Shown here piece by piece: positions 1 to 64,000 of a stretch of 64,000 nt of DNA (position 1 is the first letter of the stretch; each line of letters starts with the position of its first letter). Under the pieces are notes generated by a model, which worked only from the letters and a program-made list of their open reading frames with translations, made no database searches and was not told the DNA's origin. The stretch lies in the NCBI GenBank assembly GCA_040755755.1, contig JBFLZW010000016.1, positions 4,663 to 68,662 on the forward strand, given 5' to 3'. Made by a program: the position numbers and the translations under genes. Source of the stretch: a bacterium. Its GTDB lineage: Bacteria; SZUA-182; DTGQ01.

Positions 1-494
1 TCCAGGCCGATCTTCCCATCCAGCAGCTTTGGGCTCTGCTGACTGATCAGCCGACGGATATGATCTTCTTCCGGAATGCAGAAGACCATTTTCTCCTGCC
101 TGATGGCCTCTGAGAAATCATGGAGGCTGAAGGCAAAATGGAGTATCCGGGGATTTTCCTCGATAACGAACAGAATGTGGCCGGGTTCCATCTTTTCAAT
201 GATCCGGGCTGCCTTGTATCCAAGTCCCAGGCCGAAGAGAAAGGTGACCCCTTCCTGAAAGAATTCGCGGCTGTCAATATCCTTGTCGATAAGCTCACAA
301 GGGTTATCCCGATTGTACAGGGCGATTTTTTTGCCTTCATCCGATTCGACCTGAAGGTCCGCTAATCCGGAAAGCGTGTAGATGAGCTCTACTTCTCTTT
401 GATGTGGCAGGTTTTCCCACCAGGAGAGAAATTCCGGGGATTTCTCCTGCAGCGCGGCCCGGTTTTCCCGCCAGATTTCGGATGGATTCGCCAT
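1..494 (-). CDS. MAF-type flagellin glycosylation protein, DUF115 family (partial, N-terminal part)
   Basis: This gene runs off the left edge of the window, so only about 164 N-terminal residues are visible. It begins at the ATG at 494, 16 bases after the fliS stop codon, so it is probably cotranscribed with fliS. The residues read FLFGLGLGYKAARIIEK and then ILFVIEENPRILHFAF, which is the nucleotide-binding start typical of the motility-associated factor (MAF, DUF115) proteins. These proteins are implicated in transferring nonulosonic acid sugars to flagellin. The position beside flagellin and its chaperone supports that role. No clear ribosome binding site is seen. The C-terminal end and any extra domains cannot be judged. 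Confidence 0.72.
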   Translation of the reverse strand, partial: MANPSEIWRENRAALQEKSPEFLSWWENLPHQREVELIYTLSGLADLQVESDEGKKIALYNRDNPCELIDKDIDSREFFQEGVTFLFGLGLGYKAARIIEKMEPGHILFVIEENPRILHFAFSLHDFSEAIRQEKMVFCIPEEDHIRRLISQQSPKLLDGKIGL

Positions 495-510
495 TTTGAG
501 CTTATTGAGC

Positions 511-885
511 TTACTGGGGTCTGGCATCTGCCCTTCCCCAGGCTTCCCGCAGCTCTTCCAGCATTCTGCGGACTTCGGCCAGGATGGAGGTATCCCCCCC
601 TTCCAGATTGATCCTGGATAATTTTACCATCATATGTTGATACAGGGAAAAGAGACGGGTACTGATTTCCTGCAATTTGCCTTCATAGGAGAGCCCGTTG
701 GCCAGGCCGGTGATGATTTCCTGGGCTTTGACTAGATGCTTGTAGGCACCCCGGCCCTGATTGCTGACTACAATGTGTTCGCACTGGGCAAGATTACTGA
801 TTGCATGATCGTAAAGGAGCAGGAGTGCCTGCTTGGGACTGGCGGTGGTCCGGTTTGTCTGTTCGTACGCCTTCAGCATATTCAT
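511..885 (-). CDS. fliS: Flagellar export chaperone FliS
   Basis: The product has 124 residues, the usual size for FliS, which binds the C-terminal helix of newly made flagellin in the cytosol, keeps it from polymerising and hands it to the export gate. The family signature is visible near the N-terminus: an AYEQT segment, then TASPKQALLLLYDHAI, followed by all-helical sequence ending in a segment rich in basic and acidic residues. The ATG at 885 has AAAGG eight bases upstream. The gene lies downstream of flagellin on the same strand and is separated from it by a hairpin at 911-938, so it may be read through or have weaker expression than flagellin. Confidence 0.93.
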   Translation of the reverse strand: MNMLKAYEQTNRTTASPKQALLLLYDHAISNLAQCEHIVVSNQGRGAYKHLVKAQEIITGLANGLSYEGKLQEISTRLFSLYQHMMVKLSRINLEGGDTSILAEVRRMLEELREAWGRADARPQ

Positions 886-910
886 GGAGTCAACCTTTGA
901 GAAGTGAAAG

Positions 911-938
911 AGGGGAGATCGGTTTGTTGATCTCCCCT
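911..938 (-). terminator. Hairpin between flagellin and fliS
   Basis: A perfect 10-base-pair inverted repeat (911-920 with 929-938) with an 8-base loop lies between the flagellin stop and the fliS start. On the minus strand it is followed only by a short mixed T run (CTTTC), so it may be a partial terminator or an mRNA 3'-end stabiliser that makes flagellin transcripts more abundant than fliS. Confidence 0.55.
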
Positions 939-1023
939 TTGAATTGGTCCAATGTATGATTCGATAATAAAGTATAATAAATTACTGGAGACTCTCTATC
1001 AGATTTCACGATTGGCTGAAAGA

Positions 1024-2640
1024 TCACCCTCCCAGCCCAAGGATGCCGAGGACCATTCTCGGTGCCTGCTGGGCCTGAGCCAGAAGCGACATATTGGCCT
1101 GCTGCAGGATCGTCAGCTTGGAGATCTCCATCTGCTCGTTGATCAGGTCGGCATCTTCGATTCGCGAAATAGCCGCGGTTGACTGAGTTTTCCTTCCTTC
1201 GAGGAGACTTGATTTCATATCCAGCCGCTTGGTCATGGCCCCGATGTTGCCCAGTTCGGCATCCACCCTCTCCAGGGCCTTATCGAGCTTGCGTAAAGAT
1301 GCTTTGGCACCATTGACCGTGCTCAGGTTTATTCCTCCGGCGCCGGTCAGACCATCTACGCTGACGCTGCCGCTGGTCACGTGCCCGACCTGGGAGGTCT
1401 GGATTTTCCCTCTGAAAATATCGCCTTCGGTCAGGACATCGTTGCCGCTGAAGGATAGCTGGAGACCGGTAGCATGATGTGTGGTGCCGTCAAAGGTAAC
1501 GGATCCGCTGGCATTGATGGTTTTTTCATCTTCCCAGTCGGTCCAGTCCCCCCATCCTTTGCCATCTCCTTTGTCAACGCGGGTACGAATCTGAAGGGCA
1601 GCAGAGGTAGCACCGCTGTTTAAGGTGGCCCCGTCATCGACTCTGATTTCATATTCGATCAGGTCTCCGGCTTCAGCCAGTCCGGCGATACCAGTATCGC
1701 CGCTGGCCGTGACCATGCTGGCAAGTGACATTCCATAGTTATCACTATCCGATACGGACCAGCCAAGACCATAGACATCACCGGTTACCGTTTTTTTGGT
1801 ACTGAAGGTAATGATATCTCCCTCGGCAAACTTCTTATCCGTTACGCTGCTGGCCAGTCTGAGGCCGCTCAGGCTGATACCCCGGCCGCTGAACTGCTGG
1901 CCGTCAGTCAGGTAAAAAGTGCTTTCATAATCATACGAAACACCGTCAGTAGTGGTATAACTGACCTTGTAGGAGTTATCTCCGGTAAACTCAATGGTCC
2001 AGTCCGCATCGATGACATTGTCAGCGTTGGTGACTGTCGGCTTTCCATCATCAGCCACGGCTGTAGTGTTGCTGAAGATGACATCACCGTTGTTCAATCC
2101 ATTGGCCAGGGTAGCCTGCTTTAATCCGAGGCGGAAGTTCAGGTCAATAGCCAGGTCGGTAGTGTCATTGACATTTGGTCCGGTCTGAAAGGTGAAAGCG
2201 GCATTCCCATCCAGAAGGAGTTCGCCATTCCAGGTGGTCTGAGTTACCGTATCCTGAATTTCATTGATGTACTGAGCGATCTGGTCCTGAATGGCCGCAC
2301 GCTGCGCGGAATTTTTGGAACCGTCACTGGCCTCCAGGGCTTTTTGCCGCATTTCCATGAGCAGGCTCTTGATGGATGTTGCGCCATCATTGGCGGTGTT
2401 GATCATGTTCTGGGCATTACCGATATTGTTGCCAGCCATTTCCATACCATTCAGATCAATTTTCATCCCGGTAGCATGAATATAGCCAGCCGGGTCATCC
2501 GCTGAAGTGTTGACCCTTTTCAAGGTAGCGATCCGGCTCTGGTGTACGTTCAGCAGGCTATTGGTTGATTCCAGCCCCCGGTAGGCCGAGTTTGCCATCA
2601 GGTTCGTGTTGATTACGCCAAGTTTTCCGTAAATCGACAT
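1024..2640 (-). CDS. fliC: Flagellin (FliC/FlaA family)
   Basis: The product has 538 residues and is the filament subunit secreted by the flagellar export machine. The conserved N-terminal D0/D1 region is at about residues 1-150 and the C-terminal D1/D0 region at about 440-538 (SRIEDADLINEQMEISKL, then LLAQAQQAPRMVLGILG). The middle 290 residues are rich in Thr, Ser, Asp and Gly and form the variable surface-exposed part. The N-terminal motif reads RVNTSADDPAGYI where most flagellins have RINSAADDAAGLAI, so it belongs to a divergent branch. A GGGGGG tract just upstream may act as ribosome binding site, and a sigma-28-type promoter lies about 70 bases upstream. FliS and a MAF glycosylation protein follow. 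Confidence 0.95.
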   Translation of the reverse strand: MSIYGKLGVINTNLMANSAYRGLESTNSLLNVHQSRIATLKRVNTSADDPAGYIHATGMKIDLNGMEMAGNNIGNAQNMINTANDGATSIKSLLMEMRQKALEASDGSKNSAQRAAIQDQIAQYINEIQDTVTQTTWNGELLLDGNAAFTFQTGPNVNDTTDLAIDLNFRLGLKQATLANGLNNGDVIFSNTTAVADDGKPTVTNADNVIDADWTIEFTGDNSYKVSYTTTDGVSYDYESTFYLTDGQQFSGRGISLSGLRLASSVTDKKFAEGDIITFSTKKTVTGDVYGLGWSVSDSDNYGMSLASMVTASGDTGIAGLAEAGDLIEYEIRVDDGATLNSGATSAALQIRTRVDKGDGKGWGDWTDWEDEKTINASGSVTFDGTTHHATGLQLSFSGNDVLTEGDIFRGKIQTSQVGHVTSGSVSVDGLTGAGGINLSTVNGAKASLRKLDKALERVDAELGNIGAMTKRLDMKSSLLEGRKTQSTAAISRIEDADLINEQMEISKLTILQQANMSLLAQAQQAPRMVLGILGLGG

Positions 2641-2710
2641 GGTATATGCCCCCCAACTAAGATTTCAGAAGATAGCGCTCCACAAGGAAATAGCGGTCGT
2701 TAAAAAAGAG

Positions 2711-2737
2711 TTATCGGCCCCGTGCCTAAAAAGTCAT
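2711..2737 (-). promoter_or_regulatory. Sigma-28 (FliA)-type promoter for flagellin
   Basis: On the minus strand an exact GCCGATAA (2718-2711), the -10 box of flagellar sigma-28 promoters, lies 70 bases before the flagellin ATG. Eleven bases further upstream is ATGACTTT, a partial match to the TAAAGTTT -35 box. The exact -10 box and the gene it serves make this a good candidate; the -35 match is weak. Confidence 0.7.
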
Positions 2738-3127
2738 ATTCGTCAGCAGGCTCAGTTCTGGCAACGATCAGTATCTTTTATGCTGCATATCACCTCTTTT
2801 ATGGAAAACCAAAATGTCAGACGAAACAGAGGCCCATAGTTAACTCCACGGTAAAATTTTAATAATTTTTTCCGCAGGTTATTGCTCATTCAGCATTCTA
2901 CTCTTTTTATCGGCCAAGGGGAAAAACACTTCGGGATATGTTTTTCGGAATCATTCTTTTTTGTTGATTCTATAACGCTTTTGGGCTTGCGGGGAGAAAG
3001 GGCGGCGAAGGAAGCAGCGGTTGGAACCGAAAAAACTGGTGTACCCTGTTTATGGAGAGGGGAGAGGGGCATTTCACCTTTCGCTTCTTTACTGTCCGGA
3101 ATGCGGATCAGGCAATAAGGTTTGAAT
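2738..3127. other. Intergenic region upstream of flagellin and of the 3128 gene
   Basis: No gene can be supported in this stretch. It is the divergent region between flagellin (minus strand) and the signalling genes (plus strand). It contains purine-rich runs on the plus strand near 2990-3080 and no recognisable riboswitch core. A plus-strand promoter must lie here or nearby, but none matches a consensus well enough to call. Confidence 0.5.
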
Positions 3128-3400
3128 ATGGAAAAGGACAAAAAATATCCACTGTCGGCAGTTTCTCTCAGCGGCCCTGCGGCAGAGCAGGAATTATTCG
3201 ATAAATCCACCGATTCTTCGGTTGATAGTGATAACTGCCTGACTCAGGAAAACCAGGAACAGACGGAGGCTCAAAAAATCGATACTCTTCACACCTGCGC
3301 ACAGAGAAAAAGCGCTCATATTCTGGAAGAGGTCGTCTCCAGGCTCGTCAGCGATTTGAAAAACAAGCGATTCGAGAACAAGCAAACATCCGGGAAATAA
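3128..3400 (+). CDS. Small hypothetical protein upstream of HD-GYP gene
   Basis: This gene encodes about 90 residues that I do not recognise. The ATG at 3128 is preferred because AAGG lies seven bases upstream; a TTG six bases earlier is an alternative. The protein is hydrophilic, rich in Glu, Gln, Ser and Lys, with no membrane segment, and its C-terminal third (about ILEEVVSRLVSDLKNKRF) could form an amphipathic helix. It ends 11 bases before the HD-GYP gene, so the two are likely in one transcript. Its placement between flagellar and cyclic-di-GMP genes hints at a small regulatory partner, but this is inference from position only. Confidence 0.6.
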   Translation: MEKDKKYPLSAVSLSGPAAEQELFDKSTDSSVDSDNCLTQENQEQTEAQKIDTLHTCAQRKSAHILEEVVSRLVSDLKNKRFENKQTSGK

Positions 3401-3411
3401 AGGGAACCTGT

Positions 3412-4428
3412 ATGATAAACAAGGAATCTACGAATACTGACCAAAGTCAGGCTGCTGCGGAAGCGCAGATCTTTCCTCTGCTCTACTCGATCATCAATAC
3501 GAAACTTGATACTATGGCCAATATGGAGCATTTCCTGCAGCTCATTGTGGATACAGGAGCCAGGATCGTATCTGCCCGCAATTCCTCCCTGGTGATTTTC
3601 ACGGAAAAGATGGATATTCCATCCTCGGATTCAAAAAACAAGGATGACTCCTTTTCACTCCATAACTTTTGCCGGTCGGATTCCTATATTGTCATTCCTC
3701 TGATGCTTCGGGGATTGAAAGACCCCTTCGGCTATTTGCGGGTTGAGAACAAGCAGAATAACCAGAAGTTTGATTCCAAAGACCTGTTCTCGCTCCTTCT
3801 GCTGAGTCGGCAGGCTACCCTGAAAATCGAAAACGACCTGTTATACAAACGGGTGCATCAGGACCTGATTGATTCATTGCTGTCCATGGTCAATATGCTG
3901 GAGTCCAGGGACCGGTATACCTATTCCCATTCGCGGCGGGTTACCCGATTCGCTCTGGCCATCGCTGACGACCTTACCCTTGACCAGAAGGATAAAGATG
4001 TCCTGCGGCTGACCAGCCTGTTGCACGACATTGGAAAAATCGGCATTCCAGATTCCATCCTGAATAAAAAAGATCACCTGACCAATGATGAATTTGAGGT
4101 GATTAAAACCCATCCCCTGGTTGCTGAAAATATCATGCGTCCCCTGGACTTTTTAGCCTCGGAACGGTCGATCATCCGGCATCATCATGAGCGGCTGGAT
4201 GGAAGCGGCTATCCGGACGGTCTGAAGGAAGATGCAATCTCCCTGTGTACCAGAATTATTGCTGTCGCAGATTCCTTCGATGCCATAACTTCCAATCGCC
4301 CTTACCGGAAAGCGAAATCTTATGCGGATGCTCTCGAAGAGCTGGAAGAACTGGCAAATGAGAAATATGACAGGCATGTGGTGAATAGTTTAAAAAAAGT
4401 TATTTTTCGTATCGAGGCTTTTTGCTGA
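3412..4428 (+). CDS. HD-GYP cyclic di-GMP phosphodiesterase with N-terminal GAF-like domain
   Basis: The product has 338 residues. Residues 20-145 look like a degenerate GAF-type sensor domain. Residues 150-335 form an HD-GYP domain, which hydrolyses cyclic di-GMP to GMP. The metal-binding and signature residues are present: YSHSRRV with H173, LHDIGKIG with H205 and D206, HHHERLDGSGYP at 257-268, and AVADSFDA. There are no membrane segments, so it is cytosolic. GGGA precedes the ATG. It is followed 13 bases later by a PilZ-like gene, so enzyme and possible receptor of the same messenger are paired. The nearby flagellin locus suggests control of motility, which is inferred. Confidence 0.9.
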   Translation: MINKESTNTDQSQAAAEAQIFPLLYSIINTKLDTMANMEHFLQLIVDTGARIVSARNSSLVIFTEKMDIPSSDSKNKDDSFSLHNFCRSDSYIVIPLMLRGLKDPFGYLRVENKQNNQKFDSKDLFSLLLLSRQATLKIENDLLYKRVHQDLIDSLLSMVNMLESRDRYTYSHSRRVTRFALAIADDLTLDQKDKDVLRLTSLLHDIGKIGIPDSILNKKDHLTNDEFEVIKTHPLVAENIMRPLDFLASERSIIRHHHERLDGSGYPDGLKEDAISLCTRIIAVADSFDAITSNRPYRKAKSYADALEELEELANEKYDRHVVNSLKKVIFRIEAFC

Positions 4429-4441
4429 AAATGCCGATCTA

Positions 4442-5056
4442 ATGATAGAGGACAATTTTTTGGCATATCGAGAAAAGCGAAAAGATTATCGGATTCAGGA
4501 TACCCTAGCCATTGAGTACCAGGTTCTTTCATCCGGGGAATATGAAGCGGAGAAGCTCCGTTTGAAAAATCAGCCAAGCGGAGTACGAACTCTGAAAGAC
4601 AAGTATGCCCACCTTCTGCCCAACGGGCAGGAAGGAGAGAATTTGGGGAGCGGAGATTCTGAGCTCATTCGGGGATTGTTGAAAATTATCATTGGCCTGA
4701 ATGAGAAGGTTGATTTGATCTTATCTCATCTGGAGGGAAAAGAAGGGGATGTGAGCATCTATCGCACGCCCCCGCAGGAGGTGAGCCTCGGTGCGGCAGG
4801 AATCGGCTTTTGCAGCTCCGAGCACATACCCATGGAAGCGTATATTAAGGTGAGAATGCTCCTGCCCCAGAATCCTCAGGTTTTAATTACCACCTTGGGC
4901 AAGGTGGTCTGGGTCACAGCCAAACAAACAGGGGAGGTGAAGAGATTTGAAGTAGGGATTTTGTTTTTGGATATCCACGAGGATGATCGGGAAGCGATCA
5001 TCAAGCATATTTTCACCAGACAGCGGGATATCTTGCGAAGCAGGGCAAAAAGTTGA
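4442..5056 (+). CDS. PilZ-domain-like protein (possible cyclic di-GMP receptor)
   Basis: The product has 204 residues. PilZ receptors bind cyclic di-GMP through an RxxxR motif and a following D/NxSxxG motif on a small beta barrel. Here an R13-K-D-Y-R17 arrangement occurs near the N-terminus, and about residues 113-122 read EVSLGAAGIGF, which resembles the second motif but with Glu in place of Asp/Asn and Ala in place of a Gly. The segment between (residues 25-105) is longer than in a minimal PilZ domain and includes a helical stretch. The C-terminal half has the alternating hydrophobic pattern of the barrel. Ligand binding is therefore uncertain. It lies directly downstream of the HD-GYP gene. 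Confidence 0.7.
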   Translation: MIEDNFLAYREKRKDYRIQDTLAIEYQVLSSGEYEAEKLRLKNQPSGVRTLKDKYAHLLPNGQEGENLGSGDSELIRGLLKIIIGLNEKVDLILSHLEGKEGDVSIYRTPPQEVSLGAAGIGFCSSEHIPMEAYIKVRMLLPQNPQVLITTLGKVVWVTAKQTGEVKRFEVGILFLDIHEDDREAIIKHIFTRQRDILRSRAKS

Positions 5057-5369
5057 AAAAACAGGTATCGATATCCTGTCAATTTTCTCGACCTCTTGCA
5101 AGACATCCGAGAAGATGGCGGGGAAAAGCGGATGGAGAAATGAAAAGTTGTAAGGAGCTTACATCCTTACTTCCTAAAACACAGGTTTGATCCCCCGAAG
5201 GATTTACTATCAGACTGATCATGAGATTAATAACGGGAAGGTAGAGAAAAACGGAAAATCCCGGAAGCAGTTTACTCCAGCCGGAGTATTAACCAGGGAT
5301 AAGGAACATGCCGCTGCGGCCACTGTTCCCAGGGAATAACTGATTTTTGTAGAGGAGGTTAACGTATTT
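5057..5369 (+). other. Long leader region upstream of the cold-shock gene
   Basis: These 313 bases hold no gene I can support. A strong hairpin lies at 5303-5329 (outer arms GGAACA and TGTTCC, inner arms GCCGC and GCGGC), 40 bases before the cold-shock start. Long structured leaders are known in cspA-type genes, where they act as RNA thermosensors. Whether this region is transcribed as the leader is inferred. Confidence 0.45.
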
Positions 5370-5585
5370 ATGGGATGTTGTGAAGGAACGGTAAAATGGT
5401 TTAACGATGCTAAAGGTTACGGCTTTATCGAACATGAAGGTGGAAGAGATGTCTTTGTTCATTACAGTGCTATTCAGGCAGAAGGATATAAGACCCTGAA
5501 GGAAGGGCAATCGGTATCCTTTGAGCTGGTTGACGGGCCGAAAGGGCCCCAGGCACTGAATGTCGTGAAGAGCCAGAATTTTTGA
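5370..5585 (+). CDS. Cold-shock protein (CspA family)
   Basis: The product has 71 residues, a single cold-shock OB-fold domain that binds single-stranded RNA or DNA and acts as an RNA chaperone. Both nucleic-acid-binding motifs are visible: KGYGFI (RNP1) and VFVHY (RNP2), preceded by the usual [14 protein letters not shown] start. A strong ribosome binding site (GAGGAGG at 5352-5358) precedes the ATG. The first residues MGCC are unusual in carrying two adjacent cysteines. It is a single-gene unit with a strong terminator at 5630-5664. The assignment to the family is certain; which paralogue (cold-induced or constitutive) is not. Confidence 0.95.
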
Positions 5586-5629
5586 TACGGTTTTTGAAAA
5601 ATAATTCCTGACAGGAATATTTCAAGGGG

Positions 5630-5664
5630 GGAGATAACGACCCAGCGTTATCTCCTCTTTTTTT
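5630..5664 (+). terminator. Rho-independent terminator of the cold-shock gene
   Basis: A 10-base-pair GC-containing stem (5630-5639 with 5646-5655) with a 6-base loop is followed by TCTTTTTTT. Confidence 0.9.
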
Positions 5665-5721
5665 ACTGCCACGGATAAAATTTTTCGCGGGAGCTACCCC
5701 GGCTCGGGGAAAATTGCCCCC

Positions 5722-5750
5722 TTGACATTCAATCCTTTTTGTTGTATCCT
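5722..5750 (+). promoter_or_regulatory. Sigma-70 promoter of the initiator tRNA
   Basis: TTGACA at 5722-5727 is separated by exactly 17 bases from TATCCT at 5745-5750. The tRNA begins 23 bases after the -10 box, which leaves a short 5' leader for RNase P to remove. Confidence 0.85.
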
Positions 5751-5772
5751 ACTTGCGATAATAAGGAAAAGA

Positions 5773-5849
<77 letters not shown>

Positions 5850-5858
5850 ATTTATGCC

Positions 5859-5895
5859 TGCTGTATAACTGAAGTTGTTATACAGCATTTTTTTT
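5859..5895 (+). terminator. Terminator of the initiator tRNA gene
   Basis: An 11-base-pair stem (5859-5869 with 5877-5887) is followed by eight T residues. Confidence 0.9.
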
Positions 5896-5981
5896 ATTCC
5901 AGCCACTAGAGAAATAAAACTATGAAAAGCTCGCTTTGGATTTTAATCTTTTAACCCCTGACGAAAGGAAGTACTCGACAT

Positions 5982-7238
5982 ATGCCCATGACCATAGCCG
6001 AAAAAATTTTGAGTGAAAAGAGCGGCTGTGAGGCCAGGAGCGGACGGATTGTCGTCTGCGCCATCTCCTGGGCCATTGCTCAGGACGGGACCGGACCGCT
6101 CGCCATCCGGCGGCTGCAGGATGCGGGACTCACCAGGGTTTTCGATCCGAAAAGGGTCATCTTCTTCATTGACCACGCGGCACCAAGCCCCCGGAAGGAA
6201 CTATCCAATGCACACCTCCAGATCCGCTCCTTTGCCCGGGAAACCGGGGCCATTGTTTCCGACATTCAGGAAGGGGTCTGCCACCAGCGGATGGTTGAAG
6301 ACTTCATCAGTCCGGGAGACCTTCTGATCGGTGCCGATTCCCATACCTGCACCTCCGGTGCTCTGGGAGCCTTCTCCACCGGCATGGGCTCTACGGATGT
6401 GGCTATTGGCATGGCTCTTGGCAAGGTCTGGCTCAAGGTTCCCCCAACCATCAGAATTGAAGTCAGTGGAGCATTCCGGCCCGGCGTATATGCCAAGGAT
6501 TTGATTCTCTCCGTAATCGGCCAACTCACCGCAGATGGCGCTACCTACAAGGCCCTGGAATTTGGCGGACCGGCCATCTCGGGCATGAGCATGTCAGAGC
6601 GGTTCACCCTCTGTAATATGGCGGTTGAGGCTGGAGCCAAAACCGGCCTGATCGCCACTGATGAAATCACCCGCGATTATCTGATGAAGCAGGGCAGAGG
6701 AGATCGGTTCCGCGAAATTGCCCCGGATCCCGGGGCTGAATACGAACAGGTTCTCACCATTCAGGCCGGGGACCTGGAACCCATGATCGCCCTTCCTCAT
6801 ACGGTGGACAATGTCAAGCCTGTCCGGCAGGTTGCCGGAACCAAAATCCACCAGGTCTTTATCGGGACCTGCACCAATGGACGACTGGACGACCTTGAAA
6901 TCGCCGCCAAAATCCTCGACGGGCGGAAGGTCGCTCCGGGAGTGCGGCTCATCGTGACTCCGGCATCAAAAGCTATTTACCTCCAAGCCCTGCAGAGCGG
7001 CCTTATCGAAAAGCTCATCAGGGCTGGAGCTGCCGTAACCAGCACCGGCTGCGGCCCGTGCGTGGGGATACATCAGGGGATTCTCGGCGACGGCGAGGCC
7101 TGCCTCAGCACTCAGAACCGGAATTTTCTGGGGAGAATGGGCAATCCGGACGGATTTATCTACCTGTCTTCACCCGCTACGGCTGCCTGCTCAGCCTTAA
7201 AGGGTGAAATCGCCGATCCCAGAGAGATAGTGAAATAA
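5982..7238 (+). CDS. Aconitase-superfamily isomerase large subunit (3-isopropylmalate/homoaconitate dehydratase type)
   Basis: The product has 418 residues, the size of the stand-alone LeuC/HacA catalytic subunit found in archaea and many anaerobes. It isomerises a hydroxy-dicarboxylate through dehydration and rehydration on a [4Fe-4S] cluster. The three cluster ligands are visible: C297 in GTCTNGR, and C357 and C360 in TGCGPCVG. The substrate-binding GADSHTCTSGALGAF segment is at 117-131. GAAAGGAAG lies about a dozen bases upstream of the ATG. The small subunit follows 18 bases downstream. No other leucine or lysine biosynthesis gene is near, so 3-isopropylmalate, homoaconitate or citramalate could each be the substrate. 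Confidence 0.88.
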   Translation: MPMTIAEKILSEKSGCEARSGRIVVCAISWAIAQDGTGPLAIRRLQDAGLTRVFDPKRVIFFIDHAAPSPRKELSNAHLQIRSFARETGAIVSDIQEGVCHQRMVEDFISPGDLLIGADSHTCTSGALGAFSTGMGSTDVAIGMALGKVWLKVPPTIRIEVSGAFRPGVYAKDLILSVIGQLTADGATYKALEFGGPAISGMSMSERFTLCNMAVEAGAKTGLIATDEITRDYLMKQGRGDRFREIAPDPGAEYEQVLTIQAGDLEPMIALPHTVDNVKPVRQVAGTKIHQVFIGTCTNGRLDDLEIAAKILDGRKVAPGVRLIVTPASKAIYLQALQSGLIEKLIRAGAAVTSTGCGPCVGIHQGILGDGEACLSTQNRNFLGRMGNPDGFIYLSSPATAACSALKGEIADPREIVK

Positions 7239-7256
7239 CAGGAGAGAGGTAACTCA

Positions 7257-7757
7257 ATGATTCTAGAAGGACATGCTAAAAAATTCGGAGATAATATCAG
7301 TACAGACCTGATTGCTCCCGGAAGGCTCTTCCACCTTCGGAATAACCTGCCGGAGCTGGCCAAACATGTTTTAGAGGATGCTGAGCCCAATTTTTATGAA
7401 AAGATTCAAAAAGGGGACTTTATTGTCGCCGGACGGAATTTCGGTCTGGGTTCAAGCCGCGAACATGCACCGGCAATCATTAAAATTGCCGGGATCGGAG
7501 CGGTTCTCGCCCAATCCGTGGCCCGGATTTTCTTTCGCAATGCCATTAATGTCGGCCTTCCCGTGTTTGAATGCGATACCAGCCGGATTGAGGCTGAAGA
7601 CCATCTGCGGATCAATGTTTTGCAGGGGACCGTGGAAAACCTCACCCAGGGGATATCCCTGCCATTTCATGCCCTCCCGCAGATCATGGTGGATATTTTA
7701 AACGACGGAGGCCTGGTGCCTCATATCCAAAAAAATGGCGGATTTAATCTGGTCTAG
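7257..7757 (+). CDS. Aconitase-superfamily isomerase small subunit (LeuD/HacB type)
   Basis: The product has 166 residues and is the swivelling partner of the preceding large subunit; the heterodimer or heterotetramer acts in the cytosol. The signature NFGLGSSREHAP is at about residues 60-72 and ARIFFRNAINVGLPV follows. Near the N-terminus, where a short loop sets substrate preference (YLRT in characterised homoaconitases, YLVY or YLVM in isopropylmalate isomerases), this protein reads LFHLRNN, one residue longer than the archaeal examples I can recall. The arginine is homoaconitase-like but the loop fits neither class cleanly. Substrate is therefore left open. Confidence 0.88.
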   Translation: MILEGHAKKFGDNISTDLIAPGRLFHLRNNLPELAKHVLEDAEPNFYEKIQKGDFIVAGRNFGLGSSREHAPAIIKIAGIGAVLAQSVARIFFRNAINVGLPVFECDTSRIEAEDHLRINVLQGTVENLTQGISLPFHALPQIMVDILNDGGLVPHIQKNGGFNLV

Positions 7758-7789
7758 CCCATGCCAGGGGATTCAAGGAGGCCCTGCCG

Positions 7790-8266
7790 ATGACCGGAAA
7801 AGTTGAGTTGTGGATCGCCACCGGCCTTGGCCTTGGGTATTCCCCCATTGTCTCCGGGACCGTCGGCAGTCTGGGTGGGGTCGCGCTGTTTGGGCTCCTT
7901 CACCTGCTTCCCTGGCATCTGTACCTCATAACCGTAGCCGGTCTCTTCTTCATGGGTATCTGGGCGGCTGATCGGGCCGAGGCCGTATTCAAAGAGAAGG
8001 ACAGCGGCTTCATCGTGATCGATGAAATCGTCGGTTTTCTGATCACGGCATTTTTACTGCCCTGGAACTGGCTCTCGATGACGGCTGCCTTTGTCCTGTT
8101 TCGAATCTTCGATATTCTCAAACCCTTCCCCTGGCGAAGCGCGGAAAAACTGCCGGGAGGATTAGGCATCATGCTGGATGATGCAGGTGTTGGCATATAT
8201 GCCAACCTGCTTCTCCAGGGAATGCGAGTATGGCTGTGTCCCAGAATTTGTTTCCCCAGGATTTGA
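7790..8266 (+). CDS. pgpA: Phosphatidylglycerophosphatase A
   Basis: The product has 158 residues and several hydrophobic segments, matching the inner-membrane PgpA enzyme that removes phosphate from phosphatidylglycerol phosphate to make phosphatidylglycerol. Visible family features are GLGYSPIVSGTVGSLGG near the N-terminus, the acidic DEIVGF at about residues 80-85, and RIFDILKPFPWR followed by GIMLDDAGVG. AGGAGG lies eight bases upstream of the ATG. The 3' end overlaps the prepilin peptidase gene by 37 bases, so the two are translationally linked although functionally unrelated. Confidence 0.92.
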   Translation: MTGKVELWIATGLGLGYSPIVSGTVGSLGGVALFGLLHLLPWHLYLITVAGLFFMGIWAADRAEAVFKEKDSGFIVIDEIVGFLITAFLLPWNWLSMTAAFVLFRIFDILKPFPWRSAEKLPGGLGIMLDDAGVGIYANLLLQGMRVWLCPRICFPRI

Positions 8267-9063
8267 CCCTGCAATTTCTCAACCTGCCCGCCGGCTTTCT
8301 TCCGGTGGTTTTTTTTCTCTTCGGGGCGTGCATCGGAAGCTTTCTGAATGTCTGCATCTTTCGCCTTCCCCGGAATGAATCGATTGTTTTCCCGGCCTCC
8401 CACTGTCCAGCCTGCAATACCAAATTGAAGTCTGCAGATAATGTCCCAATCTTCAGTTTCCTGTTTCTCCGGGGGAAGTGCCGCTATTGTCAGACCGCAA
8501 TCTCCTGGCAGTATCCTATTGTGGAACTGACCACCGGAATTCTGTTTGCCCTGGCTGTCATCCGCTTTGGCTTGCAGTGGAATACATTTATTGCTCTTGT
8601 CCTGATTCCGGTCAGTCTGGTGGTTTCGGTTATCGATCTCAAGGTTCAGATCATCCCCAACGTCATCTCCCTGCCGGGAATCGGTCTTGGCCTGGCAGCC
8701 AGTCTCCTGCCGGGCTCACCCCTGACCTTTTTCAATGCCCTGTCGGGCATGCTGATCGGGGGAGGGCTCTTTTACCTGGTGGCGGTGATTAGTAAAGGAG
8801 GGATGGGGGGAGGAGATATCAAACTCATTGCCATGTTCGGGGCTTTTTTGGGCTGGCAAAAATGCCTGCTGACCATTTTCCTGGGCGTTTTACTGGGATC
8901 AATAGTCGGTATCGCTCTCATGCTGCTCAAGCGCAAAGGCCGGAAAGATCCGATTCCCTTTGGCCCGTTCTTGTGCATCGGCGCTCTGATCAGCCTCTTC
9001 TACGGCCAGGCCATGATCAACTGGTACCTTCATCTTACCATAGGGAAGGCGGGCTTTTGGTAA
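8230..9063 (+). CDS. pilD: Prepilin peptidase / N-methyltransferase (A24 family)
   Basis: The product has 277 residues. It is an inner-membrane aspartyl protease that cleaves type IV prepilin leader peptides and methylates the new N-terminus. The N-terminal cytosolic domain carries the zinc-binding cysteine pairs C59/C62 and C84/C87. The catalytic aspartates are in IDLKVQIIPN (D136) and GGGDIK (D196). Six to eight membrane segments follow the usual pattern. The likely substrates are the three pilin-like proteins encoded at 32.3-33.9 kb. It overlaps pgpA at its 5' end rather than sitting in the pilus cluster. Confidence 0.95.
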   Translation: MAVSQNLFPQDLTLQFLNLPAGFLPVVFFLFGACIGSFLNVCIFRLPRNESIVFPASHCPACNTKLKSADNVPIFSFLFLRGKCRYCQTAISWQYPIVELTTGILFALAVIRFGLQWNTFIALVLIPVSLVVSVIDLKVQIIPNVISLPGIGLGLAASLLPGSPLTFFNALSGMLIGGGLFYLVAVISKGGMGGGDIKLIAMFGAFLGWQKCLLTIFLGVLLGSIVGIALMLLKRKGRKDPIPFGPFLCIGALISLFYGQAMINWYLHLTIGKAGFW

Positions 9064-9112
9064 GGCTATGGCAGCCCGATTTTCAGTGATGCAGTGACGG
9101 GAGTTTTTCTTC

Positions 9113-9445
9113 ATGATAAAAAGAAACCTCTATCTGCCTCCTCTGGTGCACGAGCAGCTCGTGCGCTTGTTATCGGCGCAGTCTGCTGTAGAGAGAGTCG
9201 TTCTGTTCGGCTCCCGCGCCCGTGGGGATGCAGAGGAGCGCTCGGACATTGATCTTTCGATTGAGGCACCGGGTGCTTTGCAGCGGCAGTGGCTGGAAAT
9301 CCTCTTTCGTCTGGAGGAAATCGACACCCTGCTGCCCATTCATGCAGTTCGATGGGAAGAGGCATCCGATGTATTGAAGCGACGGATACAGGTGGAGGGA
9401 AGGGTATTGTATGAACGATCCACAAGCAGTCCAAAGCGTTCGTAA
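9113..9445 (+). CDS. MNT-fold nucleotidyltransferase, MntA-like antitoxin (module 1)
   Basis: The product has 110 residues. Minimal nucleotidyltransferases of this family partner HEPN proteins; characterised MntA antitoxins silence the HepT RNase by adding AMP groups to a tyrosine. The catalytic motif GSx10DxD is intact: FGSRARGDAEERSDIDLSI at about residues 31-49. A third acidic residue in the following strand (IDTLLPIHAVRW region) completes the usual site. GGAG lies about eight bases before the ATG. The gene overlaps the HEPN partner by 35 bases. It is on the plus strand, convergent with queA. Confidence 0.85.
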   Translation: MIKRNLYLPPLVHEQLVRLLSAQSAVERVVLFGSRARGDAEERSDIDLSIEAPGALQRQWLEILFRLEEIDTLLPIHAVRWEEASDVLKRRIQVEGRVLYERSTSSPKRS

Positions 9446-9812
9446 CCTCGGAAACGCCCTGCAACGGCTCAGGGAAGCGCTTCAGGAGCCTGAAGGTAAC
9501 AGCCTGGCTGTCGATGGCACTATTCAGCGCTTTGAGTTCGTAATCGAGCTGTATTGGAAGATGCTCAAGCGCCTTTTAGCTTCGGAAGGGATTGAAACCT
9601 ATACTCCGAGAGAGTCTCTCCAGCGTGCATTTCAGGCTAACTGGCTTTCGGATGAAACAGCCTGGCTGCAAATGCTGAGAGACCGGAATGAAACCTCCCA
9701 TATCTACGATGAGGCAACGGCAAGACGAATTTATGGCCACATCAGAGATTACTTCCCGGAGATGGAACGAACATATCAATTCCTCTGCCACCGCTTCGGC
9801 GTCCAGCAATGA
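9411..9812 (+). CDS. HEPN-type nucleotidyltransferase substrate-binding protein, HI0074/HepT-like (module 1)
   Basis: The product has 133 residues, all helical. It belongs to the HI0074-type group long annotated as nucleotidyltransferase substrate-binding proteins, which share the HEPN fold. It contains RNETSHIYDEAT at about residues 90-101, an exact Rx4HxY motif: R and H are the RNase residues and Y is the residue AMPylated in characterised HepT toxins. It overlaps the MNT gene by 35 bases, as toxin-antitoxin partners often do. The likely role is an RNase toxin kept silent by its partner, though a non-toxic adaptor role cannot be excluded from sequence. Confidence 0.82.
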   Translation: MNDPQAVQSVRNLGNALQRLREALQEPEGNSLAVDGTIQRFEFVIELYWKMLKRLLASEGIETYTPRESLQRAFQANWLSDETAWLQMLRDRNETSHIYDEATARRIYGHIRDYFPEMERTYQFLCHRFGVQQ

Positions 9813-9890
9813 ACAAACCTTCCCTTTGTTTGCCATGAGGTTCTCAGCGCACTCCAGTGAACCTGAGTTGTTACGGCCAAGGAACCACCG

Positions 9891-10913
9891 CTACAGAATG
9901 AGCATGGCATCGCCGTAGCTGTAAAACCGATACTCTCTGGCCACAGCCTGCCGGTAGGCTTCCAGGACAAAGTCACGTCCTGCAAACGCAGCCACCAGCA
10001 TCAGCAGGGTGGATTTTGGCAGGTGAAAGTTGGTTATCAGGCTATCCACCATCCGCACCGTGAAGCCGGGGTAGATAAACAGGTCGGTCCATCCCTGTCT
10101 GGGCAGGTCTGGGTTTTGCCCCAAAGATTCCAGGACCCTGGTGGAGGTTGTGCCGCAGGCAATGATCCTGCCTCCTTTCTCTTTGGTCTCGGTGATTTTG
10201 CGCAGCGTGTCCTCCGGGACCTCGTAATACTCAGCTTCCATCCGGTGCTCTTCAATGTTTTCTGCCTTGACCGGCTGAAAGGTTCCCAGACCCACATGCA
10301 GGGTCACGAAGGCAATCTGCACTCCCTGGTTCCGGATCGCATCGAGCAGCGAATCGGTAAAATGCAGTCCGGCTGTAGGGGCTGCCACCGCCCCCTTTTG
10401 CCGGGCAAAGACCGTCTGGTAGCGGTCCCGGTCCTCAGTAGTCGGCGACTGGAAGTGATTGATATAGGGGGGGAGCGGCACCTGACCATACTCTTCGAGG
10501 ACCTGGTCAATGGTCATCTCCCCCGAAAAGGAGGCAATGCAGCGGCCCTGGCCTTTTTTCTCGACAACCCGGCCGGTCAGCGCTCCCTGAGCAATCAGGA
10601 AGGAATCGTTGACTTTGAGGTTTCCCCGGATAAGGACTTCCCACCGGTTATCCGCGACGGCCTTGAGAAAAAAGATTTCCAGCCTGCCGCCGGTTTGCTT
10701 TTGCCCAAAGAGACGGCAGGGAATGACCCTGGTGTCATTGAGGACCAGAAGGTCTTGAGGGTGCAGATATTCACAGACTGAAGGAAACAGGCGATGCTCG
10801 ATTGTTTGCGTGCCGCGGTGGAGCACCATCAACCGGGATGCGTCTCTGTGTGGCAGGGGATGCTGAGCGATCCTTTCAGGCGGAAGATCGTAGGAGAAGT
10901 CAGAAAGCTGCAC
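9891..10913 (-). CDS. queA: tRNA preQ1(34) S-adenosylmethionine ribosyltransferase-isomerase
   Basis: The product has 340 residues, the standard QueA length. It transfers and isomerises the ribosyl part of S-adenosylmethionine onto preQ1 at the tRNA wobble position, forming epoxyqueuosine. The family landmarks are FDYxLPxxxIAQ-like FSYDLPPERIAQHP at the start, LNDTRVIPCRLFG, AAPTAGLHFT, HVGLGTFQPV, and NFHLPKSTLLMLV near the end. Translation starts at a GTG (10913). The gene lies 18 bases downstream of queH, which performs the next step, so they form a two-gene unit. Confidence 0.96.
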   Translation of the reverse strand: MQLSDFSYDLPPERIAQHPLPHRDASRLMVLHRGTQTIEHRLFPSVCEYLHPQDLLVLNDTRVIPCRLFGQKQTGGRLEIFFLKAVADNRWEVLIRGNLKVNDSFLIAQGALTGRVVEKKGQGRCIASFSGEMTIDQVLEEYGQVPLPPYINHFQSPTTEDRDRYQTVFARQKGAVAAPTAGLHFTDSLLDAIRNQGVQIAFVTLHVGLGTFQPVKAENIEEHRMEAEYYEVPEDTLRKITETKEKGGRIIACGTTSTRVLESLGQNPDLPRQGWTDLFIYPGFTVRMVDSLITNFHLPKSTLLMLVAAFAGRDFVLEAYRQAVAREYRFYSYGDAMLIL

Positions 10914-10931
10914 GGGATGTGATTCCTTCCA

Positions 10932-11480
10932 TCAAGCGGTTTTCTTCCCCTGCGATCGATGATAGCGGTCTTTTTCACTGTATATGCATCCACAGTACTG
11001 CTGCCGATACAGCTCGAATTCTTTCGACAGGGAGATGCCCTCTTTCCATCCCTGCCGAAAGTCCCGGTAGAAAAAGGGTATTCCATATCGCTGCCCTGCC
11101 TCGGCTCCGATTCGGGCAATGGCCTCATGGTTTTGAAACTTGCTGTACAGCAGAGAAGAGGTAAAGTAATCGAACTTCCCCTTGCCCGCAATTTGCGCCG
11201 CTGCCTCCAGCCGCATATGATAGCAGGTCAGGCACCGGGAGCTTTCCCGGTAGGCAATTTCCCGCAGGAAGTCTTCGAGCAGGTACTCATCCCGGTAGAC
11301 CATGCGAACGCCCTGCGACTTGGCCCACTGCTGAACTGTTACCAGCCTGCGCTGGTATTCCTGGTAGGGGTGAATGTTGGGATTGAAGAAAAAGCCGATT
11401 ATTTCATGCTCTTCCTCAAGCAGCACCTTCCAGAGATAGACAAAGCAGGGAGCACAGCAGACATGAACCAGGATTTTCAT
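10932..11480 (-). CDS. queH: Epoxyqueuosine reductase QueH
   Basis: The product has 182 residues from the ATG at 11480, chosen because the family begins with MKILVHVCCAPC; an open frame extends further upstream without support. QueH removes the epoxide oxygen of epoxyqueuosine in tRNA, the last step of queuosine synthesis, and is the non-homologous alternative to QueG. Its cysteine set for the iron-sulfur site is visible: CCAPC near the N-terminus, CLTC at about 91-94 and YCGC near residue 160. It has its own sigma-70 promoter and is followed by queA. No other queuosine genes are in the window, so preQ1 comes from elsewhere. Confidence 0.93.
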   Translation of the reverse strand: MKILVHVCCAPCFVYLWKVLLEEEHEIIGFFFNPNIHPYQEYQRRLVTVQQWAKSQGVRMVYRDEYLLEDFLREIAYRESSRCLTCYHMRLEAAAQIAGKGKFDYFTSSLLYSKFQNHEAIARIGAEAGQRYGIPFFYRDFRQGWKEGISLSKEFELYRQQYCGCIYSEKDRYHRSQGKKTA

Positions 11481-11538
11481 TTTTTGTGTGTCTCTCCTTG
11501 GGCTTACGGTAGATCCTCTTATTCCAGATGTGAACTCT

Positions 11539-11567
11539 AAATTACCAATTTGTCGTGCGGTTGTCAA
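11539..11567 (-). promoter_or_regulatory. Sigma-70 promoter of queH-queA
   Basis: On the minus strand TTGACA (11567-11562) is 17 bases from TAATTT (11544-11539), about 58 bases before the queH start. Directly upstream of the -35 box a 9-base unit GTACATTCA occurs twice in tandem (11568-11576 and 11577-11585), which could be an operator shared with the divergent toxin-antitoxin module. Confidence 0.7.
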
Positions 11568-11716
11568 GTACATTCAGTACATTCAGTTACTTCCGCAGAG
11601 CTATCTGTTTGTGCTTTTTAACCTGGCAGTTAAAATTCATCGATACACTGAGGACTTTTAGCTTGACTTTGGAGGCTATGCCGGGTTTAAATGAAAATAA
11701 CCACGGGAGAGATGAA

Positions 11717-12097
11717 ATGGCAGAGATAAATATCGGCGATATACGAGACTACCTTTTAAAAAGAGAGCGGTCAAGGGCCTGTTCAAGGCAGGAAGAGCGG
11801 GATAAAATCGTTTCCGGGCTTCAGGCACTGACCATGATCTGGAGAAAGTATCAGCTTGACAGGGTCTTCTTATACGGCTCGCTCGCCGATTTGACTTTTC
11901 ATCGCGGATCGGATATTGATCTGGCGATTGAGCCGGAGGTTGGATTTGAAGAGCAGCTCAGGCTCTATTCTGAAATTAACCGGCATTTTAAACGGGAAGT
12001 CGATGTAAGATTATTAAAGGAATTACCTTTTTCCGAGAAGGTGATACGAGAAGGTATTGTCGTGTATGAAAGAGAGAATAGCCATACTGAAAAGTGA
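11717..12097 (+). CDS. MNT-fold nucleotidyltransferase, MntA-like antitoxin (module 2)
   Basis: The product has 126 residues from the ATG at 11717, chosen because GGGAGA lies seven bases upstream; the longer open frame has no such site. The catalytic GSx10DxD motif is exact in YGSLADLTFHRGSDIDLAI, at about residues 54-72, though the residues after GS (LAD) differ from the common RARG. VDVRLLKELPF provides the downstream acidic residue. It overlaps the next gene by 32 bases. Predicted to AMPylate and neutralise the HepT-like partner. It is divergent from queH and not closely similar to the module-1 protein, so the two modules are not a recent duplication. Confidence 0.84.
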   Translation: MAEINIGDIRDYLLKRERSRACSRQEERDKIVSGLQALTMIWRKYQLDRVFLYGSLADLTFHRGSDIDLAIEPEVGFEEQLRLYSEINRHFKREVDVRLLKELPFSEKVIREGIVVYERENSHTEK

Positions 12098-12539
12098 GAT
12101 GGAAAGGGATTATAAGCGGTTAAATATCCTTTTCGATAAATTTGAGAAATCCTACAGTGAATTTCTCGGCAGAGAGGAATATTCCAAACTGGTCGAGTCT
12201 GCGTTTTATGTGAATCAGATTTACAGCGGCTTTGAAAACATTTTCAAAAACATAGCCGGAACCTTCGAAAACACCATAGAGAAGGATTACTGGCATAAGT
12301 CCCTGCTGGAAAGGATAAGTTTAGATATCCAGGGCATCAGACCGGCCTTGGTTTCAGAAGAAAGCTATCAATGTCTGAATGAATTACGAGCATTCCGGCA
12401 CTTTTTCCACCATGCTTATGGCGCCGATATCGATAAGGAAAAATTTAAAATTGTTGCAGATAAGGTTTACAGGATTAAGGGGCTGTTCGGCAGGGAGATA
12501 GAGCGATTCTCCGCTTTCCTGGACAAGCTGATGGAATAA
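12066..12539 (+). CDS. HepT-like HEPN RNase toxin (module 2)
   Basis: The product has 157 residues from the ATG at 12066 (a TTG at 12057 is an alternative). It is predicted to be all helical with an N-terminal coiled segment. Near residue 115 it reads RAFRHFFHHAYG, which contains the exact Rx4HxY motif of HepT toxins: the R and H form the RNase site and the Y is the residue AMPylated by the antitoxin in characterised systems. The overlap with the MNT gene and the order (MNT first) match other type VII toxin-antitoxin pairs. RNA target and toxicity cannot be read from sequence. Confidence 0.84.
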   Translation: MKERIAILKSEMERDYKRLNILFDKFEKSYSEFLGREEYSKLVESAFYVNQIYSGFENIFKNIAGTFENTIEKDYWHKSLLERISLDIQGIRPALVSEESYQCLNELRAFRHFFHHAYGADIDKEKFKIVADKVYRIKGLFGREIERFSAFLDKLME

Positions 12540-12704
12540 CGGCCTAATGGATGAGCACTGAAAGGGCAGAAGACTTGTGTAAAATTCTGCTGGAAAAACA
12601 AGTTGAAATCTGGTATCATGATGGGTGCTTTTTCTGATTAAATTGGCAGGAATGCAAGATAATTCAATACGAAACTTTACATTCATACGGAAGGATGAAA
12701 AATT

Positions 12705-13115
12705 ATGTATAGTGCCCTCATTGCTGTTCACTTGATTGTCAGCGTTATCATGATCCTGGTGGTTATTTTCCAGTCCGGCAAGGGAAGTGAGATGGGAGCT
12801 GTGTTCGGAGGAGGAGCAAGTCAAACGGCTTTTGGAAGCCAAGGCGCTGCAGGATTTCTGGAAAAAACAACGGTTGTTTGTGCCGTGATCTTTATGGTAA
12901 CTTCGCTTTCTCTGGCTGTTTTGTCATCGAACAAGCAAAAATCCCTGGTTGAGGATGTCGCTCCGCCGCCGGTGGAGCAGAGTGTCCCTCAGTCTGCACC
13001 GGTTCAGGCTCCGGCTCCAGCGCAGAGTAAAACTGCACCGGCTCAAGCTCCAGCTCAGGGTCAATCTGCACCAGTGCAGGCCCCGGCAGCACCTCCGGCC
13101 ACTCCGGGGAATTAG
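12705..13115 (+). CDS. secG: Preprotein translocase subunit SecG
   Basis: The product has 136 residues. SecG is the small two-helix subunit of the SecYEG channel in the inner membrane. The first 75 residues are typical: a hydrophobic segment (about 3-23), the loop FQSGKGSEMGAVFGGGASQTAFGS, and a second segment (about 52-72). The remaining 50-60 residues form a tail made almost only of Pro, Ala, Gln, Val and Ser, built from imperfect repeats such as QAPAPAQS and VQAPA. Such tails occur in several bacterial SecG proteins and are probably disordered. Confidence 0.94.
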   Translation: MYSALIAVHLIVSVIMILVVIFQSGKGSEMGAVFGGGASQTAFGSQGAAGFLEKTTVVCAVIFMVTSLSLAVLSSNKQKSLVEDVAPPPVEQSVPQSAPVQAPAPAQSKTAPAQAPAQGQSAPVQAPAAPPATPGN

Positions 13116-13175
13116 GCTCGGAGTGGTTATAATTGATGGAATTATTTTGACTTTTGGGAATAAGTTATCTACAAT

Positions 13176-13210
13176 AGAGCCGATATAACTAACAAAATTA
13201 GGCTCTTTTT
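13176..13210 (+). terminator. Possible terminator downstream of secG
   Basis: A 6-base stem (AGAGCC with GGCTCT) around a 19-base AT-rich loop is followed by five T residues. The long loop and short stem make it weak. Confidence 0.4.
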
Positions 13211-13254
13211 GCTCTGATCAAAAACCGGGGAACCGGGGGAAATCCCGAAAGTCG

Positions 13255-15405
13255 ATGAGCGGCATCCTTACAAAACGGATTTTAATCATTTTGCCAATAG
13301 TGGTTCTGGCCATTTTGGTCCAGTCGTATTTCTGGGTTCCAAACTATGATAACCAGACGAAAGGCAATCCACAAAGACTCACCCAATATATTTCCGCTTC
13401 GATCGGTGATGTGGCTATCATCAATCCTGTCCTGAATGCGGACTCCGCCAGCAGCGAAATCTGCGACAAGATATTCGATGGATTAATCGATCGGGATGAG
13501 AACCTTAAATTGCGGGGACGGCTGGCTACGGACTGGAAAATCTCCGAAGAGGTTTACTTCTCCTTCAACGATGACCCTGTCTGGGCCGGGAAGGGGCTGG
13601 CAACGCCTGAAGCGGTAAAGGAGGCCATTGAAAGAGCGGCATCCTCCAATCAACCGGAATATTCTTTCCTGAGCGGCATGGAGAACCTTGAGATCGTACC
13701 CCCATCCACTGAAGAGCGAATCGTATCCGAGCAGGTACCGGATACAAAAGGGGAGGTCACAGAGATCAAGGTCAAAGTCACCATTCATCACCCGCCCCGG
13801 ATCAAGGCGACTTTGCGTGAAGTGAACCAGGATTTCTTTACGCAACTTGAGCCCCTCCTGGGCTCAGGCTATTTCAACCAGAAAGACCGCTTGTCATCGC
13901 GGTTAACAATCGCCTCGCCCCACGATATACCTGAGCGCCGGGCGGCCTACCTGGACCAGTATCTTCCGGCGGTTGAACATAATCCGGTCATTATCTTCAA
14001 CCTTCGCCGGGGAGCGCGGTTTTCCGATGGGCATGAATTTGACGCCAATGACGTGCGGTTCACCTACGAGTCGATTATGGATACTGCCAACCGCTCGCCG
14101 CGAATCCCTGATTTTGAGCCGGTCAAGACCCTGGAAGTGCTGGATAAATACCGGGTGAAGATTACCTACAAACGACTGTTTCAACCGGCCATTACCGCCT
14201 GGGGTATCGGCATGCTGCCGGAGCATCTGCTCAATAAAGAATGCCTGGCCAGGGAAGCGCGGCAAAAATCCCTCGATCCGGCGGATTTTACCCTGCGCCA
14301 GAGTGATTTCAATAAGTTGCGGCCCGTGGGAACAGGGCCGTTCACTTTTCAGGAGTGGCGCTCGGATCAGTACATCAAACTGGTGAGAAACGAGAATTAC
14401 TGGGAAGGTCCGCCCCACTACCATGAATTCGTTTACCGGGTGATTCCGGACATGCTGACCCAGGAGCTTGAGTTTTATGCCGGAGCGACCGACCATTACG
14501 AGGCCCGGGCGCATCAGGTAGAACGGCTCAAGAAAGATGACAAGTTTCAAAATTTTTCCGGCCTGTCCTTCAGTTATACCTACATCGGCTATAATCTGCG
14601 CCGGGAGCTTTTTCAGGATAAAAGGGTGCGAAAGGCCCTGACTATGGCCATCAATATCCCGGAGATTATCCAGTATGTGCTCTACGGAGAAGGTGAACCC
14701 ACCACGGGGCCTTTTCTCCAGCAGACCGACTTTTTTAATCCAGAGGTCAAACCGCTGCCCTACGATCCTGAAGGAGCCCTGCGGCTTTTGCGGGAAGCGG
14801 GATGGGAGCGTGACTCACAGGGGTTTTTGCGGAAGAACGGAAAATATTTCGAGTTTTCCCTGATTACCAATAACGGGAACCCATACCGCGAGGCCATCCT
14901 GATTGTTGCTCAGAATGCCTGGAAAAAGCTGGGGATAAAGGTATCCGCTGACCGGGTGGAATGGTCGGTCTTTCTGGAAAAACACGTTGATGTGGGCAAT
15001 TTCGATGCCGTGGTGCTGGGCTGGAGCATGGGCATAGACCCTGATTTATATCAGGTCTGGCATTCCAGCCAGACAGGACAGTATCAGCTCAATTTTGTCG
15101 GCTACCAGAACCCGCAGGCTGATGAGCTGATTCTGAAAATCCGCCAGGAGTATGACGAAAAAAAACAGATTGAGTATTGCCATAAATTACATGAGATTAT
15201 CTACGATGACCAGCCATACACCTTCCTCTATGTCGGACGGTGGACAGCCCTTTTGGATAAAAAGATCGCCATTCTGGAGAAGGATGGACAGGGACGGGAT
15301 ATCGTCAAGAGGATTACCCCGACGAAAACGGGCAGTTATGGCTTTTATTTCAACAAGTGGATCAAGTTTCCGCAGGCCCCGGTTTTCAGCACCGGATTTG
15401 AATAA
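13255..15405 (+). CDS. Oligopeptide-type ABC transporter, substrate-binding protein (family 5) with inserted segment
   Basis: The product has 716 residues, well above the usual 500-600 for this family. It starts with a single hydrophobic segment (about 8-27) that is a signal peptide or anchor; no lipobox is seen. The family pattern is clear: PVLNADSASSEICDKIFDGL near 58-77, then FSDGHEFDANDVRFTYESI at 256-274, and the C-terminal half with DKRVRKALTMAINIPEI and FDAVVLGWSMGIDPD. Between about residues 100 and 243, where ordinary members pass directly from one strand to the next, there is an extra segment of roughly 140 residues. It heads an operon with two permeases and a fused ATPase, so it would deliver peptides or a similar solute to them. 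Confidence 0.9.
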   Translation: MSGILTKRILIILPIVVLAILVQSYFWVPNYDNQTKGNPQRLTQYISASIGDVAIINPVLNADSASSEICDKIFDGLIDRDENLKLRGRLATDWKISEEVYFSFNDDPVWAGKGLATPEAVKEAIERAASSNQPEYSFLSGMENLEIVPPSTEERIVSEQVPDTKGEVTEIKVKVTIHHPPRIKATLREVNQDFFTQLEPLLGSGYFNQKDRLSSRLTIASPHDIPERRAAYLDQYLPAVEHNPVIIFNLRRGARFSDGHEFDANDVRFTYESIMDTANRSPRIPDFEPVKTLEVLDKYRVKITYKRLFQPAITAWGIGMLPEHLLNKECLAREARQKSLDPADFTLRQSDFNKLRPVGTGPFTFQEWRSDQYIKLVRNENYWEGPPHYHEFVYRVIPDMLTQELEFYAGATDHYEARAHQVERLKKDDKFQNFSGLSFSYTYIGYNLRRELFQDKRVRKALTMAINIPEIIQYVLYGEGEPTTGPFLQQTDFFNPEVKPLPYDPEGALRLLREAGWERDSQGFLRKNGKYFEFSLITNNGNPYREAILIVAQNAWKKLGIKVSADRVEWSVFLEKHVDVGNFDAVVLGWSMGIDPDLYQVWHSSQTGQYQLNFVGYQNPQADELILKIRQEYDEKKQIEYCHKLHEIIYDDQPYTFLYVGRWTALLDKKIAILEKDGQGRDIVKRITPTKTGSYGFYFNKWIKFPQAPVFSTGFE

Positions 15406-15426
15406 TACAAGGAGTAATAGGCAGCC

Positions 15427-16404
15427 ATGCTTTCTTTTCTTTCGAGAAATCTGGTTGAAAAGTTAATCACCCTGTTCTTTATCTCCGTAATTTCGTTCAG
15501 TGTCGTGATGCTGGCACCCGGAGATCCCTCGGAAATCGATCCGATGAACCCCAAGTTTACCAAAGAGGACATTCAGCGGATCCGCAAGGCGTTTGATCTT
15601 GACAGGCCCCTGCATGTTCAGTATTACCTCTTCTACAGGAAGCTGTTGACGAATAAGTTGCTATCGTATAAAGATAATCAGCCGGTATTGAAGAAAATCA
15701 TGGAGCGGTTCTGGAACAGCCTGCCATTGTTTCTGGTAGGTACCCTGCTGACCTGGTGTCTGGCTTTCCCGCTGGGTATTCAGGCTGCCCTGCGCCGGCA
15801 GTCCTTTTTCGACCGCTCAACCACATTCTTCTCCTATCTGTTTATTTCCCTGCCATCCTTCTTCCTGGCTTATATGCTGATTATCTTCATTGTCAAGGTC
15901 TTTCATGTACCGGTCATCGGATTGCAGACCTTTGGCCGGGAATCCTCAACCTGGTGGTATCTTGCCAACGACCGCATCTGGCACCTGGTGCTTCCCTCGG
16001 TCTTGAGTGCCATCGGAGGAATAGCCATTCTGTCCCGCTATGTCCGGAGCCAGATGCTTGAAGTCATCGAGCAGGATTATGTCCGCACTGCCCTGGCAAA
16101 AGGTCTGCCCCCGGATACGGTCTACTATAAGCATGCCCTCCGGAATGCGCTGCTTCCCTTTGTCACCATGTTCGGGTTGACGCTTCCGGGTCTGATCGGC
16201 GGGTCAGTGATCATTGAATCGATTTTCTCCTGGCCGGGAATGGGAAGGCTTGGATACGATGCCATCTTAGCCAGAGATTACCCGGTAATTCTGAGCTTGA
16301 ACTTTATCGCCGCCTGTCTGGTCCTGGCCGGGACTTTTCTTTCCGACATTCTCTACATGGTAGTGGATCCGAGGATCTCTCTCATGTCGGAACCAAAAAG
16401 CTGA
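15427..16404 (+). CDS. Oligopeptide-type ABC transporter permease (DppB/OppB family)
   Basis: The product has 325 residues with six predicted membrane segments. It is one of the two inner-membrane channel subunits. The start LVEKLITLFFISVISFSVV and the motif LAPGDPSE are typical of the DppB group. The cytoplasmic coupling loop carries the ABC-permease signature near residues 216-240 (DYVRTALAKGLPPDTVYYKHALRNALLP, shown here as separate parts DYVRTALAKGLP and HALRNALLP). AGGAG precedes the ATG. It lies 21 bases after the binding protein and 14 bases before the second permease. Confidence 0.94.
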   Translation: MLSFLSRNLVEKLITLFFISVISFSVVMLAPGDPSEIDPMNPKFTKEDIQRIRKAFDLDRPLHVQYYLFYRKLLTNKLLSYKDNQPVLKKIMERFWNSLPLFLVGTLLTWCLAFPLGIQAALRRQSFFDRSTTFFSYLFISLPSFFLAYMLIIFIVKVFHVPVIGLQTFGRESSTWWYLANDRIWHLVLPSVLSAIGGIAILSRYVRSQMLEVIEQDYVRTALAKGLPPDTVYYKHALRNALLPFVTMFGLTLPGLIGGSVIIESIFSWPGMGRLGYDAILARDYPVILSLNFIAACLVLAGTFLSDILYMVVDPRISLMSEPKS

Positions 16405-16418
16405 AGGAGAGATAATCC

Positions 16419-17390
16419 ATGGTAAGGAATGATCCAGCTCAAAACCTCCCGGCACGGGAAGAGCATGAGCTGCCGCTCCCCCAGGTGAGCGGCCTGAGCA
16501 GCCTTTGGAGGCAACTGAAGAGCAATCCTCTGGCCCTGTGGGGGCTTGTCCTTTTAACAGTGTTTTTCATCATTGCTGCGGCTGGCATTATCCTGACCAT
16601 GGGACGCAATCCGATCATGGATCCGGAGAAGGTCAGGCTGGTCGATACCCTGAAGCCTCCTCTGGGCAGGGCCAACGAGGCTATTCTGGCACCGGAGGAC
16701 CGTCCGGTGTTCGGCATCTATCTTTTAGGTACCGATAAGCTTGGCCGGGATGTTCTGGCCCGTATGCTCCAGGGAGCCCATGTCTCCCTGCTGGTAGGTT
16801 TTATCTCGGTGGGCATTGCCGTTGTATTAGGCATCATTCTGGGGGCCCTGGCCGGTTATTATGGAAATACTGTCGATTCGATCATCATGCGGGCGGTTGA
16901 CATCATGCTCTGCTTCCCATCGTTCTTCCTGATTCTGACCATAGTAGCCCTTTTGCCGCCCAGCATCTGGAACATTATGATTGTCATCGGACTGACCAGT
17001 TGGCCGGGGATCGCCCGGTTTGTCCGGGCCGAATTTCTGGCCCTCAAGAAACAGGACTTCGTGGTCGCTGCCGAGGCCCTTGGCCTTTCAAAGCCGAAGA
17101 TCATGTTTGTCCATATGGTACCCAATGCCATAGCGCCGGTCCTGGTTACCGCAACCATTGACGTGGCCAGCGCCATTCTGACTGAATCAAGCTTAAGCTT
17201 CCTGGGTTTTGGCGTTCCCCCACCGGCAGCCTCCTGGGGCAATATCCTGTCCGATGGGAAGGAATTCATCTTTGATGCTCCCTGGCTGTTTCTTGCTTCC
17301 GGCACCGCCATTCTGGTTACGGTACTGGCGTTTAATCTGTTCGGGGAGGGATTGCGCGAGGCATTGAATCCCAGGCTGCGAGAGCGGTAA
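16419..17390 (+). CDS. Oligopeptide-type ABC transporter permease (DppC/OppC family)
   Basis: The product has 323 residues. An N-terminal cytosolic tail of about 35 residues precedes the first membrane segment, and a large periplasmic loop (about 65-110) ends in LLGTDKLGRDVLARMLQGA, the classic DppC motif. Five more membrane segments follow, with the coupling-loop signature EALGLSKPKIMFVHMVPN near residues 220-240. AGGAGA lies just upstream of the ATG. It pairs with the preceding DppB-type subunit to make the translocation pore. Confidence 0.94.
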   Translation: MVRNDPAQNLPAREEHELPLPQVSGLSSLWRQLKSNPLALWGLVLLTVFFIIAAAGIILTMGRNPIMDPEKVRLVDTLKPPLGRANEAILAPEDRPVFGIYLLGTDKLGRDVLARMLQGAHVSLLVGFISVGIAVVLGIILGALAGYYGNTVDSIIMRAVDIMLCFPSFFLILTIVALLPPSIWNIMIVIGLTSWPGIARFVRAEFLALKKQDFVVAAEALGLSKPKIMFVHMVPNAIAPVLVTATIDVASAILTESSLSFLGFGVPPPAASWGNILSDGKEFIFDAPWLFLASGTAILVTVLAFNLFGEGLREALNPRLRER

Positions 17391-17429
17391 TGAGAGCGAA
17401 ATACTCAGCAACACGTAAAGCGATAGAAT

Positions 17430-19502
17430 ATGTCCCAACATAAAGAAACTTTTCTGGAAATTAAAGACCTGAAAACCTATTTTCGCACCTCTCTGGGTGA
17501 TGTCAAAGCCGTAGACGGGATCAGCCTGACCCTGTCCCGGGGAGAGACCCTGGGCATTATCGGAGAATCAGGCTGCGGAAAAACTGTAACTTCACTATCG
17601 ATCATGCGCCTGATCAAGCCCCCGGGAGGAAGGATTGCCGGGGGACAGGTGATATTCCGGGGAGATGATCTTCTGGACCTGCCTGAGCAGGCAATGCAGA
17701 AAATCCGGGGTAATAATATCGGCATGATCTTTCAGGAGCCCATGACCTCTTTGAATCCGGTTTTCCGGATTGGAGATCAGATCATGGAGACTCTTATTAC
17801 CCACAGAAATTATAGCCAGGCTGAGGCCAGAGAGCACGCCCTCGAGCTTCTGTCCAAGGTCGGTATTCCCTCACCGCACATTCGCATCGATGAATATCCC
17901 CACCAGATGTCAGGGGGAATGAAGCAGCGGGCCATGATCGGCATGGCCATTGCCTGCAATCCGCAGGTATTGATCGCCGATGAACCCACGACAGCCCTCG
18001 ATGTGACCATGCAGGCTCAGATCATCAATCTTCTTTACCAGTTGCAGCAGGAAATGGGCATGTCGATCCTGCTGATCACTCATGACCTTGGCATCATCGC
18101 CGAGATGGCGCATCAGGTGGTGGTCATGTACGCCTCCAAGGTAGTGGAAAAGGCCGATGTTGAGGAATTGTTCCGCCAGCCCCTCCATCCTTATACCCTT
18201 GGCCTTTTCCATTCGCTGCCCCGCTTGGGGGGAAAGGGGCGGATTCTTGAGGCCATTCAGGGCCAGGTGCCAAACCCCTTGAATTTCCCATCAGGATGCA
18301 AATTCTGGCCCCGGTGCTCCTTCGCCGATCAAAGATGCCGGGAAGAGGAGCCGGCTCTGGAGCAGGCCGACACCCAGCGATGGGTGGCCTGCTGGCGAGT
18401 AAACGGCTCTGGCAGCGGCCAGCCAAAAGGCAAATCCCCGCTGCCGAACGGCAAGGGGAAAACCCCTGTCTCCTCCCCGGTCCAGGTTCAGGACAGGCAA
18501 AAGCCGGTACCGGAGAGAGGACATGCGGATGCTCCCTCTTCCGAGAGCATACTGAAAGTTAAAGACCTGCGAAAGTACTTCCCCGTACGCCAGGGACTCT
18601 GGAGCAAAACCAGGGCATTTGTCAAGGCTGTCGATGGCCTGTCCTTCACCATTAACCACGGCGAGACCCTGGGGCTTGTCGGTGAATCAGGCTGCGGAAA
18701 AACCACGGCTGGCCGGGTAATCCTAAGGCTTATGGAACCGACTTCGGGAGAGGTCGTATTCAAAGGGACCCCTCTGTACTCGATCAAGGGGGAACCTCTC
18801 CGGAAATTGCGGCAGAAAATGCAGATCATTTTCCAGGATCCCTACTCCTCGCTCAATCCACGGTTGACAGTGGGCAACATTGTCGGCGAAGCACTGACCG
18901 CTCATGGCCTTGCCAGCGGCACCGAACGAAAGGCAATAGTTGAAAACCTGTTTTCCCGAGTTGGCTTATCGCCTTCCTACCTCAACCGCTACCCCCACGA
19001 ATTTTCCGGAGGACAGCGCCAGAGGGTCGGTATCGCCCGTGCTCTGGCTTTGAATCCTGAATTTATCGTCTGCGATGAGGCAGTATCTGCTCTGGACGTT
19101 TCCATACAGGCTCAAATCATTAACCTGCTCCAGCAGTTGCAGGAGGAATTACATCTTTCGTATCTTTTTATTGCTCATAATCTGGCTGTAGTCGAGCATA
19201 TTTCCCATAAAATCGCCATTATGTATCTGGGGCAAATTGTGGAGCAGCTTCCTGCTCACGAGCTGGTGAAAAACGCTGCTCACCCGTATACCCATGCCCT
19301 CCTTTCTTCCAATCCGGTAACCGACCCCTCCCAGCGGGGCAGACAGGCTCCCTTAACCGGGGATGTCCCCTCGCCGATCAACCTCCCGCCGGGATGCCGG
19401 TTTTACCCGCGCTGCCCCCGAGCGCAGAAACAATGCCAGGAGGGAAACCCTGAATTACTTGAGAAGGAAAAGGACCACTGGGTAAGATGCTGGTTGTGTT
19501 AA
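17430..19502 (+). CDS. Fused double ATPase of oligopeptide-type ABC transporter (DppD-DppF)
   Basis: The product has 690 residues and joins two complete ATPase subunits that are usually separate. Half 1 (1-325) has Walker A GESGCGKT at 45-52, signature SGGMKQR at 161-167 and Walker B ending DEPTTALD. Half 2 (375-690) has Walker A at 418-425, signature SGGQRQR at 526-532 and Walker B ending DEAVSALD, with Ala where Pro is usual. A low-complexity Ser/Pro/Lys linker (325-372) connects them. Each half ends in an oligopeptide-transporter C-terminal domain with four cysteines at the same spacing, CX5CX6CX17C: 290, 296, 303, 321 and 656, 662, 669, 687. It would power the two permeases encoded just upstream. 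Confidence 0.93.
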   Translation: MSQHKETFLEIKDLKTYFRTSLGDVKAVDGISLTLSRGETLGIIGESGCGKTVTSLSIMRLIKPPGGRIAGGQVIFRGDDLLDLPEQAMQKIRGNNIGMIFQEPMTSLNPVFRIGDQIMETLITHRNYSQAEAREHALELLSKVGIPSPHIRIDEYPHQMSGGMKQRAMIGMAIACNPQVLIADEPTTALDVTMQAQIINLLYQLQQEMGMSILLITHDLGIIAEMAHQVVVMYASKVVEKADVEELFRQPLHPYTLGLFHSLPRLGGKGRILEAIQGQVPNPLNFPSGCKFWPRCSFADQRCREEEPALEQADTQRWVACWRVNGSGSGQPKGKSPLPNGKGKTPVSSPVQVQDRQKPVPERGHADAPSSESILKVKDLRKYFPVRQGLWSKTRAFVKAVDGLSFTINHGETLGLVGESGCGKTTAGRVILRLMEPTSGEVVFKGTPLYSIKGEPLRKLRQKMQIIFQDPYSSLNPRLTVGNIVGEALTAHGLASGTERKAIVENLFSRVGLSPSYLNRYPHEFSGGQRQRVGIARALALNPEFIVCDEAVSALDVSIQAQIINLLQQLQEELHLSYLFIAHNLAVVEHISHKIAIMYLGQIVEQLPAHELVKNAAHPYTHALLSSNPVTDPSQRGRQAPLTGDVPSPINLPPGCRFYPRCPRAQKQCQEGNPELLEKEKDHWVRCWLC

Positions 19503-19556
19503 AGCAGTGGTCAGTGGCCAGTGGTCAGTGATCAGTAGAGAGCAGATAAAAACCGA

Positions 19557-19609
19557 GAGTCAGGAGAAAAGAGTATTTATTCTGAATTCTGAATTCTGAC
19601 TCCTGACTC
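19557..19609. repeat. Dispersed inverted repeat, copy A
   Basis: Arms GAGTCAGGAG (19557-19566) and CTCCTGACTC (19600-19609) can pair over 10 bases, with TCTGAATTC repeats in the loop. Upstream at about 19505-19537 is a degenerate run of CAGTGGTCAGTG units. The same arm sequence recurs at 38741-38785. It lies between the ABC transporter operon and the heme HD-GYP gene. Confidence 0.75.
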
Positions 19610-19645
19610 CTGATTTCTCAACACAAATATGAGGTCTTTAACTGC

Positions 19646-21658
19646 ATGGTAAGGGTTTCACGGTTCCTAGCTGATTATCTCCTTCACCGCCCCCGCCAGC
19701 GGCTTCAATTCAAGATCATTCTTTCCACCATTCTGGTTGTCGCTGTCTGGATAGGCATATCCACCTATATCAGCCTGGTAACGCAAACAGGGTACTTTCT
19801 GGATGGAGCCCAAAAGCGTATCCTGCTGCTCGCTCAAACCCTTGAGAACAGCATTGTCCATTCCATGCTGATCGGAAAGCATGAGGATGTCAGGGATTTA
19901 CTGATCAATATCGCCAATGAGGTCGATATGCAGGCCATCCGGATCCTCAATAACCAAAAACAGATTGTTGCCTCCGGTGATGTCACTGAAGTAAACAATT
20001 ACCTGCCAAATGTGGATTTATCCTTCATCAGCCAGGGGAAAAATGAGCTGATCGAGATCGACCCGGACTATACCAGAATTTCCATGCTGAAGCCGATTAC
20101 CGGGAAAAGCAGTTGCTATACCTGTCACAGCCGTGGAAACGAAATTATGGGCATTCTCCATGTCCAGGTATCGATTGCCTGGATGAAGGTCCCTTTGATG
20201 GCCAGCCGGTTTTTCATTATCCTTTCAGCCGTGGTAACCCTTTTCCTGATCGGCATCTCCGTATACTTCCTGCTTTCGAAACTGGTTGCCAGGCCGGTCC
20301 ACTCGCTGATGGAGGTGATGAATATTGTCCGGCGGGGCAACTGGGATGCCCGCGTTCTTCTGGACACTACGGATGAGCTCGGGAAGCTGGGCCATACGTT
20401 CAATTATATGGTCTCGGAGATCAGCGAGCTGCATGAGCGGGACCTGCGACGTGAACAGGCCCTGGTCAGAGCGGAGGAGGAGCTCAAATACAAACGGCAG
20501 ATCGAGGAGAAAAACATCCAGCTCGAAAGAACAATCGATATTCTCACCACCTTGAATAATATCGCCAAGGAAATCGGATCCGTCATCGACATTAATCAAT
20601 TGCTGAGCTCCGTTCTCAAGATGACCGGTAATATCCTGAATGGGGCTTCAGGCTACCTGTCGATCTTTGATCGTGACCTGAAGCAATTGAAAGCAACCCA
20701 TACCCTGCGCCCTGACATCAATCACGGAGAGGATATATTGAACCAGAAGATTGCCCAGCATGTTTTCAATACCGGAAAGGCTGTATTAATCCCCAATTTT
20801 TCGCAGGATACCAGGTTCCATATCGAAGAAATCCGGAACCATATGCCGCGGTCTGTCCTCTATGTCCCTCTCTACACCAAGGACCAGATTATGGGAGTCA
20901 TCGGCATGATCGATAAACAATCGAACACTCCCTTTACCCTTGACGATCTGGAACTGCTCACCACCATTGCCAACGAAGCTGCGGTGGCTGTTGAAAATTT
21001 CAACTTATACAACGACTTGAAGAAAAGCTATTTTGACACCATCCGGGCTCTGGTAAATGCCATCGAAGCCAAGGATCCTTATACCTTCGGACATTCGGAG
21101 CGGGTCACGGAATTAAGCCTGCTGATTGCCAAAGAGCTCGGATTGCCGGAAAAAAGCCTGGAAGTCCTGCGGCATGCCAGCATCCTGCATGATGTAGGCA
21201 AGATCGGGGTCAGCTTGAATATTCTTCACAAAGATATGACCCTGTCCCCTGATGAAGTGGCCCTGGTTCGGGAGCATTCGCGGATCGGCAGCAAGATCAT
21301 CGATCACATCGGCTTTCTGAAAGAGGTCAGGGAGGGAATCAAGCACCACCACGAACGGTATGATGGGCGAGGATATCCTGATGGCCTTGGTCCCAGTCAG
21401 GTTTCAATCGAAACCCGGATTCTCGCTGTGGCCGATGCTTTTGACGCCATGACTTCCGATCGACCCTACCGCCAGGCTCAGGGAGCTGAGGAGGCGCTCC
21501 AGGAGCTTCGAAAGTGTGCCGGTACCCAGTTTGATCCTGCAATTGTTAATGTATTCATCAGGGTCTGGAAAAAAATGAGCAAATTATCCGGCTCACTCAA
21601 AGAGGAGGAGATAAAGAGCAGCGAAAAAACCGGGATCAGAAGCCAATATCCTGAATAA
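19646..21658 (+). CDS. Membrane HD-GYP phosphodiesterase with c-type heme motif in periplasmic sensor, HAMP and GAF domains
   Basis: The product has 670 residues. Domains in order: membrane segment at about 24-46; periplasmic sensor 47-185 containing C157-Y-T-C160-H161, a CxxCH heme c attachment motif; second membrane segment 187-210; HAMP linker 211-263; coiled coil 264-300; GAF domain about 305-450; HD-GYP domain 460-650 with H514-D515 in HDVGKIG, and HHERYDGRGYP at 568-578. It should degrade cyclic di-GMP under control of a periplasmic heme, which could sense redox state or a gas ligand. Heme-bearing periplasmic sensors of this sort are known in Geobacter-type chemoreceptors and kinases; the pairing with HD-GYP is less usual. 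The gene stands alone. Confidence 0.9.
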   Translation: MVRVSRFLADYLLHRPRQRLQFKIILSTILVVAVWIGISTYISLVTQTGYFLDGAQKRILLLAQTLENSIVHSMLIGKHEDVRDLLINIANEVDMQAIRILNNQKQIVASGDVTEVNNYLPNVDLSFISQGKNELIEIDPDYTRISMLKPITGKSSCYTCHSRGNEIMGILHVQVSIAWMKVPLMASRFFIILSAVVTLFLIGISVYFLLSKLVARPVHSLMEVMNIVRRGNWDARVLLDTTDELGKLGHTFNYMVSEISELHERDLRREQALVRAEEELKYKRQIEEKNIQLERTIDILTTLNNIAKEIGSVIDINQLLSSVLKMTGNILNGASGYLSIFDRDLKQLKATHTLRPDINHGEDILNQKIAQHVFNTGKAVLIPNFSQDTRFHIEEIRNHMPRSVLYVPLYTKDQIMGVIGMIDKQSNTPFTLDDLELLTTIANEAAVAVENFNLYNDLKKSYFDTIRALVNAIEAKDPYTFGHSERVTELSLLIAKELGLPEKSLEVLRHASILHDVGKIGVSLNILHKDMTLSPDEVALVREHSRIGSKIIDHIGFLKEVREGIKHHHERYDGRGYPDGLGPSQVSIETRILAVADAFDAMTSDRPYRQAQGAEEALQELRKCAGTQFDPAIVNVFIRVWKKMSKLSGSLKEEEIKSSEKTGIRSQYPE

Positions 21659-21726
21659 GCAAACCTTCCGGCTCCTGATCCCTGACTGCATTGTCTTTTA
21701 CTGACCACTGATCACACTGGCCTCAA

Positions 21727-22818
21727 TCAAGGCAAGGTTGAAAACCGGGTGCCAACCGTAATTGCGTCCTTACTTTTCGTGATCAAGGCTGTGCTGGTAT
21801 CATCTTCTGCCTTGAGAACCATTAATTCGCCAACTATATCATTGACGGTTTCAGACCGCTGTTCACTGCTCTGAAAATTCTCATCGATGATCGAATCCCT
21901 GCGGTAAATGGAAAAGCAATCCCCGGCCTGGATATGCTGCTTTTTGCCCTGGTCGAGGAAGACGATATTATACGTGGCCAGGTTGATACGTCCATCCTCA
22001 CCGGCAATGACGATTCCCTGGATTTTCTCCTTGGGTTCGTTCCGGGCGGGCAGGGGAATTCGCTGATAGGTTCTGATTCTGTCATTCAGATGTATTTCGG
22101 AAAAAGAGCGGATAATCTGAGCCAGAGCAGTCCGCTCAAAGACCTCCTTCACCTCAATGACTCCAAGAATCTGAATCTGATAGCCTATCTCAAGGCCGGT
22201 CTCCGGATGGAGAATCATATCCTGATCATGAGGCCGGAACACGGTAAACTGTGCTCCTGGTGAAACCTGGCTTTTCCCCCTGTTAATGTAGATAAGGTCC
22301 GGGTAGCTGTAGCTGATTTTGGTTTCCTTGGCATCAATAATCGATCCCCACTGCTCCTGCTTTTCCTTGGCCGCAAGCTCTGCCCTGGAAAGAATGTAGC
22401 CACAGGAATCTATCTGATCACGATTGATCAGGTATTCGGGAGCCGGTGCTGCGGCTTGTAATCCGGCTGCCGGTGGTAATTCGGCAGGCTGCGGTGAAGA
22501 AATCTTGACTGCCCGGGCCGGATGCCCGGAGCGGGCCGGATTGTCAGGGACCGGGCTCTTTTCTTTGAGCAGCAGGGGCTGCCCGGGATAGATCCATTGC
22601 GGATCTTTGATATGTTTATTCTTTCCCCAAAGGGCAGGCCAGGTGGAAGGATCAGCAAAATAGCGGTTCGAAATATCCCAGAGAGTGTCGCCCTCTTTAA
22701 CGATGTACACTGACGGAGCCTGTTCTGCCGCTGTCAGAGGTGAGTAGACCGCTATGGCAGAAAAAACAGAAAGAAAGCTAATGAACAACCATGATAAACT
22801 TTTCCTTTGCCCGGCCAT
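21727..22818 (-). CDS. Secreted LysM-domain protein of the pilus cluster
   Basis: The product has 363 residues from the ATG at 22818, which has AGGAGG nine bases upstream. A signal peptide covers about residues 1-32. A LysM domain follows at about 37-88 (YIVKEGDTLWDISNRYF then WIYPGQPLLL), a fold that binds peptidoglycan. A Pro/Ala-rich linker comes next, and residues 130-363 form an extended domain of beta character that I cannot name, with repeated phrases about SPGAQFTVFR and QAGDCFSIYRR. Similar LysM proteins occur at the end of pilus assembly clusters in related bacteria and may anchor the machine to the wall. Confidence 0.82.
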   Translation of the reverse strand: MAGQRKSLSWLFISFLSVFSAIAVYSPLTAAEQAPSVYIVKEGDTLWDISNRYFADPSTWPALWGKNKHIKDPQWIYPGQPLLLKEKSPVPDNPARSGHPARAVKISSPQPAELPPAAGLQAAAPAPEYLINRDQIDSCGYILSRAELAAKEKQEQWGSIIDAKETKISYSYPDLIYINRGKSQVSPGAQFTVFRPHDQDMILHPETGLEIGYQIQILGVIEVKEVFERTALAQIIRSFSEIHLNDRIRTYQRIPLPARNEPKEKIQGIVIAGEDGRINLATYNIVFLDQGKKQHIQAGDCFSIYRRDSIIDENFQSSEQRSETVNDIVGELMVLKAEDDTSTALITKSKDAITVGTRFSTLP

Positions 22819-22946
22819 AGGTGCAACCTCCTTTTCATGGGTGAGATTGATGTGAGTAGAAGTAATTCTGTCCACCATTTTTCGAGCCAGCAGCGCCTCC
22901 TCAGTTTAAAAATGTTATGTCTATGGGGCAATAGAATAGCTTTTGC

Positions 22947-23243
22947 CTATTCCATCGCCACTTCGGAGTCATCATCCAGGGGGAAAATAAAGGTAATCTG
23001 CTCCCGGTTGATGCTTAAAAACTTTGCGAAATACAGCATGTTGTCCGAATCCTTCGGGTAGATCGAAGCATCGGTTATCGGAATAAACAGCTCACTTTCT
23101 GCATTTCCCTTGCTGTTGAGAAAATCAGTCAGTCTTCCTCCTGGAATATGAATAATCCCGATAATTTTCGTATCGGAAGTGAAGATAACTACCTTTAAGC
23201 TTAATTTCTTGGATTTGATTGGATACTTACGAATTTCCACCAT
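22947..23243 (-). CDS. Small conserved hypothetical protein (DUF6812-like)
   Basis: The product has 98 residues without signal peptide or membrane segment. The sequence alternates hydrophobic and polar residues as in a small beta-rich domain and contains IIGIIHIPGGRLTDFLNS followed by FIPITDASIY. That phrasing, a strand, then IP.GRL.DFLN, then F.P.TDA, resembles small uncharacterised proteins labelled DUF6812; I cannot confirm the match. It lies between pilC and the LysM gene on the same strand, so it is probably cotranscribed with the pilus cluster. No function is assigned. Confidence 0.7.
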   Translation of the reverse strand: MVEIRKYPIKSKKLSLKVVIFTSDTKIIGIIHIPGGRLTDFLNSKGNAESELFIPITDASIYPKDSDNMLYFAKFLSINREQITFIFPLDDDSEVAME

Positions 23244-23317
23244 AAGCTGATAAACCGGCGTCCTTCCATTCTGGTCAGAAGGGGGTATGACCCTTCCGGG
23301 TTAGGGGTAATTTCCCC

Positions 23318-24565
23318 TTAGTGGAACGCTCCTCCCATTTTGAAGATCGGCAGAAAGACGGATATGGCAATTGAGCCGATAATCAGGCCCATGACGATGA
23401 TGAGCACCGGTTCGATAATGGAGGTAAGCGTTGCCACGGTGGTATTTACCTGTTGCTGATAGAAGTCGGCCACCTTGGAAAGCATGGCGAACAGGGTTCC
23501 TGATTCCTCCCCCGATGAAATCATTTGCAGCATAAGCTCAGGAAAAACTTTCCCTTCGCTGAAGGCCTCGGAGATAGTGGCCCCTTTCTGGATTTTGACC
23601 GAGCATTCCTCGACTTTTTTCTTGATATAGGAATTGGGGGTTGACTCACTGATAATCCGGAGTGACTGAATAATGGGCAAACCGCTTTTCAAGAGAATGG
23701 AAAGGGTTCTGGAAAACTGGGTAAAAATGCCTTTGACCTGAATAGGCCCGATAATGGGAATTCGCAGCTTCATTCTGTCCCAGGTATTTCTTCCCCATGA
23801 TGTCTGGAGGATAAGCCCCCATACTGCCCACAGGCTGAAGAAACCGATCAGATACCAGTGATATCCATACTTGATGGTCGTACTGATATTCATTAAAATT
23901 TTTGTCGGCAGCGGCAAGGGGGTATTCAGCCGGGTATAAATCTGGTTGAACTGGGGAATGATGAATAACAGCAGGGTGAGGACGACTACCAGGGTGAAAG
24001 AGATCAAGGCAACGGGATAGGCCAGGGCAGCCTTGAGCTTGCCCCGCACCTCCATGGCCGTTTCCTGGTAAAAGGAGAGCTGGCTGAGAATGGTTGACAA
24101 TGTTCCGCTCGATTCACCGGCATGAATCATATTTATGTAGAGCTTGCTGAAAACATGAGGATGCTTGGCCATAGCCTCGGATAGATCATCCCCGCTTTCG
24201 ATATCCCGGTGGATTTCGGAAATGATATCCCGGAATTTTTTGTTTTTTAAATCCTTGCCTAAGGATTCAAGGCAGCGGGAGAGGGGGACTCCAGCCCCGA
24301 ACATGGCGGCCATCTGGTGAGTAAAGAGTAAAATCTCATTGGAGGAGATAGAGTTGAAGGTCTTTTTCAATTTGGTCTGGAGCTTATCTCTCAATCCGGG
24401 CTGAGGAATTTTGGCCTGCCTGCCCTCCTCCACCTGGGTGGCTGACAGCAAAACAGCGTTCTTGCGGTGAAGCCGGTCGATGAGCGTCATTTCACTGTCC
24501 AGCTCGATCACACCGGCTATGGTTTTCCCATCAAACCGCCTGGCTTTATATTGAAAAACAGGCAT
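23318..24565 (-). CDS. pilC: Type IV pilus/type II secretion inner-membrane platform protein PilC
   Basis: The product has 415 residues, the usual PilC/GspF length. It is the polytopic inner-membrane platform around which pilin subunits are assembled, driven by PilB. Two homologous cytosolic helical domains are present at about 70-190 and 275-395, each with the FTHQMA..GAGVPL-like or FSRTLSILLKSGLP signature, and with GESSGTL / GEESGTL repeats. Membrane segments lie at about 185-210, 235-255 and 385-405. The start MPVFQYKARRFDGK is typical. It follows pilB after 6 bases. Confidence 0.95.
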   Translation of the reverse strand: MPVFQYKARRFDGKTIAGVIELDSEMTLIDRLHRKNAVLLSATQVEEGRQAKIPQPGLRDKLQTKLKKTFNSISSNEILLFTHQMAAMFGAGVPLSRCLESLGKDLKNKKFRDIISEIHRDIESGDDLSEAMAKHPHVFSKLYINMIHAGESSGTLSTILSQLSFYQETAMEVRGKLKAALAYPVALISFTLVVVLTLLLFIIPQFNQIYTRLNTPLPLPTKILMNISTTIKYGYHWYLIGFFSLWAVWGLILQTSWGRNTWDRMKLRIPIIGPIQVKGIFTQFSRTLSILLKSGLPIIQSLRIISESTPNSYIKKKVEECSVKIQKGATISEAFSEGKVFPELMLQMISSGEESGTLFAMLSKVADFYQQQVNTTVATLTSIIEPVLIIVMGLIIGSIAISVFLPIFKMGGAFH

Positions 24566-24571
24566 AGATTA

Positions 24572-26302
24572 TTAATCTTCCTCCATGCAGGTCTTGAGGA
24601 TTTCCTCAATCGAGGTAATTCCCTGAATGACTTTATGGAGACCGCTTTCGAGCAGGGTTGTCATTCCGTTTTCGATAGCCTTTCGTTTAATGATATCGGG
24701 CAGGGCGTTCTGTAAGACCATATTCCGGATCGATTGATTGACGACCAGAAGCTCAAATATGCCAATCCGGCCAAAGTATCCCGTATTATTGCATTTCTCA
24801 CAACCCCGGCCACGGTAGAAGACAACACTTTCATTGCGGTCCGGCTGCAAGCCGAGGCTTTCGATCAGAGTTTCGCTGGGAGTATAGGCTTCCTTGCAAT
24901 GACTGCAGATACGGCGTACCAGTCTCTGAGCCACAGCCAGGGACAGGGAATTACAGACCAGAAAAGGTTCAATGCCCATATTAATCAACCTGATAAGGGT
25001 TCCGACCGCATCATTGGTGTGGAGCGTGCTGAAGACCAGATGCCCGGTCAGGGCAGAGCGGATCGAGATCTCCGCGGTCTCCTGATCGCGAATCTCTCCG
25101 ACCATAATCACATCGGGATCCTGGCGCAGAATCGACCGTAACCCTTGCGCGAAAGAAAGGCCGATCTTGAAATTTGCCTGGATCTGATTGATGCCCTCGA
25201 TCTGGTATTCCACCGGATCTTCGATCGTAATAATATTTTTCTCCGGAGACCGGATCCGGGAGAGAATAGAATAGAGCGTGGTCGATTTTCCACTTCCCGT
25301 AGGGCCGGTCAGAAGAATCATCCCATAGGGTAAGTACATGTGGTGCCGGAAGATTTTCAGTTGATGATTATCCATGCCCAGCTCTTCCAGACGAAAGTTG
25401 AAGGAACTTTTTTCCAGCAGTCGCAAGACGATCTTCTCACCAAAAATCGTCGGAATGCTCGATACCCGAAGGTCAATCTCCCGGCTGCCGAATTTGACCG
25501 TGAACCTTCCATCCTGGGGGAGTCGTCGCTCGGCTATGTCCAGATTGGATAAGATCTTAATGCGGCAGACAATGGCTGATTGCAGTTGCTTGGATGGCGA
25601 GAGTATCTTATGCAAAACCCCATCTATCCGGTAGCGGATGAGCAGTTCTTTTTCTGTCGGTTCGACGTGGATATCACTGGCTCTTTTGGAAATGGCATTG
25701 CTGATGACATAATCGACCAGCTTGACAACCGGAGCATCCTCGACCTGCTGCCGCAAAGATTCAAGGTCGATCTTTTCTTCTTCCTTGCGTTCCTGAACTT
25801 CGAGGTGCTGAGCATGAAGGTCTTCCAGAACCTCCAGCAGTTGGGCCTCTTCCCGCTTTTTGTAGAGAAGATTGATCGAATCCTCGATATCCCGTTTGGA
25901 GGCGATTACCGGCTTGATTTCCCGCTGAGTGACTTTTTGGATATTATCAATGGCCAGAAGATCGAAGGGGTCTGACATGGCCACCGTAAGACCGTCTTCG
26001 TCAATGGAAAGAGGGAAGGCAAGATACTTCCGGGCCATTGATTCCGGGATCAGTTGGGCATGTGCCTGGCTTATGTGGCTGAGTCCCTCCCGATCGATAT
26101 AATCGATATGCAGTTGTTTAGCCAGGGTTTTCAGAAGGTCCTCTTCGGAAATCAATCCCATGTTCAGCAGGATGTCACCCAGCCGCTCGCCGGTGTGTTT
26201 ATGCTTCCGATAGGCCTCTTCCAGTTGCCCTTTGGTGATCAGATTTCCCTTGGTCAGGAGGTTTCCAAGGAGGTCATATTCTTGACGATATCCTTTCGGC
26301 AT
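24572..26302 (-). CDS. pilB: Type IV pilus extension ATPase PilB with MshEN-like N-terminal domain
   Basis: The product has 576 residues, full length. Residues 1-150 form an MshEN-type domain with two related helical repeats, LLGNLLTKGNLITKGQLEEA (11-30) and RLGDILLNMGLISEEDLLKT (40-59). In MshE this kind of motif binds cyclic di-GMP. The ATPase core has Walker A GPTGSGKST at 333-341, the Asp box ITIEDPVEYQ, Walker B DPDVIMVGEIRDQETA and the His box TGHLVFSTLHTND. Zinc cysteines occur as C466xxC469 and later CEKC. It powers pilin insertion from the cytosolic side. No PilT retraction ATPase is in the window. Confidence 0.95.
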   Translation of the reverse strand: MPKGYRQEYDLLGNLLTKGNLITKGQLEEAYRKHKHTGERLGDILLNMGLISEEDLLKTLAKQLHIDYIDREGLSHISQAHAQLIPESMARKYLAFPLSIDEDGLTVAMSDPFDLLAIDNIQKVTQREIKPVIASKRDIEDSINLLYKKREEAQLLEVLEDLHAQHLEVQERKEEEKIDLESLRQQVEDAPVVKLVDYVISNAISKRASDIHVEPTEKELLIRYRIDGVLHKILSPSKQLQSAIVCRIKILSNLDIAERRLPQDGRFTVKFGSREIDLRVSSIPTIFGEKIVLRLLEKSSFNFRLEELGMDNHQLKIFRHHMYLPYGMILLTGPTGSGKSTTLYSILSRIRSPEKNIITIEDPVEYQIEGINQIQANFKIGLSFAQGLRSILRQDPDVIMVGEIRDQETAEISIRSALTGHLVFSTLHTNDAVGTLIRLINMGIEPFLVCNSLSLAVAQRLVRRICSHCKEAYTPSETLIESLGLQPDRNESVVFYRGRGCEKCNNTGYFGRIGIFELLVVNQSIRNMVLQNALPDIIKRKAIENGMTTLLESGLHKVIQGITSIEEILKTCMEED

Positions 26303-26367
26303 ATGAATTTCCTAGCTTTCTCAAGATCCCTTTTATATCTCCCTGACCGCTGTTAGGGTTTCGGGCT

Positions 26368-27981
26368 TTAATTTTTGGCCTGTTGGGCCTGGACAATATG
26401 AGGAGTAATAAAAACCAGCAGCTCTCCATATTGGGACCGGTTTGTTTTTCCCTTGAATAACCACCCGATAAGAGGAATCTTACTGAGCCAGGGGATGGCC
26501 GACTGCTGCTGGGATGTATCGGTAATCGCCAGCCCGCCGATGACAGCGGTTTCGCCATTACTGAGAATAAGCTCCGTTTCCGCCTCGCGGGTATAAATAA
26601 CCGGCACATTGTTGATTGTGCGGCTGAAATCCGGTGTATCACGACTGATGTTTATGGTAAGCTGGACCTGATTATCCGAAATAATATGCGGGGTGACAAC
26701 CAGTTTGGTTTTTGCCTCCTTTTCGGTGGCGGTACTATTTTCCTGATTTGCACCGCCAGTCACGATCGTTGTGCCGGTATACAGTATAGGGGGCAGTTGA
26801 ATGATCTCACCGCTGCTGATCGTGGCCTGGGTATTATCCAGGGCCATAATCCGCGGCTGAGAAATGATCCGCCCGTTTCCGCTGTCTTCCATGGCCGATA
26901 GCCGGAGGTTCAGGGCCATCTTGTCCTTGATGTGGCCCAGCATGAGATCGACCCCGCCGTAGGCGTTCGTTGTTGTGGGCACATTTACCGCATAGTTGGA
27001 AGAGCTGCCGTCGAAATTGCTCCCTCCCATAGCGCCCCCGATAGATATGGTCGGCATCGTTTTTCCCGATGGAGGACTGAAATGCGAACGGCCTCCCCAC
27101 TGTATGCCGAAGCTGTTGCTGTAGCTTTTGGTTGTCTCGACGATCTTGGCATCGATCATGATCTGGCAGACCGGTTTATCCAGGTCTTCAATAATTGAAG
27201 TCAACCGGCCAATGTTTTCCGGCAGATCGGTGATGATAACCGAATTGGTTGGTTCATGAGCACTGACTTTTCCCTCGAGGGCCTTGATTTGGGCCACATC
27301 CAGACACTTGATGTAGCGAAGCTTGACGATTTTGGTAGATTGCGTCACTTCCTTGATATCTTTTAGCGGTTCAGCGATATCCAGTTTACTGATAAGAGCT
27401 TTGACCTCTTCGATTTTCTCGGCCGTATCTTTGATAACTACTGAATTGGTCCACTTATCTGCCTCAACAACGGTTTCAGGCAGGTTGGTCTTGAACTTGG
27501 ATAAATTGGGTATCAGCCGTTCTGCATTAGCGTATTTCAGGGGGATGATCTCGGTCCGAAGCTCCTCAACTTTCTGATTCGAGGTCTCCTGGGCGAGCAG
27601 CTTTTCGAGCGGCCTGATCCGGTAAATGTCCCCTTCTTTAATGAACCCCAGGTCGGCATAGTTCAGGATGCTTTTAAAAGCCTCTTTGACCGGGATATCA
27701 TTAACGATGATGCTGATCTTTCCCTGAACATCTTCACTCATGATGATGCTCAGCCGGTACCTGTCGGCAAAGGCCCGCAATACGTTTCTGACATCAGCAT
27801 CGACAGCTCTCAGGGAGCAGTTCTCATACGGGAAATCATGGTCGGAAATATCGGAATCATAAGGTTTTCTTCTTTCCGCCTGGCAACTGGGGCTGAAGGC
27901 AAAGACAGATACAAGACCGCTGCACACTAAGACCAAGAGGAACGGCATCCATAGCCAATATTCTCTCCTCTGAAATTTCAT
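26368..27981 (-). CDS. pilQ: Type IV pilus outer-membrane secretin PilQ
   Basis: The product has 537 residues. It is the ring-forming outer-membrane pore through which the pilus passes. A signal sequence covers about residues 10-35. An STN-type domain follows (VLRAFADRYRLSIIMSEDVQGK), then two N-domains (LKYANAERLIPNL; VKLRYIKCLDVAQI with NSVIITD), and the secretin core at about 290-530 with ISQPRIMALDNTQA, VVTPHII and the closing ETELILSNGETAVIGGL and LFGK-like WLFKGK motifs. It lacks the AMIN cell-wall domains of long PilQ proteins, so it is a short version. The pilO/P gene is 9 bases upstream. Confidence 0.95.
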   Translation of the reverse strand: MKFQRREYWLWMPFLLVLVCSGLVSVFAFSPSCQAERRKPYDSDISDHDFPYENCSLRAVDADVRNVLRAFADRYRLSIIMSEDVQGKISIIVNDIPVKEAFKSILNYADLGFIKEGDIYRIRPLEKLLAQETSNQKVEELRTEIIPLKYANAERLIPNLSKFKTNLPETVVEADKWTNSVVIKDTAEKIEEVKALISKLDIAEPLKDIKEVTQSTKIVKLRYIKCLDVAQIKALEGKVSAHEPTNSVIITDLPENIGRLTSIIEDLDKPVCQIMIDAKIVETTKSYSNSFGIQWGGRSHFSPPSGKTMPTISIGGAMGGSNFDGSSSNYAVNVPTTTNAYGGVDLMLGHIKDKMALNLRLSAMEDSGNGRIISQPRIMALDNTQATISSGEIIQLPPILYTGTTIVTGGANQENSTATEKEAKTKLVVTPHIISDNQVQLTINISRDTPDFSRTINNVPVIYTREAETELILSNGETAVIGGLAITDTSQQQSAIPWLSKIPLIGWLFKGKTNRSQYGELLVFITPHIVQAQQAKN

Positions 27982-27990
27982 ACACTTCTC

Positions 27991-29025
27991 CTATTTAAAT
28001 TGGACCGGATTGGGAGAGAGCTTCAGGGTATATCTTTCCTGCCCGTCTCCCAGGGTTACGGTATTCTCTCCAATGCTGAGAACCTTCATACTTACATTCC
28101 GGTCGCCTACTTGTGCATTTTCCAGAGTATCTCCACTCCTGACTACGTCCTGACCAAGGATGGCGCGCCGTTCTTTTTGGAAATCAATGATGGCGTTGAC
28201 AACCAGTTCCTTGTCATCTTTTTTAACAACCAGGACAGGCCGGTCATAGTCTACCCGCCGCCTGCCTCCCAATGAAGCCATAAGGTATTCCGAACGAAAT
28301 GGATCATTCTCTGCGGCCTGGGCAATAAGGGTTTCCTGCTCAGTCTCTTCCAATTGCGGGGAGGGAGCAGCCGGCGCAGTACCCTTTGAGTTCGGATCAA
28401 GATAAAAATCCCGCACCTGAGCCAGGTTTTCGAAATCCTTCAACTGCTCATCTTCCATTTCCAGGGTATTAATATGAATTTTGGCTGTCACCTGGTCAGA
28501 AGGGCGGGTCTGGCTGGCCAGATCACTCTGGGCAGTCACTATTGGCTCGGTTTGGCTGAGGTCGAACCTGTCGATATTGAGCTTCAGTTTATTCTCAATG
28601 CAGTTTAAAAAGCGAAGCATCTGCGAATAGGTTGCCCGTGCCTCGACTTTGAAGATACGTTTCTGGTAAAATTTTTTGTTCTCAGGCTGCAAGGGGTCAA
28701 TGGAGAGGAATTTGATACCCAGGGCATTGGCCTCTTGAGTCAGACTTTTCAGGAGATAGGGAACCTGCTCCGATTTTTGAATGTGCAGCCGGTTAAAATA
28801 ATTTACCTGGGTATTATGGGTATTGAAGGAGGCGATTTCCCGCTGGAGCTTTTTGGCGGCGATAGATTGAACCTGAATTTTCTGCTCCATCTCTCCCATT
28901 TGGCCCAGGTTCTGGTCAAAAACCCTTCGGTTGGGCATGTAGAGAAAGTAAAAAAACAGGCTGGCAATCAGCAGACATCCTCCGAGTGTAATAACCATCG
29001 ATGTTTTCGGTATGGAATAGGCCAT
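27991..29025 (-). CDS. Fused pilus alignment protein PilO-PilP
   Basis: The product has 344 residues and appears to join two proteins that are normally separate. Residues 8-30 are a membrane segment, 35-75 a coiled coil, and 80-200 a PilO-like periplasmic domain (VPYLLKSLTQEANALGIKFL; YSQMLRFLNCIENKLKLN). After a Pro/Ala linker near 215-225, residues 235-344 match the PilP/GspC homology region (DPFRSEYLM, AIIDFQKERRAILG, VGDRNVSMKVLSIGENTVTL). PilP normally is a lipoprotein that bridges PilN/PilO to the secretin; here it would be tethered to PilO directly. The gene sits exactly where pilO and pilP are expected, between pilN and pilQ. Confidence 0.85.
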   Translation of the reverse strand: MAYSIPKTSMVITLGGCLLIASLFFYFLYMPNRRVFDQNLGQMGEMEQKIQVQSIAAKKLQREIASFNTHNTQVNYFNRLHIQKSEQVPYLLKSLTQEANALGIKFLSIDPLQPENKKFYQKRIFKVEARATYSQMLRFLNCIENKLKLNIDRFDLSQTEPIVTAQSDLASQTRPSDQVTAKIHINTLEMEDEQLKDFENLAQVRDFYLDPNSKGTAPAAPSPQLEETEQETLIAQAAENDPFRSEYLMASLGGRRRVDYDRPVLVVKKDDKELVVNAIIDFQKERRAILGQDVVRSGDTLENAQVGDRNVSMKVLSIGENTVTLGDGQERYTLKLSPNPVQFK

Positions 29026-29026
29026 A

Positions 29027-29635
29027 TTACTGCTTATCTCCTCCCTGCACTTGAGCTGTCCTGGCTAACGAGGAGAGCTTGAAATCCACAATGTTCTTCT
29101 GCTCGTTCTGCAATTGCGAGTAAACGAATTCCAGCGGAGAAAAATCCTGACGGAAAGAATCGTCTTTATTCATTTCCTCGATAAAGATGGCTATTTTATC
29201 CAAAGACTCGCGATTTGACCGGGAAACCGTTTGCCCGTAAATCTCAAGCGCAGGAAGCTTATCGGCAGATTTTTCCTCTTCGGCAAAAAGGACCCTGGTA
29301 ATCCAGATGTCTTCGGGAATCAGAAGGCTGAAGGATACCAATTTTGCGCTCCAGTCGATCCGCTCCCCGGACGCGGCCAGGCAGAGATCCTGCTGGCTTT
29401 TAAGTTTACTCTGCTGGGAATTCAACCGGGTCAATTCAAGGTTGAGCTCGCCAAGGGTTGTCTGCTGCTCCCGGATCTGCTGACAGATGGGTAAATAAAT
29501 GCCTGCATAGAGGCCATAAGCCAGCACAGCCCAGATGACAACCGGCAGAAGGAAAAAGAGCACCTTGTTGGCCTCTGCATATCGGACCTTTCTCTGTCCC
29601 GGGGTCAAAACATTTATCGTGAATGTACTGTTCAT
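29027..29635 (-). CDS. pilN: Pilus assembly protein PilN
   Basis: The product has 202 residues: a short cytosolic N-terminus (MNSTFTINVLTPGQRK), one membrane segment at about 26-50, a coiled coil at 55-85 and a periplasmic ferredoxin-like domain. This is the bitopic PilN arrangement. The N-terminus normally carries a short motif that docks into PilM; INVLTPGQR may be the equivalent of the canonical INLLPWR. It overlaps nothing but is only 1-3 bases from its neighbours, pilM upstream and the pilO-pilP fusion downstream. Confidence 0.85.
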   Translation of the reverse strand: MNSTFTINVLTPGQRKVRYAEANKVLFFLLPVVIWAVLAYGLYAGIYLPICQQIREQQTTLGELNLELTRLNSQQSKLKSQQDLCLAASGERIDWSAKLVSFSLLIPEDIWITRVLFAEEEKSADKLPALEIYGQTVSRSNRESLDKIAIFIEEMNKDDSFRQDFSPLEFVYSQLQNEQKNIVDFKLSSLARTAQVQGGDKQ

Positions 29636-29638
29636 AAT

Positions 29639-31132
29639 TTAGGCCACCCTGCTTGCCAGCCCGAGAGCGAGCGCCATCTGCGGAGAAAAAAATTGCAGCT
29701 CATCCTGCTGCGTAAACTTCCTGGGATCGATCTGAACCGCCTGAAAGGGATTGGCTATTTCCACAGCCAGTCCAAGCTCCTCCGAAAGGTAGCCAAGCAG
29801 GCCGGACAGCCGGGAGCTGCCACCGGTCAGAACGATGCGGCCAAACCCCCGGCGTGAAGTCTGATTATCGTAATAAATAAGAGACCGTCTGATTTCCCTG
29901 GTCAGGTTGTCCAAAACAGGCCGGATGATATTCAGGTCAAATTTTTTGTCATGTTTTGCCGTTTCCGCCTCTTCGAAGCTGAGTCGTTTTTCCTTTTGGA
30001 TGGCATGGGTAAAGGCATCCCCGGCAATCGGGATGTCTCTCGTCAGGTAGAGATCATCCTTTTTGTAAATATTCAGGATCGTGGTTGAAGAACCGATGTC
30101 CAAAAGGACCACTGCCCGTTCATCCCGGCCCGGATTATTGGCCGAAAACGCATTGACCAGGGCCAGAGAGTTGATATCGATAACGCTTGGCTTGATCTGA
30201 ATACTTTGCAGCATATCCAGATGGTCCTGCAGAAGTTTTTTGGTCACTGCCACCAGCAGCACATCGGTTTGCTTGTTTTTAGTTGACCTGCCGAGGATCT
30301 GATAATCGATATTGACATCCCGCAGGGGGAAGGGTACATAACTTTTCGCCTCCCACCGGATCGACTCCTCGATCTCTTTATTCGAGAGAGGAGGAAATTT
30401 GATATGCCGGACAATGACCGACGATCCGCCAACAGCACTGATGATCCTGGAATGAGCAAGTGAATTCCCGCCGAAAAGACCCCTCAGTGTACCGGCCACC
30501 GAAGACCAGTCACCGGGAGTATGGTGGGAATTTTTAATGATTCCCCAGGCAATAAGATGACATTTATTCATCCTGCGCTGTATCTGGACGTATTTAATGT
30601 ATCGGGAACCGATGTCCAGACCGAGACTGAATTTATTGTTCCCCTTGATTTCCCCCTGCTTGCGGTAAATCTCCTCCCCAGGCTGAGCCGCAGCCGACAG
30701 AAACTGCTGGGACTGGGATGACGGAAATGAGGAAACGCTGTCGGAAGCGTCTTCTTCTGTGCGTTCCGATCGGGGCTTGCGCTTTCTCTGGGTATCCTGA
30801 AGAGTATAAACATCAGGAGGTTCCTGCCGATCGGGAATGCCTTCTCCCCGGTTCGGATCAGCCGGGAAATCCGGGTGAGTACTGTCCGCGAGTCCGTCAG
30901 CGAAACGAGACTCTTCCTCCTCTTCCAGAGCCGAAGGCCCGGAAAGTTCAGGGGAATCATCATACTCGTTACTTTTCAGGATCGGGGATCTTTCCGGTAA
31001 CTCTTCATCAGAGCCACCATCCTTCCCGGCATTCGGAATATCCCGGGGGGGCGTGCTCTCCGACGGATCCTTTTCTCCTCTGATCAACCGTAAGAGCTTA
31101 TTAGTAGCCGCGATTTCGTCTTCTTTTTTCAC
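29639..31132 (-). CDS. pilM: Actin-like pilus assembly protein PilM with long acidic N-terminal extension
   Basis: The product has 497 residues, against about 350 in typical PilM. The actin-like core starts at about residue 166 (FSLGLDIGSRYIKYVQI) and includes the ATP-binding phosphate loops (VVLLDIGSSTTILNIYK) and VLTGGSSRLSGL, so it should bind ATP and the PilN tail on the cytosolic side. Residues 1-165 are an added low-complexity region rich in Glu, Asp, Ser and Pro with no predicted fold. The extension is in frame without a stop and begins with a credible MKKEDEIAATNKLLRLIRGE helix, so it is probably real. It lies 3 bases before pilN. Confidence 0.92.
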   Translation of the reverse strand: MKKEDEIAATNKLLRLIRGEKDPSESTPPRDIPNAGKDGGSDEELPERSPILKSNEYDDSPELSGPSALEEEEESRFADGLADSTHPDFPADPNRGEGIPDRQEPPDVYTLQDTQRKRKPRSERTEEDASDSVSSFPSSQSQQFLSAAAQPGEEIYRKQGEIKGNNKFSLGLDIGSRYIKYVQIQRRMNKCHLIAWGIIKNSHHTPGDWSSVAGTLRGLFGGNSLAHSRIISAVGGSSVIVRHIKFPPLSNKEIEESIRWEAKSYVPFPLRDVNIDYQILGRSTKNKQTDVLLVAVTKKLLQDHLDMLQSIQIKPSVIDINSLALVNAFSANNPGRDERAVVLLDIGSSTTILNIYKKDDLYLTRDIPIAGDAFTHAIQKEKRLSFEEAETAKHDKKFDLNIIRPVLDNLTREIRRSLIYYDNQTSRRGFGRIVLTGGSSRLSGLLGYLSEELGLAVEIANPFQAVQIDPRKFTQQDELQFFSPQMALALGLASRVA

Positions 31133-31138
31133 CCCTAC

Positions 31139-32053
31139 TTAATCCTTATTGATGGAATGCAGATGCGATTGCAGTTGGGCATAGCTCCGGGAAAGCCCCT
31201 GAAGATTTTTTTTAAAGCGGATAAGTTCATCATCCGAAAAAATACTCTTTTCCTGGACAGCCTGCACAATGTCCAGATCAACTATCCGTTTTTCATGAAT
31301 TAACGTCATGACCAGAGCATGATGACAGAACTGGATAATCTTGCGGGGATACCCTTGAGTCTGGAGATGGATATATTGAATAGCTTCATCATCGAACAGG
31401 GTATTTTCTGGAGGCAGTCCCGCTCTCTGAAGACGGTACCGAATGAGATCTCTGGTTTCCGCAAGGGACAACGGATTAATGGTATAGCTGATATTTACCC
31501 GGTCCATGAAATTCTTATGCTCGGCCACAATGTCCAGAAACTCCATCTGGGCAAGAATGATAAGCTGAAGCAGCTTATATTCGTTTGTCTCAAAATTCAA
31601 GAGATTTCGCAGTATCTCAATATAAGGGGAGGTCAATTTTTGCCCCTCGTCAATGAGCAGAACGATGATCTTCTCTTCGTGAACGCCCTTTTGAAAGAGA
31701 TAATCCTGCAAGGCTTCCTTATATCCAACCGTTGACCGGACACGGGCCGCGATACCGAAGGTGTCGTTCAGACAGGACAAAAACTGGAATTCCGAGCGGA
31801 AAGAAGGGTCGAGGATCAGGTGAAACAAAAACCTGTCTTTCTCCTTCTTGAACATGTTCACCAGAATCCTGCTGATAGTTGTCTTTCCCGTGCCAATGTT
31901 TCCAAGGATAATGTTCAGCCCCCGGCGGAGCCGAATGGAAATTTCAAGCCGCTGCAAGCACTCCTGATATTCAGGCGAATAATAAAAAAATCCCGGGTCT
32001 GGAGAATTGGAAAAAGGCTCTTTCTGAAGGCCAAGCAATGAATAATATTCCAT
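31139..32053 (-). CDS. ExeA/GspA-type AAA ATPase of the pilus cluster
   Basis: The product has 304 residues. It starts MEYYSLLGLQKEPFSNSPDPGFFY (shown as MEYYSLLGLQKEPF and SPDPGFFY), the typical opening of ExeA-family ATPases. Walker A is GNIGTGKT at 51-58 and Walker B is VLLIDEGQKL near 131-140, with a sensor region LIILAQMEF. ExeA proteins help secretin or pilus complexes pass the peptidoglycan. No C-terminal peptidoglycan-binding domain or membrane segment follows, so this is the ATPase part alone. It is 7 bases upstream of pilM and begins the pilus assembly operon proper. A TATAAT at 32068-32073 lies just upstream but without a good -35. Confidence 0.87.
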   Translation of the reverse strand: MEYYSLLGLQKEPFSNSPDPGFFYYSPEYQECLQRLEISIRLRRGLNIILGNIGTGKTTISRILVNMFKKEKDRFLFHLILDPSFRSEFQFLSCLNDTFGIAARVRSTVGYKEALQDYLFQKGVHEEKIIVLLIDEGQKLTSPYIEILRNLLNFETNEYKLLQLIILAQMEFLDIVAEHKNFMDRVNISYTINPLSLAETRDLIRYRLQRAGLPPENTLFDDEAIQYIHLQTQGYPRKIIQFCHHALVMTLIHEKRIVDLDIVQAVQEKSIFSDDELIRFKKNLQGLSRSYAQLQSHLHSINKD

Positions 32054-32298
32054 AAGTTCCTGCGCAGATTATAACACACTTGCTAAAAATATTACCATGA
32101 AAGGTTCAATAAATCAATGGAAAAATTACAATAAAATTTTTAAATATATACTTTGTTAAACAAAAGTGTTAATTTATGCTTCATTTCGCTGACAAGAAAT
32201 AAAAACCTGGTATAAATACCTGAATCAAAAACCGCATACTCTTATCCACCTTGCTCTCTATTATAGCCTATCTACCCAGGCAATAGCCAAAAAATTAT

Positions 32299-32919
32299 TC
32301 ACTCCCTTGCCCAGTTCCTCGGAGTTACCGTTGTACTCAACTCTGAGGATAGACGATCCTTGGTCACGGTCACTTTAATTGTCACGCTCTTATCCGGTCT
32401 AACATCGAAATTAACAGCTACTTCATAAGGACTTTTCCGATATTCCTGATACCCGTCACGATAAGGGATAATGGTTATCCAATCCCGGGCAGGGGAAGAG
32501 GAAGAAGCCGGATGCCTGACGAGTTTCTTTTCCCGCTCTTCATACACAATCCATGAGGAGGAGGATGGATCCAAAAAAGAGAGCTTCGTGGCACTGTCAC
32601 GTCTGCAATCCGAGGCCCAGATAATGCCTGCCTCTCGATGCGCCTCCTCTGCGGAGGATCCAGCCGGATCGATAAAACCATAGACCATATGGTCCATGGC
32701 AAATTCAGCCTGCTCCTGCAACTCTATCGCCACCTTGACCGCCTCGCGGTTTGCATAAAAATCTATCAGAAACTTCCCCCACATCGTCAGAAGGATGGCC
32801 ACAACCACCAGAGAGACGACCAGCTCAACCAGGGTCAGCCCCTCCTCCGGCAGCAGCCTTCCGCTCTCAGCCCGGAATTGGAATCGTCGTCGGGCACAGA
32901 ACCGCGCGCACATATGCAC
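32299..32919 (-). CDS. Pilin-like (minor pseudopilin) protein, PilW/GspJ-like
   Basis: The product has about 206 residues. The GTG at 32919 has GGAG seven bases upstream and is the best start; an ATG at 32913 is the alternative. A class III leader ends before the methylated region: PEEGLTLVELVVSLVVVAIL, with Gly before the processing site and Glu at position 5. A globular C-terminal domain of about 140 residues follows. It begins two bases after the preceding pilin-like gene stops, so the pair are coupled. The role is likely a minor subunit that primes pilus assembly. Confidence 0.83.
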   Translation of the reverse strand: MHMCARFCARRRFQFRAESGRLLPEEGLTLVELVVSLVVVAILLTMWGKFLIDFYANREAVKVAIELQEQAEFAMDHMVYGFIDPAGSSAEEAHREAGIIWASDCRRDSATKLSFLDPSSSSWIVYEEREKKLVRHPASSSSPARDWITIIPYRDGYQEYRKSPYEVAVNFDVRPDKSVTIKVTVTKDRLSSELSTTVTPRNWARE

Positions 32920-32921
32920 CC

Positions 32922-33284
32922 TTACTCTCCTGCAATCGTCGTGAGCGAGATTGAAATGTCCTGCCTCTCGTTCCAGGTAATCCTCCACTCAAGGGTTTGA
33001 TCAGCAGGGTTTTCTTTCACGGTTACCGTACTCCTGATCTTGTAAAGAGGGGTAATGGATACATCTATCTCCTCATTCGCTCTATAACCATTCTGCGGGT
33101 TGGCCATGAATTCTTCAACTTTCTGTTGAACTATCCGCAGGGCGCTTCGCTTCCACCGCATTTTATCGGCCCGTGAGCTCATGTAGTTATAGCTCGCCAG
33201 CAGCCCCGAAATGGTAATCAGGAGAAAAACAACAGAAACGATAACCTCGATCAGGCTGAATCCCCGACTGTCTGATAAGCTCAT
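32922..33284 (-). CDS. Pilin-like protein, PilV/GspI-like
   Basis: The product has 120 residues. A very short leader (MSLSDSRG) is followed by FSLIEVIVSVVFLLITISGLL, the hydrophobic helix with the conserved Glu at position 5 of the mature protein. The small C-terminal domain is of beta character. This size and leader are typical of PilV/GspI minor pilins. It should be processed by the prepilin peptidase at 8.2 kb. It lies between the major-pilin-like gene and a second minor pilin gene on the same strand. Confidence 0.86.
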   Translation of the reverse strand: MSLSDSRGFSLIEVIVSVVFLLITISGLLASYNYMSSRADKMRWKRSALRIVQQKVEEFMANPQNGYRANEEIDVSITPLYKIRSTVTVKENPADQTLEWRITWNERQDISISLTTIAGE

Positions 33285-33369
33285 AGTACCTGCAATCCGT
33301 CAGTAGAGAAAAAAATCCCCTTGCACCGAGAATTCAAGTGTCAATAGTGCAAAATCATCCAACCGCTTC

Positions 33370-33855
33370 TTACGATGCAGTATTCAAAAGATATGGGGCA
33401 TATTTGGTCAGCAATCCGTTATTAGCTGGATTTTGTTTCCATGTCCCCCTGTATTCCGGTGATATCTCATAGATGATGAGGCCATTGCCAGAGAGACCGG
33501 AGGTGGTTTTTGGAGTAATATTCATAATCAAAGTAGCAGTCGGTGCCGGCACACTCCAGGTAATATCGAAATAGGTCTCATTAATATCAACCACCTTGAC
33601 GGTGCCTCCTGTGGTATCATCTTTCGTGAGAGTATCTTTAGTCGGCCACCTTCCATTTTCCATTTTGTAGATCCGGATAGCATTGGCCAGTGCATCGACA
33701 TTGGAAATGGCCTCGTTGATTTTAGCTCTGTTGACGTAATTTGAATAAACCGGAACGGAAATAATGGCCAGGGCACCCAGGATAACCAGAACAACCATAA
33801 TTTCGATAAGCGTAAAACCACTTTGTGTATTTTTTCTTTCGAGAGTTCTCGACAT
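33370..33855 (-). CDS. Type IV pilin / GspG-like prepilin
   Basis: The product has 162 residues from the ATG at 33855, which has AGGAG eight bases upstream. The leader MSRTLERKNTQSG is followed by FTLIEIMVVLVILGALAIIS, an almost canonical pilin helix with Glu5. The stretch YKMENGRWPT resembles the GspG/PilE pattern of a region after the first helix. A consensus sigma-70 promoter lies about 180 bases upstream, with a long leader. It is the best candidate for the major subunit of the pilus built by the downstream machinery, but a pseudopilin role is possible. Confidence 0.88.
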   Translation of the reverse strand: MSRTLERKNTQSGFTLIEIMVVLVILGALAIISVPVYSNYVNRAKINEAISNVDALANAIRIYKMENGRWPTKDTLTKDDTTGGTVKVVDINETYFDITWSVPAPTATLIMNITPKTTSGLSGNGLIIYEISPEYRGTWKQNPANNGLLTKYAPYLLNTAS

Positions 33856-34030
33856 TGGAATTCTCCTTTTCTTGGAATTTTTATACTTTAAAGAAGAATG
33901 ATTAAAACTGGAAACAACAACCAATAATATGATTTATCGAAGATTATAACTGCTGTCTGCACCTGAAAAATTCAATTATCCCTGCCTCTCCCCCCTCCTT
34001 ATCAATATTTAACATATTGTATATCTAAAA

Positions 34031-34059
34031 TATATATCATTCTTCCATGTTCTTGTCAA
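34031..34059 (-). promoter_or_regulatory. Sigma-70 promoter of the pilin gene
   Basis: On the minus strand TTGACA (34059-34054) is 17 bases from TATATA (34036-34031), in AT-rich DNA about 175 bases before the pilin ATG. The rest of the 395-base divergent region (33856-34250) holds this and the opposing promoter and no gene I can support. Confidence 0.7.
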
Positions 34060-34171
34060 GAAATGGAAAGGAATATTACCATTCCTTCCAATCTAGGCGG
34101 AATATCCTGACCCGGCCTTATCCAGGGGAGGTAAAAAAGCTGGACAATTTCATCTGGTACGGTTAAATAAC

Positions 34172-34201
34172 TTGACTTCAGCAATCCGGGTCGGATAAAA
34201 T
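34172..34201 (+). promoter_or_regulatory. Sigma-70-type promoter of the serine hydrolase gene
   Basis: TTGACT at 34172-34177 is 18 bases from TAAAAT at 34196-34201, about 50 bases before the ATG at 34251. A strong GAGGAGG ribosome binding site follows. Confidence 0.6.
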
Positions 34202-34250
34202 CCGGACACATTTTCCTTGTCGTTCCAATTCAATAGAGGAGGTAGCTCGT

Positions 34251-35510
34251 ATGTCGGAAGGAATGGGTGGAATGGGTAAGTGGGTAATTGGAACTCTGCT
34301 CCTGTTTTTCGTATTCATCAGTGTGCCGGGATTGACCTGGGGAAGTGAAAAGGATGGAAACACCGGCCTTGCGGATGCGGCCAGGCTTCAGGAGTCTGCC
34401 CCGCCTCAGGCCGCAGCGGAATCAGCCGATGCCCTGCGTGAAGAGACTGACCTTGATTATTACATCAGGAGAAGGCTGGACAGGGCGCATATCCCGGGGC
34501 TTTCGGCAGTAATTGTCAAGGGCGGCAAGATTGTCTGGACCGGGACCTATGGCTGGTCACGGATTGTCAGACAGGCGGTTACCAGTGACACACTCTTTCA
34601 GGTTGCCAGCGTCTCAAAGACCGTCGTGGCCGTAGCGGCAATGAAAGCCTGGGAGGAGGGGGCATTTGACCTTGACGAAGATATTAATACTTACCTCCCC
34701 TTTAAAGTAAAAAATCCCTTTGCCTCCGAAAAGCCGATTACTCCCCGTATGCTGCTGACTCATACCGGAACTGTTCGTGATCAGGGAAATACCATGGATT
34801 CAGTTTATGTCTGGAACAGGGATTCTCCGATCAGCCTCGGTGAGTTCCTGAAAGGCTACCTCACTCCGGGGGGACGTAATTACCATCCCGCGTTGAATTT
34901 CTATGCCGAAAATCCCGGCACAGTCTTTCATTACTCAAATATCGGCGCTGCCCTGGCCGCATATCTCGTCGAGGTAACAACCGGCATGCCATTTGATACT
35001 TACTGCAACCGGAAAATTTTTCAGCCTCTGGGAATGAGAGAGACTTCCTGGCGGCTCGCCGACCTGGATAACGATCACATTGCCATGCCTTACGGCTATG
35101 ACCGATTACGCCGACGATACTACCCCTACGGCTTTTATGCCTATCCTGACTACCCTGATGGTTTATTGAAAACCAGCGCACCCCAGCTTGCCCGTTTCCT
35201 GACCATGTTTATCAACTATGGCGAGCTTGAAGGAGTCAGGATTCTCAACAGAGAAACCGTTGAGGAGATGCGAAGGGTGCAGAATCCTGCGGTCGATCCC
35301 CGGCAGGGAATACTCTGGTTTTACAAAGAGCTGGCCGGCTGGAAACTGCTTGGTCACAACGGCGCGGATATCGGAGTAACCTCAGAAATGTTCTTCCGGC
35401 CCGAAGATGGCGTAGGTGTCATTCTCCTCATGAATGGAGATTGTACGCTCTTCGATGAGAAGGTCATCAAAGAGCTCGAAACCCGCCTGTTCAAAGAGGC
35501 CGGAGCATAA
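34251..35510 (+). CDS. Serine beta-lactamase-like hydrolase (class C / D-Ala-D-Ala carboxypeptidase fold)
   Basis: The product has 419 residues with a signal peptide at about 8-31, so it is periplasmic. The serine hydrolase catalytic set is visible: SxxK as S120-V-S-K123, YxN as Y228-S-N230, and H369-N-G371 in place of the KTG of true beta-lactamases. HxG-type members are usually esterases, peptidases or uncharacterised beta-lactamase-family proteins rather than resistance enzymes. A low-complexity Ala/Glu-rich spacer (40-65) precedes the domain. GAGGAGG lies upstream of the ATG. It is a single gene, divergent from the pilin operon, and the natural substrate is unknown. Confidence 0.87.
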   Translation: MSEGMGGMGKWVIGTLLLFFVFISVPGLTWGSEKDGNTGLADAARLQESAPPQAAAESADALREETDLDYYIRRRLDRAHIPGLSAVIVKGGKIVWTGTYGWSRIVRQAVTSDTLFQVASVSKTVVAVAAMKAWEEGAFDLDEDINTYLPFKVKNPFASEKPITPRMLLTHTGTVRDQGNTMDSVYVWNRDSPISLGEFLKGYLTPGGRNYHPALNFYAENPGTVFHYSNIGAALAAYLVEVTTGMPFDTYCNRKIFQPLGMRETSWRLADLDNDHIAMPYGYDRLRRRYYPYGFYAYPDYPDGLLKTSAPQLARFLTMFINYGELEGVRILNRETVEEMRRVQNPAVDPRQGILWFYKELAGWKLLGHNGADIGVTSEMFFRPEDGVGVILLMNGDCTLFDEKVIKELETRLFKEAGA

Positions 35511-35673
35511 ATAACCGCAGGAGAGTGCGGCTTCAAGGTCGCGGCGGGGGGGGGAGCCCTCTCTCTCCTGGTTGGGGTGAGGACTGTTCGGGGAATTTGA
35601 CAACTTTTCTCTTTTGCTCTATTATAACTGCATACTCCAAGTCCCTATCGCTCATGGAAAGAGGCTAAATCCA

Positions 35674-37839
35674 GTGTTTGATAAAATCATGACCTATCTG
35701 CCATCCTCCCGCATCCTGCGGACAGTTTTCTGTGTCTTCGGGCTGTATTTCCTCCTGCTGGGCTGCGGGCCGAAGAATTTATCTACCCAGGGCTCTTATA
35801 CGATGGCCAACCAGCTCTACAGCCAGGAAAAATATGACCGGGCTGCCAAACTCTATACCGACTTTCTCATGCAGTCCCCGCAGAACCCTCTGGCCGATGA
35901 GGTCCTTTTTCGTCTTGGGAAGATTTATCAGCAGCAAAAGCAGTATCAAAAAGCCCTGCTTCGCTTTGGAGAGCTTATTCAGCAGCATCCGCAGAGCAGG
36001 TACATCCCGGAAGCACAGCTTGAGGCCGCGATCTCTTCCTTCCATCTTCACCGCTATTCCGAAGCTGTTCCCCTGTTCCAGAAATATTTGAGCTCCAGCC
36101 ATCCCGCCAGGGATGCCGAGGCGATCATGCTGCTGGCTGACTCCTATTTTGCCCTGAAGGAATATCATAAGGCCTTCGGTGAATACAATCTCCTCCAGGT
36201 GCTTGATCCTCAGAAAAAACACGACCCAAGGATCCTCTATCAGACCAGCCTCTGCCAGATACATTCAGGGCACCCCGACCAGGCTCTTGCCCAGCTCAAC
36301 AGTCTGCTCGGCACCGAGTTCGGAGCCGCTCACCAGGCCGAAATTCAGCAGGCATTGGCCCAGGCCAATCTGATGCTCCGGCATCCTGTACAGGCTCTGG
36401 ACAACCTGCTGAAGGCCCGTCAATACGCACACAATGCTCAGGAAGCAGCACAATACGAGCAGAAGATTGCCGCCATCATTCAAGATCAGCTCACCCGGCA
36501 GGATCTTGAAACCCTGGCCGAAAAATGGGGGCGGAATTTTCCTGCCGATCTTGTTCTGATCCAATTGGGATATGCCTGGCAGGAAGAGCGGCAGTTGTCC
36601 AAAGCCAAACAGGTCTGGCAGCAGTTTCTGATCAGCTTTCCGGACCATCCCCGGAAGGGGGCGATCAGCAATGGTCTGGAGGAACTTGATCAAAAACTTG
36701 CGGCCGGCAGCACAAAAATAGGCTGCATTGTTCCCACAACCGGCGATTTCGCTGTCTATGGTGATAAGGTCCTCAAAGGAGTCAAACTGGCAATCGAGGA
36801 GTACAATCTCCACAACCATACCGATATTCAATTGGTTCCGGTGGACTCCAAGGGAAATCCCGAATACGGAAAAAACGGGGCCAGACTCCTGGTGGAAAAG
36901 GAGCATGTGGCAGCCATTATCGGCCCTTTGCTCAGCTCCGAAGCCTATGCGCTGGCTCCGGTTATCGATAAGCTGAGGGTCTGTACAATTACTCCTACCG
37001 CTGCCGGAAAGGGGATCCCGGAAAGCAGTCCCTATTTTTTCCGCAATTGCCTGACCAACCAGCAGCAGGGCAGGGCCATAGCGCAATATGCAGTCAATAC
37101 TCTCCAGTTGAGGCGGTTTGGCATTTTCCACCCCAACAATCCGTACGGAATCGAATTGATGCAGATCTTTTCCCGTGAGGTCAAGTCCCTGGGCGGAACT
37201 GTCGAGATCGTCGAACCTTACCAGGAGGGAGAGACAGACTTTCGCCCTCAGTTGGAGCGAATCAACCGGATTCACCCCGACGGGCTCTTTATCCCGGGCT
37301 ACCCTGAAGAGATAATTCTCATCGCTCCGCAGGTTCCATTCTACAACTTTGAGGAAGAAGCACCGCACGAGCAGGCAGATCGGACAGCAGAGGCTCAAGG
37401 CGCCCCGGCAGCCGCTCAGACCGAAGCCGCCCCCGATCAGGCCGGGAAAAAGCAGGCCATGCAATTACTCGGATGCGATGGCTGGTATTCGGAGAAAGTT
37501 ATCTCCCAGGGAGGCGAATATGTCGAGGGGGCCGTATTTACTACAGGGTTCTTCAAAGAGAGCCAGGATCCCCCCATTCAGGAATTTATCAACAAATACC
37601 AGAAAAAATACGGCCACCCTCCGGATATTCTCTCCGCTCAAGCTTATGATACCACCAATATCCTCCTTCTGGCCCTCCTGTCCGAGAGACTGACTCACGA
37701 AGGCCTTCGCGAAGCTCTTTTCCATACGCGCGATTTCTCCGGAGTTACCGGAGTGACAAGTTTTTCCCCCTCAGGAGAGGCTGCCAAAAAGACATTTATC
37801 TTAACGATCAAAGATCATCGCTTTATGTGCCCGCCTTAA
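35674..37839 (+). CDS. Lipoprotein with TPR repeats and periplasmic-binding (amino-acid receptor) domain, LpoA-like
   Basis: The product has 721 residues from the GTG at 35674, preferred because AGAGG lies nine bases upstream; an ATG at 35689 is an alternative. A signal sequence ends in FLLLGC, so Cys31 should be lipidated. Residues about 40-320 are tetratricopeptide-type helical repeats (YTMANQLYSQEKYDRAAKLY). Residues about 345-721 form a branched-chain amino-acid receptor fold (IGCIVPTTGDFAVYGDKVLKG; LGGTVEIVEPYQEGETDF), with a Gln/Ala-rich insertion near 575-595. This two-part plan resembles LpoA, the outer-membrane activator of PBP1A, but a ligand-sensing role is also possible. It converges with and overlaps the ferritin-like gene by 17 bases. 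Confidence 0.85.
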   Translation: MFDKIMTYLPSSRILRTVFCVFGLYFLLLGCGPKNLSTQGSYTMANQLYSQEKYDRAAKLYTDFLMQSPQNPLADEVLFRLGKIYQQQKQYQKALLRFGELIQQHPQSRYIPEAQLEAAISSFHLHRYSEAVPLFQKYLSSSHPARDAEAIMLLADSYFALKEYHKAFGEYNLLQVLDPQKKHDPRILYQTSLCQIHSGHPDQALAQLNSLLGTEFGAAHQAEIQQALAQANLMLRHPVQALDNLLKARQYAHNAQEAAQYEQKIAAIIQDQLTRQDLETLAEKWGRNFPADLVLIQLGYAWQEERQLSKAKQVWQQFLISFPDHPRKGAISNGLEELDQKLAAGSTKIGCIVPTTGDFAVYGDKVLKGVKLAIEEYNLHNHTDIQLVPVDSKGNPEYGKNGARLLVEKEHVAAIIGPLLSSEAYALAPVIDKLRVCTITPTAAGKGIPESSPYFFRNCLTNQQQGRAIAQYAVNTLQLRRFGIFHPNNPYGIELMQIFSREVKSLGGTVEIVEPYQEGETDFRPQLERINRIHPDGLFIPGYPEEIILIAPQVPFYNFEEEAPHEQADRTAEAQGAPAAAQTEAAPDQAGKKQAMQLLGCDGWYSEKVISQGGEYVEGAVFTTGFFKESQDPPIQEFINKYQKKYGHPPDILSAQAYDTTNILLLALLSERLTHEGLREALFHTRDFSGVTGVTSFSPSGEAAKKTFILTIKDHRFMCPP

Positions 37840-38416
37840 AAGTCCGAAGATTAAGGTCAGGAATACCATAACTGAGAGCTGAAGAAGGACTCTGCACCAG
37901 GCTCGCCTTCCTTGAATGTCCGGCGCCGGTCGGCAGGAAGGCGAGAAGCTCACGCCTGTGCCGCGTTTCATCCTCCAGAAGGGAAGACACCAGACGGTTG
38001 GTATGCGCATCCTTCCCTTCAGTCAGGTGGTAGATATTCAGGTAAGCCTGCAAAGCACCCTTTTCAGCTTCACTGAGCGCCCGGAGAATCGCCCGCTCAT
38101 CCGACTGCTCCAGGGGGGAAGAAAGGGGTGGCTGCGGATTGACGAAAAGCCTGGGAAATTCCCTGAAATCAAGCGGAACTTCACCTCCCATCTCGGAAAT
38201 GAATGACACCAACTGCTCAAAATGACTGCAATCCTCCATCCGGGCCCTCTCGATAGTGTTCTGTAATGCCACTCCCCCTATATCTCCCAAACGGGGTCCA
38301 GATACCGTGTAATAGTAAAATATTTCCCACTCTCTGACTGCACATCGAGCAAGCAAGTCCAATAACTCATCAATATTTATCCTTACGCGCTGGGCCATTT
38401 TTCTGGCTGTACCCAT
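37823..38416 (-). CDS. Ferritin-like (rubrerythrin/DPS superfamily) di-iron protein
   Basis: The product has 197 residues from the ATG at 38416, which has GGGAG eight bases upstream. It is predicted as a four-helix bundle. Likely iron ligands are E29 or E31 (REWEIFYYY), E61 and H65 (MEDCSH), E116/E118 in SEAEKG, and E150 with H153 in EDETRH. A proline-rich stretch near 93-103 separates the helix pairs. It could store or detoxify iron or peroxide; it lacks a rubredoxin domain. The C-terminal 30 residues look disordered. It is transcribed toward the TPR lipoprotein gene. Confidence 0.78.
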   Translation of the reverse strand: MGTARKMAQRVRINIDELLDLLARCAVREWEIFYYYTVSGPRLGDIGGVALQNTIERARMEDCSHFEQLVSFISEMGGEVPLDFREFPRLFVNPQPPLSSPLEQSDERAILRALSEAEKGALQAYLNIYHLTEGKDAHTNRLVSSLLEDETRHRRELLAFLPTGAGHSRKASLVQSPSSALSYGIPDLNLRTFKAGT

Positions 38417-38872
38417 AGTGATCACTCCCTTTCTTATCCCTCTTGTGCTGACTGCTTGAAAGTTCTTTTGTGCTGAATTTTTTACTGTCAATTTGTACTA
38501 AAGAATAGCAATTTAACCTGTACATCGGTTTTTTTCTCTGTTTTTACGGATCAGGGAAATTTTCAACAAGGGCAGCAATCTTGTTAAGCTAATGGCGATA
38601 ATTTGGCTAAATTTAAATTTTATGTCAACAATCAGGATAGTTTATCCGATATACAAAAATAATACTTTTTTGATCATTTGAAGCTGGAAAGTCAGGGAAT
38701 CCACAGGGCGAAGCTATGCTTTTTTGAGAAGTCAGGAGACAGGAGTCAGGAGTCAGAATAAAGGCTGTCTTTTCTCCTGACTCCTGGATTCTGACTCCTT
38801 TTCGTACTATCAGCAACCAGATGCAGACCGCTCCGGCTTTCCCGGATAAAACCCCACAAAAAGGCCCTATCA
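38417..38872. other. Intergenic region with inverted repeat, upstream of the polysaccharide locus
   Basis: No gene can be supported here. The first 220 bases are AT-rich and hold the upstream region of the ferritin-like gene. The next part contains the dispersed inverted repeat at 38741-38785. The promoter of the polysaccharide operon must lie in or near this stretch but none is clear. Confidence 0.5.
38741..38785. repeat. Dispersed inverted repeat, copy B
   Basis: AGGAGTCAGGAG (38741-38752) pairs perfectly with CTCCTGACTCCT (38774-38785) around a 21-base loop. Extra half-copies of the unit (GTCAGGAG at 38731, GATTCTGACTCC at 38787) flank the arms. The same sequence occurs at 19557-19609. 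Confidence 0.8.
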
Positions 38873-40222
38873 ATGATATCGAAGCTTGTATCTTCCCGCG
38901 TCAAGTCCCTGCGCGCTCATCTGGAAAACCATCCGGGCTTTCAGAAGGCTGTGGCCAATATGGGCTGGCTGCTGGCCAACGAATTCCTGCGTATGGGGAT
39001 AGGGCTTTGTGTCGGTGTGTGGCTGGCCCGGTATCTGGGACCCGCGCAATTTGGAATGTTAAGTTATGCCCTGGCTTTCGTTGGGCTTTTTTCTGTACTG
39101 GTCGGTCTGGGATTGGACGGGATCGTGGTCCGGGATCTGGTCAACCATCCGGACGGAGGAAACGAGATTCTGGGCAGCGCCTTTATGCTCCAACTTTTCG
39201 GCGGCAGCCTGGCCTTTATGGCAGTTATTGCCATCTCCAGAGTTATGCACCCGAAGGAAAGCCATCTTCGCTGGGTAATAGGGATCATCGCTTTCGGGCT
39301 GATCTTTCAGTCATCCAAGTCCATTGATTTATGGTTCCAGTCTCAGGTGAAGTCCAAGTATACGGTCATCTCGGAGATCACTTCGTTCATTGTTCTGTCG
39401 CTCACCAAGGTGATACTCATTCTCAGAGGAGCATCGCTCGTTTTTTTTGCTCTGGCCTATCTGTTTCAGGTGATTGAAATCATGATCAGCCAGATTTTCT
39501 TTTACCACCGCAGCGGCAAGAGCGTTTTTCTCTGGGAGCCGAGCGTTCAATGTGCAAAACGGCTGCTTGCCGAGGCCTGGCCGCTGATCATTTCGGGGTT
39601 TGCCATCATGATCTACATGAAGATAGATCAGATCATGCTGCTGGAGATGAGCGGGGAAAATGCTGCCGGTATTTACGCGGCAGCAGTGCGTCTTTCAGAA
39701 GTCTGGTATTTTATCCCCACCGTGATCGCCTCATCGGTTTTTCCCTCCCTGGTGAAAAGTAAAAAGGCCGGAGGTAAAACGTACCTAACCAGGCTGCAAT
39801 CCTATTTCGATCTCAGCGCCCTTCTGGCCTACGGACTGGCTATCCCTTTCTCACTGTTTGCTCCTTTCATTCTGAATACGCTGTATGGGAGTGCTTACCA
39901 GGGAGCGGACAGAATTTTCGCCATCCATATCTGGGCAGGATTATTTGTATTCCTTGGTATCAGCCGCGGGCAGTACCTGGTAAATGAAGGGCTGCTGAAG
40001 TTCTCCTTTTTTTCCACCGCTATCGGAGCAGTTATCAATATGGTGCTGAATTTTATCCTGATACCGAAGTATGCCGGTGTTGGCGCTGCTATAGCTACGG
40101 TAGCAGCACATGGGGTCTCAGCCTATTTGAGCTCCTTTTTTTTCAGGCCTGCGCTGCAGTGCGCCTACATGCAGACCTTGGCTCTCTTTTCCCCGATCCG
40201 GTATGTATTGAGGGTAATTTGA
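38873..40222 (+). CDS. Polysaccharide flippase, Wzx family (first of two)
   Basis: The product has 449 residues with 12 or so predicted membrane segments. It belongs to the polysaccharide transporter (Wzx/RfbX) group that flips lipid-linked sugar repeat units across the inner membrane. The N-terminal part GVWLARYLGPAQFGMLSYALAF is the typical motif. It starts the polysaccharide operon. Its stop codon overlaps the start of the second flippase gene (TTGA), so the two are translationally coupled. Confidence 0.9.
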   Translation: MISKLVSSRVKSLRAHLENHPGFQKAVANMGWLLANEFLRMGIGLCVGVWLARYLGPAQFGMLSYALAFVGLFSVLVGLGLDGIVVRDLVNHPDGGNEILGSAFMLQLFGGSLAFMAVIAISRVMHPKESHLRWVIGIIAFGLIFQSSKSIDLWFQSQVKSKYTVISEITSFIVLSLTKVILILRGASLVFFALAYLFQVIEIMISQIFFYHRSGKSVFLWEPSVQCAKRLLAEAWPLIISGFAIMIYMKIDQIMLLEMSGENAAGIYAAAVRLSEVWYFIPTVIASSVFPSLVKSKKAGGKTYLTRLQSYFDLSALLAYGLAIPFSLFAPFILNTLYGSAYQGADRIFAIHIWAGLFVFLGISRGQYLVNEGLLKFSFFSTAIGAVINMVLNFILIPKYAGVGAAIATVAAHGVSAYLSSFFFRPALQCAYMQTLALFSPIRYVLRVI

Positions 40223-41724
40223 CCTGCATTCCGGTTGAAACTTCCCTGAAAAAACGCTCGGTACAGGGAGTATTATGGAATGCGTTCGGCAGTTACAGCC
40301 ACAAGGGACTGCAAATTGTGGTGTCAGCTATTCTCTCCCGGTTACTGAGTCCGCAGGACTACGGCATCATGGCCATGGTCCTGGTACTGAGCGGATTTAT
40401 GTCAATATTTCCTGAGGCCGCCCTGATCCCCGCTATTGTGCAGCACCAGGATCTCGATAATAAGGATTTATCCAGTATTTGCTGGTTTGGCTTATGCTTA
40501 GGTTTTTTGATGTTCCTGATCATGGCGGGATGTTCCCCCTACATCGCTCTTTTTTATAAGACGCCGATCTTGCGGCCAGTGGCCACAGTCATGGGTTTGA
40601 CGTTTCTGTTTCAGGCACCGGGAGAGATTCCCCTGGCTCTCCTGCAGCGGCAGTTAAACTTTAAATCCATCAGCTTCATACGGCTCATCTCTGCATTGTG
40701 TGCGGCAATTGTGGCTGTCTATCTGGCTTTGACCGGTGCCGGTTATTGGGCCCTGGTTATTCAACATATCGTATATGCTGCCTGTTGTGGTTTATTATTT
40801 TTTTATGCTGCCAAATGGCTGCCGGCTTTTTCATTCCAACTGAAATCAATACAAAAGGTTTTCCGGTATTCAACGGATATTACCTCCTTTTCGGCAATCA
40901 ACTATTGGGCGAGGAATGCGGATAATATTTTAATCGGTAAATTCTGGGGGTCGTCAATGCTGGGGTATTACAGCCATGCCTATAACCTTATGCTGGCTCC
41001 CTTATGCCTGATAAACCAGGTTATTAATCCTGTCCTGCATTCAGCCCTGGCCCGGATTCAGGAAAACCGGGTGCAGGTGCGAGTGGCATTTTTGCAGGTT
41101 GTGAAATATATCTCCATGGTTTGTTTCCCTCTGGTGATAGTACAGGCTTTCCTGGCACCGGAGATTGTCCAGACGTTATGGGGGAAGCAGTGGAGTCCCT
41201 GCATCCGGGTTTTCCGGATATTATCTAGCGTCGGCCTGGTACAGCCAGTGGTTTCATCGACGGATATCGTGTTTCAGGCATGCAACCGGACGGACATGCT
41301 CCTGAAGATCGGGACGATCAATGCCATTGCCATCTGTGCCGGCATAGTATCCGGCCTCTCCTGGGGAATGTCTGGAGTGGCGATCGGGTATAGTATCGGT
41401 TATGGCATGATTGTTGTGCCCACCCTGTATGCAGCAATCAGTGTTGTTCTGGGTGGCTCTTTGCAGGAGCTGTTTGCAGTTGTGGCCTGGCCAGCGCTCA
41501 TGGCTGCCTGTGCCGGTTTGAGTCTGGCAGTCTGGAACCGGCTTTTCAGAGGAATGCTGCCTGCCTTCTTCCATGCAGCAGGTGGTGGAGCTTGTGCAGG
41601 TGCAGTCTCTCTGATGGTTCTGGGCATCTTTGATCGCCCTTCCTTGAGTGAACTCTCCAGTTCGATCATGCCCTCTAAGAGCGAGGAGAGAAATGATACA
41701 GGCACTGAGAGGATATATTCCTGA
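40219..41724 (+). CDS. Polysaccharide flippase, WzxC-like (second of two)
   Basis: The product has about 501 residues from a TTG at 40219. That start overlaps the preceding stop as TTGA and has GAGG about six bases upstream; a GTG at 40159 would give a longer overlap. The family pattern is SLKKRSVQGVLWNAFGSYSHKGLQ-like (SLKKRSVQGVLWNAF and ILSRLLSPQDYGIMAMVLV), characteristic of the MOP-type exporters annotated WzxC or 'lipopolysaccharide biosynthesis protein'. About 12-14 membrane segments are expected. Having two different flippases side by side suggests two substrates or a division of labour. Confidence 0.87.
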   Translation: MTCIPVETSLKKRSVQGVLWNAFGSYSHKGLQIVVSAILSRLLSPQDYGIMAMVLVLSGFMSIFPEAALIPAIVQHQDLDNKDLSSICWFGLCLGFLMFLIMAGCSPYIALFYKTPILRPVATVMGLTFLFQAPGEIPLALLQRQLNFKSISFIRLISALCAAIVAVYLALTGAGYWALVIQHIVYAACCGLLFFYAAKWLPAFSFQLKSIQKVFRYSTDITSFSAINYWARNADNILIGKFWGSSMLGYYSHAYNLMLAPLCLINQVINPVLHSALARIQENRVQVRVAFLQVVKYISMVCFPLVIVQAFLAPEIVQTLWGKQWSPCIRVFRILSSVGLVQPVVSSTDIVFQACNRTDMLLKIGTINAIAICAGIVSGLSWGMSGVAIGYSIGYGMIVVPTLYAAISVVLGGSLQELFAVVAWPALMAACAGLSLAVWNRLFRGMLPAFFHAAGGGACAGAVSLMVLGIFDRPSLSELSSSIMPSKSEERNDTGTERIYS

Positions 41725-42895
41725 AAGCATCGAAGAGATCGTAAGAGATATCAGGGTATCGTTTCTGGATATGCCGGTACGGAATTTCTTCCGGACAAAT
41801 TATCCTCGCCATGTTCTGATATCATACATTACCTCTCCGTTCAGGAAAGGCATCAGCCTGTCGCATACCAATACCAGAGAATCCGTTGAAATCGCCAGGG
41901 TCTTTCATAATCTCGGATTTACGGTCGATATCGTAAATTACCAGTACCGGGGAGGATTGGATTACTCACCCTATGACTTTATCTTTGGCTTTGGTGAGCC
42001 ATTGATAAAAAGTTTTTACCGGAGGAACAGGCATCAGCTCACGGTTTTTTACGGAACGGGCATGCATGTCTGCCATCAGAACCATGCCACGTTGCAGCGG
42101 ATAGCGGAGGTATACCGAAAGAAGGGAGAATGGCTGCTGGAGTCGGGGAGAATCGTTGACAAGTCCTGGACCGTTCAGACAACCCTGGTAGATGCCATTA
42201 TCACTCTGGGAAACGAAACGGTAGCGGATTCATACCGGCCCTATTTTCATAAAAAGATCTATTGTCTTCCCGTGACCTATTACCAGGTTCTGGACTTTGA
42301 AGACGTCCTGGCAGGCAAGGACTTCCGGCAGGCCCAAAAGCACGTTCTCTGGTTTGGAAGCTCCGGTCTTGTTCATAAGGGCCTGGATGTATTACTGGAA
42401 GTATTTAAGGAATTGACTGATAGGCATTTGCATATCTGCGGACCGATCGACCGTGAGCCCGGATTCAAAAAGTGTTACTATCAGGAGCTTTACTGCACGG
42501 AAAATATCCATACCTATGGATTCGTCAATTTACAGTCCGAATTGTTCAAACACCTGGTCAGCCGGTGCGGCTTTGTGATTTTCCCCTCCTGCTCGGAAGG
42601 TGAGCCGAGCGCAGTGATCAATGTCATGGCCAATGCCGGGCTTATTCCGATCGTGACTCGGGAATCGGGCATTACGGTGGACAGTTTTGGAATAAGGATC
42701 CATGATATCAGCGGGGAGAGCATAAAACGCTCCCTTGCTGAAGCGATGGCTCTTGGCCCCTCTGAATTACAGGACAGAAGCTTCGCCTGTGCCAGAAAAA
42801 CCGTGATGGATCACTCTGTGGAGCGCTTTCGCAGCACGCTGACCGATGCTCTCAAGAGCGTCATCGAGGAAGACGGCCTCACTCTCCCGGTATGA
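41693..42895 (+). CDS. Glycosyltransferase, GT-B fold (family 1/4-like)
   Basis: The product has 400 residues from the ATG at 41693, which has GAGGAGAG just upstream; it overlaps the flippase gene by 32 bases. The N-terminal half has little obvious similarity to standard families. The C-terminal half is of GT4 type: VLWFGSSGLVHKGLDVLLEVF followed by FVIFPSCSEGEPSAVINVMANAGLIP, in which the SEGEP...N segment occupies the place of the E-x7-E donor-binding motif. It probably acts on the cytosolic side, building a lipid-linked oligosaccharide. Sugar specificity cannot be read. Confidence 0.8.
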   Translation: MIQALRGYIPESIEEIVRDIRVSFLDMPVRNFFRTNYPRHVLISYITSPFRKGISLSHTNTRESVEIARVFHNLGFTVDIVNYQYRGGLDYSPYDFIFGFGEPLIKSFYRRNRHQLTVFYGTGMHVCHQNHATLQRIAEVYRKKGEWLLESGRIVDKSWTVQTTLVDAIITLGNETVADSYRPYFHKKIYCLPVTYYQVLDFEDVLAGKDFRQAQKHVLWFGSSGLVHKGLDVLLEVFKELTDRHLHICGPIDREPGFKKCYYQELYCTENIHTYGFVNLQSELFKHLVSRCGFVIFPSCSEGEPSAVINVMANAGLIPIVTRESGITVDSFGIRIHDISGESIKRSLAEAMALGPSELQDRSFACARKTVMDHSVERFRSTLTDALKSVIEEDGLTLPV

Positions 42896-42904
42896 AAATT
42901 TTCT

Positions 42905-44068
42905 ATGAAGATTTTCTACGATTATCAGATATTCTCTCTGCAATCTCATGGCGGCATCTCCCGCTATTTCTCTGAGCTTGCCACAAGGATGGCTCTTTTC
43001 CCGGGGACGAATGTCCTGGTGTGCGCCCTTGTACACCGAAACTCGCATGTACGACAGTCACATCGGCCAGGAGGCGGAGGGTGCAGCCCGGTGATCGGCT
43101 TGTATATTCCGCATATTCCGAAGACCGGCAAAATCAGGCAATTTTGCAACAGCATCCTTTCAAGCGGCTGCCTGAAAAGCTGGCAGCCGGATATTTCCCA
43201 TGAGACCTACTATGCACCAGGGTCCATGAACAGCCGGAACGTGAAAACGGTGATCACCGTTCATGACATGATTCACGAACGGTTTCCCGGCTCTGCTCCC
43301 CGCCGGGACAGGACCGCCTCGCTGAAAAAAGCCGCCATCAGCCGTGCAGACCATATCATCTGCGTTTCGCACAATACCAGGAATGATCTACTGGAGTGCT
43401 ATCCGGTCGATCCCGGAAGAGTCTCAGTCGTGCACCTTGGCTGCTCACTGACCCCGCTGGATAATCCGGTACGAGAACAACCCGGAATCACCCGGCCTTA
43501 TCTGCTGTATGTAGGCCAGCGCACCGGGCATAAGAATTTCCGGAATTTTCTGAAGGCATATGCCAGTTCACGGCGGCTAAAGGATACTTTCGGCCTGCTC
43601 TGCTTTGGCGGAGGGGCTTTTACCCCTCAGGAGGTCAGGTTTATCGGCGATCTGCACCTTGATCCCGCACGGATCCTTCAGATATCCGGTGAAGATCAGG
43701 TGCTTGCCGGTTTGTACGCCCATGCGGCGGCCTTTGTCTACCCATCGATATATGAGGGGTTTGGCATTCCTCCCCTCGAGGCAATGTCCTTCCGGTGCCC
43801 GGTAGTGTGCAGCAACACAGGATCTCTGCCTGAAGTTGTCGGGGAAGCTGCGGAATTGTTCAACCCGGATGACGTTGAACACATCATGAACGCCGTGGAG
43901 CGTGTCGCTTTTTCGCCAGCCAGGTCCGATGAGCTTATCAGCCTGGGCTTGCGGCAGGTCGCAAAGTTTAGCTGGGATCGCTGTGCTCTGGAGACATATC
44001 ATGTTTACCAGAAATTATCGACCATGCTGCCGGGAAAAATCCTGGCCTGCTCTCCACTCTCCATCTGA
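42905..44068 (+). CDS. Glycosyltransferase family 4
   Basis: The product has 387 residues with a two-domain GT-B fold. The N-terminus reads SLQSHGGISRYFSELATRM, the acceptor-side loop with GGI. The C-terminal domain has LLYVGQRTGHKNFRNFLKAY and the donor-binding motif YPSIYEGFGIPPLEAMSF with both glutamates of E-x7-E. This is the mannosyl/rhamnosyl-type family 4 pattern, acting in the cytosol. It starts 9 bases after the previous gene. Confidence 0.92.
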   Translation: MKIFYDYQIFSLQSHGGISRYFSELATRMALFPGTNVLVCALVHRNSHVRQSHRPGGGGCSPVIGLYIPHIPKTGKIRQFCNSILSSGCLKSWQPDISHETYYAPGSMNSRNVKTVITVHDMIHERFPGSAPRRDRTASLKKAAISRADHIICVSHNTRNDLLECYPVDPGRVSVVHLGCSLTPLDNPVREQPGITRPYLLYVGQRTGHKNFRNFLKAYASSRRLKDTFGLLCFGGGAFTPQEVRFIGDLHLDPARILQISGEDQVLAGLYAHAAAFVYPSIYEGFGIPPLEAMSFRCPVVCSNTGSLPEVVGEAAELFNPDDVEHIMNAVERVAFSPARSDELISLGLRQVAKFSWDRCALETYHVYQKLSTMLPGKILACSPLSI

Positions 44069-44070
44069 TA

Positions 44071-44928
44071 ATGCCAGGTTTTCCCAGTCTCTCTGAAAGA
44101 GCATCAACAAACAGGCGGTGGAGTTTCTCTTCCTGCCCCAGGATTTCTATTATCACTCCCACCCGCAATCAGGCCAGGTTTCTGGAGTCTGCCATTCTCA
44201 GCGTCCTGAATCAGGGGTATCCCGATCTTGAATATATCATTATCGATGGCGGCTCAACGGACGGGACCGGGGAAGTTATCAAAAAATATCAGCGTCATAT
44301 TTCCTCGTGGCTCAGTGAACCGGACAACGGGATGTATCAGGCCATTAACAAGGGGTTGCGAATCGCCACCGGCGAAATTATAGCTTACCTGAATTCGGAT
44401 GACCTGTATCTGCCGAATGCCTTCCGGGTCGTGGTGGAGCACTTTCACCGGCAGCCCAAAGCCGCTCTCCTGTATGGCGATTGCCTGTTTATCGACGAGC
44501 AGGGATATCCTCTCTATACGTACCGCTACCTGCCATTCAATCTGCACCGGTATGCGGCCATGAACTGGAGCAGTATTGCCCAGCCTGCCACCTTCTGGAA
44601 AAGCGAGATTCACCGGGCCGGGATTTATTTTGACGAAAGTTTTCGGATGATTGGGGATTTCGATTTTTTTCTGCGGGTTGGACAGCGGTTTCGGATCGAT
44701 TACCTCAGAGAACAAATCGCTGCCTTTCGACTGCACCGCAATTCCCAAAGCGCACGCCATTGTGCCGTGCGGCGGGAGGAATTAGCGAGAATGCGAAAGA
44801 AACACCATCTCCTGTGCTGCACCCGAGGTCGTATACTCAGACGGTATCTCGGAGAGTGCCGGATAAAACTGGCTAACTTTCCCCTTATGCTCAGGAAATT
44901 TCTCAGAAAGGGGCAGGGATGGTGGTAA
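44071..44928 (+). CDS. Glycosyltransferase family 2
   Basis: The product has 285 residues with a GT-A fold. It begins with about 23 extra residues before PRISIITPTRNQA, and has DGGSTDGT at 59-66, the metal-binding NSDD at 108-111, and GDFDFFLRV for the acceptor side. The closest known style is the family that adds sugars to O-antigen or exopolysaccharide repeats. It starts two bases after the previous stop and overlaps the next gene by 10 bases, so it is part of the same operon. Confidence 0.92.
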   Translation: MPGFPSLSERASTNRRWSFSSCPRISIITPTRNQARFLESAILSVLNQGYPDLEYIIIDGGSTDGTGEVIKKYQRHISSWLSEPDNGMYQAINKGLRIATGEIIAYLNSDDLYLPNAFRVVVEHFHRQPKAALLYGDCLFIDEQGYPLYTYRYLPFNLHRYAAMNWSSIAQPATFWKSEIHRAGIYFDESFRMIGDFDFFLRVGQRFRIDYLREQIAAFRLHRNSQSARHCAVRREELARMRKKHHLLCCTRGRILRRYLGECRIKLANFPLMLRKFLRKGQGWW

Positions 44929-46370
44929 AGGGTAAGAAAGTTACTCTCCTTTTCCTCAAACTGGTGGCCTTTTCAATTCCCTTCCAGGTCTTTGCTCTTC
45001 CCGTGTCAGGGAAAGGTATCGAGACAGGCCATCTGTTTTTTACCCTCGCTTTAGTTTTCCTGCTGAGGGATTTTGTTCTGAAAGACGGGCGTGCCGCCGG
45101 TCTTGATGCGCCGGAGAGGTATTTACTCCTGTTCTTGGGCGGGGCTGTTATTTCGTTTGCCATAGGGTTTCATCTTTTCCAATTCATGGGACATGAGATC
45201 AAGGGAATCAAGCAGTTAGCCGGGCTATTCGAGGCAGCTTCAGTATTTTTCGTCATTCATCGCTCTGTCAGCACCCCGGATGAATTCTCCGGCATGGTCC
45301 GGTTTCTTGTCGCCGGTATGGGATGTCTTGCTTTTTCTGGCCTTTGGCAGTTTCTGGCCATGAATTTTACCGGTATCCGCCTCCTGGCGGACTGGTCGTG
45401 GGCTCAGGGGTTGAATCCTTCCCTTGGCGCCGGATGGCGCAGGTGCGGCGAGATGGGAGGATTGTACCGCGCTCACTCCTTTGCACCGGAACCGGCCCAG
45501 TACGCCATGATGTTGACCTCGATAATCGGCCTTACGATTATCAGGATATTTCCTCACAAGGGTTTTCAACGGAGCGGGTGGAAAGACCTCCTGCCTTCTC
45601 TTGCGCTCTGCATGGGCACTGTCCTTGCCTATATCCTGAGCTTCTCCCTTTTGGCTATCGTGAGCCTGATGGTGATTATCGCTGCCTATGGAGGGTTATT
45701 CTTCGAGAAAAAACACTCTGTGATTACAGGAGCTTTGTTTATTCTCGTGCTCTTTGGGATATGGACGGCGATGAACACCGCTACCGAGGGGAAAATAGCC
45801 CAGAAGATGATCACCATAAAAATGATCATGCCCACGGGAGATAAAGATATTACTTCTGATGCGTTATCAGCTCTGGCTCTGGCCTCGAACCTGGAGGTTG
45901 GATTGAAGGCCCTGAAGGCCAATCCGTTCACCGGCTGGGGCATTGGCGGCCATCCGTTTGCTTTTGCACAATATGCACCCGTATGGACAGCCAGGTATCC
46001 CATCCTGTTGAAATTGTGTAAGGAAGATGCCGGCAGTCTGGGAATCCGCCTTATTTCCGAAACCGGCCTGATCGGGCTTTCATTGTTTCTGCTCTTTATC
46101 TGGGGGATAATCCGCCGTGCGCTCCATGCAATCAAGGAAGCGGAGAAAAAAGCCTCTGCATCTGCTGCCCCCCTGGTTCCCCTGTGCATTGGCCTCCTGA
46201 TCTCGACCATAGGGGTGGTTATCAGGGTTCTGTTTCGGTATGGAAGCTACTACTCACTCGTTTTTTGGGTATCTCTCGGCCTGACCTCCACTATCCCCCA
46301 GGTCCTCAGCTCCTGCCCGGAGGCGGTGAATGTGCCATTTATCAGGGGATGCGACGATGGAACAAACTGA
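44919..46370 (+). CDS. O-antigen polymerase/ligase-like membrane protein (Wzy/WaaL type)
   Basis: The product has 483 residues with about 11-12 predicted membrane segments and a large periplasmic loop in the second half. The loop contains NPFTGWGIGGHPFAFAQY, the region that carries the conserved residues of Wzy/WaaL-type proteins. It would join flipped repeat units into a polymer at the periplasmic face, or ligate the polymer to an acceptor. Its place between glycosyltransferases and Wzz favours the polymerase role. Sequence alone does not separate the two. Confidence 0.82.
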   Translation: MVVKGKKVTLLFLKLVAFSIPFQVFALPVSGKGIETGHLFFTLALVFLLRDFVLKDGRAAGLDAPERYLLLFLGGAVISFAIGFHLFQFMGHEIKGIKQLAGLFEAASVFFVIHRSVSTPDEFSGMVRFLVAGMGCLAFSGLWQFLAMNFTGIRLLADWSWAQGLNPSLGAGWRRCGEMGGLYRAHSFAPEPAQYAMMLTSIIGLTIIRIFPHKGFQRSGWKDLLPSLALCMGTVLAYILSFSLLAIVSLMVIIAAYGGLFFEKKHSVITGALFILVLFGIWTAMNTATEGKIAQKMITIKMIMPTGDKDITSDALSALALASNLEVGLKALKANPFTGWGIGGHPFAFAQYAPVWTARYPILLKLCKEDAGSLGIRLISETGLIGLSLFLLFIWGIIRRALHAIKEAEKKASASAAPLVPLCIGLLISTIGVVIRVLFRYGSYYSLVFWVSLGLTSTIPQVLSSCPEAVNVPFIRGCDDGTN

Positions 46371-47466
46371 AACCGGACTCAAAGACTACTTTCAGATTCT
46401 CCGAAAACGGTGGAAGATGATCCTCGGTATTCTGCTTTTTTGCACCCTCGGAGCAACGGTCGTGAATTTTTTCCTGCCCGATGTGTTTGAGGCCACGGTC
46501 ACCCTCATGCCCCTGGAGACCCCTCCATCGGGTCTTGGTCCAATGATCAGTGAATCTTTCCGCTCCATGATCGATATTCCTTCCCTGACGGGACTGGGGG
46601 GAAAATCGACCACGGAAAAGATCATCAACCTTCTGGAAAGCCGCACCCTGTGTGAGGAGGTAGCGCGCCAGCTCAACCTGCAGGCCGTATTTTTTCAAGA
46701 TCCGGCACTGCCTGACCCCTGGGCAGGCACGCTTCGCAAGCTGCGCAATCTGCGAACCATTGAAGATAATCACCAGGGGCTGATCCTCATCACTGCTCAC
46801 TATACCGATCCCAATCTGGCTGCGGCTATAGCCAATAGCCACGCTTCCTGTCTGCAAAAAATTCTCCAGGAAAATGCCTTTTCGCTGACGAAGAAAAACC
46901 GTCTGTTTATCGAGGAACAACTGGCCCTTTACAGTGAAAAGCTCAGGAATGCAGAGGAGAGGTTTAAAGAATTCCAGATGCAGAAAAAAATCATCTCCAT
47001 CGATGAACAATCGAAAGCGGCTGTTACGGCCATTTCAGAGCTCAAGGCCCAGATCATCAATAAAACCGTCCAGCTCGATGCCATGAAAAGCTTCGCTACC
47101 CCGAATAATCCGGAAGTTATCCGGCTCGGTACTGAAGTGAGTGAATTTAAAAAACAACTGCGCCTGATGGAAGAGCGGCAGGAGCCCGACTCATTGCCAG
47201 CCTTGCGCCATGCCCCTGAGCTGGAGGTGAGCTACTTCAGGCTGAAGCGGGACATCGCCACCTTTGAGCAGGTTTACGAAATGCTTACCCAGCAGCTTAT
47301 CCTGGCCAGAATTCAGGAGTCCAAAGAAGAGCTCAGGTTCCAGATTATCGATCGCGCCATACCCCCGCATCAAAAAATCCGTCCCCGCCGGATGCTTTCG
47401 GTTCTCATCACTGCCGGAGCATCCCTGTTCGTTGGTGTTGTCCTTGCGCTCCTCCTGGAAAGGTAA
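46357..47466 (+). CDS. Polysaccharide chain-length determinant (Wzz family)
   Basis: The product has 369 residues from the ATG at 46357, with AGGGG eight bases upstream and a 14-base overlap with the polymerase gene. A membrane segment at about 26-46 and another at the C-terminus (about 342-362) flank a long periplasmic coiled-coil domain. Before the last segment lies PHQKIRPRRML, the proline-rich motif typical of Wzz. No tyrosine-kinase domain is fused. It controls how many repeat units the polymerase adds. It is the last gene of the operon. Confidence 0.93.
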   Translation: MEQTETGLKDYFQILRKRWKMILGILLFCTLGATVVNFFLPDVFEATVTLMPLETPPSGLGPMISESFRSMIDIPSLTGLGGKSTTEKIINLLESRTLCEEVARQLNLQAVFFQDPALPDPWAGTLRKLRNLRTIEDNHQGLILITAHYTDPNLAAAIANSHASCLQKILQENAFSLTKKNRLFIEEQLALYSEKLRNAEERFKEFQMQKKIISIDEQSKAAVTAISELKAQIINKTVQLDAMKSFATPNNPEVIRLGTEVSEFKKQLRLMEERQEPDSLPALRHAPELEVSYFRLKRDIATFEQVYEMLTQQLILARIQESKEELRFQIIDRAIPPHQKIRPRRMLSVLITAGASLFVGVVLALLLER

Positions 47467-47753
47467 GGAGAAGGGGGGAAGGGGAACAGACTTTTGACAT
47501 CCCCCGGCTGGTAGCAGAGAACCGCCCTAAGAGCGAATGTACTGATAATTTGAGTCAGGTAAAACTCACACCACGCGAAGCCTCATGATATCCCGGATCT
47601 TTCCACCAACGGATGAGGGTCGGGGTGAGGGGGCGTCGTTGAACCAAACCGGACGGGTAATTCCCGCTTACGGAGGATGGTTGAAGGGTCATACAAGGCC
47701 GCCGTGAACCACGAAGAGGCACAATTGAAGATGGCTGAAGGGGGTGACTCAGT
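47467..47753. other. Intergenic region between polysaccharide and cobalamin operons
   Basis: These 287 bases hold no supported gene. The two operons converge here. No clear terminator is seen for either strand; GGGTGAGGG-type and CACGAAGAGGCAC-type phrases are present, which are common dispersed-repeat wording. Confidence 0.4.
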
Positions 47754-49268
47754 TTACCGGGAATGTTCCTCCATGATTCGGATAATCTGGTTTATGTCCG
47801 TATAGCGGAGGAAATGGGCTGCCACGAGATCGTATTGTTTCTCCTTTGCTTCCCAGAAATTTCCCTGCCCTGTGGAAGGCTCAAAGGGTATGCATTTCCT
47901 GGCAGCGATCAGGTTCAGGAAGTGCCTTCGAAAGCCTGCTGCATCAAACAGACCGTGGAGGTAGGTTCCTATCACATTGCCCCGCTCACTCACCGCCCCA
48001 TCAAAGCGGCGGTCCTCCATCGCTATCGTTAAGAAGGGCTGAGTGTGGCCGAAGATGCGGGTTTCTCCCATATGGATTTCATACCCGGCAACCTTTTCAC
48101 CAAAAAAACAGTCTCTTCCCTCGGTTCGCCGTAAGACCTTGATGGGCTGAATTTCCGTGCTGACATCGAGCAAGCCAAGTCCTTCAACCTGCTTCAAATT
48201 TCCCTCCCGGCTGCCGGGATCGGTAATTTCTTTTCCCAGCATCTGAAAGCCTCCGCATAAGCCGATAATCCACTTGTCAGTCCCGGCAAACTGCCGTATC
48301 TTTTCCGCCCAGCCGGACGTTTGCAGCCAAACCAGGTCATGCAGGCTGTTTTTGCTGCCGGGAAGGATCAGGAGATCATAGGAAGAAAGCTCGACTGGCG
48401 AAGATAGCCAGTTAAGAATGGTCTCCGGCTCCCGCTCCAGGACCTCCAGATCAGTGAAGTTAGAGATATGGGGCAGCCGTATGACCGCGATATTGATTTT
48501 ATGATCTTCTGTTGGCCGTATCTGTACCTGTGCATCGAGGGCCATGCTGTCTTCCCGGTCGATAACCATTTCGGGCAGATAGGGAACCAGCCCCAGAACC
48601 GGCTTTCCGGTCCGCTGCTCCAGCCAGGCGATTCCATCCTTGAAAAGATCGGGGTCGCCGCGAAATTTATTGATGATAAAACCCTGGACAAGGTCCCTCT
48701 CCCTGGGCGAGATAACCTCAAGAGAGCCGATAATCTGAGCAAAGACCCCGCCCCGTTCAATATCCGCCACCAGGATGACCGGGGCACCGGCAGAAAGGGC
48801 CATTTCAAAATTCACGATATCGTGGGCTCTCAGGTTGATTTCGCAGCACGAACCAGCGCCTTCAAGGACAATAACCTCATACTCTCGAGCAAGCTGCCGG
48901 TAGCTCCCCATAACCAGATTCTTCACTCCAGGCTTAATGGCATAATACTCCCTGGCCGTCATGTTGCCATAGACCCTGCCCTGGAGTATTACCTGTGAAC
49001 CTGTCTGGCCACTCGGTTTGAGGAGCACCGGGTTCATATGGATAGAAGGAGCCAGCCCCGCTGCCTCTGCCTGGGCTGCCTGGGCCCGCCCGATCTCTCC
49101 TCCTTCAAGGGTAACAAAAGAATTGTTGGACATATTCTGTGCCTTGAAAGGCGCCACCCGAAAGCCCCGGTTTTTGAATATCCGGCAAAAGGCTGTTGCG
49201 GTAATGCTTTTGCCTACATCCGATCCTGTGCCAAGGAACATGATTTGTAATGGTTTTTTCATTTTCAT
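47754..49268 (-). CDS. cbiP: Cobyric acid synthase
   Basis: The product has 504 residues. It amidates four peripheral carboxylates of adenosylcobyrinic acid diamide with glutamine and ATP. The N-terminal ATP-binding part begins FLGTGSDVGKSITATAFC, and EGAGSCCEINLR follows; the C-terminal glutamine amidotransferase domain has the nucleophile Cys in GLCGGFQML and the partner His in GTYLHGLFD. It is the last gene of the cobalamin operon as read on the minus strand, 12 bases after cbiA. Confidence 0.96.
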   Translation of the reverse strand: MKMKKPLQIMFLGTGSDVGKSITATAFCRIFKNRGFRVAPFKAQNMSNNSFVTLEGGEIGRAQAAQAEAAGLAPSIHMNPVLLKPSGQTGSQVILQGRVYGNMTAREYYAIKPGVKNLVMGSYRQLAREYEVIVLEGAGSCCEINLRAHDIVNFEMALSAGAPVILVADIERGGVFAQIIGSLEVISPRERDLVQGFIINKFRGDPDLFKDGIAWLEQRTGKPVLGLVPYLPEMVIDREDSMALDAQVQIRPTEDHKINIAVIRLPHISNFTDLEVLEREPETILNWLSSPVELSSYDLLILPGSKNSLHDLVWLQTSGWAEKIRQFAGTDKWIIGLCGGFQMLGKEITDPGSREGNLKQVEGLGLLDVSTEIQPIKVLRRTEGRDCFFGEKVAGYEIHMGETRIFGHTQPFLTIAMEDRRFDGAVSERGNVIGTYLHGLFDAAGFRRHFLNLIAARKCIPFEPSTGQGNFWEAKEKQYDLVAAHFLRYTDINQIIRIMEEHSR

Positions 49269-49280
49269 AAGAGGACGCCC

Positions 49281-50696
49281 TCAATATTTCTGGAGAAAAT
49301 AGTGAACACTCTCAGGATAAGAGCCAAAATGAATATGGGGATAGCCGGCCAGACAATTTTTATAGCGAAACCCCTCGACTTTCTCCTTCGTGCCCCTCGA
49401 GTCAAGGCCGTAATAAACTCTTGGTATCGTATCGGGCATTCTCTCCGTGGTTGAATAATGGAATTCATGGCCCCTGAGTCTATTCCCCGAAAGACCGAGC
49501 GGGCAATCCTCAGCAAGGTGAATCTCACGATAGCCAAGGTGAACCTTTTTTCCCATGCGCGGGCAGACCGGAAATATGCCAGCCAGGGGAAAAAACTGGT
49601 GATCAAAGGTTTGAATGCCCCTGCTCAGATAGACAAATCCGCCGCACTCGGCCAGGACCTGTCCTCCATCCTCAATAAAACTTCGAATCGAGTCGAGCAT
49701 GCTCAGGTTTTGGGAAAGCTGCAAGCCATACAGCTCAGGGTATCCCCCGCCAAGATAGAGAGCCTCGCAGGAGGCAGGTATCGAGCGGTCCCGCAGGGGG
49801 CTGAAAAAGACCAGTTCTGCCCCGGCCTGCCTGAGAAGATCAAAATTATCCTGGTAATAGAAACAAAACGCCTCGTCTTTGGCTATGCCCACGGTTCTGA
49901 TCTTCCTTTGAGGAGGGGAGAGTGCCGGAATCTGAGATATTTCTCCAGATAGCCCTATATCTTGAGCGCTCCGCGCAATGGCAAGCAGCCGCTCAATATT
50001 TACCTGCTCTTCCAGCAGAGAGGAAAGCCTGCTCAGGAAGGGCTGCGGGAGAGGGTCTTCCTCTGCTGTGACCAGCCCAAGATGCCGCTCAGGGATAATC
50101 AGCGACTCATCACGGGGGAGGCAGCCCAGTACCTCGGTGTGGCAATAGGTCTCAATAGCCTCTTTCAGGTAGGCAAAATGTCTGGGACTGCCCACCTGGT
50201 TAAGGATGACACCAGCCAGAGGAACTTCGGGGTCAAAGCGCTCATACCCTTGAATCAGCGCTGCTGCACTGCGGGCCATACTGCGGCAGTTAACGATCAG
50301 GATTACCGGGCAGTTGAGCCACCTGGCTATCTGAGCCGAGCTTCCATCCTCACTCAGGCCGCTGAGCCCGTCAAAAAGGCCCATAACCCCTTCAATGAGG
50401 GCCAGGTCCACTCCCTGGGCATGTTGAGCAAAGGTCTTGAGATTATATTCCCTGGAAAGCATCCAGCCATCGAGATTTCGTGAGGCCAGGCCGCTGATGC
50501 GGCTGTGATGGCCTGGATCGATAAAATCCGGGCCGACCTTAAACGGCGACACCGTAAGGCCCTGCTCTTTCAAAAGGTGGAGCAGACCAAGAGTCAGGGT
50601 GGTCTTGCCCGAACCGCTGTTAGTGCCTGCAATCAGGATGCGGGGGATTTTGGGCGTATTATTCTGAGAGTTTTCCCTGCTCATAGACCCTTTCAT
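49281..50696 (-). CDS. cbiA: Cobyrinate a,c-diamide synthase
   Basis: The product has 471 residues. It amidates the a and c side chains of cob(II)yrinate. It has the P-loop GTNSGSGKTTLTLG at about 24-37, the DPGHHSRISGLASRNLDGW segment, and the class I amidotransferase nucleophile in LAECGGFVYL. It overlaps cbiH by 38 bases if the first ATG is used; an ATG four codons later is possible. It should act before CobO and CbiP. Confidence 0.96.
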   Translation of the reverse strand: MKGSMSRENSQNNTPKIPRILIAGTNSGSGKTTLTLGLLHLLKEQGLTVSPFKVGPDFIDPGHHSRISGLASRNLDGWMLSREYNLKTFAQHAQGVDLALIEGVMGLFDGLSGLSEDGSSAQIARWLNCPVILIVNCRSMARSAAALIQGYERFDPEVPLAGVILNQVGSPRHFAYLKEAIETYCHTEVLGCLPRDESLIIPERHLGLVTAEEDPLPQPFLSRLSSLLEEQVNIERLLAIARSAQDIGLSGEISQIPALSPPQRKIRTVGIAKDEAFCFYYQDNFDLLRQAGAELVFFSPLRDRSIPASCEALYLGGGYPELYGLQLSQNLSMLDSIRSFIEDGGQVLAECGGFVYLSRGIQTFDHQFFPLAGIFPVCPRMGKKVHLGYREIHLAEDCPLGLSGNRLRGHEFHYSTTERMPDTIPRVYYGLDSRGTKEKVEGFRYKNCLAGYPHIHFGSYPESVHYFLQKY

Positions 50697-51516
50697 ATCC
50701 CCGGGGAGTGATGATTTTCCCCTTGAGGATATGGGTTTGCGAGTTACCGATGATCACCAGAGAGAGCATGGTGATCTCCTCTCTGGTAAAGTCTTCCAAC
50801 GTGGTTATGATTTTTTTCTCTTCATCATCCCGCAGAGCATTATGCACTATTCCCACCGGGGTACCGGGGGGCCGGAATTGCAGGAAAATAGCCTGAGTCT
50901 CTAAGATTTGAGAAGTGCGTTTTTTACTTTTGGGATTATACAGGGCAGTGACAAAATCCGCCGAAGCCGCAGCCTGAAGACGCTTTTTAATCACTGACCA
51001 GGGTATCAGGAGATCACTGAGGCTGATTATGGCTATGTCGTTCATGAGTGGCGCTCCCAGGACCGAGGCTGCCGCACACATCGCCGAGAGGCCGGGAACG
51101 ATCTCAACTTCGATCGCATCCAGTCCCTGTTCTTTCAGGAAAAGCTCCAGGGCAGGGCCAGCCAGGCCATAAATCCCCGAATCGCCGCCGGAGATCAGAG
51201 CCACCCGCTGCCCCTGCATGGCCAGTGATATTGCCTCCCGGCATCGTGCCAGCTCCTTTCTCATCCCCGAAGCCAGCACCCTCCTCCCTGGCCAAAAATC
51301 CTTGACCAGAGCGAGGTATCGTTCATAACCGATAATAACCTCAGACTCTTCCAGCACCTGCAGTGCCCGAAGGGTAAAATACTCTCTTTTCCCCGGCCCA
51401 AGGCCGATAACCGCTAATCTTCCTTTTTTCGGGAGGCCAGGGCTACGGTTACATTGCCCCGTTTGACCTTGGTTATCACAAGATCCTGGTGGCCCGAAAG
51501 AAGCATGGCTGCACAT
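50659..51516 (-). CDS. cbiH: Cobalt-precorrin-3 C17-methyltransferase
   Basis: The product has 285 residues. It methylates C17 and contracts the ring. The start ATG at 51516 lies inside cbiG, giving a 103-base overlap, but it has GGAG seven bases upstream and no other start exists before the conserved RLAVIGLGPGKREYFT. The S-adenosylmethionine site is shown by ISGGDSGIYGLAGPALEL and by VPGLSAMCAAASVLGAPL. The C-terminus IGNSQTHILKGKIITPRGY is typical. The first 32 residues have no family counterpart and arise from the overlap. Confidence 0.93.
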   Translation of the reverse strand: MCSHASFGPPGSCDNQGQTGQCNRSPGLPKKGRLAVIGLGPGKREYFTLRALQVLEESEVIIGYERYLALVKDFWPGRRVLASGMRKELARCREAISLAMQGQRVALISGGDSGIYGLAGPALELFLKEQGLDAIEVEIVPGLSAMCAAASVLGAPLMNDIAIISLSDLLIPWSVIKKRLQAAASADFVTALYNPKSKKRTSQILETQAIFLQFRPPGTPVGIVHNALRDDEEKKIITTLEDFTREEITMLSLVIIGNSQTHILKGKIITPRGYERVYEQGKLSE

Positions 51517-52487
51517 TCTGCAACTCCTTTTACTCCGAGTATATTCTTTACATAGTCCGATGGTGAGCTGGGAGGATCAAGACGATTTAGTTCTTCGCGG
51601 CTAAAAAGGTGAACTTCCAGCCCAAACCTGCTGGCAAAGCCCTGCAACCCCGGCTCATCAGCCTTAAGGTCGATCGTGCCCACCCCGGCCAGAGAGAGCA
51701 TCGAGTATCCATGTTCCTCCAGTATCTCCTTAACACTGACATAAATCTCCTCCTCTGAAGTACCTCGGTTGCAGCCAAGGCCAAGGTAGAGAACCGGGGG
51801 CCGCAGGAGTAAAAAGTGCTGAGCTGGCCACCGGGGCAGATCCGTGCGGGGAGAGACGACTGCCAGAAAATCCACAGGATGAGATGCTTCGCCATTCCAT
51901 GCGCTCATGCCCTCCGGGAGCCTGCTGAGGTAGTGTGGGTATTCGCTCCAGCAAAACAGCGGGATATTCTTCACCAGAGCAGCGTTAAAGGCCGTGACCT
52001 GAGAAACATTCTCAAGGCGAAGCCCCTCCCTTTTGGCCCATACCTCTATGGCCGTCTTGTTGCCGACATCGGTAGCCGTCGTGATAACAGGCAGTGCTCC
52101 GATCTTATGGGCAACCTCCCTGGCAAGATCGTGGGCACCTCCCCAATGCCCGGATAGAAGACTGATGGCCCAGGTCCCCCGTTCATCCAAAACCACCACC
52201 GCCGGATCATGCCACTTATCCGTAAGAAGAGAAGCTATGCTTCTTACCACTATCCCGGTAGCCATGATAAAAACGTGAGCCCGGAAAAGGTGAAAATTGC
52301 GGGCTACTACCTTCCCGATCCCTTCGGAAAAGAGATGTATTCGGCATTTGCCACTCCAGGTGGCTGCGATTTTTTCGTCAAGAAAAACCTCGGCCTGGGG
52401 GAATGCCCCGGCCAGGCGCAGAGCCAGATCCCTGCCTCCGGGAGTGAGCGCATAGAGAGCAAGCTCCTTTCTACCTTCCACCTTCAT
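51414..52487 (-). CDS. cbiG: Cobalt-precorrin-5A hydrolase
   Basis: The product has 357 residues from the ATG at 52487, with AAGG five bases upstream; a longer frame exists but overlaps cbiF further. CbiG opens the delta-lactone and releases acetaldehyde from cobalt-precorrin-5A, a step unique to the anaerobic route. The N-terminal domain has FIMATGIVVRSIASLLTDK and LLSGHWGGAHDLA; the C-terminal domain has YLGLGCNRGTSEEEI and ADEPGLQGFASRFG. It overlaps cbiF (5') by 17 bases and cbiH (3') by 103. Confidence 0.95.
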   Translation of the reverse strand: MKVEGRKELALYALTPGGRDLALRLAGAFPQAEVFLDEKIAATWSGKCRIHLFSEGIGKVVARNFHLFRAHVFIMATGIVVRSIASLLTDKWHDPAVVVLDERGTWAISLLSGHWGGAHDLAREVAHKIGALPVITTATDVGNKTAIEVWAKREGLRLENVSQVTAFNAALVKNIPLFCWSEYPHYLSRLPEGMSAWNGEASHPVDFLAVVSPRTDLPRWPAQHFLLLRPPVLYLGLGCNRGTSEEEIYVSVKEILEEHGYSMLSLAGVGTIDLKADEPGLQGFASRFGLEVHLFSREELNRLDPPSSPSDYVKNILGVKGVAECAAMLLSGHQDLVITKVKRGNVTVALASRKKED

Positions 52488-53292
52488 CTTCACCTTCTTC
52501 GGGTTCCGTGCGAATCCCCTTCCTGTATTCATGGCTGAACGCAGGATTATAGAGCTGAGAGGGAGTCGTCTCATCTTGCAGACTGATTGTGGCTTTTAAT
52601 ACATCTCCCACCAGGATCAGGGCTGTACTTTGAATACCGGCAGCCTGGACCAGGTCGGCGATATTCTCCAGCCTGCCGCGCACTATTTTTTCATCGGGAA
52701 AGGTAGCTCTTTGAACTACGGCTGCCGGTGTTTCTTTCCGGTATCCTCCGGCCAGGAGCTCATCCACCACCTCCCGGATAGCTGAAATGCTTAAAAAAAC
52801 AGCCATTGTCGCTCCCGCCCTGGCCAGGTTTGACAGGGATTCCGAGGCAGGCACTTTCGTGCGGCCACCTCTGCGGGTCAGGATGAGGGTTTGGGAGACT
52901 TCAGGCAAGGTCAGCTCCTGCCGCAGGGAAGCGGCACTGCCAAAAACCGAGCTTACCCCCGGTACGACCTCAAAAGGAATCCCTGCCCTGACCAAAGGCG
53001 CCATCTGCTCCTGAATGGCCCCGTAGAGAGAGGGATCGCCCGAATGGAGCCTGACCGCCGTCTTCCCCTGCCGGGCTGCCGTAATGAGAATAGTGGTGAT
53101 TTCATCAAGGGTCATGGATGCGCTGTCGTATGTTTCAGTTCCCGTGCTGGCGAAGGAGAGCAAAGCCGGATTGACCAGCGAGCCTGCATAGACCACGAGG
53201 TCAGCCTCTGATAAGAGCCGCTTTCCCTTGACCGTAATCAGCTCAGGATCACCCGGACCTGCACCGATGAAGTAAACCTTGCCTTTTTTCAT
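52471..53292 (-). CDS. cbiF: Cobalt-precorrin-4 C11-methyltransferase
   Basis: The product has 273 residues. It transfers a methyl group to C11. The typical start is KVYFIGAGPGDPELITVKG, with VRLHSGDPSLYGAIQEQ and VPGVSSVFGSAASL for the S-adenosylmethionine site, and LILTRRGGRTKVP. The C-terminus carries an acidic tail EPEEGEDEGG. It lies 34 bases after cobO. Confidence 0.96.
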   Translation of the reverse strand: MKKGKVYFIGAGPGDPELITVKGKRLLSEADLVVYAGSLVNPALLSFASTGTETYDSASMTLDEITTILITAARQGKTAVRLHSGDPSLYGAIQEQMAPLVRAGIPFEVVPGVSSVFGSAASLRQELTLPEVSQTLILTRRGGRTKVPASESLSNLARAGATMAVFLSISAIREVVDELLAGGYRKETPAAVVQRATFPDEKIVRGRLENIADLVQAAGIQSTALILVGDVLKATISLQDETTPSQLYNPAFSHEYRKGIRTEPEEGEDEGGR

Positions 53293-53326
53293 AGTTTAGT
53301 CAGCCTCGCTCATAATATTCTGGTTA

Positions 53327-53893
53327 TCAGTAATCGATCCCCTTTTGCGGCTCTATGCTCTGATGGAGAGAATGCTTTATCTCTCTCATTTCGGTAACTA
53401 TATGGGCTCTTTCGATCACATCGGGATGGGCATCCCGGCCAGTCAGTACAAGATGAAGGTGCGGGGGCCTGGTGTCAATGAGCTCAAGCACCTGGTTCAA
53501 CTCGACCAGTTTCAATCTGACGGCGTTATTGATTTCATCGAGCACGATCAGGTGAAAAGAGTCTGAAGCCATTTTCTCAAAGGCCAGGTTCATGGCCTCC
53601 TGGGCCCTGACTCTATGCTCCTCCTTTGAATAAGGATTGTCTCCCAGACCGCAATATCCTTTGCCGGTGAAATATGCCTCCGCCTCCGGGGCCAGTCTTT
53701 TGAGCCCGTCCATTTCTCCGGCGTACAGATAGCCCTTGATAAAGTGAATAAGGCAGACCTTCATTCCATGCCCAACCGTGCGCAGGGCCATCCCCAGGGC
53801 GGAAGTGGTCTTGCCTTTTCCATTGCCGGTAAGGACAACGACAAGCCCGACTTGTTCCTTTGGCTCAAGAACCCGTGTTCCGGTTTCATTCAT
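53327..53893 (-). CDS. cobO: Cob(I)yrinic acid a,c-diamide adenosyltransferase
   Basis: The product has 188 residues, the size of the CobA/CobO/BtuR family. It attaches the 5'-deoxyadenosyl group of ATP to reduced corrinoid cobalt. The modified P-loop GNGKGKTTSALG is at about 23-34, and LIVLDEINNAV and LVLTGRDAHPDVIERA are present. Its place in the middle of the corrin-ring genes fits de novo synthesis rather than salvage only. Confidence 0.95.
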   Translation of the reverse strand: MNETGTRVLEPKEQVGLVVVLTGNGKGKTTSALGMALRTVGHGMKVCLIHFIKGYLYAGEMDGLKRLAPEAEAYFTGKGYCGLGDNPYSKEEHRVRAQEAMNLAFEKMASDSFHLIVLDEINNAVRLKLVELNQVLELIDTRPPHLHLVLTGRDAHPDVIERAHIVTEMREIKHSLHQSIEPQKGIDY

Positions 53894-53908
53894 TTACTTA
53901 TCTCCCTC

Positions 53909-54616
53909 TTATCTCCTCACGATAAGGAGTGACATATAGTCCACTTTGCTCCCCACCAGGGGAGAAAGATCATGGATAATCCTTTCCTGATCCGTGCTGA
54001 TCCGCTGAAACAGGGTAGCCCTGGTGAGCAGATCCATTTCTTTGAGCATATCATACACCTGATCGAAAACCCGGCTTACTTTGAGCAGCACCACGGCATC
54101 AAAATCCTCCAGGGCCGTTCGCACCCTTTCACGGTCTGCAGTAGCCGGAAGGACCGCAACCCGCTCATCTGCTTTGCCGAGGGGAAGAGATGCCGCCGCA
54201 GCACAGGCACTGAGAGAGGATATTCCCGGCACAAACCGCACCTCGATGTGCGGATATTTCTCCTGCATGATTTCAAATAAATAGATAAACGTGGAGTAGA
54301 GGGTCACGTCACCAATGGAGATAAAGGCAACATCCTTTCCCTGGTCAAGATGAGCAACGATCCTGTTTATGGCTTCCTGCCAGGATACGCCAGGCGTTCG
54401 AGGTTCGTAGCTCATGGGGAAGAGAAGCTCGATTTTTTCCTTCCCGGCAAGACTCATGGCCTGCTCCAGGGTGGAAAGAGCTATGCTCCGCTCTCCCTTA
54501 CGGGATACCGGATAAGCGATAATCCCGGTACGATGGAGAATCCGCAAGCCCCTGAGGGTGATAAGTTCCGGGTCTCCCGGCCCGATGCCGATACCATAAA
54601 GAATTCCTTTGGTCAT
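53909..54616 (-). CDS. cbiL: Cobalt-precorrin-2 C20-methyltransferase
   Basis: The product has 235 residues from the ATG at 54616, preceded by GGAGAAG. CbiL adds the methyl group at C20. Visible motifs are LYGIGIGPGDPELITLRG at the start, ISIGDVTLYSTFIYL and VPGISSLSACAAAASLPLGK. It is separated from cbiE/T by an unexpected gap of 180 bases that contains a truncated nucleotidyltransferase fragment. Confidence 0.95.
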   Translation of the reverse strand: MTKGILYGIGIGPGDPELITLRGLRILHRTGIIAYPVSRKGERSIALSTLEQAMSLAGKEKIELLFPMSYEPRTPGVSWQEAINRIVAHLDQGKDVAFISIGDVTLYSTFIYLFEIMQEKYPHIEVRFVPGISSLSACAAAASLPLGKADERVAVLPATADRERVRTALEDFDAVVLLKVSRVFDQVYDMLKEMDLLTRATLFQRISTDQERIIHDLSPLVGSKVDYMSLLIVRR

Positions 54617-54672
54617 TTTGCTTCTTCTCCGGGTAACTTGTATGTTTAACCGTGGCCAGGCAGCCCATTGGC

Positions 54673-54801
54673 TCAATGATCGTTCACTCTTTTACCACGA
54701 GCCTGAGAACCAAAAAGCACTACCTGTACCGGTTGGTCGCCGTAAAGTGCTTCAAGGTGTCGGTGGAACTCAGTAACAATAGTTTCGATTTTAGGATTCA
54801 C
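54673..54801 (-). pseudogene. Truncated MNT-fold nucleotidyltransferase fragment inside the cobalamin operon
   Basis: A short reading frame of 42 codons starts with GTG at 54801, overlapping the cbiE/T stop as GTGA, with AAGGAGG seven bases upstream. The middle reads VQVVLFGSQARGKRV, the beginning of the GSx10DxD motif of minimal nucleotidyltransferases, but the frame stops (NDH, then TGA) before the DxD aspartates. The protein therefore lacks the metal site and is most likely the relic of an MNT/HEPN module. The good translation signals mean a short peptide might still be made. Confidence 0.72.
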
Positions 54802-56042
54802 AACTTATCCTCCTTTTCCCCAACCAGAATATACACCGGAGGCGAGGGCTCCATGATGGTTAATCCGGCCAGGTCTTTCTTCCGGGAAATCTGGATAGCT
54901 GTCATATCAAAATACCCGGCCTGTGAGCGGAGAAACTCTTTGGCTATGGTCAGGCTCTCCAGGGTGACAGCGTTCACTGCTATCCGCCCGCCCTTTTTCA
55001 GTCTCTGCCAGCAGGTTTCCAAGTTAGGGCCAAGGGACCGGCCGCTTCCGCCGAGGAAAATCCGGTCAGGATCAGGCAAATCGGTCAGGATGCCGGGGGC
55101 TTCACCCGGAATAACCTCAAGATTCAGAACCTGAAACCTGCTGCGGTTTTTGATGGTATTTTCCACCTCGGCAGGCTTTTTTTCAATAGCCAGGATGAGG
55201 CCGGATCGAATAAACCGTGCAGCCTCTATCGAGACCGAGCCGCTTCCAGCCCCGATATCCCAAAAGATTGAATCCTCCTGCGGTCTCAAGTGCGAAAGCA
55301 CTGCCGCTCTGATTTCGCGCTTGGTAATCAGGCCGGCCGTATGGAAGAACTCCTCTTCCGGCAGACCGGGAGCAGGATGCAGGCTCAAAGGGCTCTCAGG
55401 GGCCGCTTTCACCAACAGGAGGATATTGAGCGGCTCACTCTCCCTTGCTGCAAGGTCCTGGAGTGTACCTTGAGTCATTTTCTCATGCTCACAGCCAAGA
55501 TTTTCGAACAGAAAATAATGCCCGTCCCGGGCTGCTCCCCGGTCCAGCAGGAAGGAAGCAATCCGGGCCGGGGTATTGGAGTTGTCAGTAAAAATGCCGA
55601 TTTTTTTCTCCGGCCAGACTTTGGCCAGATGATGAATCGGCCTTCCATGCAGGCTGATCAGGGCAGCATCATGCCAGGGAATCCTGGCTTTGGCGAAAGC
55701 CCACTGCATTGAGCTTACAGCCGGGTGAATCGTAACCTCCTGCGGATCAACGTGCTGCAGCAGGGTGGAAGCAATGCCAAAAAAATTCGGGTCACCCGAA
55801 GCCAGGACGACCACTCTTTGCCCCCGGTATGATTTTACCTGATTAATCAGGAAATCAAGGTCCCCTTTCAGGAACAGCCTTTGCCCTCCAAAGCCTGGAA
55901 AAAGCTCCTGAAGCCGTGGTGCCCCAGCCAAAAGCATAGTATCATCAGGTAAATGAGGAAGAAAGGCAGGGTGGTTAAAGACATCCTGTGCCGGGCAGGG
56001 GCTGATACCCACAATGTGCAGCCACTCATGCAGTGCCTTCAT
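54798..56042 (-). CDS. cobL: Fused cobalt-precorrin-7 C5-methyltransferase/C15-methyltransferase (CbiE-CbiT)
   Basis: The product has 414 residues and fuses CbiE (about 1-205) with CbiT (about 225-414). The first half has VVVLASGDPNFFGIASTLL and the PAVSSMQWAFAKARIPW methyltransferase motifs. The second half has the Rossmann-type FWDIGAGSGSVSIEAARF and IFLGGSGRSLG. Together they methylate C5 and C15 and remove the acetate carboxylate at C12. Fusion is common in this step (CobL). The start overlaps the cbiD stop by 4 bases (ATGA). Confidence 0.95.
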   Translation of the reverse strand: MKALHEWLHIVGISPCPAQDVFNHPAFLPHLPDDTMLLAGAPRLQELFPGFGGQRLFLKGDLDFLINQVKSYRGQRVVVLASGDPNFFGIASTLLQHVDPQEVTIHPAVSSMQWAFAKARIPWHDAALISLHGRPIHHLAKVWPEKKIGIFTDNSNTPARIASFLLDRGAARDGHYFLFENLGCEHEKMTQGTLQDLAARESEPLNILLLVKAAPESPLSLHPAPGLPEEEFFHTAGLITKREIRAAVLSHLRPQEDSIFWDIGAGSGSVSIEAARFIRSGLILAIEKKPAEVENTIKNRSRFQVLNLEVIPGEAPGILTDLPDPDRIFLGGSGRSLGPNLETCWQRLKKGGRIAVNAVTLESLTIAKEFLRSQAGYFDMTAIQISRKKDLAGLTIMEPSPPVYILVGEKEDKL

Positions 56043-57169
56043 CCTGCCCGCCCTCCCCTGCCCTCTTCCTGACTATCAGCGATTTTTTCCCCTTCGTAGG
56101 AGAAAAGAATGCATCTTACTCCCAAGTCTCTCGATATCCGGTCAACCAGAGTGGAAAAAAAGAGACCGTCTGACCGCTGCCTAAAATACTGATAGACCTG
56201 GCGGGCAGTATGTGCCCGACTTATAAAGGCCAAAGTCTCCTGCCCATATCCGGCCTGCTGAGCAGATGCAGATAACCAGGCCATATCCAGTGTGGAATGG
56301 TGAACATGGGTGTGTATGCACCCCTGGGCTATTTTCACCAGTTTGGCAAACTGGGCAGATATAATAATCTGCCGGAAACCGAATTTTCTGGCCGCATCAA
56401 GGGAGAAGCCCGCATAATCGCCCATGAGGATGAAAGCCTCGTGCGGCCAATGGGGAAATACCTTTATTGCTGCTGCCTCGCTCGATCTTCCGGGAGAAAG
56501 GACCACCCTTTCGCAACCGGAGGCTTTGGCTACTTTGAGGCAGGCGACAATAGTATCCTGCCAGGCCAGGGCAGAAACCGGCTCCACCAGGCCGGTTGTC
56601 CCAAGAATGGATATGCCGCCGACAATGCCCAGACGGGCGTTAATGGTTTTTACCGCTGTCAGCTCACCCTGGGGAACTGAAATCTCGACTATGACACTGC
56701 CAGCATAGTTGGCCTCCTTGAGTATTTCCCGGACATTATCCCGGATCATCCTGCGGGGGACCGGATTGATGGCTGGCTCTCCCGGTGGAAGCTCCAGCCC
56801 CTCTTTGGTTATCCGGCCTACTCCATCCCCCCCCGCAATCCTGATATCGTTTCCAGGCTGCGAATTGAGCGTTATCCTGGCCCGGATTTCAATCCCATCG
56901 GTGACATCAGGATCGTCTCCCGCATCCTTGATGATGCCACAGCCAGCCCAGCCTTCACCCATGCGCGGATTGACCGGCTGGAGCACAAGCCGCTCACCTG
57001 ATGGCAAAAGCAGGCTGGTGGGTGCAAAACCTTTGTGCAGCAGCAACTGCTCCACACAGGCGCGGGCTGCCGCAGCGGCGCATGAGCCTGTCGTATATCC
57101 AGGCCGCAGGTGCAGCCTGCGCGGGTGAGGCTGGTGCGACTTTCCGGTTTCCCTGGAATCAGACGGCAT
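56039..57169 (-). CDS. cbiD: Cobalt-precorrin-5B C1-methyltransferase
   Basis: The product has 376 residues. CbiD methylates C1 in the anaerobic pathway and has no counterpart in the aerobic one. The signature LRPGYTTGSCAAAAARACV is at about 21-39, with IGGISILGTTGLVEPVSALAW-type sequence (shown as GGISILGTTGLVEP) and GDYAGFSLDAARKFGF further on, and IHTHVHHSTLDMAWLS near 300. It starts 5 bases after cbiO. Confidence 0.96.
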   Translation of the reverse strand: MPSDSRETGKSHQPHPRRLHLRPGYTTGSCAAAAARACVEQLLLHKGFAPTSLLLPSGERLVLQPVNPRMGEGWAGCGIIKDAGDDPDVTDGIEIRARITLNSQPGNDIRIAGGDGVGRITKEGLELPPGEPAINPVPRRMIRDNVREILKEANYAGSVIVEISVPQGELTAVKTINARLGIVGGISILGTTGLVEPVSALAWQDTIVACLKVAKASGCERVVLSPGRSSEAAAIKVFPHWPHEAFILMGDYAGFSLDAARKFGFRQIIISAQFAKLVKIAQGCIHTHVHHSTLDMAWLSASAQQAGYGQETLAFISRAHTARQVYQYFRQRSDGLFFSTLVDRISRDLGVRCILFSYEGEKIADSQEEGRGGRAG

Positions 57170-57173
57170 CTTA

Positions 57174-58019
57174 TCATTTCCTCGACATCAGGTTCACGAT
57201 TGCTCTTCTTGCCTCCCCAATAGTCAAAGGGATTTTCTCGAGCCCAAGGTGATCCTCTTTCTTTAATATTTCCAGCAAATGAGCTACCCTGGGCAGGCGC
57301 AGTTTTGCATCTCTGATCATAGGCGTATCATGGAAAATATCTTCCGGCGTCCCCACCCGCACGATGCGCCCCCGACGGAGGATAGCCAGGCGGTTGATAA
57401 ACAAAGGGACCAGATCCACCATGTGAGTGGCCATAATCATGGTGATCCCTTCTTCCTGATTCAGTTTTTTAAGCAGCTTCATAATAGCGCTGACGCCCAT
57501 GGGATCGAGGCCGGAGGTAGGCTCATCGAGAATTATGACTTGCGGCTGCATGGCCAGAACACCAGCCAGGCAGATGCGTTTTTTCTGGCCATAGCTCAGG
57601 GCATGTATTGACTTGTGGGCCAATGGTGCCATATCGACCAGCTCAAGGGCTTTTTTCACCCGCTGACGGACCTCAGCTTCAGACAGGCCCTGATTACAGG
57701 GGCCAAATGAAATGTCCTGCTCTACCGTCGGGGCAAAAAGCTGATCGTTGGGGTCTTGAAAAACCGTACATATCCGGGAAAAAAGGAGATTCCGATCGAT
57801 AGAAGACAATGCCTCTCCCTCGAATACCACCGTGCCGGTCGAAGGTTTCAGGAGGCCATCGAGAATCTTCAAAAGGGTGGTTTTTCCTGAGCCGTTTGCC
57901 CCAAGGACGGAAAAAAACTCACCTCTCTGGATGGTCAACGAGACCTCTTCCAGGGCGCGGGTGTGGTCAGCGTAACTATAGGTGATGTTTTCCGCAGTTA
58001 AAAATGGCTGGTCCTGCAT
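57174..58019 (-). CDS. cbiO: Cobalt ECF transporter ATPase CbiO
   Basis: The product has 281 residues. It is the ATP-hydrolysing part of the cobalt importer CbiMNQO. Walker A is GANGSGKTTLLK, the signature is LSYGQKKRICLAG (SYGQK replacing SGGQK), and Walker B is VIILDEPTSGLDP. The usual ABC Q-loop FQDPNDQLFAPT is present. It lies between cbiQ (upstream in transcription) and cbiD. Confidence 0.95.
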   Translation of the reverse strand: MQDQPFLTAENITYSYADHTRALEEVSLTIQRGEFFSVLGANGSGKTTLLKILDGLLKPSTGTVVFEGEALSSIDRNLLFSRICTVFQDPNDQLFAPTVEQDISFGPCNQGLSEAEVRQRVKKALELVDMAPLAHKSIHALSYGQKKRICLAGVLAMQPQVIILDEPTSGLDPMGVSAIMKLLKKLNQEEGITMIMATHMVDLVPLFINRLAILRRGRIVRVGTPEDIFHDTPMIRDAKLRLPRVAHLLEILKKEDHLGLEKIPLTIGEARRAIVNLMSRK

Positions 58020-58035
58020 ACTTGTTGCCTTACCT

Positions 58036-58803
58036 TCAGATGATAAACCCTGCTAAATTCAAAGACAGGAGCATGAACAAAAACAGATAATCCCTGCCGG
58101 TCAGAGGATTTACCATAACCGCAATCTTCTGGCCGCTGTATCCGCGAGTCTGCATCGACTGATACACATTCTCCGCCCGGTCAAAAGCCCTTAAAAAGAT
58201 CATCCCCCCAAGAGTTTGAAGGGAGCTCAGGCTCCGCCGCCAGCCGCTATAGCCCAGGCGGACCCTTTGGGCCTCATAGATCCGGTTGGCTTCTTCGGCC
58301 AGGAGGAAGAGATAGCGGAAGACGAACAGGAAAATATCGATAAAAAGAGCAGGCACCCGAAACCAGGCCAGTGAAGATATCATCTGGTGCATCGGAGTGG
58401 TCAGGACAAGGATCAGAATCAACAGTGCTCCGCTGAGGATCAGGGAAGCCCTCAGTGCCCCCTGAATGAGCCCTTCCCGGGAGATGGTCAGCACAGGTCC
58501 ATAAGGGAAGGAGAGGGAGTACATGGCGGTTCCTCGTACCACAACTCCCTGGATGAGGGCTACCATGGCTGCTATTCCTGCCGGAGGAATCATCCGGACT
58601 GCCAGATTCCTGCAAGACCCCCTGGCTGAGAGGAAGAAAACGATGGCCAGCAGGGAAAAGAATCCACAGGTCAGGAAGGAATTCCGGTAGAGGTTAATCA
58701 TAAGGGCTAAAAGGGCAAAGATAATCTTGAGGCGCGCATCAAGTTGCCCAAACCAGGTGTCTGCTCCGAAGCAGCCCCTATCTGCCAGGTGATGGATCAG
58801 CAT
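58036..58803 (-). CDS. cbiQ: Cobalt ECF transporter membrane protein CbiQ
   Basis: The product has 255 residues from the ATG at 58803, with AAAAGG nine bases upstream; an upstream extension has no family support and overlaps cbiN. It begins GCFGADTWFGQLDARLKI, typical for CbiQ. Five or six membrane segments are expected. The cytosolic coupling helices include the Ala-Arg-Gly type motifs seen here as EAQRVRLGY and QSMQTRGY. It overlaps cbiN by 26 bases. Confidence 0.94.
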   Translation of the reverse strand: MLIHHLADRGCFGADTWFGQLDARLKIIFALLALMINLYRNSFLTCGFFSLLAIVFFLSARGSCRNLAVRMIPPAGIAAMVALIQGVVVRGTAMYSLSFPYGPVLTISREGLIQGALRASLILSGALLILILVLTTPMHQMISSLAWFRVPALFIDIFLFVFRYLFLLAEEANRIYEAQRVRLGYSGWRRSLSSLQTLGGMIFLRAFDRAENVYQSMQTRGYSGQKIAVMVNPLTGRDYLFLFMLLSLNLAGFII

Positions 58804-59092
58804 TTGGGACAGCCTTTTCCGACTCGTGGAAAAATTTATGGAATGAATAGCCCATGACAAATCCGCCAATGGTGCCCGCCAGGCAAAAGACAAACAGCAG
58901 CAGGTCTCCCTGGTCAGTATTAATGAAAGGCTCACGGGCTGAGCGGCCATACTTTTCAGCATACTTTTCGACTACCGTCTCATCGACACCAGACCATTCA
59001 GCACAAGAGGCAATCATCGACCGGGAAGTGATAAAAATACAAGAGAATAACATTATTGCCAGAAACAGGAATAGTGCCTTTTCCTTTCTCAT
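58778..59092 (-). CDS. cbiN: Cobalt ECF transporter accessory protein CbiN-like
   Basis: The product has 104 residues with a hydrophobic segment at about 5-25 and another at about 63-85, enclosing a hydrophilic loop. The two-helix topology, size and position between cbiM and cbiQ match CbiN, which together with CbiM is needed for cobalt loading. The C-terminal tail is polar. The primary sequence of this subunit is poorly conserved, so the call rests mainly on context and topology. Confidence 0.8.
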   Translation of the reverse strand: MRKEKALFLFLAIMLFSCIFITSRSMIASCAEWSGVDETVVEKYAEKYGRSAREPFINTDQGDLLLFVFCLAGTIGGFVMGYSFHKFFHESEKAVPNADPSPGR

Positions 59093-59127
59093 AACCTCAT
59101 TCCTCCATTATAGATCATATCTCTCAC

Positions 59128-59874
59128 CTAAACCACCTGCAATTTCTGCAGAACTACGGGCCGGTGTTTATAAATATAAACCACGGCACCCGCAGTGAGT
59201 ACCCCTTCCAGAATACATAAGGGTATCTGGGTCGGCAAGAATGAAACAAAGATCGTGGTAATGACTTTGGCCGCAGCCTCGTCACCGTGCAGGGCAAGGC
59301 CGAGTTCAACCGAAGTGGCCAGGTAGGTAAAAATATCTGCGGCTACACCGGCTATAAAAGCGCGCCAGAATAAAGGAATTTTCCATGACTTGCCCAGTCG
59401 AAAAGCGAGAAAGCCTGCCAAGGATCCGATAATGCCCATGGAGAACACATTGGCTCCGAAGGTGGTTAATCCTCCGTGGGCCAGGAAAAGCGCCTGGATG
59501 AGAAGCGCTACAGCCGCCACCGTGATGCTGGGGAAAAATCCCAGGAGAATTACCGAAAGTCCGGTGCCTGCCGGGTGACTGCACGTCCCGGCAATGGGAA
59601 CGGGAACAGGGAGGCAGGAAAACACGAACACGGCCGCTCCAACCATCCCCAGCAGCGGAAGATAGCTTGGCAGCTCCTCGTTTTTCTTTTTGATATCAAC
59701 CAGCCCCTTGATAAGAAAGGGGGCAGCCAAGACGGTCCAGAAGATAGCCCAGGGGAAGGGAAGAATCCCTTCTGAAATGTGCATGGCCCAGGCAGAGGTT
59801 GCCTGGAGTAATATTACCAAAACTGGTATGGAAGTAAAGGTAGCAATAAGGGTATAGTGTTTTTTCTTCATCAT
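59128..59874 (-). CDS. cbiM: Cobalt ECF transporter substrate-binding membrane protein CbiM
   Basis: The product has 248 residues from the ATG at 59874, preferred because GAGG lies six bases upstream; an ATG four codons earlier is also in frame. A signal peptide precedes MHISEGILPFPW. After processing, the N-terminal Met and His2 of this motif coordinate the metal in CbiM. Further family features are CSHPAGTGLSVILLGFFPS and FLAHGGLTTFGANVFSMG, the metal-site loops, and six to seven membrane segments. It heads the transporter part of the operon. Confidence 0.95.
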   Translation of the reverse strand: MMKKKHYTLIATFTSIPVLVILLQATSAWAMHISEGILPFPWAIFWTVLAAPFLIKGLVDIKKKNEELPSYLPLLGMVGAAVFVFSCLPVPVPIAGTCSHPAGTGLSVILLGFFPSITVAAVALLIQALFLAHGGLTTFGANVFSMGIIGSLAGFLAFRLGKSWKIPLFWRAFIAGVAADIFTYLATSVELGLALHGDEAAAKVITTIFVSFLPTQIPLCILEGVLTAGAVVYIYKHRPVVLQKLQVV

Positions 59875-59890
59875 CTTTATCCTCATCAGG

Positions 59891-60895
59891 TTATGGTAAT
59901 TCTCTTAACAGTGCATTGATTACTGCTGCTGCCATGGGACTGCCTCCTTTTGGTCCCAGGCAGGTGAAATAGGGGATATCCGTCTGACAGAGCTCTTCCT
60001 TGGCCTCGGATGCTCCCACAAATCCAACCGGACAGCCAATCACACCTGCCGGTGCAATCCTGTGCTGGCGGTAGAGATGAATTAATTCCCGAAGCGCGGT
60101 TGGCGCGTTGCCCACCAGAAAAACACCTTCCGGGTAGAGGGATGCTCCTTTTCGCAGGGCAGCCATGGAACGGGTGATTTTCTCCCGTTCAGCCGTCTCT
60201 CTTACTTCCTTATCACGGATAAAACAAAAGACCGGATTATGGAACCTGGCCAAAAGGGCCGGGTTCAGGCCCTCCCTGACCATGAACACGTCAGTGATAA
60301 TGGGCACCCCTTTGGGCAGGGCTGCTGAAAGCTGCTGGTAAAAGTGAGGAGAAAAACGAACAGATGAAGCAATGGCGACATCCCCGGTGGCGTGAATAAC
60401 CCGTTTGATTATGGGCCGCACAGGCTCCGGGAAAGCATCTTCCTGAATCCGGGCTGATATGATTTCAAAGCTCTTCCTCTCGATCAGGGCAGGATCCGAG
60501 AGGTCCGGGTCTGAGGTGTCTGGCTCAGGGTCTCCATTTTCCGCAAGTCTCTCTAGGACAATGTCCACCAGCTTGTCATGCACACCTAAAGGAGGCGTAA
60601 GCCTGATGCGCACAGAAGGATGATCCTGCCGGATGCTTTCGATCATGGCCGGGATATCCTGAAGGACATGGGCACCGGTGTAAAGAAAATAAGGATGGAC
60701 GAGGATTTCCTCAACCCCTTGGGCCAGGCAATATTCAATTCCCTCCAATAAACCGGGTGAGGCGAATTGGAGAAAGACCGGTTTCACTATGGCCAGGCCG
60801 CTTTTGCTTTTGACCATCTCGGCTATGGAGTAAAGCGATTCATTGGCCTTCTGAATACGGGAACCATGTCCCAGCAAGAGCGCTGCTTTTTTCAT
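59891..60895 (-). CDS. Fused sirohydrochlorin cobaltochelatase and precorrin-8X methylmutase (CbiX-CbiC)
   Basis: The product has 334 residues that join the first and a late step of corrin synthesis. Residues 1-120 are the short form of CbiX, which inserts cobalt into sirohydrochlorin; the metal-binding histidines are H10 in GHGSR and H76 in YTGAH. Residues 135-334 are CbiC, which moves a methyl group from C11 to C12; its catalytic histidine is H168 in VIHATGD, and VGNAPTALRELI and GCPVGFVGASEAKE are present. A short Asp/Pro linker (120-135) lies between. It is 35 bases after cbiB. Confidence 0.93.
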   Translation of the reverse strand: MKKAALLLGHGSRIQKANESLYSIAEMVKSKSGLAIVKPVFLQFASPGLLEGIEYCLAQGVEEILVHPYFLYTGAHVLQDIPAMIESIRQDHPSVRIRLTPPLGVHDKLVDIVLERLAENGDPEPDTSDPDLSDPALIERKSFEIISARIQEDAFPEPVRPIIKRVIHATGDVAIASSVRFSPHFYQQLSAALPKGVPIITDVFMVREGLNPALLARFHNPVFCFIRDKEVRETAEREKITRSMAALRKGASLYPEGVFLVGNAPTALRELIHLYRQHRIAPAGVIGCPVGFVGASEAKEELCQTDIPYFTCLGPKGGSPMAAAVINALLRELP

Positions 60896-60930
60896 TTTTC
60901 CTTTCCCTTTATATTTTCATTGGTCCATGC

Positions 60931-61890
60931 CTAGAAAAGCGCCATTCGTAACCCGATGAAGAAGAGAGTTGCCAGGGCTGTTGTCAACAGAACCAGGGCA
61001 TTGGCTTTGAGAATGTGATTCAACTCCAGCCTCATGGTCTGGTCTCCTAAAACCGGCCTGAACGAAGGGCAGCCGGAGTAATAGTTCAATCCGCCTAATT
61101 GTACTCCGAGGGCCCCGGCAAATGCAGCTTCGGCCAAACCTGAATTGGGGCTGGGGTGCTTCTTCCTGTCACGCCGGAGTATCCGAAGGGAATTGAAGGG
61201 TTTCAGCTTCAGCAAAAAAGCAGCCATTGGCACTAAAGGCGCAGTCAGCCTGGCCGGAAGATAATTGGCTGCGTCATCAATCCTGGCCGAAGCCCAGCCG
61301 AACTCCCTGTATTGCTCATTCTTATAACCAAAGGTTGAATCAAGGGTATTAATAGCCTTGTAAATCATGGCTCCTGCCGGCCCGGCCAGGAAGGTAAAGA
61401 ACAGCGGTGCAGTGATACCGTCAACCATATTCTCGGCAACACTTTCTACCGCAGCCCGCACTACACCCTCCTCATCCAGTCGGTCCGTATCGCGGCCAAC
61501 CATCAGAGAAACTCTCTGTCTGGCTCTTGTAAGATCACCGGCCTTCAGACAGCGGTAGACCTGGTAGCTGTGATGGATGAGATCCCGTGCCGCCAGAGAA
61601 GTATAGATAACCAGAATTGAAACAACGTCCCCGGCCAGAGGATGAATCCATCGTGCTCCCCACTGTGCCGTTTTGATCAGCAGGGAGGTCCCCAGCCCGC
61701 TCAGGAAGATAATGACCAGAGCCAGTGCTATCCCCGCTGTCCGGGGTTTTGAGAAGGAACGCCGGAAAAGAGGCTCCAATCCGGCTGCCGATCTTCCGAT
61801 CAGTTTAACCGGATGAGGAAACCAGGGAGGATCTCCAACCAAAAGATCAAGTCCCAGGGCCAGGAAAATCTGATACTCCAATCTCATCAT
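60931..61890 (-). CDS. cbiB: Adenosylcobinamide-phosphate synthase
   Basis: The product has 319 residues, an inner-membrane protein with about five segments. CbiB attaches aminopropanol phosphate to adenosylcobyric acid. Conserved features are LDLLVGDPPWFPHPVKLIGR at the start, DGITAPLFFTFLAGPAGAM in the middle, YKAINTLDSTFGYKNEQY and the terminal LGGLNYYSG. Two bases separate it from the threonine-phosphate decarboxylase that supplies its amine. Confidence 0.95.
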   Translation of the reverse strand: MMRLEYQIFLALGLDLLVGDPPWFPHPVKLIGRSAAGLEPLFRRSFSKPRTAGIALALVIIFLSGLGTSLLIKTAQWGARWIHPLAGDVVSILVIYTSLAARDLIHHSYQVYRCLKAGDLTRARQRVSLMVGRDTDRLDEEGVVRAAVESVAENMVDGITAPLFFTFLAGPAGAMIYKAINTLDSTFGYKNEQYREFGWASARIDDAANYLPARLTAPLVPMAAFLLKLKPFNSLRILRRDRKKHPSPNSGLAEAAFAGALGVQLGGLNYYSGCPSFRPVLGDQTMRLELNHILKANALVLLTTALATLFFIGLRMALF

Positions 61891-61892
61891 TA

Positions 61893-63011
61893 TTACCTGC
61901 CCGGCGAATAGCCAAGTGCGGCCTGTAATGTTTCCAGCATCCGCCTGTTTTCTTCTCTTGTTCTGATTGCCAGCCGGAAATACCGCTCGTCCAGTCCCAG
62001 AAAGTTATCGCAGACGCGAATAGCTATTCCCGCCTTGAGCATCCGGCGGGCTAAGGTTGTGGCTTTCAAGTCATTATGATCTATCCGCACCAGAAGGAAA
62101 TTGGCCTTTCCCGGAAAGACCGTTAATCCGGGCAGGGAGCGAAGCTCACTGAGAATGAACTGCCGTTCCTCCCCCACCAGAGCCAGGGTCCGCCCGGCAT
62201 AGTCACTATCCTGGCGGAAAAGCGCTTCCCCTGCTGCCTGGGCAATCGAGTTGACTGACCAGGGGGGAGCAATTTCCCGCACCCTTTCGACTATCGCGGC
62301 GTCAGCCGCAGCCCACCCTAATCTCAACCCGGGGATAGCGTAGAATTTGGTAAGCGAGCGAAGAAGGATGACGTTGGCGGGCCGATGAGAAATCAAACTG
62401 TCGGCACCTTCAAGAAAATCGATAAAGGCCTCATCGACCATAAAGAAGGTAGAAGGATGCTGCCTGGCCAGTAACCGCAACGAGCTCGCATCAACCGCAT
62501 GGCCGGTAGGATTGTTCGGGCTGCCGATCACGACCAGTTCATTTCCTTTCAGTCGTGCCTCCAGGGTTGAAAAATCGAGACCAAATCCGCAGCTTTCTTC
62601 CAGGAGGATACCTTCGACAGACAGTCCGGCCTGGTGCGCTGCCCTGATATAATCTGCGTATGACGGCACCGGGATGAGAGCACTCGATACGGGAAGAGCT
62701 CGCGGAAAAAGATACAGGAGTTCAGTTGATCCATTGCCAACCAGAATCTCTTCTTCTCGTATAGCATACCGGTTACTGAGGGCCTTGACTAAAGACCGGC
62801 AATCAGGATCCGGGTAATGCACCAGGGAGCTTATCGTTGAGCTGATCAGAGGGCCAAGCCATTGAGGAGGTCCAAGGGGATTTATATTCGCGGAAAAATC
62901 AAGGATATCCTCAGCAGGGCAGGCGGTGATTTCAGCCAATCGATTTAAATTCCCACCATGCTCATGCCTTGACATATTGGTTTTTATGTCCATAAATGAC
63001 GATGACTTCAT
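61893..63011 (-). CDS. cobD: L-threonine-O-3-phosphate decarboxylase (CobD/CobC type)
   Basis: The product has 372 residues with the fold-type I aminotransferase pattern. It decarboxylates threonine phosphate to aminopropanol phosphate for the nucleotide loop. The PLP lysine is K222 in LLRSLTKFYAIPGLRLG; other PLP contacts are in GSPNNPTG and DEAFIDF. The histidinol-phosphate aminotransferase family is close, but the N-terminal EHGGNLNRLAE and the operon position indicate CobD. Start codon choice is uncertain; the cobT relic lies upstream. Confidence 0.94.
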   Translation of the reverse strand: MKSSSFMDIKTNMSRHEHGGNLNRLAEITACPAEDILDFSANINPLGPPQWLGPLISSTISSLVHYPDPDCRSLVKALSNRYAIREEEILVGNGSTELLYLFPRALPVSSALIPVPSYADYIRAAHQAGLSVEGILLEESCGFGLDFSTLEARLKGNELVVIGSPNNPTGHAVDASSLRLLARQHPSTFFMVDEAFIDFLEGADSLISHRPANVILLRSLTKFYAIPGLRLGWAAADAAIVERVREIAPPWSVNSIAQAAGEALFRQDSDYAGRTLALVGEERQFILSELRSLPGLTVFPGKANFLLVRIDHNDLKATTLARRMLKAGIAIRVCDNFLGLDERYFRLAIRTREENRRMLETLQAALGYSPGR

Positions 63012-63053
63012 AGCCTTGAGAGTTTTATGGTTATGTATGATACGCGAGCGTTC

Positions 63054-63426
63054 CTACTCACGAGCCTGGGACCCCCCGGCTTCCTCAAAAGTGGCCATAC
63101 CGGTCAGAATACCTGCGGCAGCTTCGACCAGATTCATAGCCAGAGCTGCCCCCCCTGCCTTCGCCCAGCCGAAGATCAAGATCCAGCAGGGGCCTTTTCC
63201 CCAGGGTTTCCAGGGCTTTTTTATGGCCCTGTTCCATGCACTGATGAGCAGCGATCATAATAGCCGGCAGCATGATTGGAGGATGGCTGGAGCGATTATG
63301 CCAGCCAGTCCATGAGGCGGCCAAGAGCCCGCAAGGGCATGGTGAGCCGGGAAAGACGCTCCCGTGCCCTGGCACGGGCAACCGCATCTTGAGGTGCTCT
63401 TTCAGGGTCGCTTCTAATAGACTCAT
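63054..63426 (-). pseudogene. cobT: Degraded cobT (nicotinate-nucleotide:dimethylbenzimidazole phosphoribosyltransferase)
   Basis: Pieces of a CobT protein can be read in three frames. The start is intact: AGGAG seven bases before an ATG at 63426 and [10 protein letters not shown]. The reading then jumps by one base, and the other frame gives [15 protein letters not shown] and LGRLMDWLA, the CobT N-terminal pattern, ending in a stop. Directly after that, the original frame carries [21 protein letters not shown] and [12 protein letters not shown], the CobT C-terminal pattern, so the middle 200 or so codons are gone. A run of seven G (63149-63155 on the plus strand) then breaks the frame again before [21 protein letters not shown] and a TAG at 63054. 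It cannot encode a working enzyme. Confidence 0.85.
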
Positions 63427-63497
63427 GTTCGAACTCCTGCTCAATGTATGATCTGTAACTTTTGACTATGACCTACTGGTGACTATAACCTGCCGGC

Positions 63498-63539
63498 AAA
63501 AAAAAATCCCCGGGCCTATCTGAGAACAAGCCCGGGGAT
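63498..63539 (-). terminator. Attenuator-type terminator downstream of the cobalamin riboswitch
   Basis: On the minus strand a GC-rich stem of nine or ten pairs (63539-63530 with 63515-63506) around a 14-base loop is followed by eight or nine T residues. It lies between the riboswitch and cobT and is the likely expression platform: stop when cobalamin is bound. Confidence 0.9.
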
Positions 63540-63609
63540 GCCGTTTTCCATCCTCGCTCTCCAGCATAACCACACCCTAATCCACGAGGGGTAATCATAT
63601 ATCTTCCCC

Positions 63610-63775
63610 ATTCACAGGCAGGTCTTCTGGCTTCCGGATCATCTTACTCACTGCGCCTTCCCACCCATCGAAGGCAGTGGCTTTGTGCAGATTTCATCCC
63701 CGGTTACAGCGGCGGGTCCGCAATGGTTTTCCACCATTTTCCCTTGAAAGCCTTTCTCTGGCTTTTCCTGTGAAT
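63610..63775 (-). promoter_or_regulatory. Cobalamin riboswitch
   Basis: On the minus strand the conserved B12 box AGCCAGAAGACCTGCC is exact at 63632-63617. The other core parts are present: GGGAA followed by GGTGGAAAACCATTGCGGACCCGCCGCTGTAACC-type sequence (positions 63742-63703), and the end stem P1 formed by nine pairs between 63767-63775 and 63610-63618. It starts seven bases after the predicted transcription start. It should repress the whole cobalamin operon when adenosylcobalamin is plentiful. Confidence 0.95.
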
Positions 63776-63788
63776 CATATTTTGATAA

Positions 63789-63817
63789 ATTATAAGATAT
63801 ATACCATTCATTGTCAA
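63789..63817 (-). promoter_or_regulatory. Consensus sigma-70 promoter of the cobalamin operon
   Basis: On the minus strand TTGACA (63817-63812) is exactly 17 bases from TATAAT (63794-63789), a perfect match to the vegetative consensus. Strong constitutive initiation fits control by a riboswitch downstream. Confidence 0.9.
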
Positions 63818-63908
63818 GATAAAATACTGTTAGTGAGTAGAAGAAATGGAGTTTCTCCTAATTTGGATTTAGGCCGAATGGCACTTACATAAGAATTAGT
63901 AATTCTCC

Positions 63909-63931
63909 CGCAGAGACGCTGAGACGCAGAG
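63909..63931. repeat. Short dispersed-type repeat (CGCAGAGACG unit)
   Basis: The stretch carries the unit CGCAGAGACGCTGAGACGCAGAG as an imperfect internal repeat. Such wording recurs as a dispersed intergenic repeat in several bacterial groups. Only one copy is in this window. Just after it, at about 63941-63988, AAAAGTAAAA and TTTTTACTTTT form a loose inverted repeat. Confidence 0.5.
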
Positions 63932-64000
63932 GATATCATTGAAAAGTAAAAGTAAAACAAGTTCCTCCTTGTGCCTTTTTACTTTTTGCTTGCTTCCAGG

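Follow-up and report, generated by a model that had tools for sequence, protein, structure and literature searches.

Two unlike MNT/HEPN modules, probably acquired independently, flank the queuosine genes queA and queH in a bacterial genome

Gene pairs that combine a minimal nucleotidyltransferase (MNT) with a HEPN protein are among the commonest toxin-antitoxin systems of bacteria. The Class I pairs consist of a HEPN protein of family PF08780 or PF01934 that carries the motif RX4HXY, and an adjoining PF01909 MNT that carries GSX10DXD (PMC7641770). Several of these pairs, from bacteria as well as archaea, were found to be toxic and to be neutralised, with AMP being placed on the tyrosine of the HEPN motif (PMC7641770). 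The HEPN protein of Legionella is likewise AMPylated and cleaves rRNA; the residues Q44 and E47, which form a metal site, are needed for its RNase activity, whereas the RX4H residues are not (PMC11586414). Moreover, an MNT-HEPN module has been described inside the lysine operon of Thermus thermophilus HB8 that is absent from strain HB27 (PMC2701414).

Two pairs of this kind surround the genes queA and queH in the window, i.e. the whole stretch of 64,000 nucleotides that was analysed (Table 1). The initial annotation had placed them on either side of the queuosine genes and on the opposite strand, and its coordinates are correct to the base. It had also reported exact GSX10DXD and RX4HXY motifs and overlapping frames, which are indeed present in both modules. 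Families and motifs alike uphold its description of the modules as MNT/HEPN toxin-antitoxin-like pairs that differ from each other. Judging from the matches to curated Pfam families, the translational overlaps and the existence of relatives elsewhere, the genes of both modules are real. The core genes queA and queH lie between the modules and are part of neither; they point towards module A and away from module B. The open frame of queH reaches from 10932 to 11573, with the ATG at 11480 as the likely start because relatives begin with MKILVH. The left flank of module A is formed by leuC, leuD, a pgpA-like gene and the prepilin peptidase gene pilD, the right flank of module B by secG followed by opp-type transporter genes. 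Module A thus separates pilD from queA, and module B separates queH from secG.

Table 1. Features of the locus, with positions as counted in the window.
Feature	Position	Strand	Family matches and motif
Module A, putative antitoxin: minimal nucleotidyltransferase, MntA-like	9113..9445	+	PF18765 7.9e-16; PF01909 9.3e-10
Module A, putative toxin: HEPN, HI0074 family	9411..9812	+	PF08780 1.4e-36; TIGR01987 2.6e-36
queA, tRNA preQ1(34) S-adenosylmethionine ribosyltransferase-isomerase	9891..10913	-	PF02547 1e-134; NF001140 1.7e-138
queH, epoxyqueuosine reductase	10932..11480	-	PF02677 3.6e-62
Module B, putative antitoxin: minimal nucleotidyltransferase, MntA-like	11717..12097	+	PF18765 2.9e-14; PF01909 5.1e-7
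Module B, putative toxin: HepT-like_2 protein	12066..12539	+	PF20797 2.5e-26; RX4HXY as RHFFHHAY

By its sequence, module A belongs with the Class I HEPN/MNT pairs (type VII-like), and within these with the PF08780/HI0074 family. The HEPN protein belongs to PF08780 and displays RX4HXY as RNETSHIY (residues 92-99), and the adjoining PF01909 MNT displays GSX10DXD as GSRARGDAEERSDID, starting at residue 33; the end of the MNT frame and the start of the HEPN frame share 35 nt. The HEPN protein clears the cut-off of the HI0074 model TIGR01987 and stays below that of NF047751 (20.5 versus 60), and the MNT matches the NCBIfam MntA antitoxin model NF047752 (1.6e-13) with 50.5 bits, below the cut-off of 60. 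Solved relatives of the HEPN protein are 1wty, 8xdj/8xeh and 1jog. The residues R92, H97, Y99, Q39 and E42 are invariant in all seven sequences of its class set, and Q39 and E42 align with the metal site Q44/E47 of the Legionella HEPN.

The toxin of module B matches PF20797 (HepT-like_2) alone, and neither PF01934 nor PF08780. By analogy, module B is best described as a PF20797 HepT-like pair that would work like the Class I pairs without strictly being a member of the class (PMC7641770). The GSX10DXD motif of its MNT reads GSLADLTFHRGSDID, from residue 54 as counted from the ATG at 11717, and the closest solved relative of this protein is the Legionella MNT (8xeh/8xeo). Read from the ATGs at 11717 (MNT) and 12066 (HEPN) the frames share 32 nt; the longer open frames from GTG 11555 and TTG 12057 are mechanical. 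The coding G+C of the module is 41-45%, versus 51% for the whole window. A phmmer search yielded no solved relative of the HEPN protein. The best of five single-sequence models (pLDDT 74.8) matched HEPN toxins best, with Z of 14.2-13.2 over 123-138 residues and weak Foldseek E-values, the first non-HEPN match following at Z 12.7. Since the HEPN toxins come out on top, the modelled protein likely has the HEPN fold, a helical bundle.

A comparison of 17 PF20797 sequences (alignment A1, in which HEPN B is numbered from TTG-frame residue 1 of the open frame or from ATG 12066) revealed a conservation of R111 and H112 in 16/17, of Y118 in 15/17 and of H116 in 8/17. As H116 is poorly kept, the exact RX4HXY of HEPN B is no proof of a textbook active site. 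Near-invariant in the alignment are WH (HEPN B 76-77) and FRH (in the region 110-118), plus the Tyr. These conserved residues are partly unlike the textbook RX4HXY, and judging from the alignment the active site of PF20797 may be different from that of other HepT proteins, which makes it worth testing, the more so for a family that falls outside the PF01934/PF08780 Class I set of PMC7641770. PF20797 domains were also observed inside open frames of 310-332 codons (G047:C93 and C80; loci L215, L222 and L224), which are possibly HEPN fusions.

The two modules are unrelated beyond the level of the superfamily. Their MNTs share 33% identity over 45 residues of the motif region, and their HEPN proteins belong to different Pfam families and display no similarity. 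A tandem duplication is thereby ruled out, as had been stated in the initial annotation.

The surroundings of queA and queH could be compared in three close relatives with readable flanks, each of which cleanly tests one side at most. The genome of the same genus (G001, locus L049) retains the order leuC-leuD-pgpA-pilD-queA-queH with a pilD-queA gap of 265 bp that lacks module A; upstream of queH the gene content is different, and the first 5 kb are free of modules. In a genome of the same family (G003, L051) queH and secG are divergent and 205 bp apart, with module B absent. No module was found near queH or queA in the third genome (G002, L050), where a SpoIID-like gene is situated between queH and queA and integrase-like open frames lie upstream of queH (L050 5443-6651). 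An ortholog of module B does occur in this third genome among nucleotide-sugar/polysaccharide genes (L176 4134-4956, G002:C198); the identity is about 70% for the HEPN toxin and 54% for the MNT antitoxin, the toxin being the better conserved of the two.

Gain of the modules in the present lineage would be the simplest reading of these comparisons, and their loss in the relatives is conceivable. A recent insertion is suggested by the relatives that lack the modules, the boundaries themselves not having been found: when the pilD-queA and queH-secG intervals were compared with their module-free counterparts in the relatives, no clear boundary that could represent an insertion scar emerged, and neither flanking repeats or target-site duplications at the modules nor mobility genes beside them were found. 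A phage or plasmid origin was considered and rejected, as HEPN B had no relative in phages or viral contigs and weak ones in plasmids, and no mobility gene adjoins. HEPN A has some distant relatives in the same phage/plasmid search.

The genome that harbours the locus is rich in MNTs, with 39 PF01909 matches in 5.26 Mb. Placing the listed MNT matches of this genome uniformly yields on average 0.96 doublets within 3.4 kb, and at least one in 62% of the trials; four are seen, which is somewhat above chance (P 0.016) and points to a mild clustering. As about one doublet is expected by chance, the presence of two modules around an interesting gene pair is unsurprising. The MNT load is very unequal within the genus, with 39 PF01909 matches in this genome versus 3 in the same-genus relative. 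A second double array, of the order PF20797 HEPN-MNT-PF08780-like HEPN-MNT, was observed on the minus strand of another contig of the genome (G000:C35, L180 3590-5192), where it sits in a glycosyltransferase/UDP-glucose dehydrogenase cluster without que genes; both of its MNTs read GSX9DXD, not GSX10DXD.

We have also surveyed 143 queA/queH loci (0.94 Mb, overlapping window copies included; flanks of 1.5-5 kb) with profiles for the MNT and three HEPN families, PF05168 not being among the latter; the profiles recovered the MNTs in 8/8 control loci. Some 80 queH neighbourhoods outside the window, 0.71 Mb in all, contained no PF08780, PF20797 or DUF86-type pair. Outside the window an MNT was found near queH in two loci, L067 and L071, which are from related genomes of one lineage and in which the MNT locus lies upstream, separated from queH by an acyl-CoA dehydrogenase-like gene. 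L071 contains a Class II PF05168 HEPN/MNT pair at 663-1360, about 1.3 kb from queH, and L067 an MNT at 223-609, about 3.7 kb from queH, the PF05168 HEPN being established for L071 only. These loci were rejected as a supporting case, given that they represent one lineage and a different HEPN class, and do not exceed what the class-wide MNT density predicts. Conversely, neither queA nor queH was found beside any of 85 HEPN/MNT loci other than that of the window (mostly 1.5 kb flanks, many overlapping).

What then could account for the observed arrangement? Very probably, the two pairs are independently acquired toxin-antitoxin modules that settled in two intergenic gaps, in which an AMPylating MNT silences a HEPN RNase, and that have queA and queH as neighbours by chance. 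More specifically, each module would be a translationally coupled operon that makes both MNT and HEPN. AMPylation by the MNT would take place at the motif tyrosine of the HEPN protein (Tyr99 for module A and, in alignment numbering, Tyr118 for module B), as is most likely because homologous Class I pairs are toxin-antitoxin systems (PMC7641770), and the AMPylated RNase would be held inactive. Failure of the MNT would then allow the HEPN protein to cut cellular RNA, upon which growth stops. By comparison with characterised relatives, AMPylation, RNase activity and toxicity are the most likely properties of both modules, and neither would be functionally tied to queA or queH in any particular way. 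The chance accretion that the initial annotation had allowed for is in line with the MNT-rich genome and with the absence of the modules from the nearest relatives, and mobile, independently acquired modules provide the best reading of the data.

The initial annotation had also raised a possible effect of tRNA modification on toxin action. In such a scenario tRNA would be the substrate of at least one of the two HEPN RNases, and the queuosine that QueA and QueH make at position 34 would protect or sensitise it, which would keep the genes together. The physical proximity of the modules to queA and queH is in its favour, and yet we consider it very improbable: the neighbourhood is absent from every other genome examined, the ortholog of module B is placed in a polysaccharide cluster, no such pair lies directly beside queA or queH in the other loci surveyed, and the modules and the queuosine genes are on opposite strands. 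In addition, a search of the literature at the level of title and abstract found nothing that ties HEPN/MNT pairs to queuosine. The tRNA-targeting HEPN protein of Aphanizomenon trims the 3' end of tRNA, far from the anticodon, and this counts against the link as well. A variant in which at least one HEPN RNase attacks tRNA in a queuosine-dependent manner, the toxin genes having been brought beside the queuosine genes recently, is equally hard to credit. The suggested check, conservation of queA/queH beside MNT/HEPN pairs in other genomes, turned out to confine the arrangement to this genome among those searched, an outcome that the initial annotation had named as a refutation.

Alternatively, both modules could have been present here ancestrally and have been lost in the relatives, queA and queH being situated inside an old toxin-antitoxin or defence locus. 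The mild clustering of MNT doublets fits this idea, as does the gene order around queA-queH in the relatives, which differs on at least one side. Nevertheless, it is quite improbable considering that neither module is found at this place in any relative, that the flanking genes (leuCD, pgpA, pilD, secG, opp) are core genes related neither to defence nor to mobility, and that the same-genus genome has three MNT matches in all. The 'hot spot' for such modules that had been put forward is not borne out either, the corresponding place in the relatives being free of MNT/HEPN modules. It is also unlikely that the pairs are not toxin-antitoxin systems and have another role in nucleotidyl transfer. 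Such a role was left open for the Thermus module, for which antibiotic inactivation was suggested (PMC2701414), and would agree with the poor conservation of the motif-position His in PF20797 (8/17) and with the dispensability of the RX4H residues for the RNase activity of the Legionella HEPN (PMC11586414). On the other hand, bacterial and archaeal Class I pairs are toxic and neutralised (PMC7641770), and module A bears all Class I marks, and its residues R92, H97, Y99, Q39 and E42 are invariant in the 7-sequence set.

With independent acquisition as the preferred reading, the modules are two new members of a known MNT/HEPN kind, and an ordinary case. The closest characterised relative of module A is the Legionella pneumophila HEPN-MNT pair of the HI0073/HI0074 type (8xdj, 8xeh). 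The HEPN proteins are homologous (phmmer 4.3e-12) and have RX4HXY and the Q/E metal-site residues in common, and the MNTs share GSX10DXD. In module A the MNT comes first, whereas most PF08780 relatives found in its class have the HEPN gene first. Both modules resemble the type VII system HepT/MntA of Shewanella oneidensis in having both motifs and in being small two-gene operons. Nevertheless, the MNTs match the MntA family below the NCBIfam MntA cut-off, and in contrast to SO_3166 (PF01934) the HEPN proteins belong to PF08780 (A) and PF20797 (B). Module B has the same gene order and a similar overlap as its PF20797 counterpart in the third relative (G002:C198), which differs in being located away from queA/queH, in the nucleotide-sugar/polysaccharide cluster. 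Finally, the Thermus HB8 module is comparable in that it is found in a core-gene neighbourhood of one genome and is missing in a relative, although it is a single module inside an operon, and here two unlike modules surround a gene pair. The HB8/HB27 case (PMC2701414) thus provides a precedent for module insertion near core genes. The present locus adds a further case of MNT/HEPN modules between such genes and is of little wider import, with module B and its PF20797 toxin as a useful by-product.

Follow-up and report, generated by a model that had tools for sequence, protein, structure and literature searches.

A cobT pseudogene behind a predicted cobalamin riboswitch and a full-length cobT with a near-identical leader on another contig of the same draft genome

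The window (the whole stretch of DNA that was analyzed, 64,000 nucleotides) contains a cobalamin operon on the minus strand whose first gene is a relic of cobT. The genome assembly is a draft in 88 contigs, and its contamination is estimated at about 3%. The window reaches the end of its contig (C16) about 570 bases from the relic, and the view of the locus stops at position 64000. The operon was compared with a second cobT locus on another contig of the draft (C36), with the genome of a sister species (G001), and with that of a more distant relative (G002). Read from the promoter, the features of the operon were as follows.

63789 to 63817, minus strand: sigma-70-type promoter, TTGACA-17-TATAAT, matching the consensus at 12 of 12 positions; a homologue precedes the C36 cobT
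63600 to 63786, minus strand: predicted cobalamin riboswitch aptamer (Rfam RF00174, 111.5 bits, full length, 1 to 189)
63531 to 63599, minus strand: region from the aptamer to the terminator stem, 69 nt identical to the C36 leader
63498 to 63539, minus strand: intrinsic terminator with stem ATCCCCGGGC/GCCCGGGGAT and a T-run (hairpin 63539 to 63506; z, -3.6)
63458 to 63491, minus strand: 17-nt tandem duplication 3' of the terminator, inside a stretch missing from the C36 copy
63054 to 63426, minus strand: cobT pseudogene, start ATG at 63426 and ancestral stop TAG at 63056 to 63054, delimited by alignment with the C36 copy
63085 to 63426, minus strand: 113-codon ORF that remains open from the former start of cobT, with a scrambled middle, and stops after the G7 run
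63149 to 63155, minus strand: G7 run with a 1-bp insertion (+1) that breaks the C-terminal frame, by alignment with C36
61893 to 63011, minus strand: cobD, threonine-phosphate decarboxylase, intact (TIGR01140, 327 bits, above the cut-off)
60931 to 61890, minus strand: cbiB, adenosylcobinamide-phosphate synthase, intact (TIGR00380, 256 bits)
59891 to 60895, minus strand: fused cbiX-like chelatase and cbiC precorrin-8X methylmutase, intact
57174 to 59886, minus strand: cbiM, cbiN, cbiQ, and cbiO, cobalt transporter genes, intact, in the same gene order as in the sister species

A preliminary description of this DNA had placed a degraded cobT, with a deletion of about 200 codons and two frame breaks, at the head of a B12-riboswitch operon within positions 63054 to 63775. 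The degraded gene was confirmed on the minus strand at 63054 to 63426, where pieces of Pfam PF02277 (DBI_PRT) lie in two frames; the wider interval includes the relic but also takes in most of the leader. The deletion proved real but larger than had been stated (676 bp, or about 225 codons), and the frame is broken as described, although two breaks were too few, as six indels separate the relic from the C36 copy. The same description had judged the promoter, riboswitch, and terminator to be in good order, which was borne out by the 12 of 12 promoter matches, the 111.5-bit aptamer, and the hairpin with its T-run.

The PF02277 matches in the relic are two C-terminal pieces, 266 to 305 (E value, 7.7e-10) and 301 to 328 (E value, 8e-4), one of which lies above the profile cut-off. 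When translated, the relic yielded an N-terminal CobT stretch, a piece around RSSHPP, and C-terminal stretches in two frames. Nucleotide identity with the C36 cobT was 90.5% across 357 aligned sites (9.5% substitutions). Relative to that paralogue, the relic carries a 4-bp deletion at 63397/63398, a 13-bp deletion between CTGGC repeats at 63308/63309, a 1-bp deletion near 63292, the 676-bp deletion at 63276/63277, and a 1-bp insertion near 63260, besides the insertion in the G7 run (some coordinates from this alignment are possibly one base high). With its frame disrupted by deletions of 676, 13, 4, and 1 bp and by two 1-bp insertions, the operon cobT is a pseudogene. The three small deletions sum to 18 bp and the large deletion with the adjoining insertion amounts to 675 bp, so that a frame is held open from 63426 to 63085; only residues 55 to 93 of this 113-codon ORF (39 residues) still match DBI_PRT. 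Compared with the CobT family (TIGR03160, PF02277), to which the C36 copy fully belongs, the piece in the window is recognizably derived but lacks codons 57 to 282 and has its frame broken on both sides of the gap.

The window aptamer scored above the RF00174 gathering score (31.5) and is a predicted cobalamin riboswitch that would exert ligand-dependent control over the genes downstream, among which cobD now in effect heads the operon. A full-length aptamer followed by an intrinsic terminator is found before many B12 operons; the arrangement here differs in that the genome has two near-identical copies, one of which stands before a dead gene yet is placed for the genes behind it. Near the contig end, at 63909 to 63931, is a CGCAGAGACGCTGAGACGCAGAG stretch that occurs once in the window and may be a dispersed repeat at which the assembly broke.

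A search of the whole genome with PF02277 revealed a full-length cobT with no internal stop at C36:85188-86198 (443.6 bits). Its product scored 440 bits against TIGR03160 (cut-off, 319) and aligned almost end to end with the PDB relatives 1wx1, 1j33, and 4kqj; from this similarity, the C36 copy is predicted to encode a working CobT enzyme. A cobalamin riboswitch of its own precedes the gene at C36:86370-86556 (RF00174, 105.7 bits), and the neighbors of this cobT include another riboswitch, the third in the genome, and a gene for a btuB-like TonB receptor. This third riboswitch (L004:4586-4783), about 72% like the cobT leader, precedes the btuB-like gene (L004:5008-7005), which runs towards cobT. 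An Rfam match to group II intron D1-D4-6 (L004:3637-3879 on C36; 110.8 bits) lies upstream of the btuB riboswitch at a distance of about 700 bases, and no intron-encoded protein was recognized near it.

The homology between C36 and C16 begins at the promoter and continues ungapped beyond the stop of cobT into the opening codons of cobD. Behind the C36 cobT, this homology appears as a degraded cobD footprint (AACTCTCAAGGCTrTGAAkTCATC, 22 of 24 positions identical), and cobD itself is absent from C36. Since the C16 operon, and not C36, is the home of cobD, the C36 unit appears to have been copied from an operon in which cobT stood before cobD. The sister genome is syntenic with the C36 neighborhood (five genes in order, 47 to 82% identity) as far as the stop codon of the gene that immediately precedes cobT, where the two diverge, and neither cobT nor btuB is present at this site in the sister; the empty site indicates that C36 is the derived location. 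In the more distant G002, the order riboswitch-cobC-cobU-cobT-cobS-cbiB-cobD was found, from which the presence of cobT and cobD in one riboswitch operon can be taken as the older arrangement. A scan of contigs with CobT recovered only four distant loci, none of them with cobT adjoining cobD.

Across the 357 sites that could be compared among the relic, the C36 copy, and the sister's cobT, 51 were common to the relic and C36 against the sister. The relic thus groups with C36 and not with the sister's cobT, which places the duplication after the split of the two species; gene conversion within the coding part could blur this timing by inflating the apparent relatedness of the relic and C36.

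The sister species has a single cobalamin riboswitch (G001:C87:1441-1637); behind it stand a terminator and then cobD, without a cobT in between, and the cobT of this species lies on C8 among other genes. Both species therefore have cobT elsewhere and no working copy at the operon head, as would be expected if cobT had left the operon before they split and if the sister's cobT and the C36 copy were the same relocated gene. Such an early move is unlikely, because the two cobT loci have different neighbors, the sister's locus on C8 has neither a riboswitch nor a cobD footprint, and the closest relative of the relic is the C36 copy. The operon head was probably vacated by cobT in separate events in the two species. 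The gap between riboswitch and cobD in the sister holds a copy (L014:1755-1935; G001:C87) of an interspersed repeat. This element is about 120 bp long, has imperfect terminal inverted repeats, and gave about 45 matches across the sister genome and none in the genome of the window; a related copy lies about 300 bp downstream of the sister's cobT.

Changes confined to the relic were more numerous than those confined to C36 (20 versus 8 of 357 sites; p = 0.036). When changes were counted by codon position in a second alignment (positions 1, 2, and 3), they numbered 8, 6, and 7 in the relic, 1, 2, and 7 in C36, and 10, 11, and 34 in the sister. The even spread in the relic differed from that in the intact genes, where 41 of 65 changes were at third positions (Fisher's exact test, p = 0.023, on small numbers). 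The relic evolves without visible coding constraint, and purifying selection on it has been lost.

This pattern also bears on whether the relic might serve as a translated leader, its 113-codon frame keeping ribosomes behind RNA polymerase and so shielding cobD and the following genes from Rho. The start codon survives together with the ribosome-binding sequence, and the frame from 63426 to 63085 is held open by compensating indels in two sets, which would fit such a role; two compensations would nevertheless arise by chance about once in nine cases, the codon positions bear no mark of constraint, and in the sister an interspersed repeat occupies the place, with no cobT-derived frame and with the downstream genes intact. 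A translated leader is accordingly considered very unlikely.

An artefact of assembly or binning, with the relic created by a mis-join or with C36 derived from a different organism in the sample, is about equally improbable. The fragmented draft, its estimated contamination, and the closeness of the contig end to the relic would allow for it. However, no mis-join produces 9.5% substitutions spread evenly over codon positions together with six indels. The composition of C36 also fits the window (tetranucleotide r = 0.80 between C36 and C16, against 0.35 to 0.59 with the sister and 0.45 to 0.54 with G002; GC contents of 52% for C36 and 51% for C16), and the genes flanking the C36 locus are those syntenic with the sister species. 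The draft state and the contamination of about 3% leave a small possibility that C36 is a contaminant.

The relic is best explained, with a probability of about 0.88, as the dead original first gene of the riboswitch-led cobalamin operon, left behind after duplication to C36. Under this explanation, the promoter, riboswitch, terminator, cobT, and first bases of cobD would have been duplicated to C36, beside the riboswitch-led btuB-like gene, after the split from the sister species. The intact, riboswitch-controlled copy there would have freed the operon copy of constraint, and the operon cobT would then have accumulated the large deletion as well as several of the small indels; the duplication presumably preceded the decay. 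The operon leader would have been kept because it is still useful for the genes behind the relic, namely, cobD, cbiB, cbiXC, and cbiMNQO, which it would still control, and gene conversion would probably have homogenized it with the leader on C36. The C36 copy would supply CobT activity in trans.

In the turnover of bacterial operons, a redundant original decays once a working copy has arisen elsewhere. The present locus resembles such cases in having a decayed original and a working-looking copy at another site, and differs from them in that the regulatory leader moved with the gene and is almost identical at both sites. The locus is ordinary operon turnover by duplication, relocation, and decay, with modest interest in the near-identical riboswitch that traveled. 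It provides a clean example of a gene leaving a riboswitch operon, in which the gene was copied with its switch, the original decayed, and the switch was kept for the remaining genes.

Between the aptamer start and the terminator stem, 3 of 256 sites distinguish this genome's two leaders, with 184 of 187 sites identical in the aptamer; the tract from aptamer to stem differs from that of the sister at 14% of sites. An equally clean stretch of 250 sites was not obtained in any of 20,000 permutations. At the rate of the intact genes, about 9 differences would be expected in the leaders (P = 0.02 for 3 or fewer), and at the observed distance between the relic and C36, 19 would be expected (P = 6e-6). 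Recent gene conversion between the two leaders, rather than constraint, is the likely cause of this similarity, part of which constraint could explain by itself. A more elaborate proposal would have ongoing conversion hold the leaders alike, giving the dead operon head and the relocated gene the same B12 set point, and would also have selection remove cobT from the head of the operon twice in the genus, so that lower-ligand activation is regulated apart from the genes for the corrin ring and cobalt uptake; this combination is doubtful. In the papers covered by a literature search, no description of such twin B12 leaders or of concerted riboswitch evolution was found.

The preliminary description had suggested that the organism might rely on a second cobT, on another enzyme for activating the lower ligand, or on a corrinoid whose lower base is different or missing, and that cobT, arsAB-type genes, cobS, and cobU should be sought elsewhere in the genome. 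The second cobT was borne out by the C36 gene, which exceeds the TIGR03160 cut-off and has its own riboswitch. Both other genes were also located: cobU is intact on C19, and cobS lies on C18 together with a gene for a CobC-like phosphatase. Nucleotide loop assembly therefore looks complete as judged from gene content, with no sign of an incomplete cobamide. As for arsAB, this is a tandem cobT pair, and bluB, the bza genes, and tandem arsAB have been used as markers (PMC6461909); none of these markers was established in the present genome. The arsAB genes of phenolyl cobamides belong to the same cobT family; here, the tandem pair is absent, and the single full-length PF02277 gene in the genome stands alone.

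No BluB was found above the cut-off in the four family genomes, where the best score was 57.5 bits against a cut-off of 150, and the matches were weak and nitroreductase-like. BluB is the aerobic synthase, and its absence leaves CobT still needed. That the lower-ligand chemistry changed (to phenolyl, purinyl, or no loop) and that cobT decayed as unneeded is hardly credible despite this lack of BluB, given the intact CobT, CobU, CobS, and CobC-like phosphatase, the lack of a tandem pair, and the full-length cobT that each of the four family genomes contains. A lost lower-ligand pathway was likewise rejected on account of the intact cobT, cobU, cobS, and cobC-like genes, and B12 assembly is predicted not to have been lost despite the dead operon cobT. 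The case is a caution against reading cofactor chemistry from a single operon, since the locus alone suggests a cobamide defect that the genome contradicts.

A second ThiC paralogue was present at C1:277115 (L085:7113-8378; G000:C1), scoring 455 bits against the BzaB model TIGR04386 (cut-off, 700) and just above the cut-off for ThiC. No recognizable bza neighbors and no cobalamin riboswitch accompanied it, and the paralogue was not found in the sister genome; it could be a candidate benzimidazole synthase.
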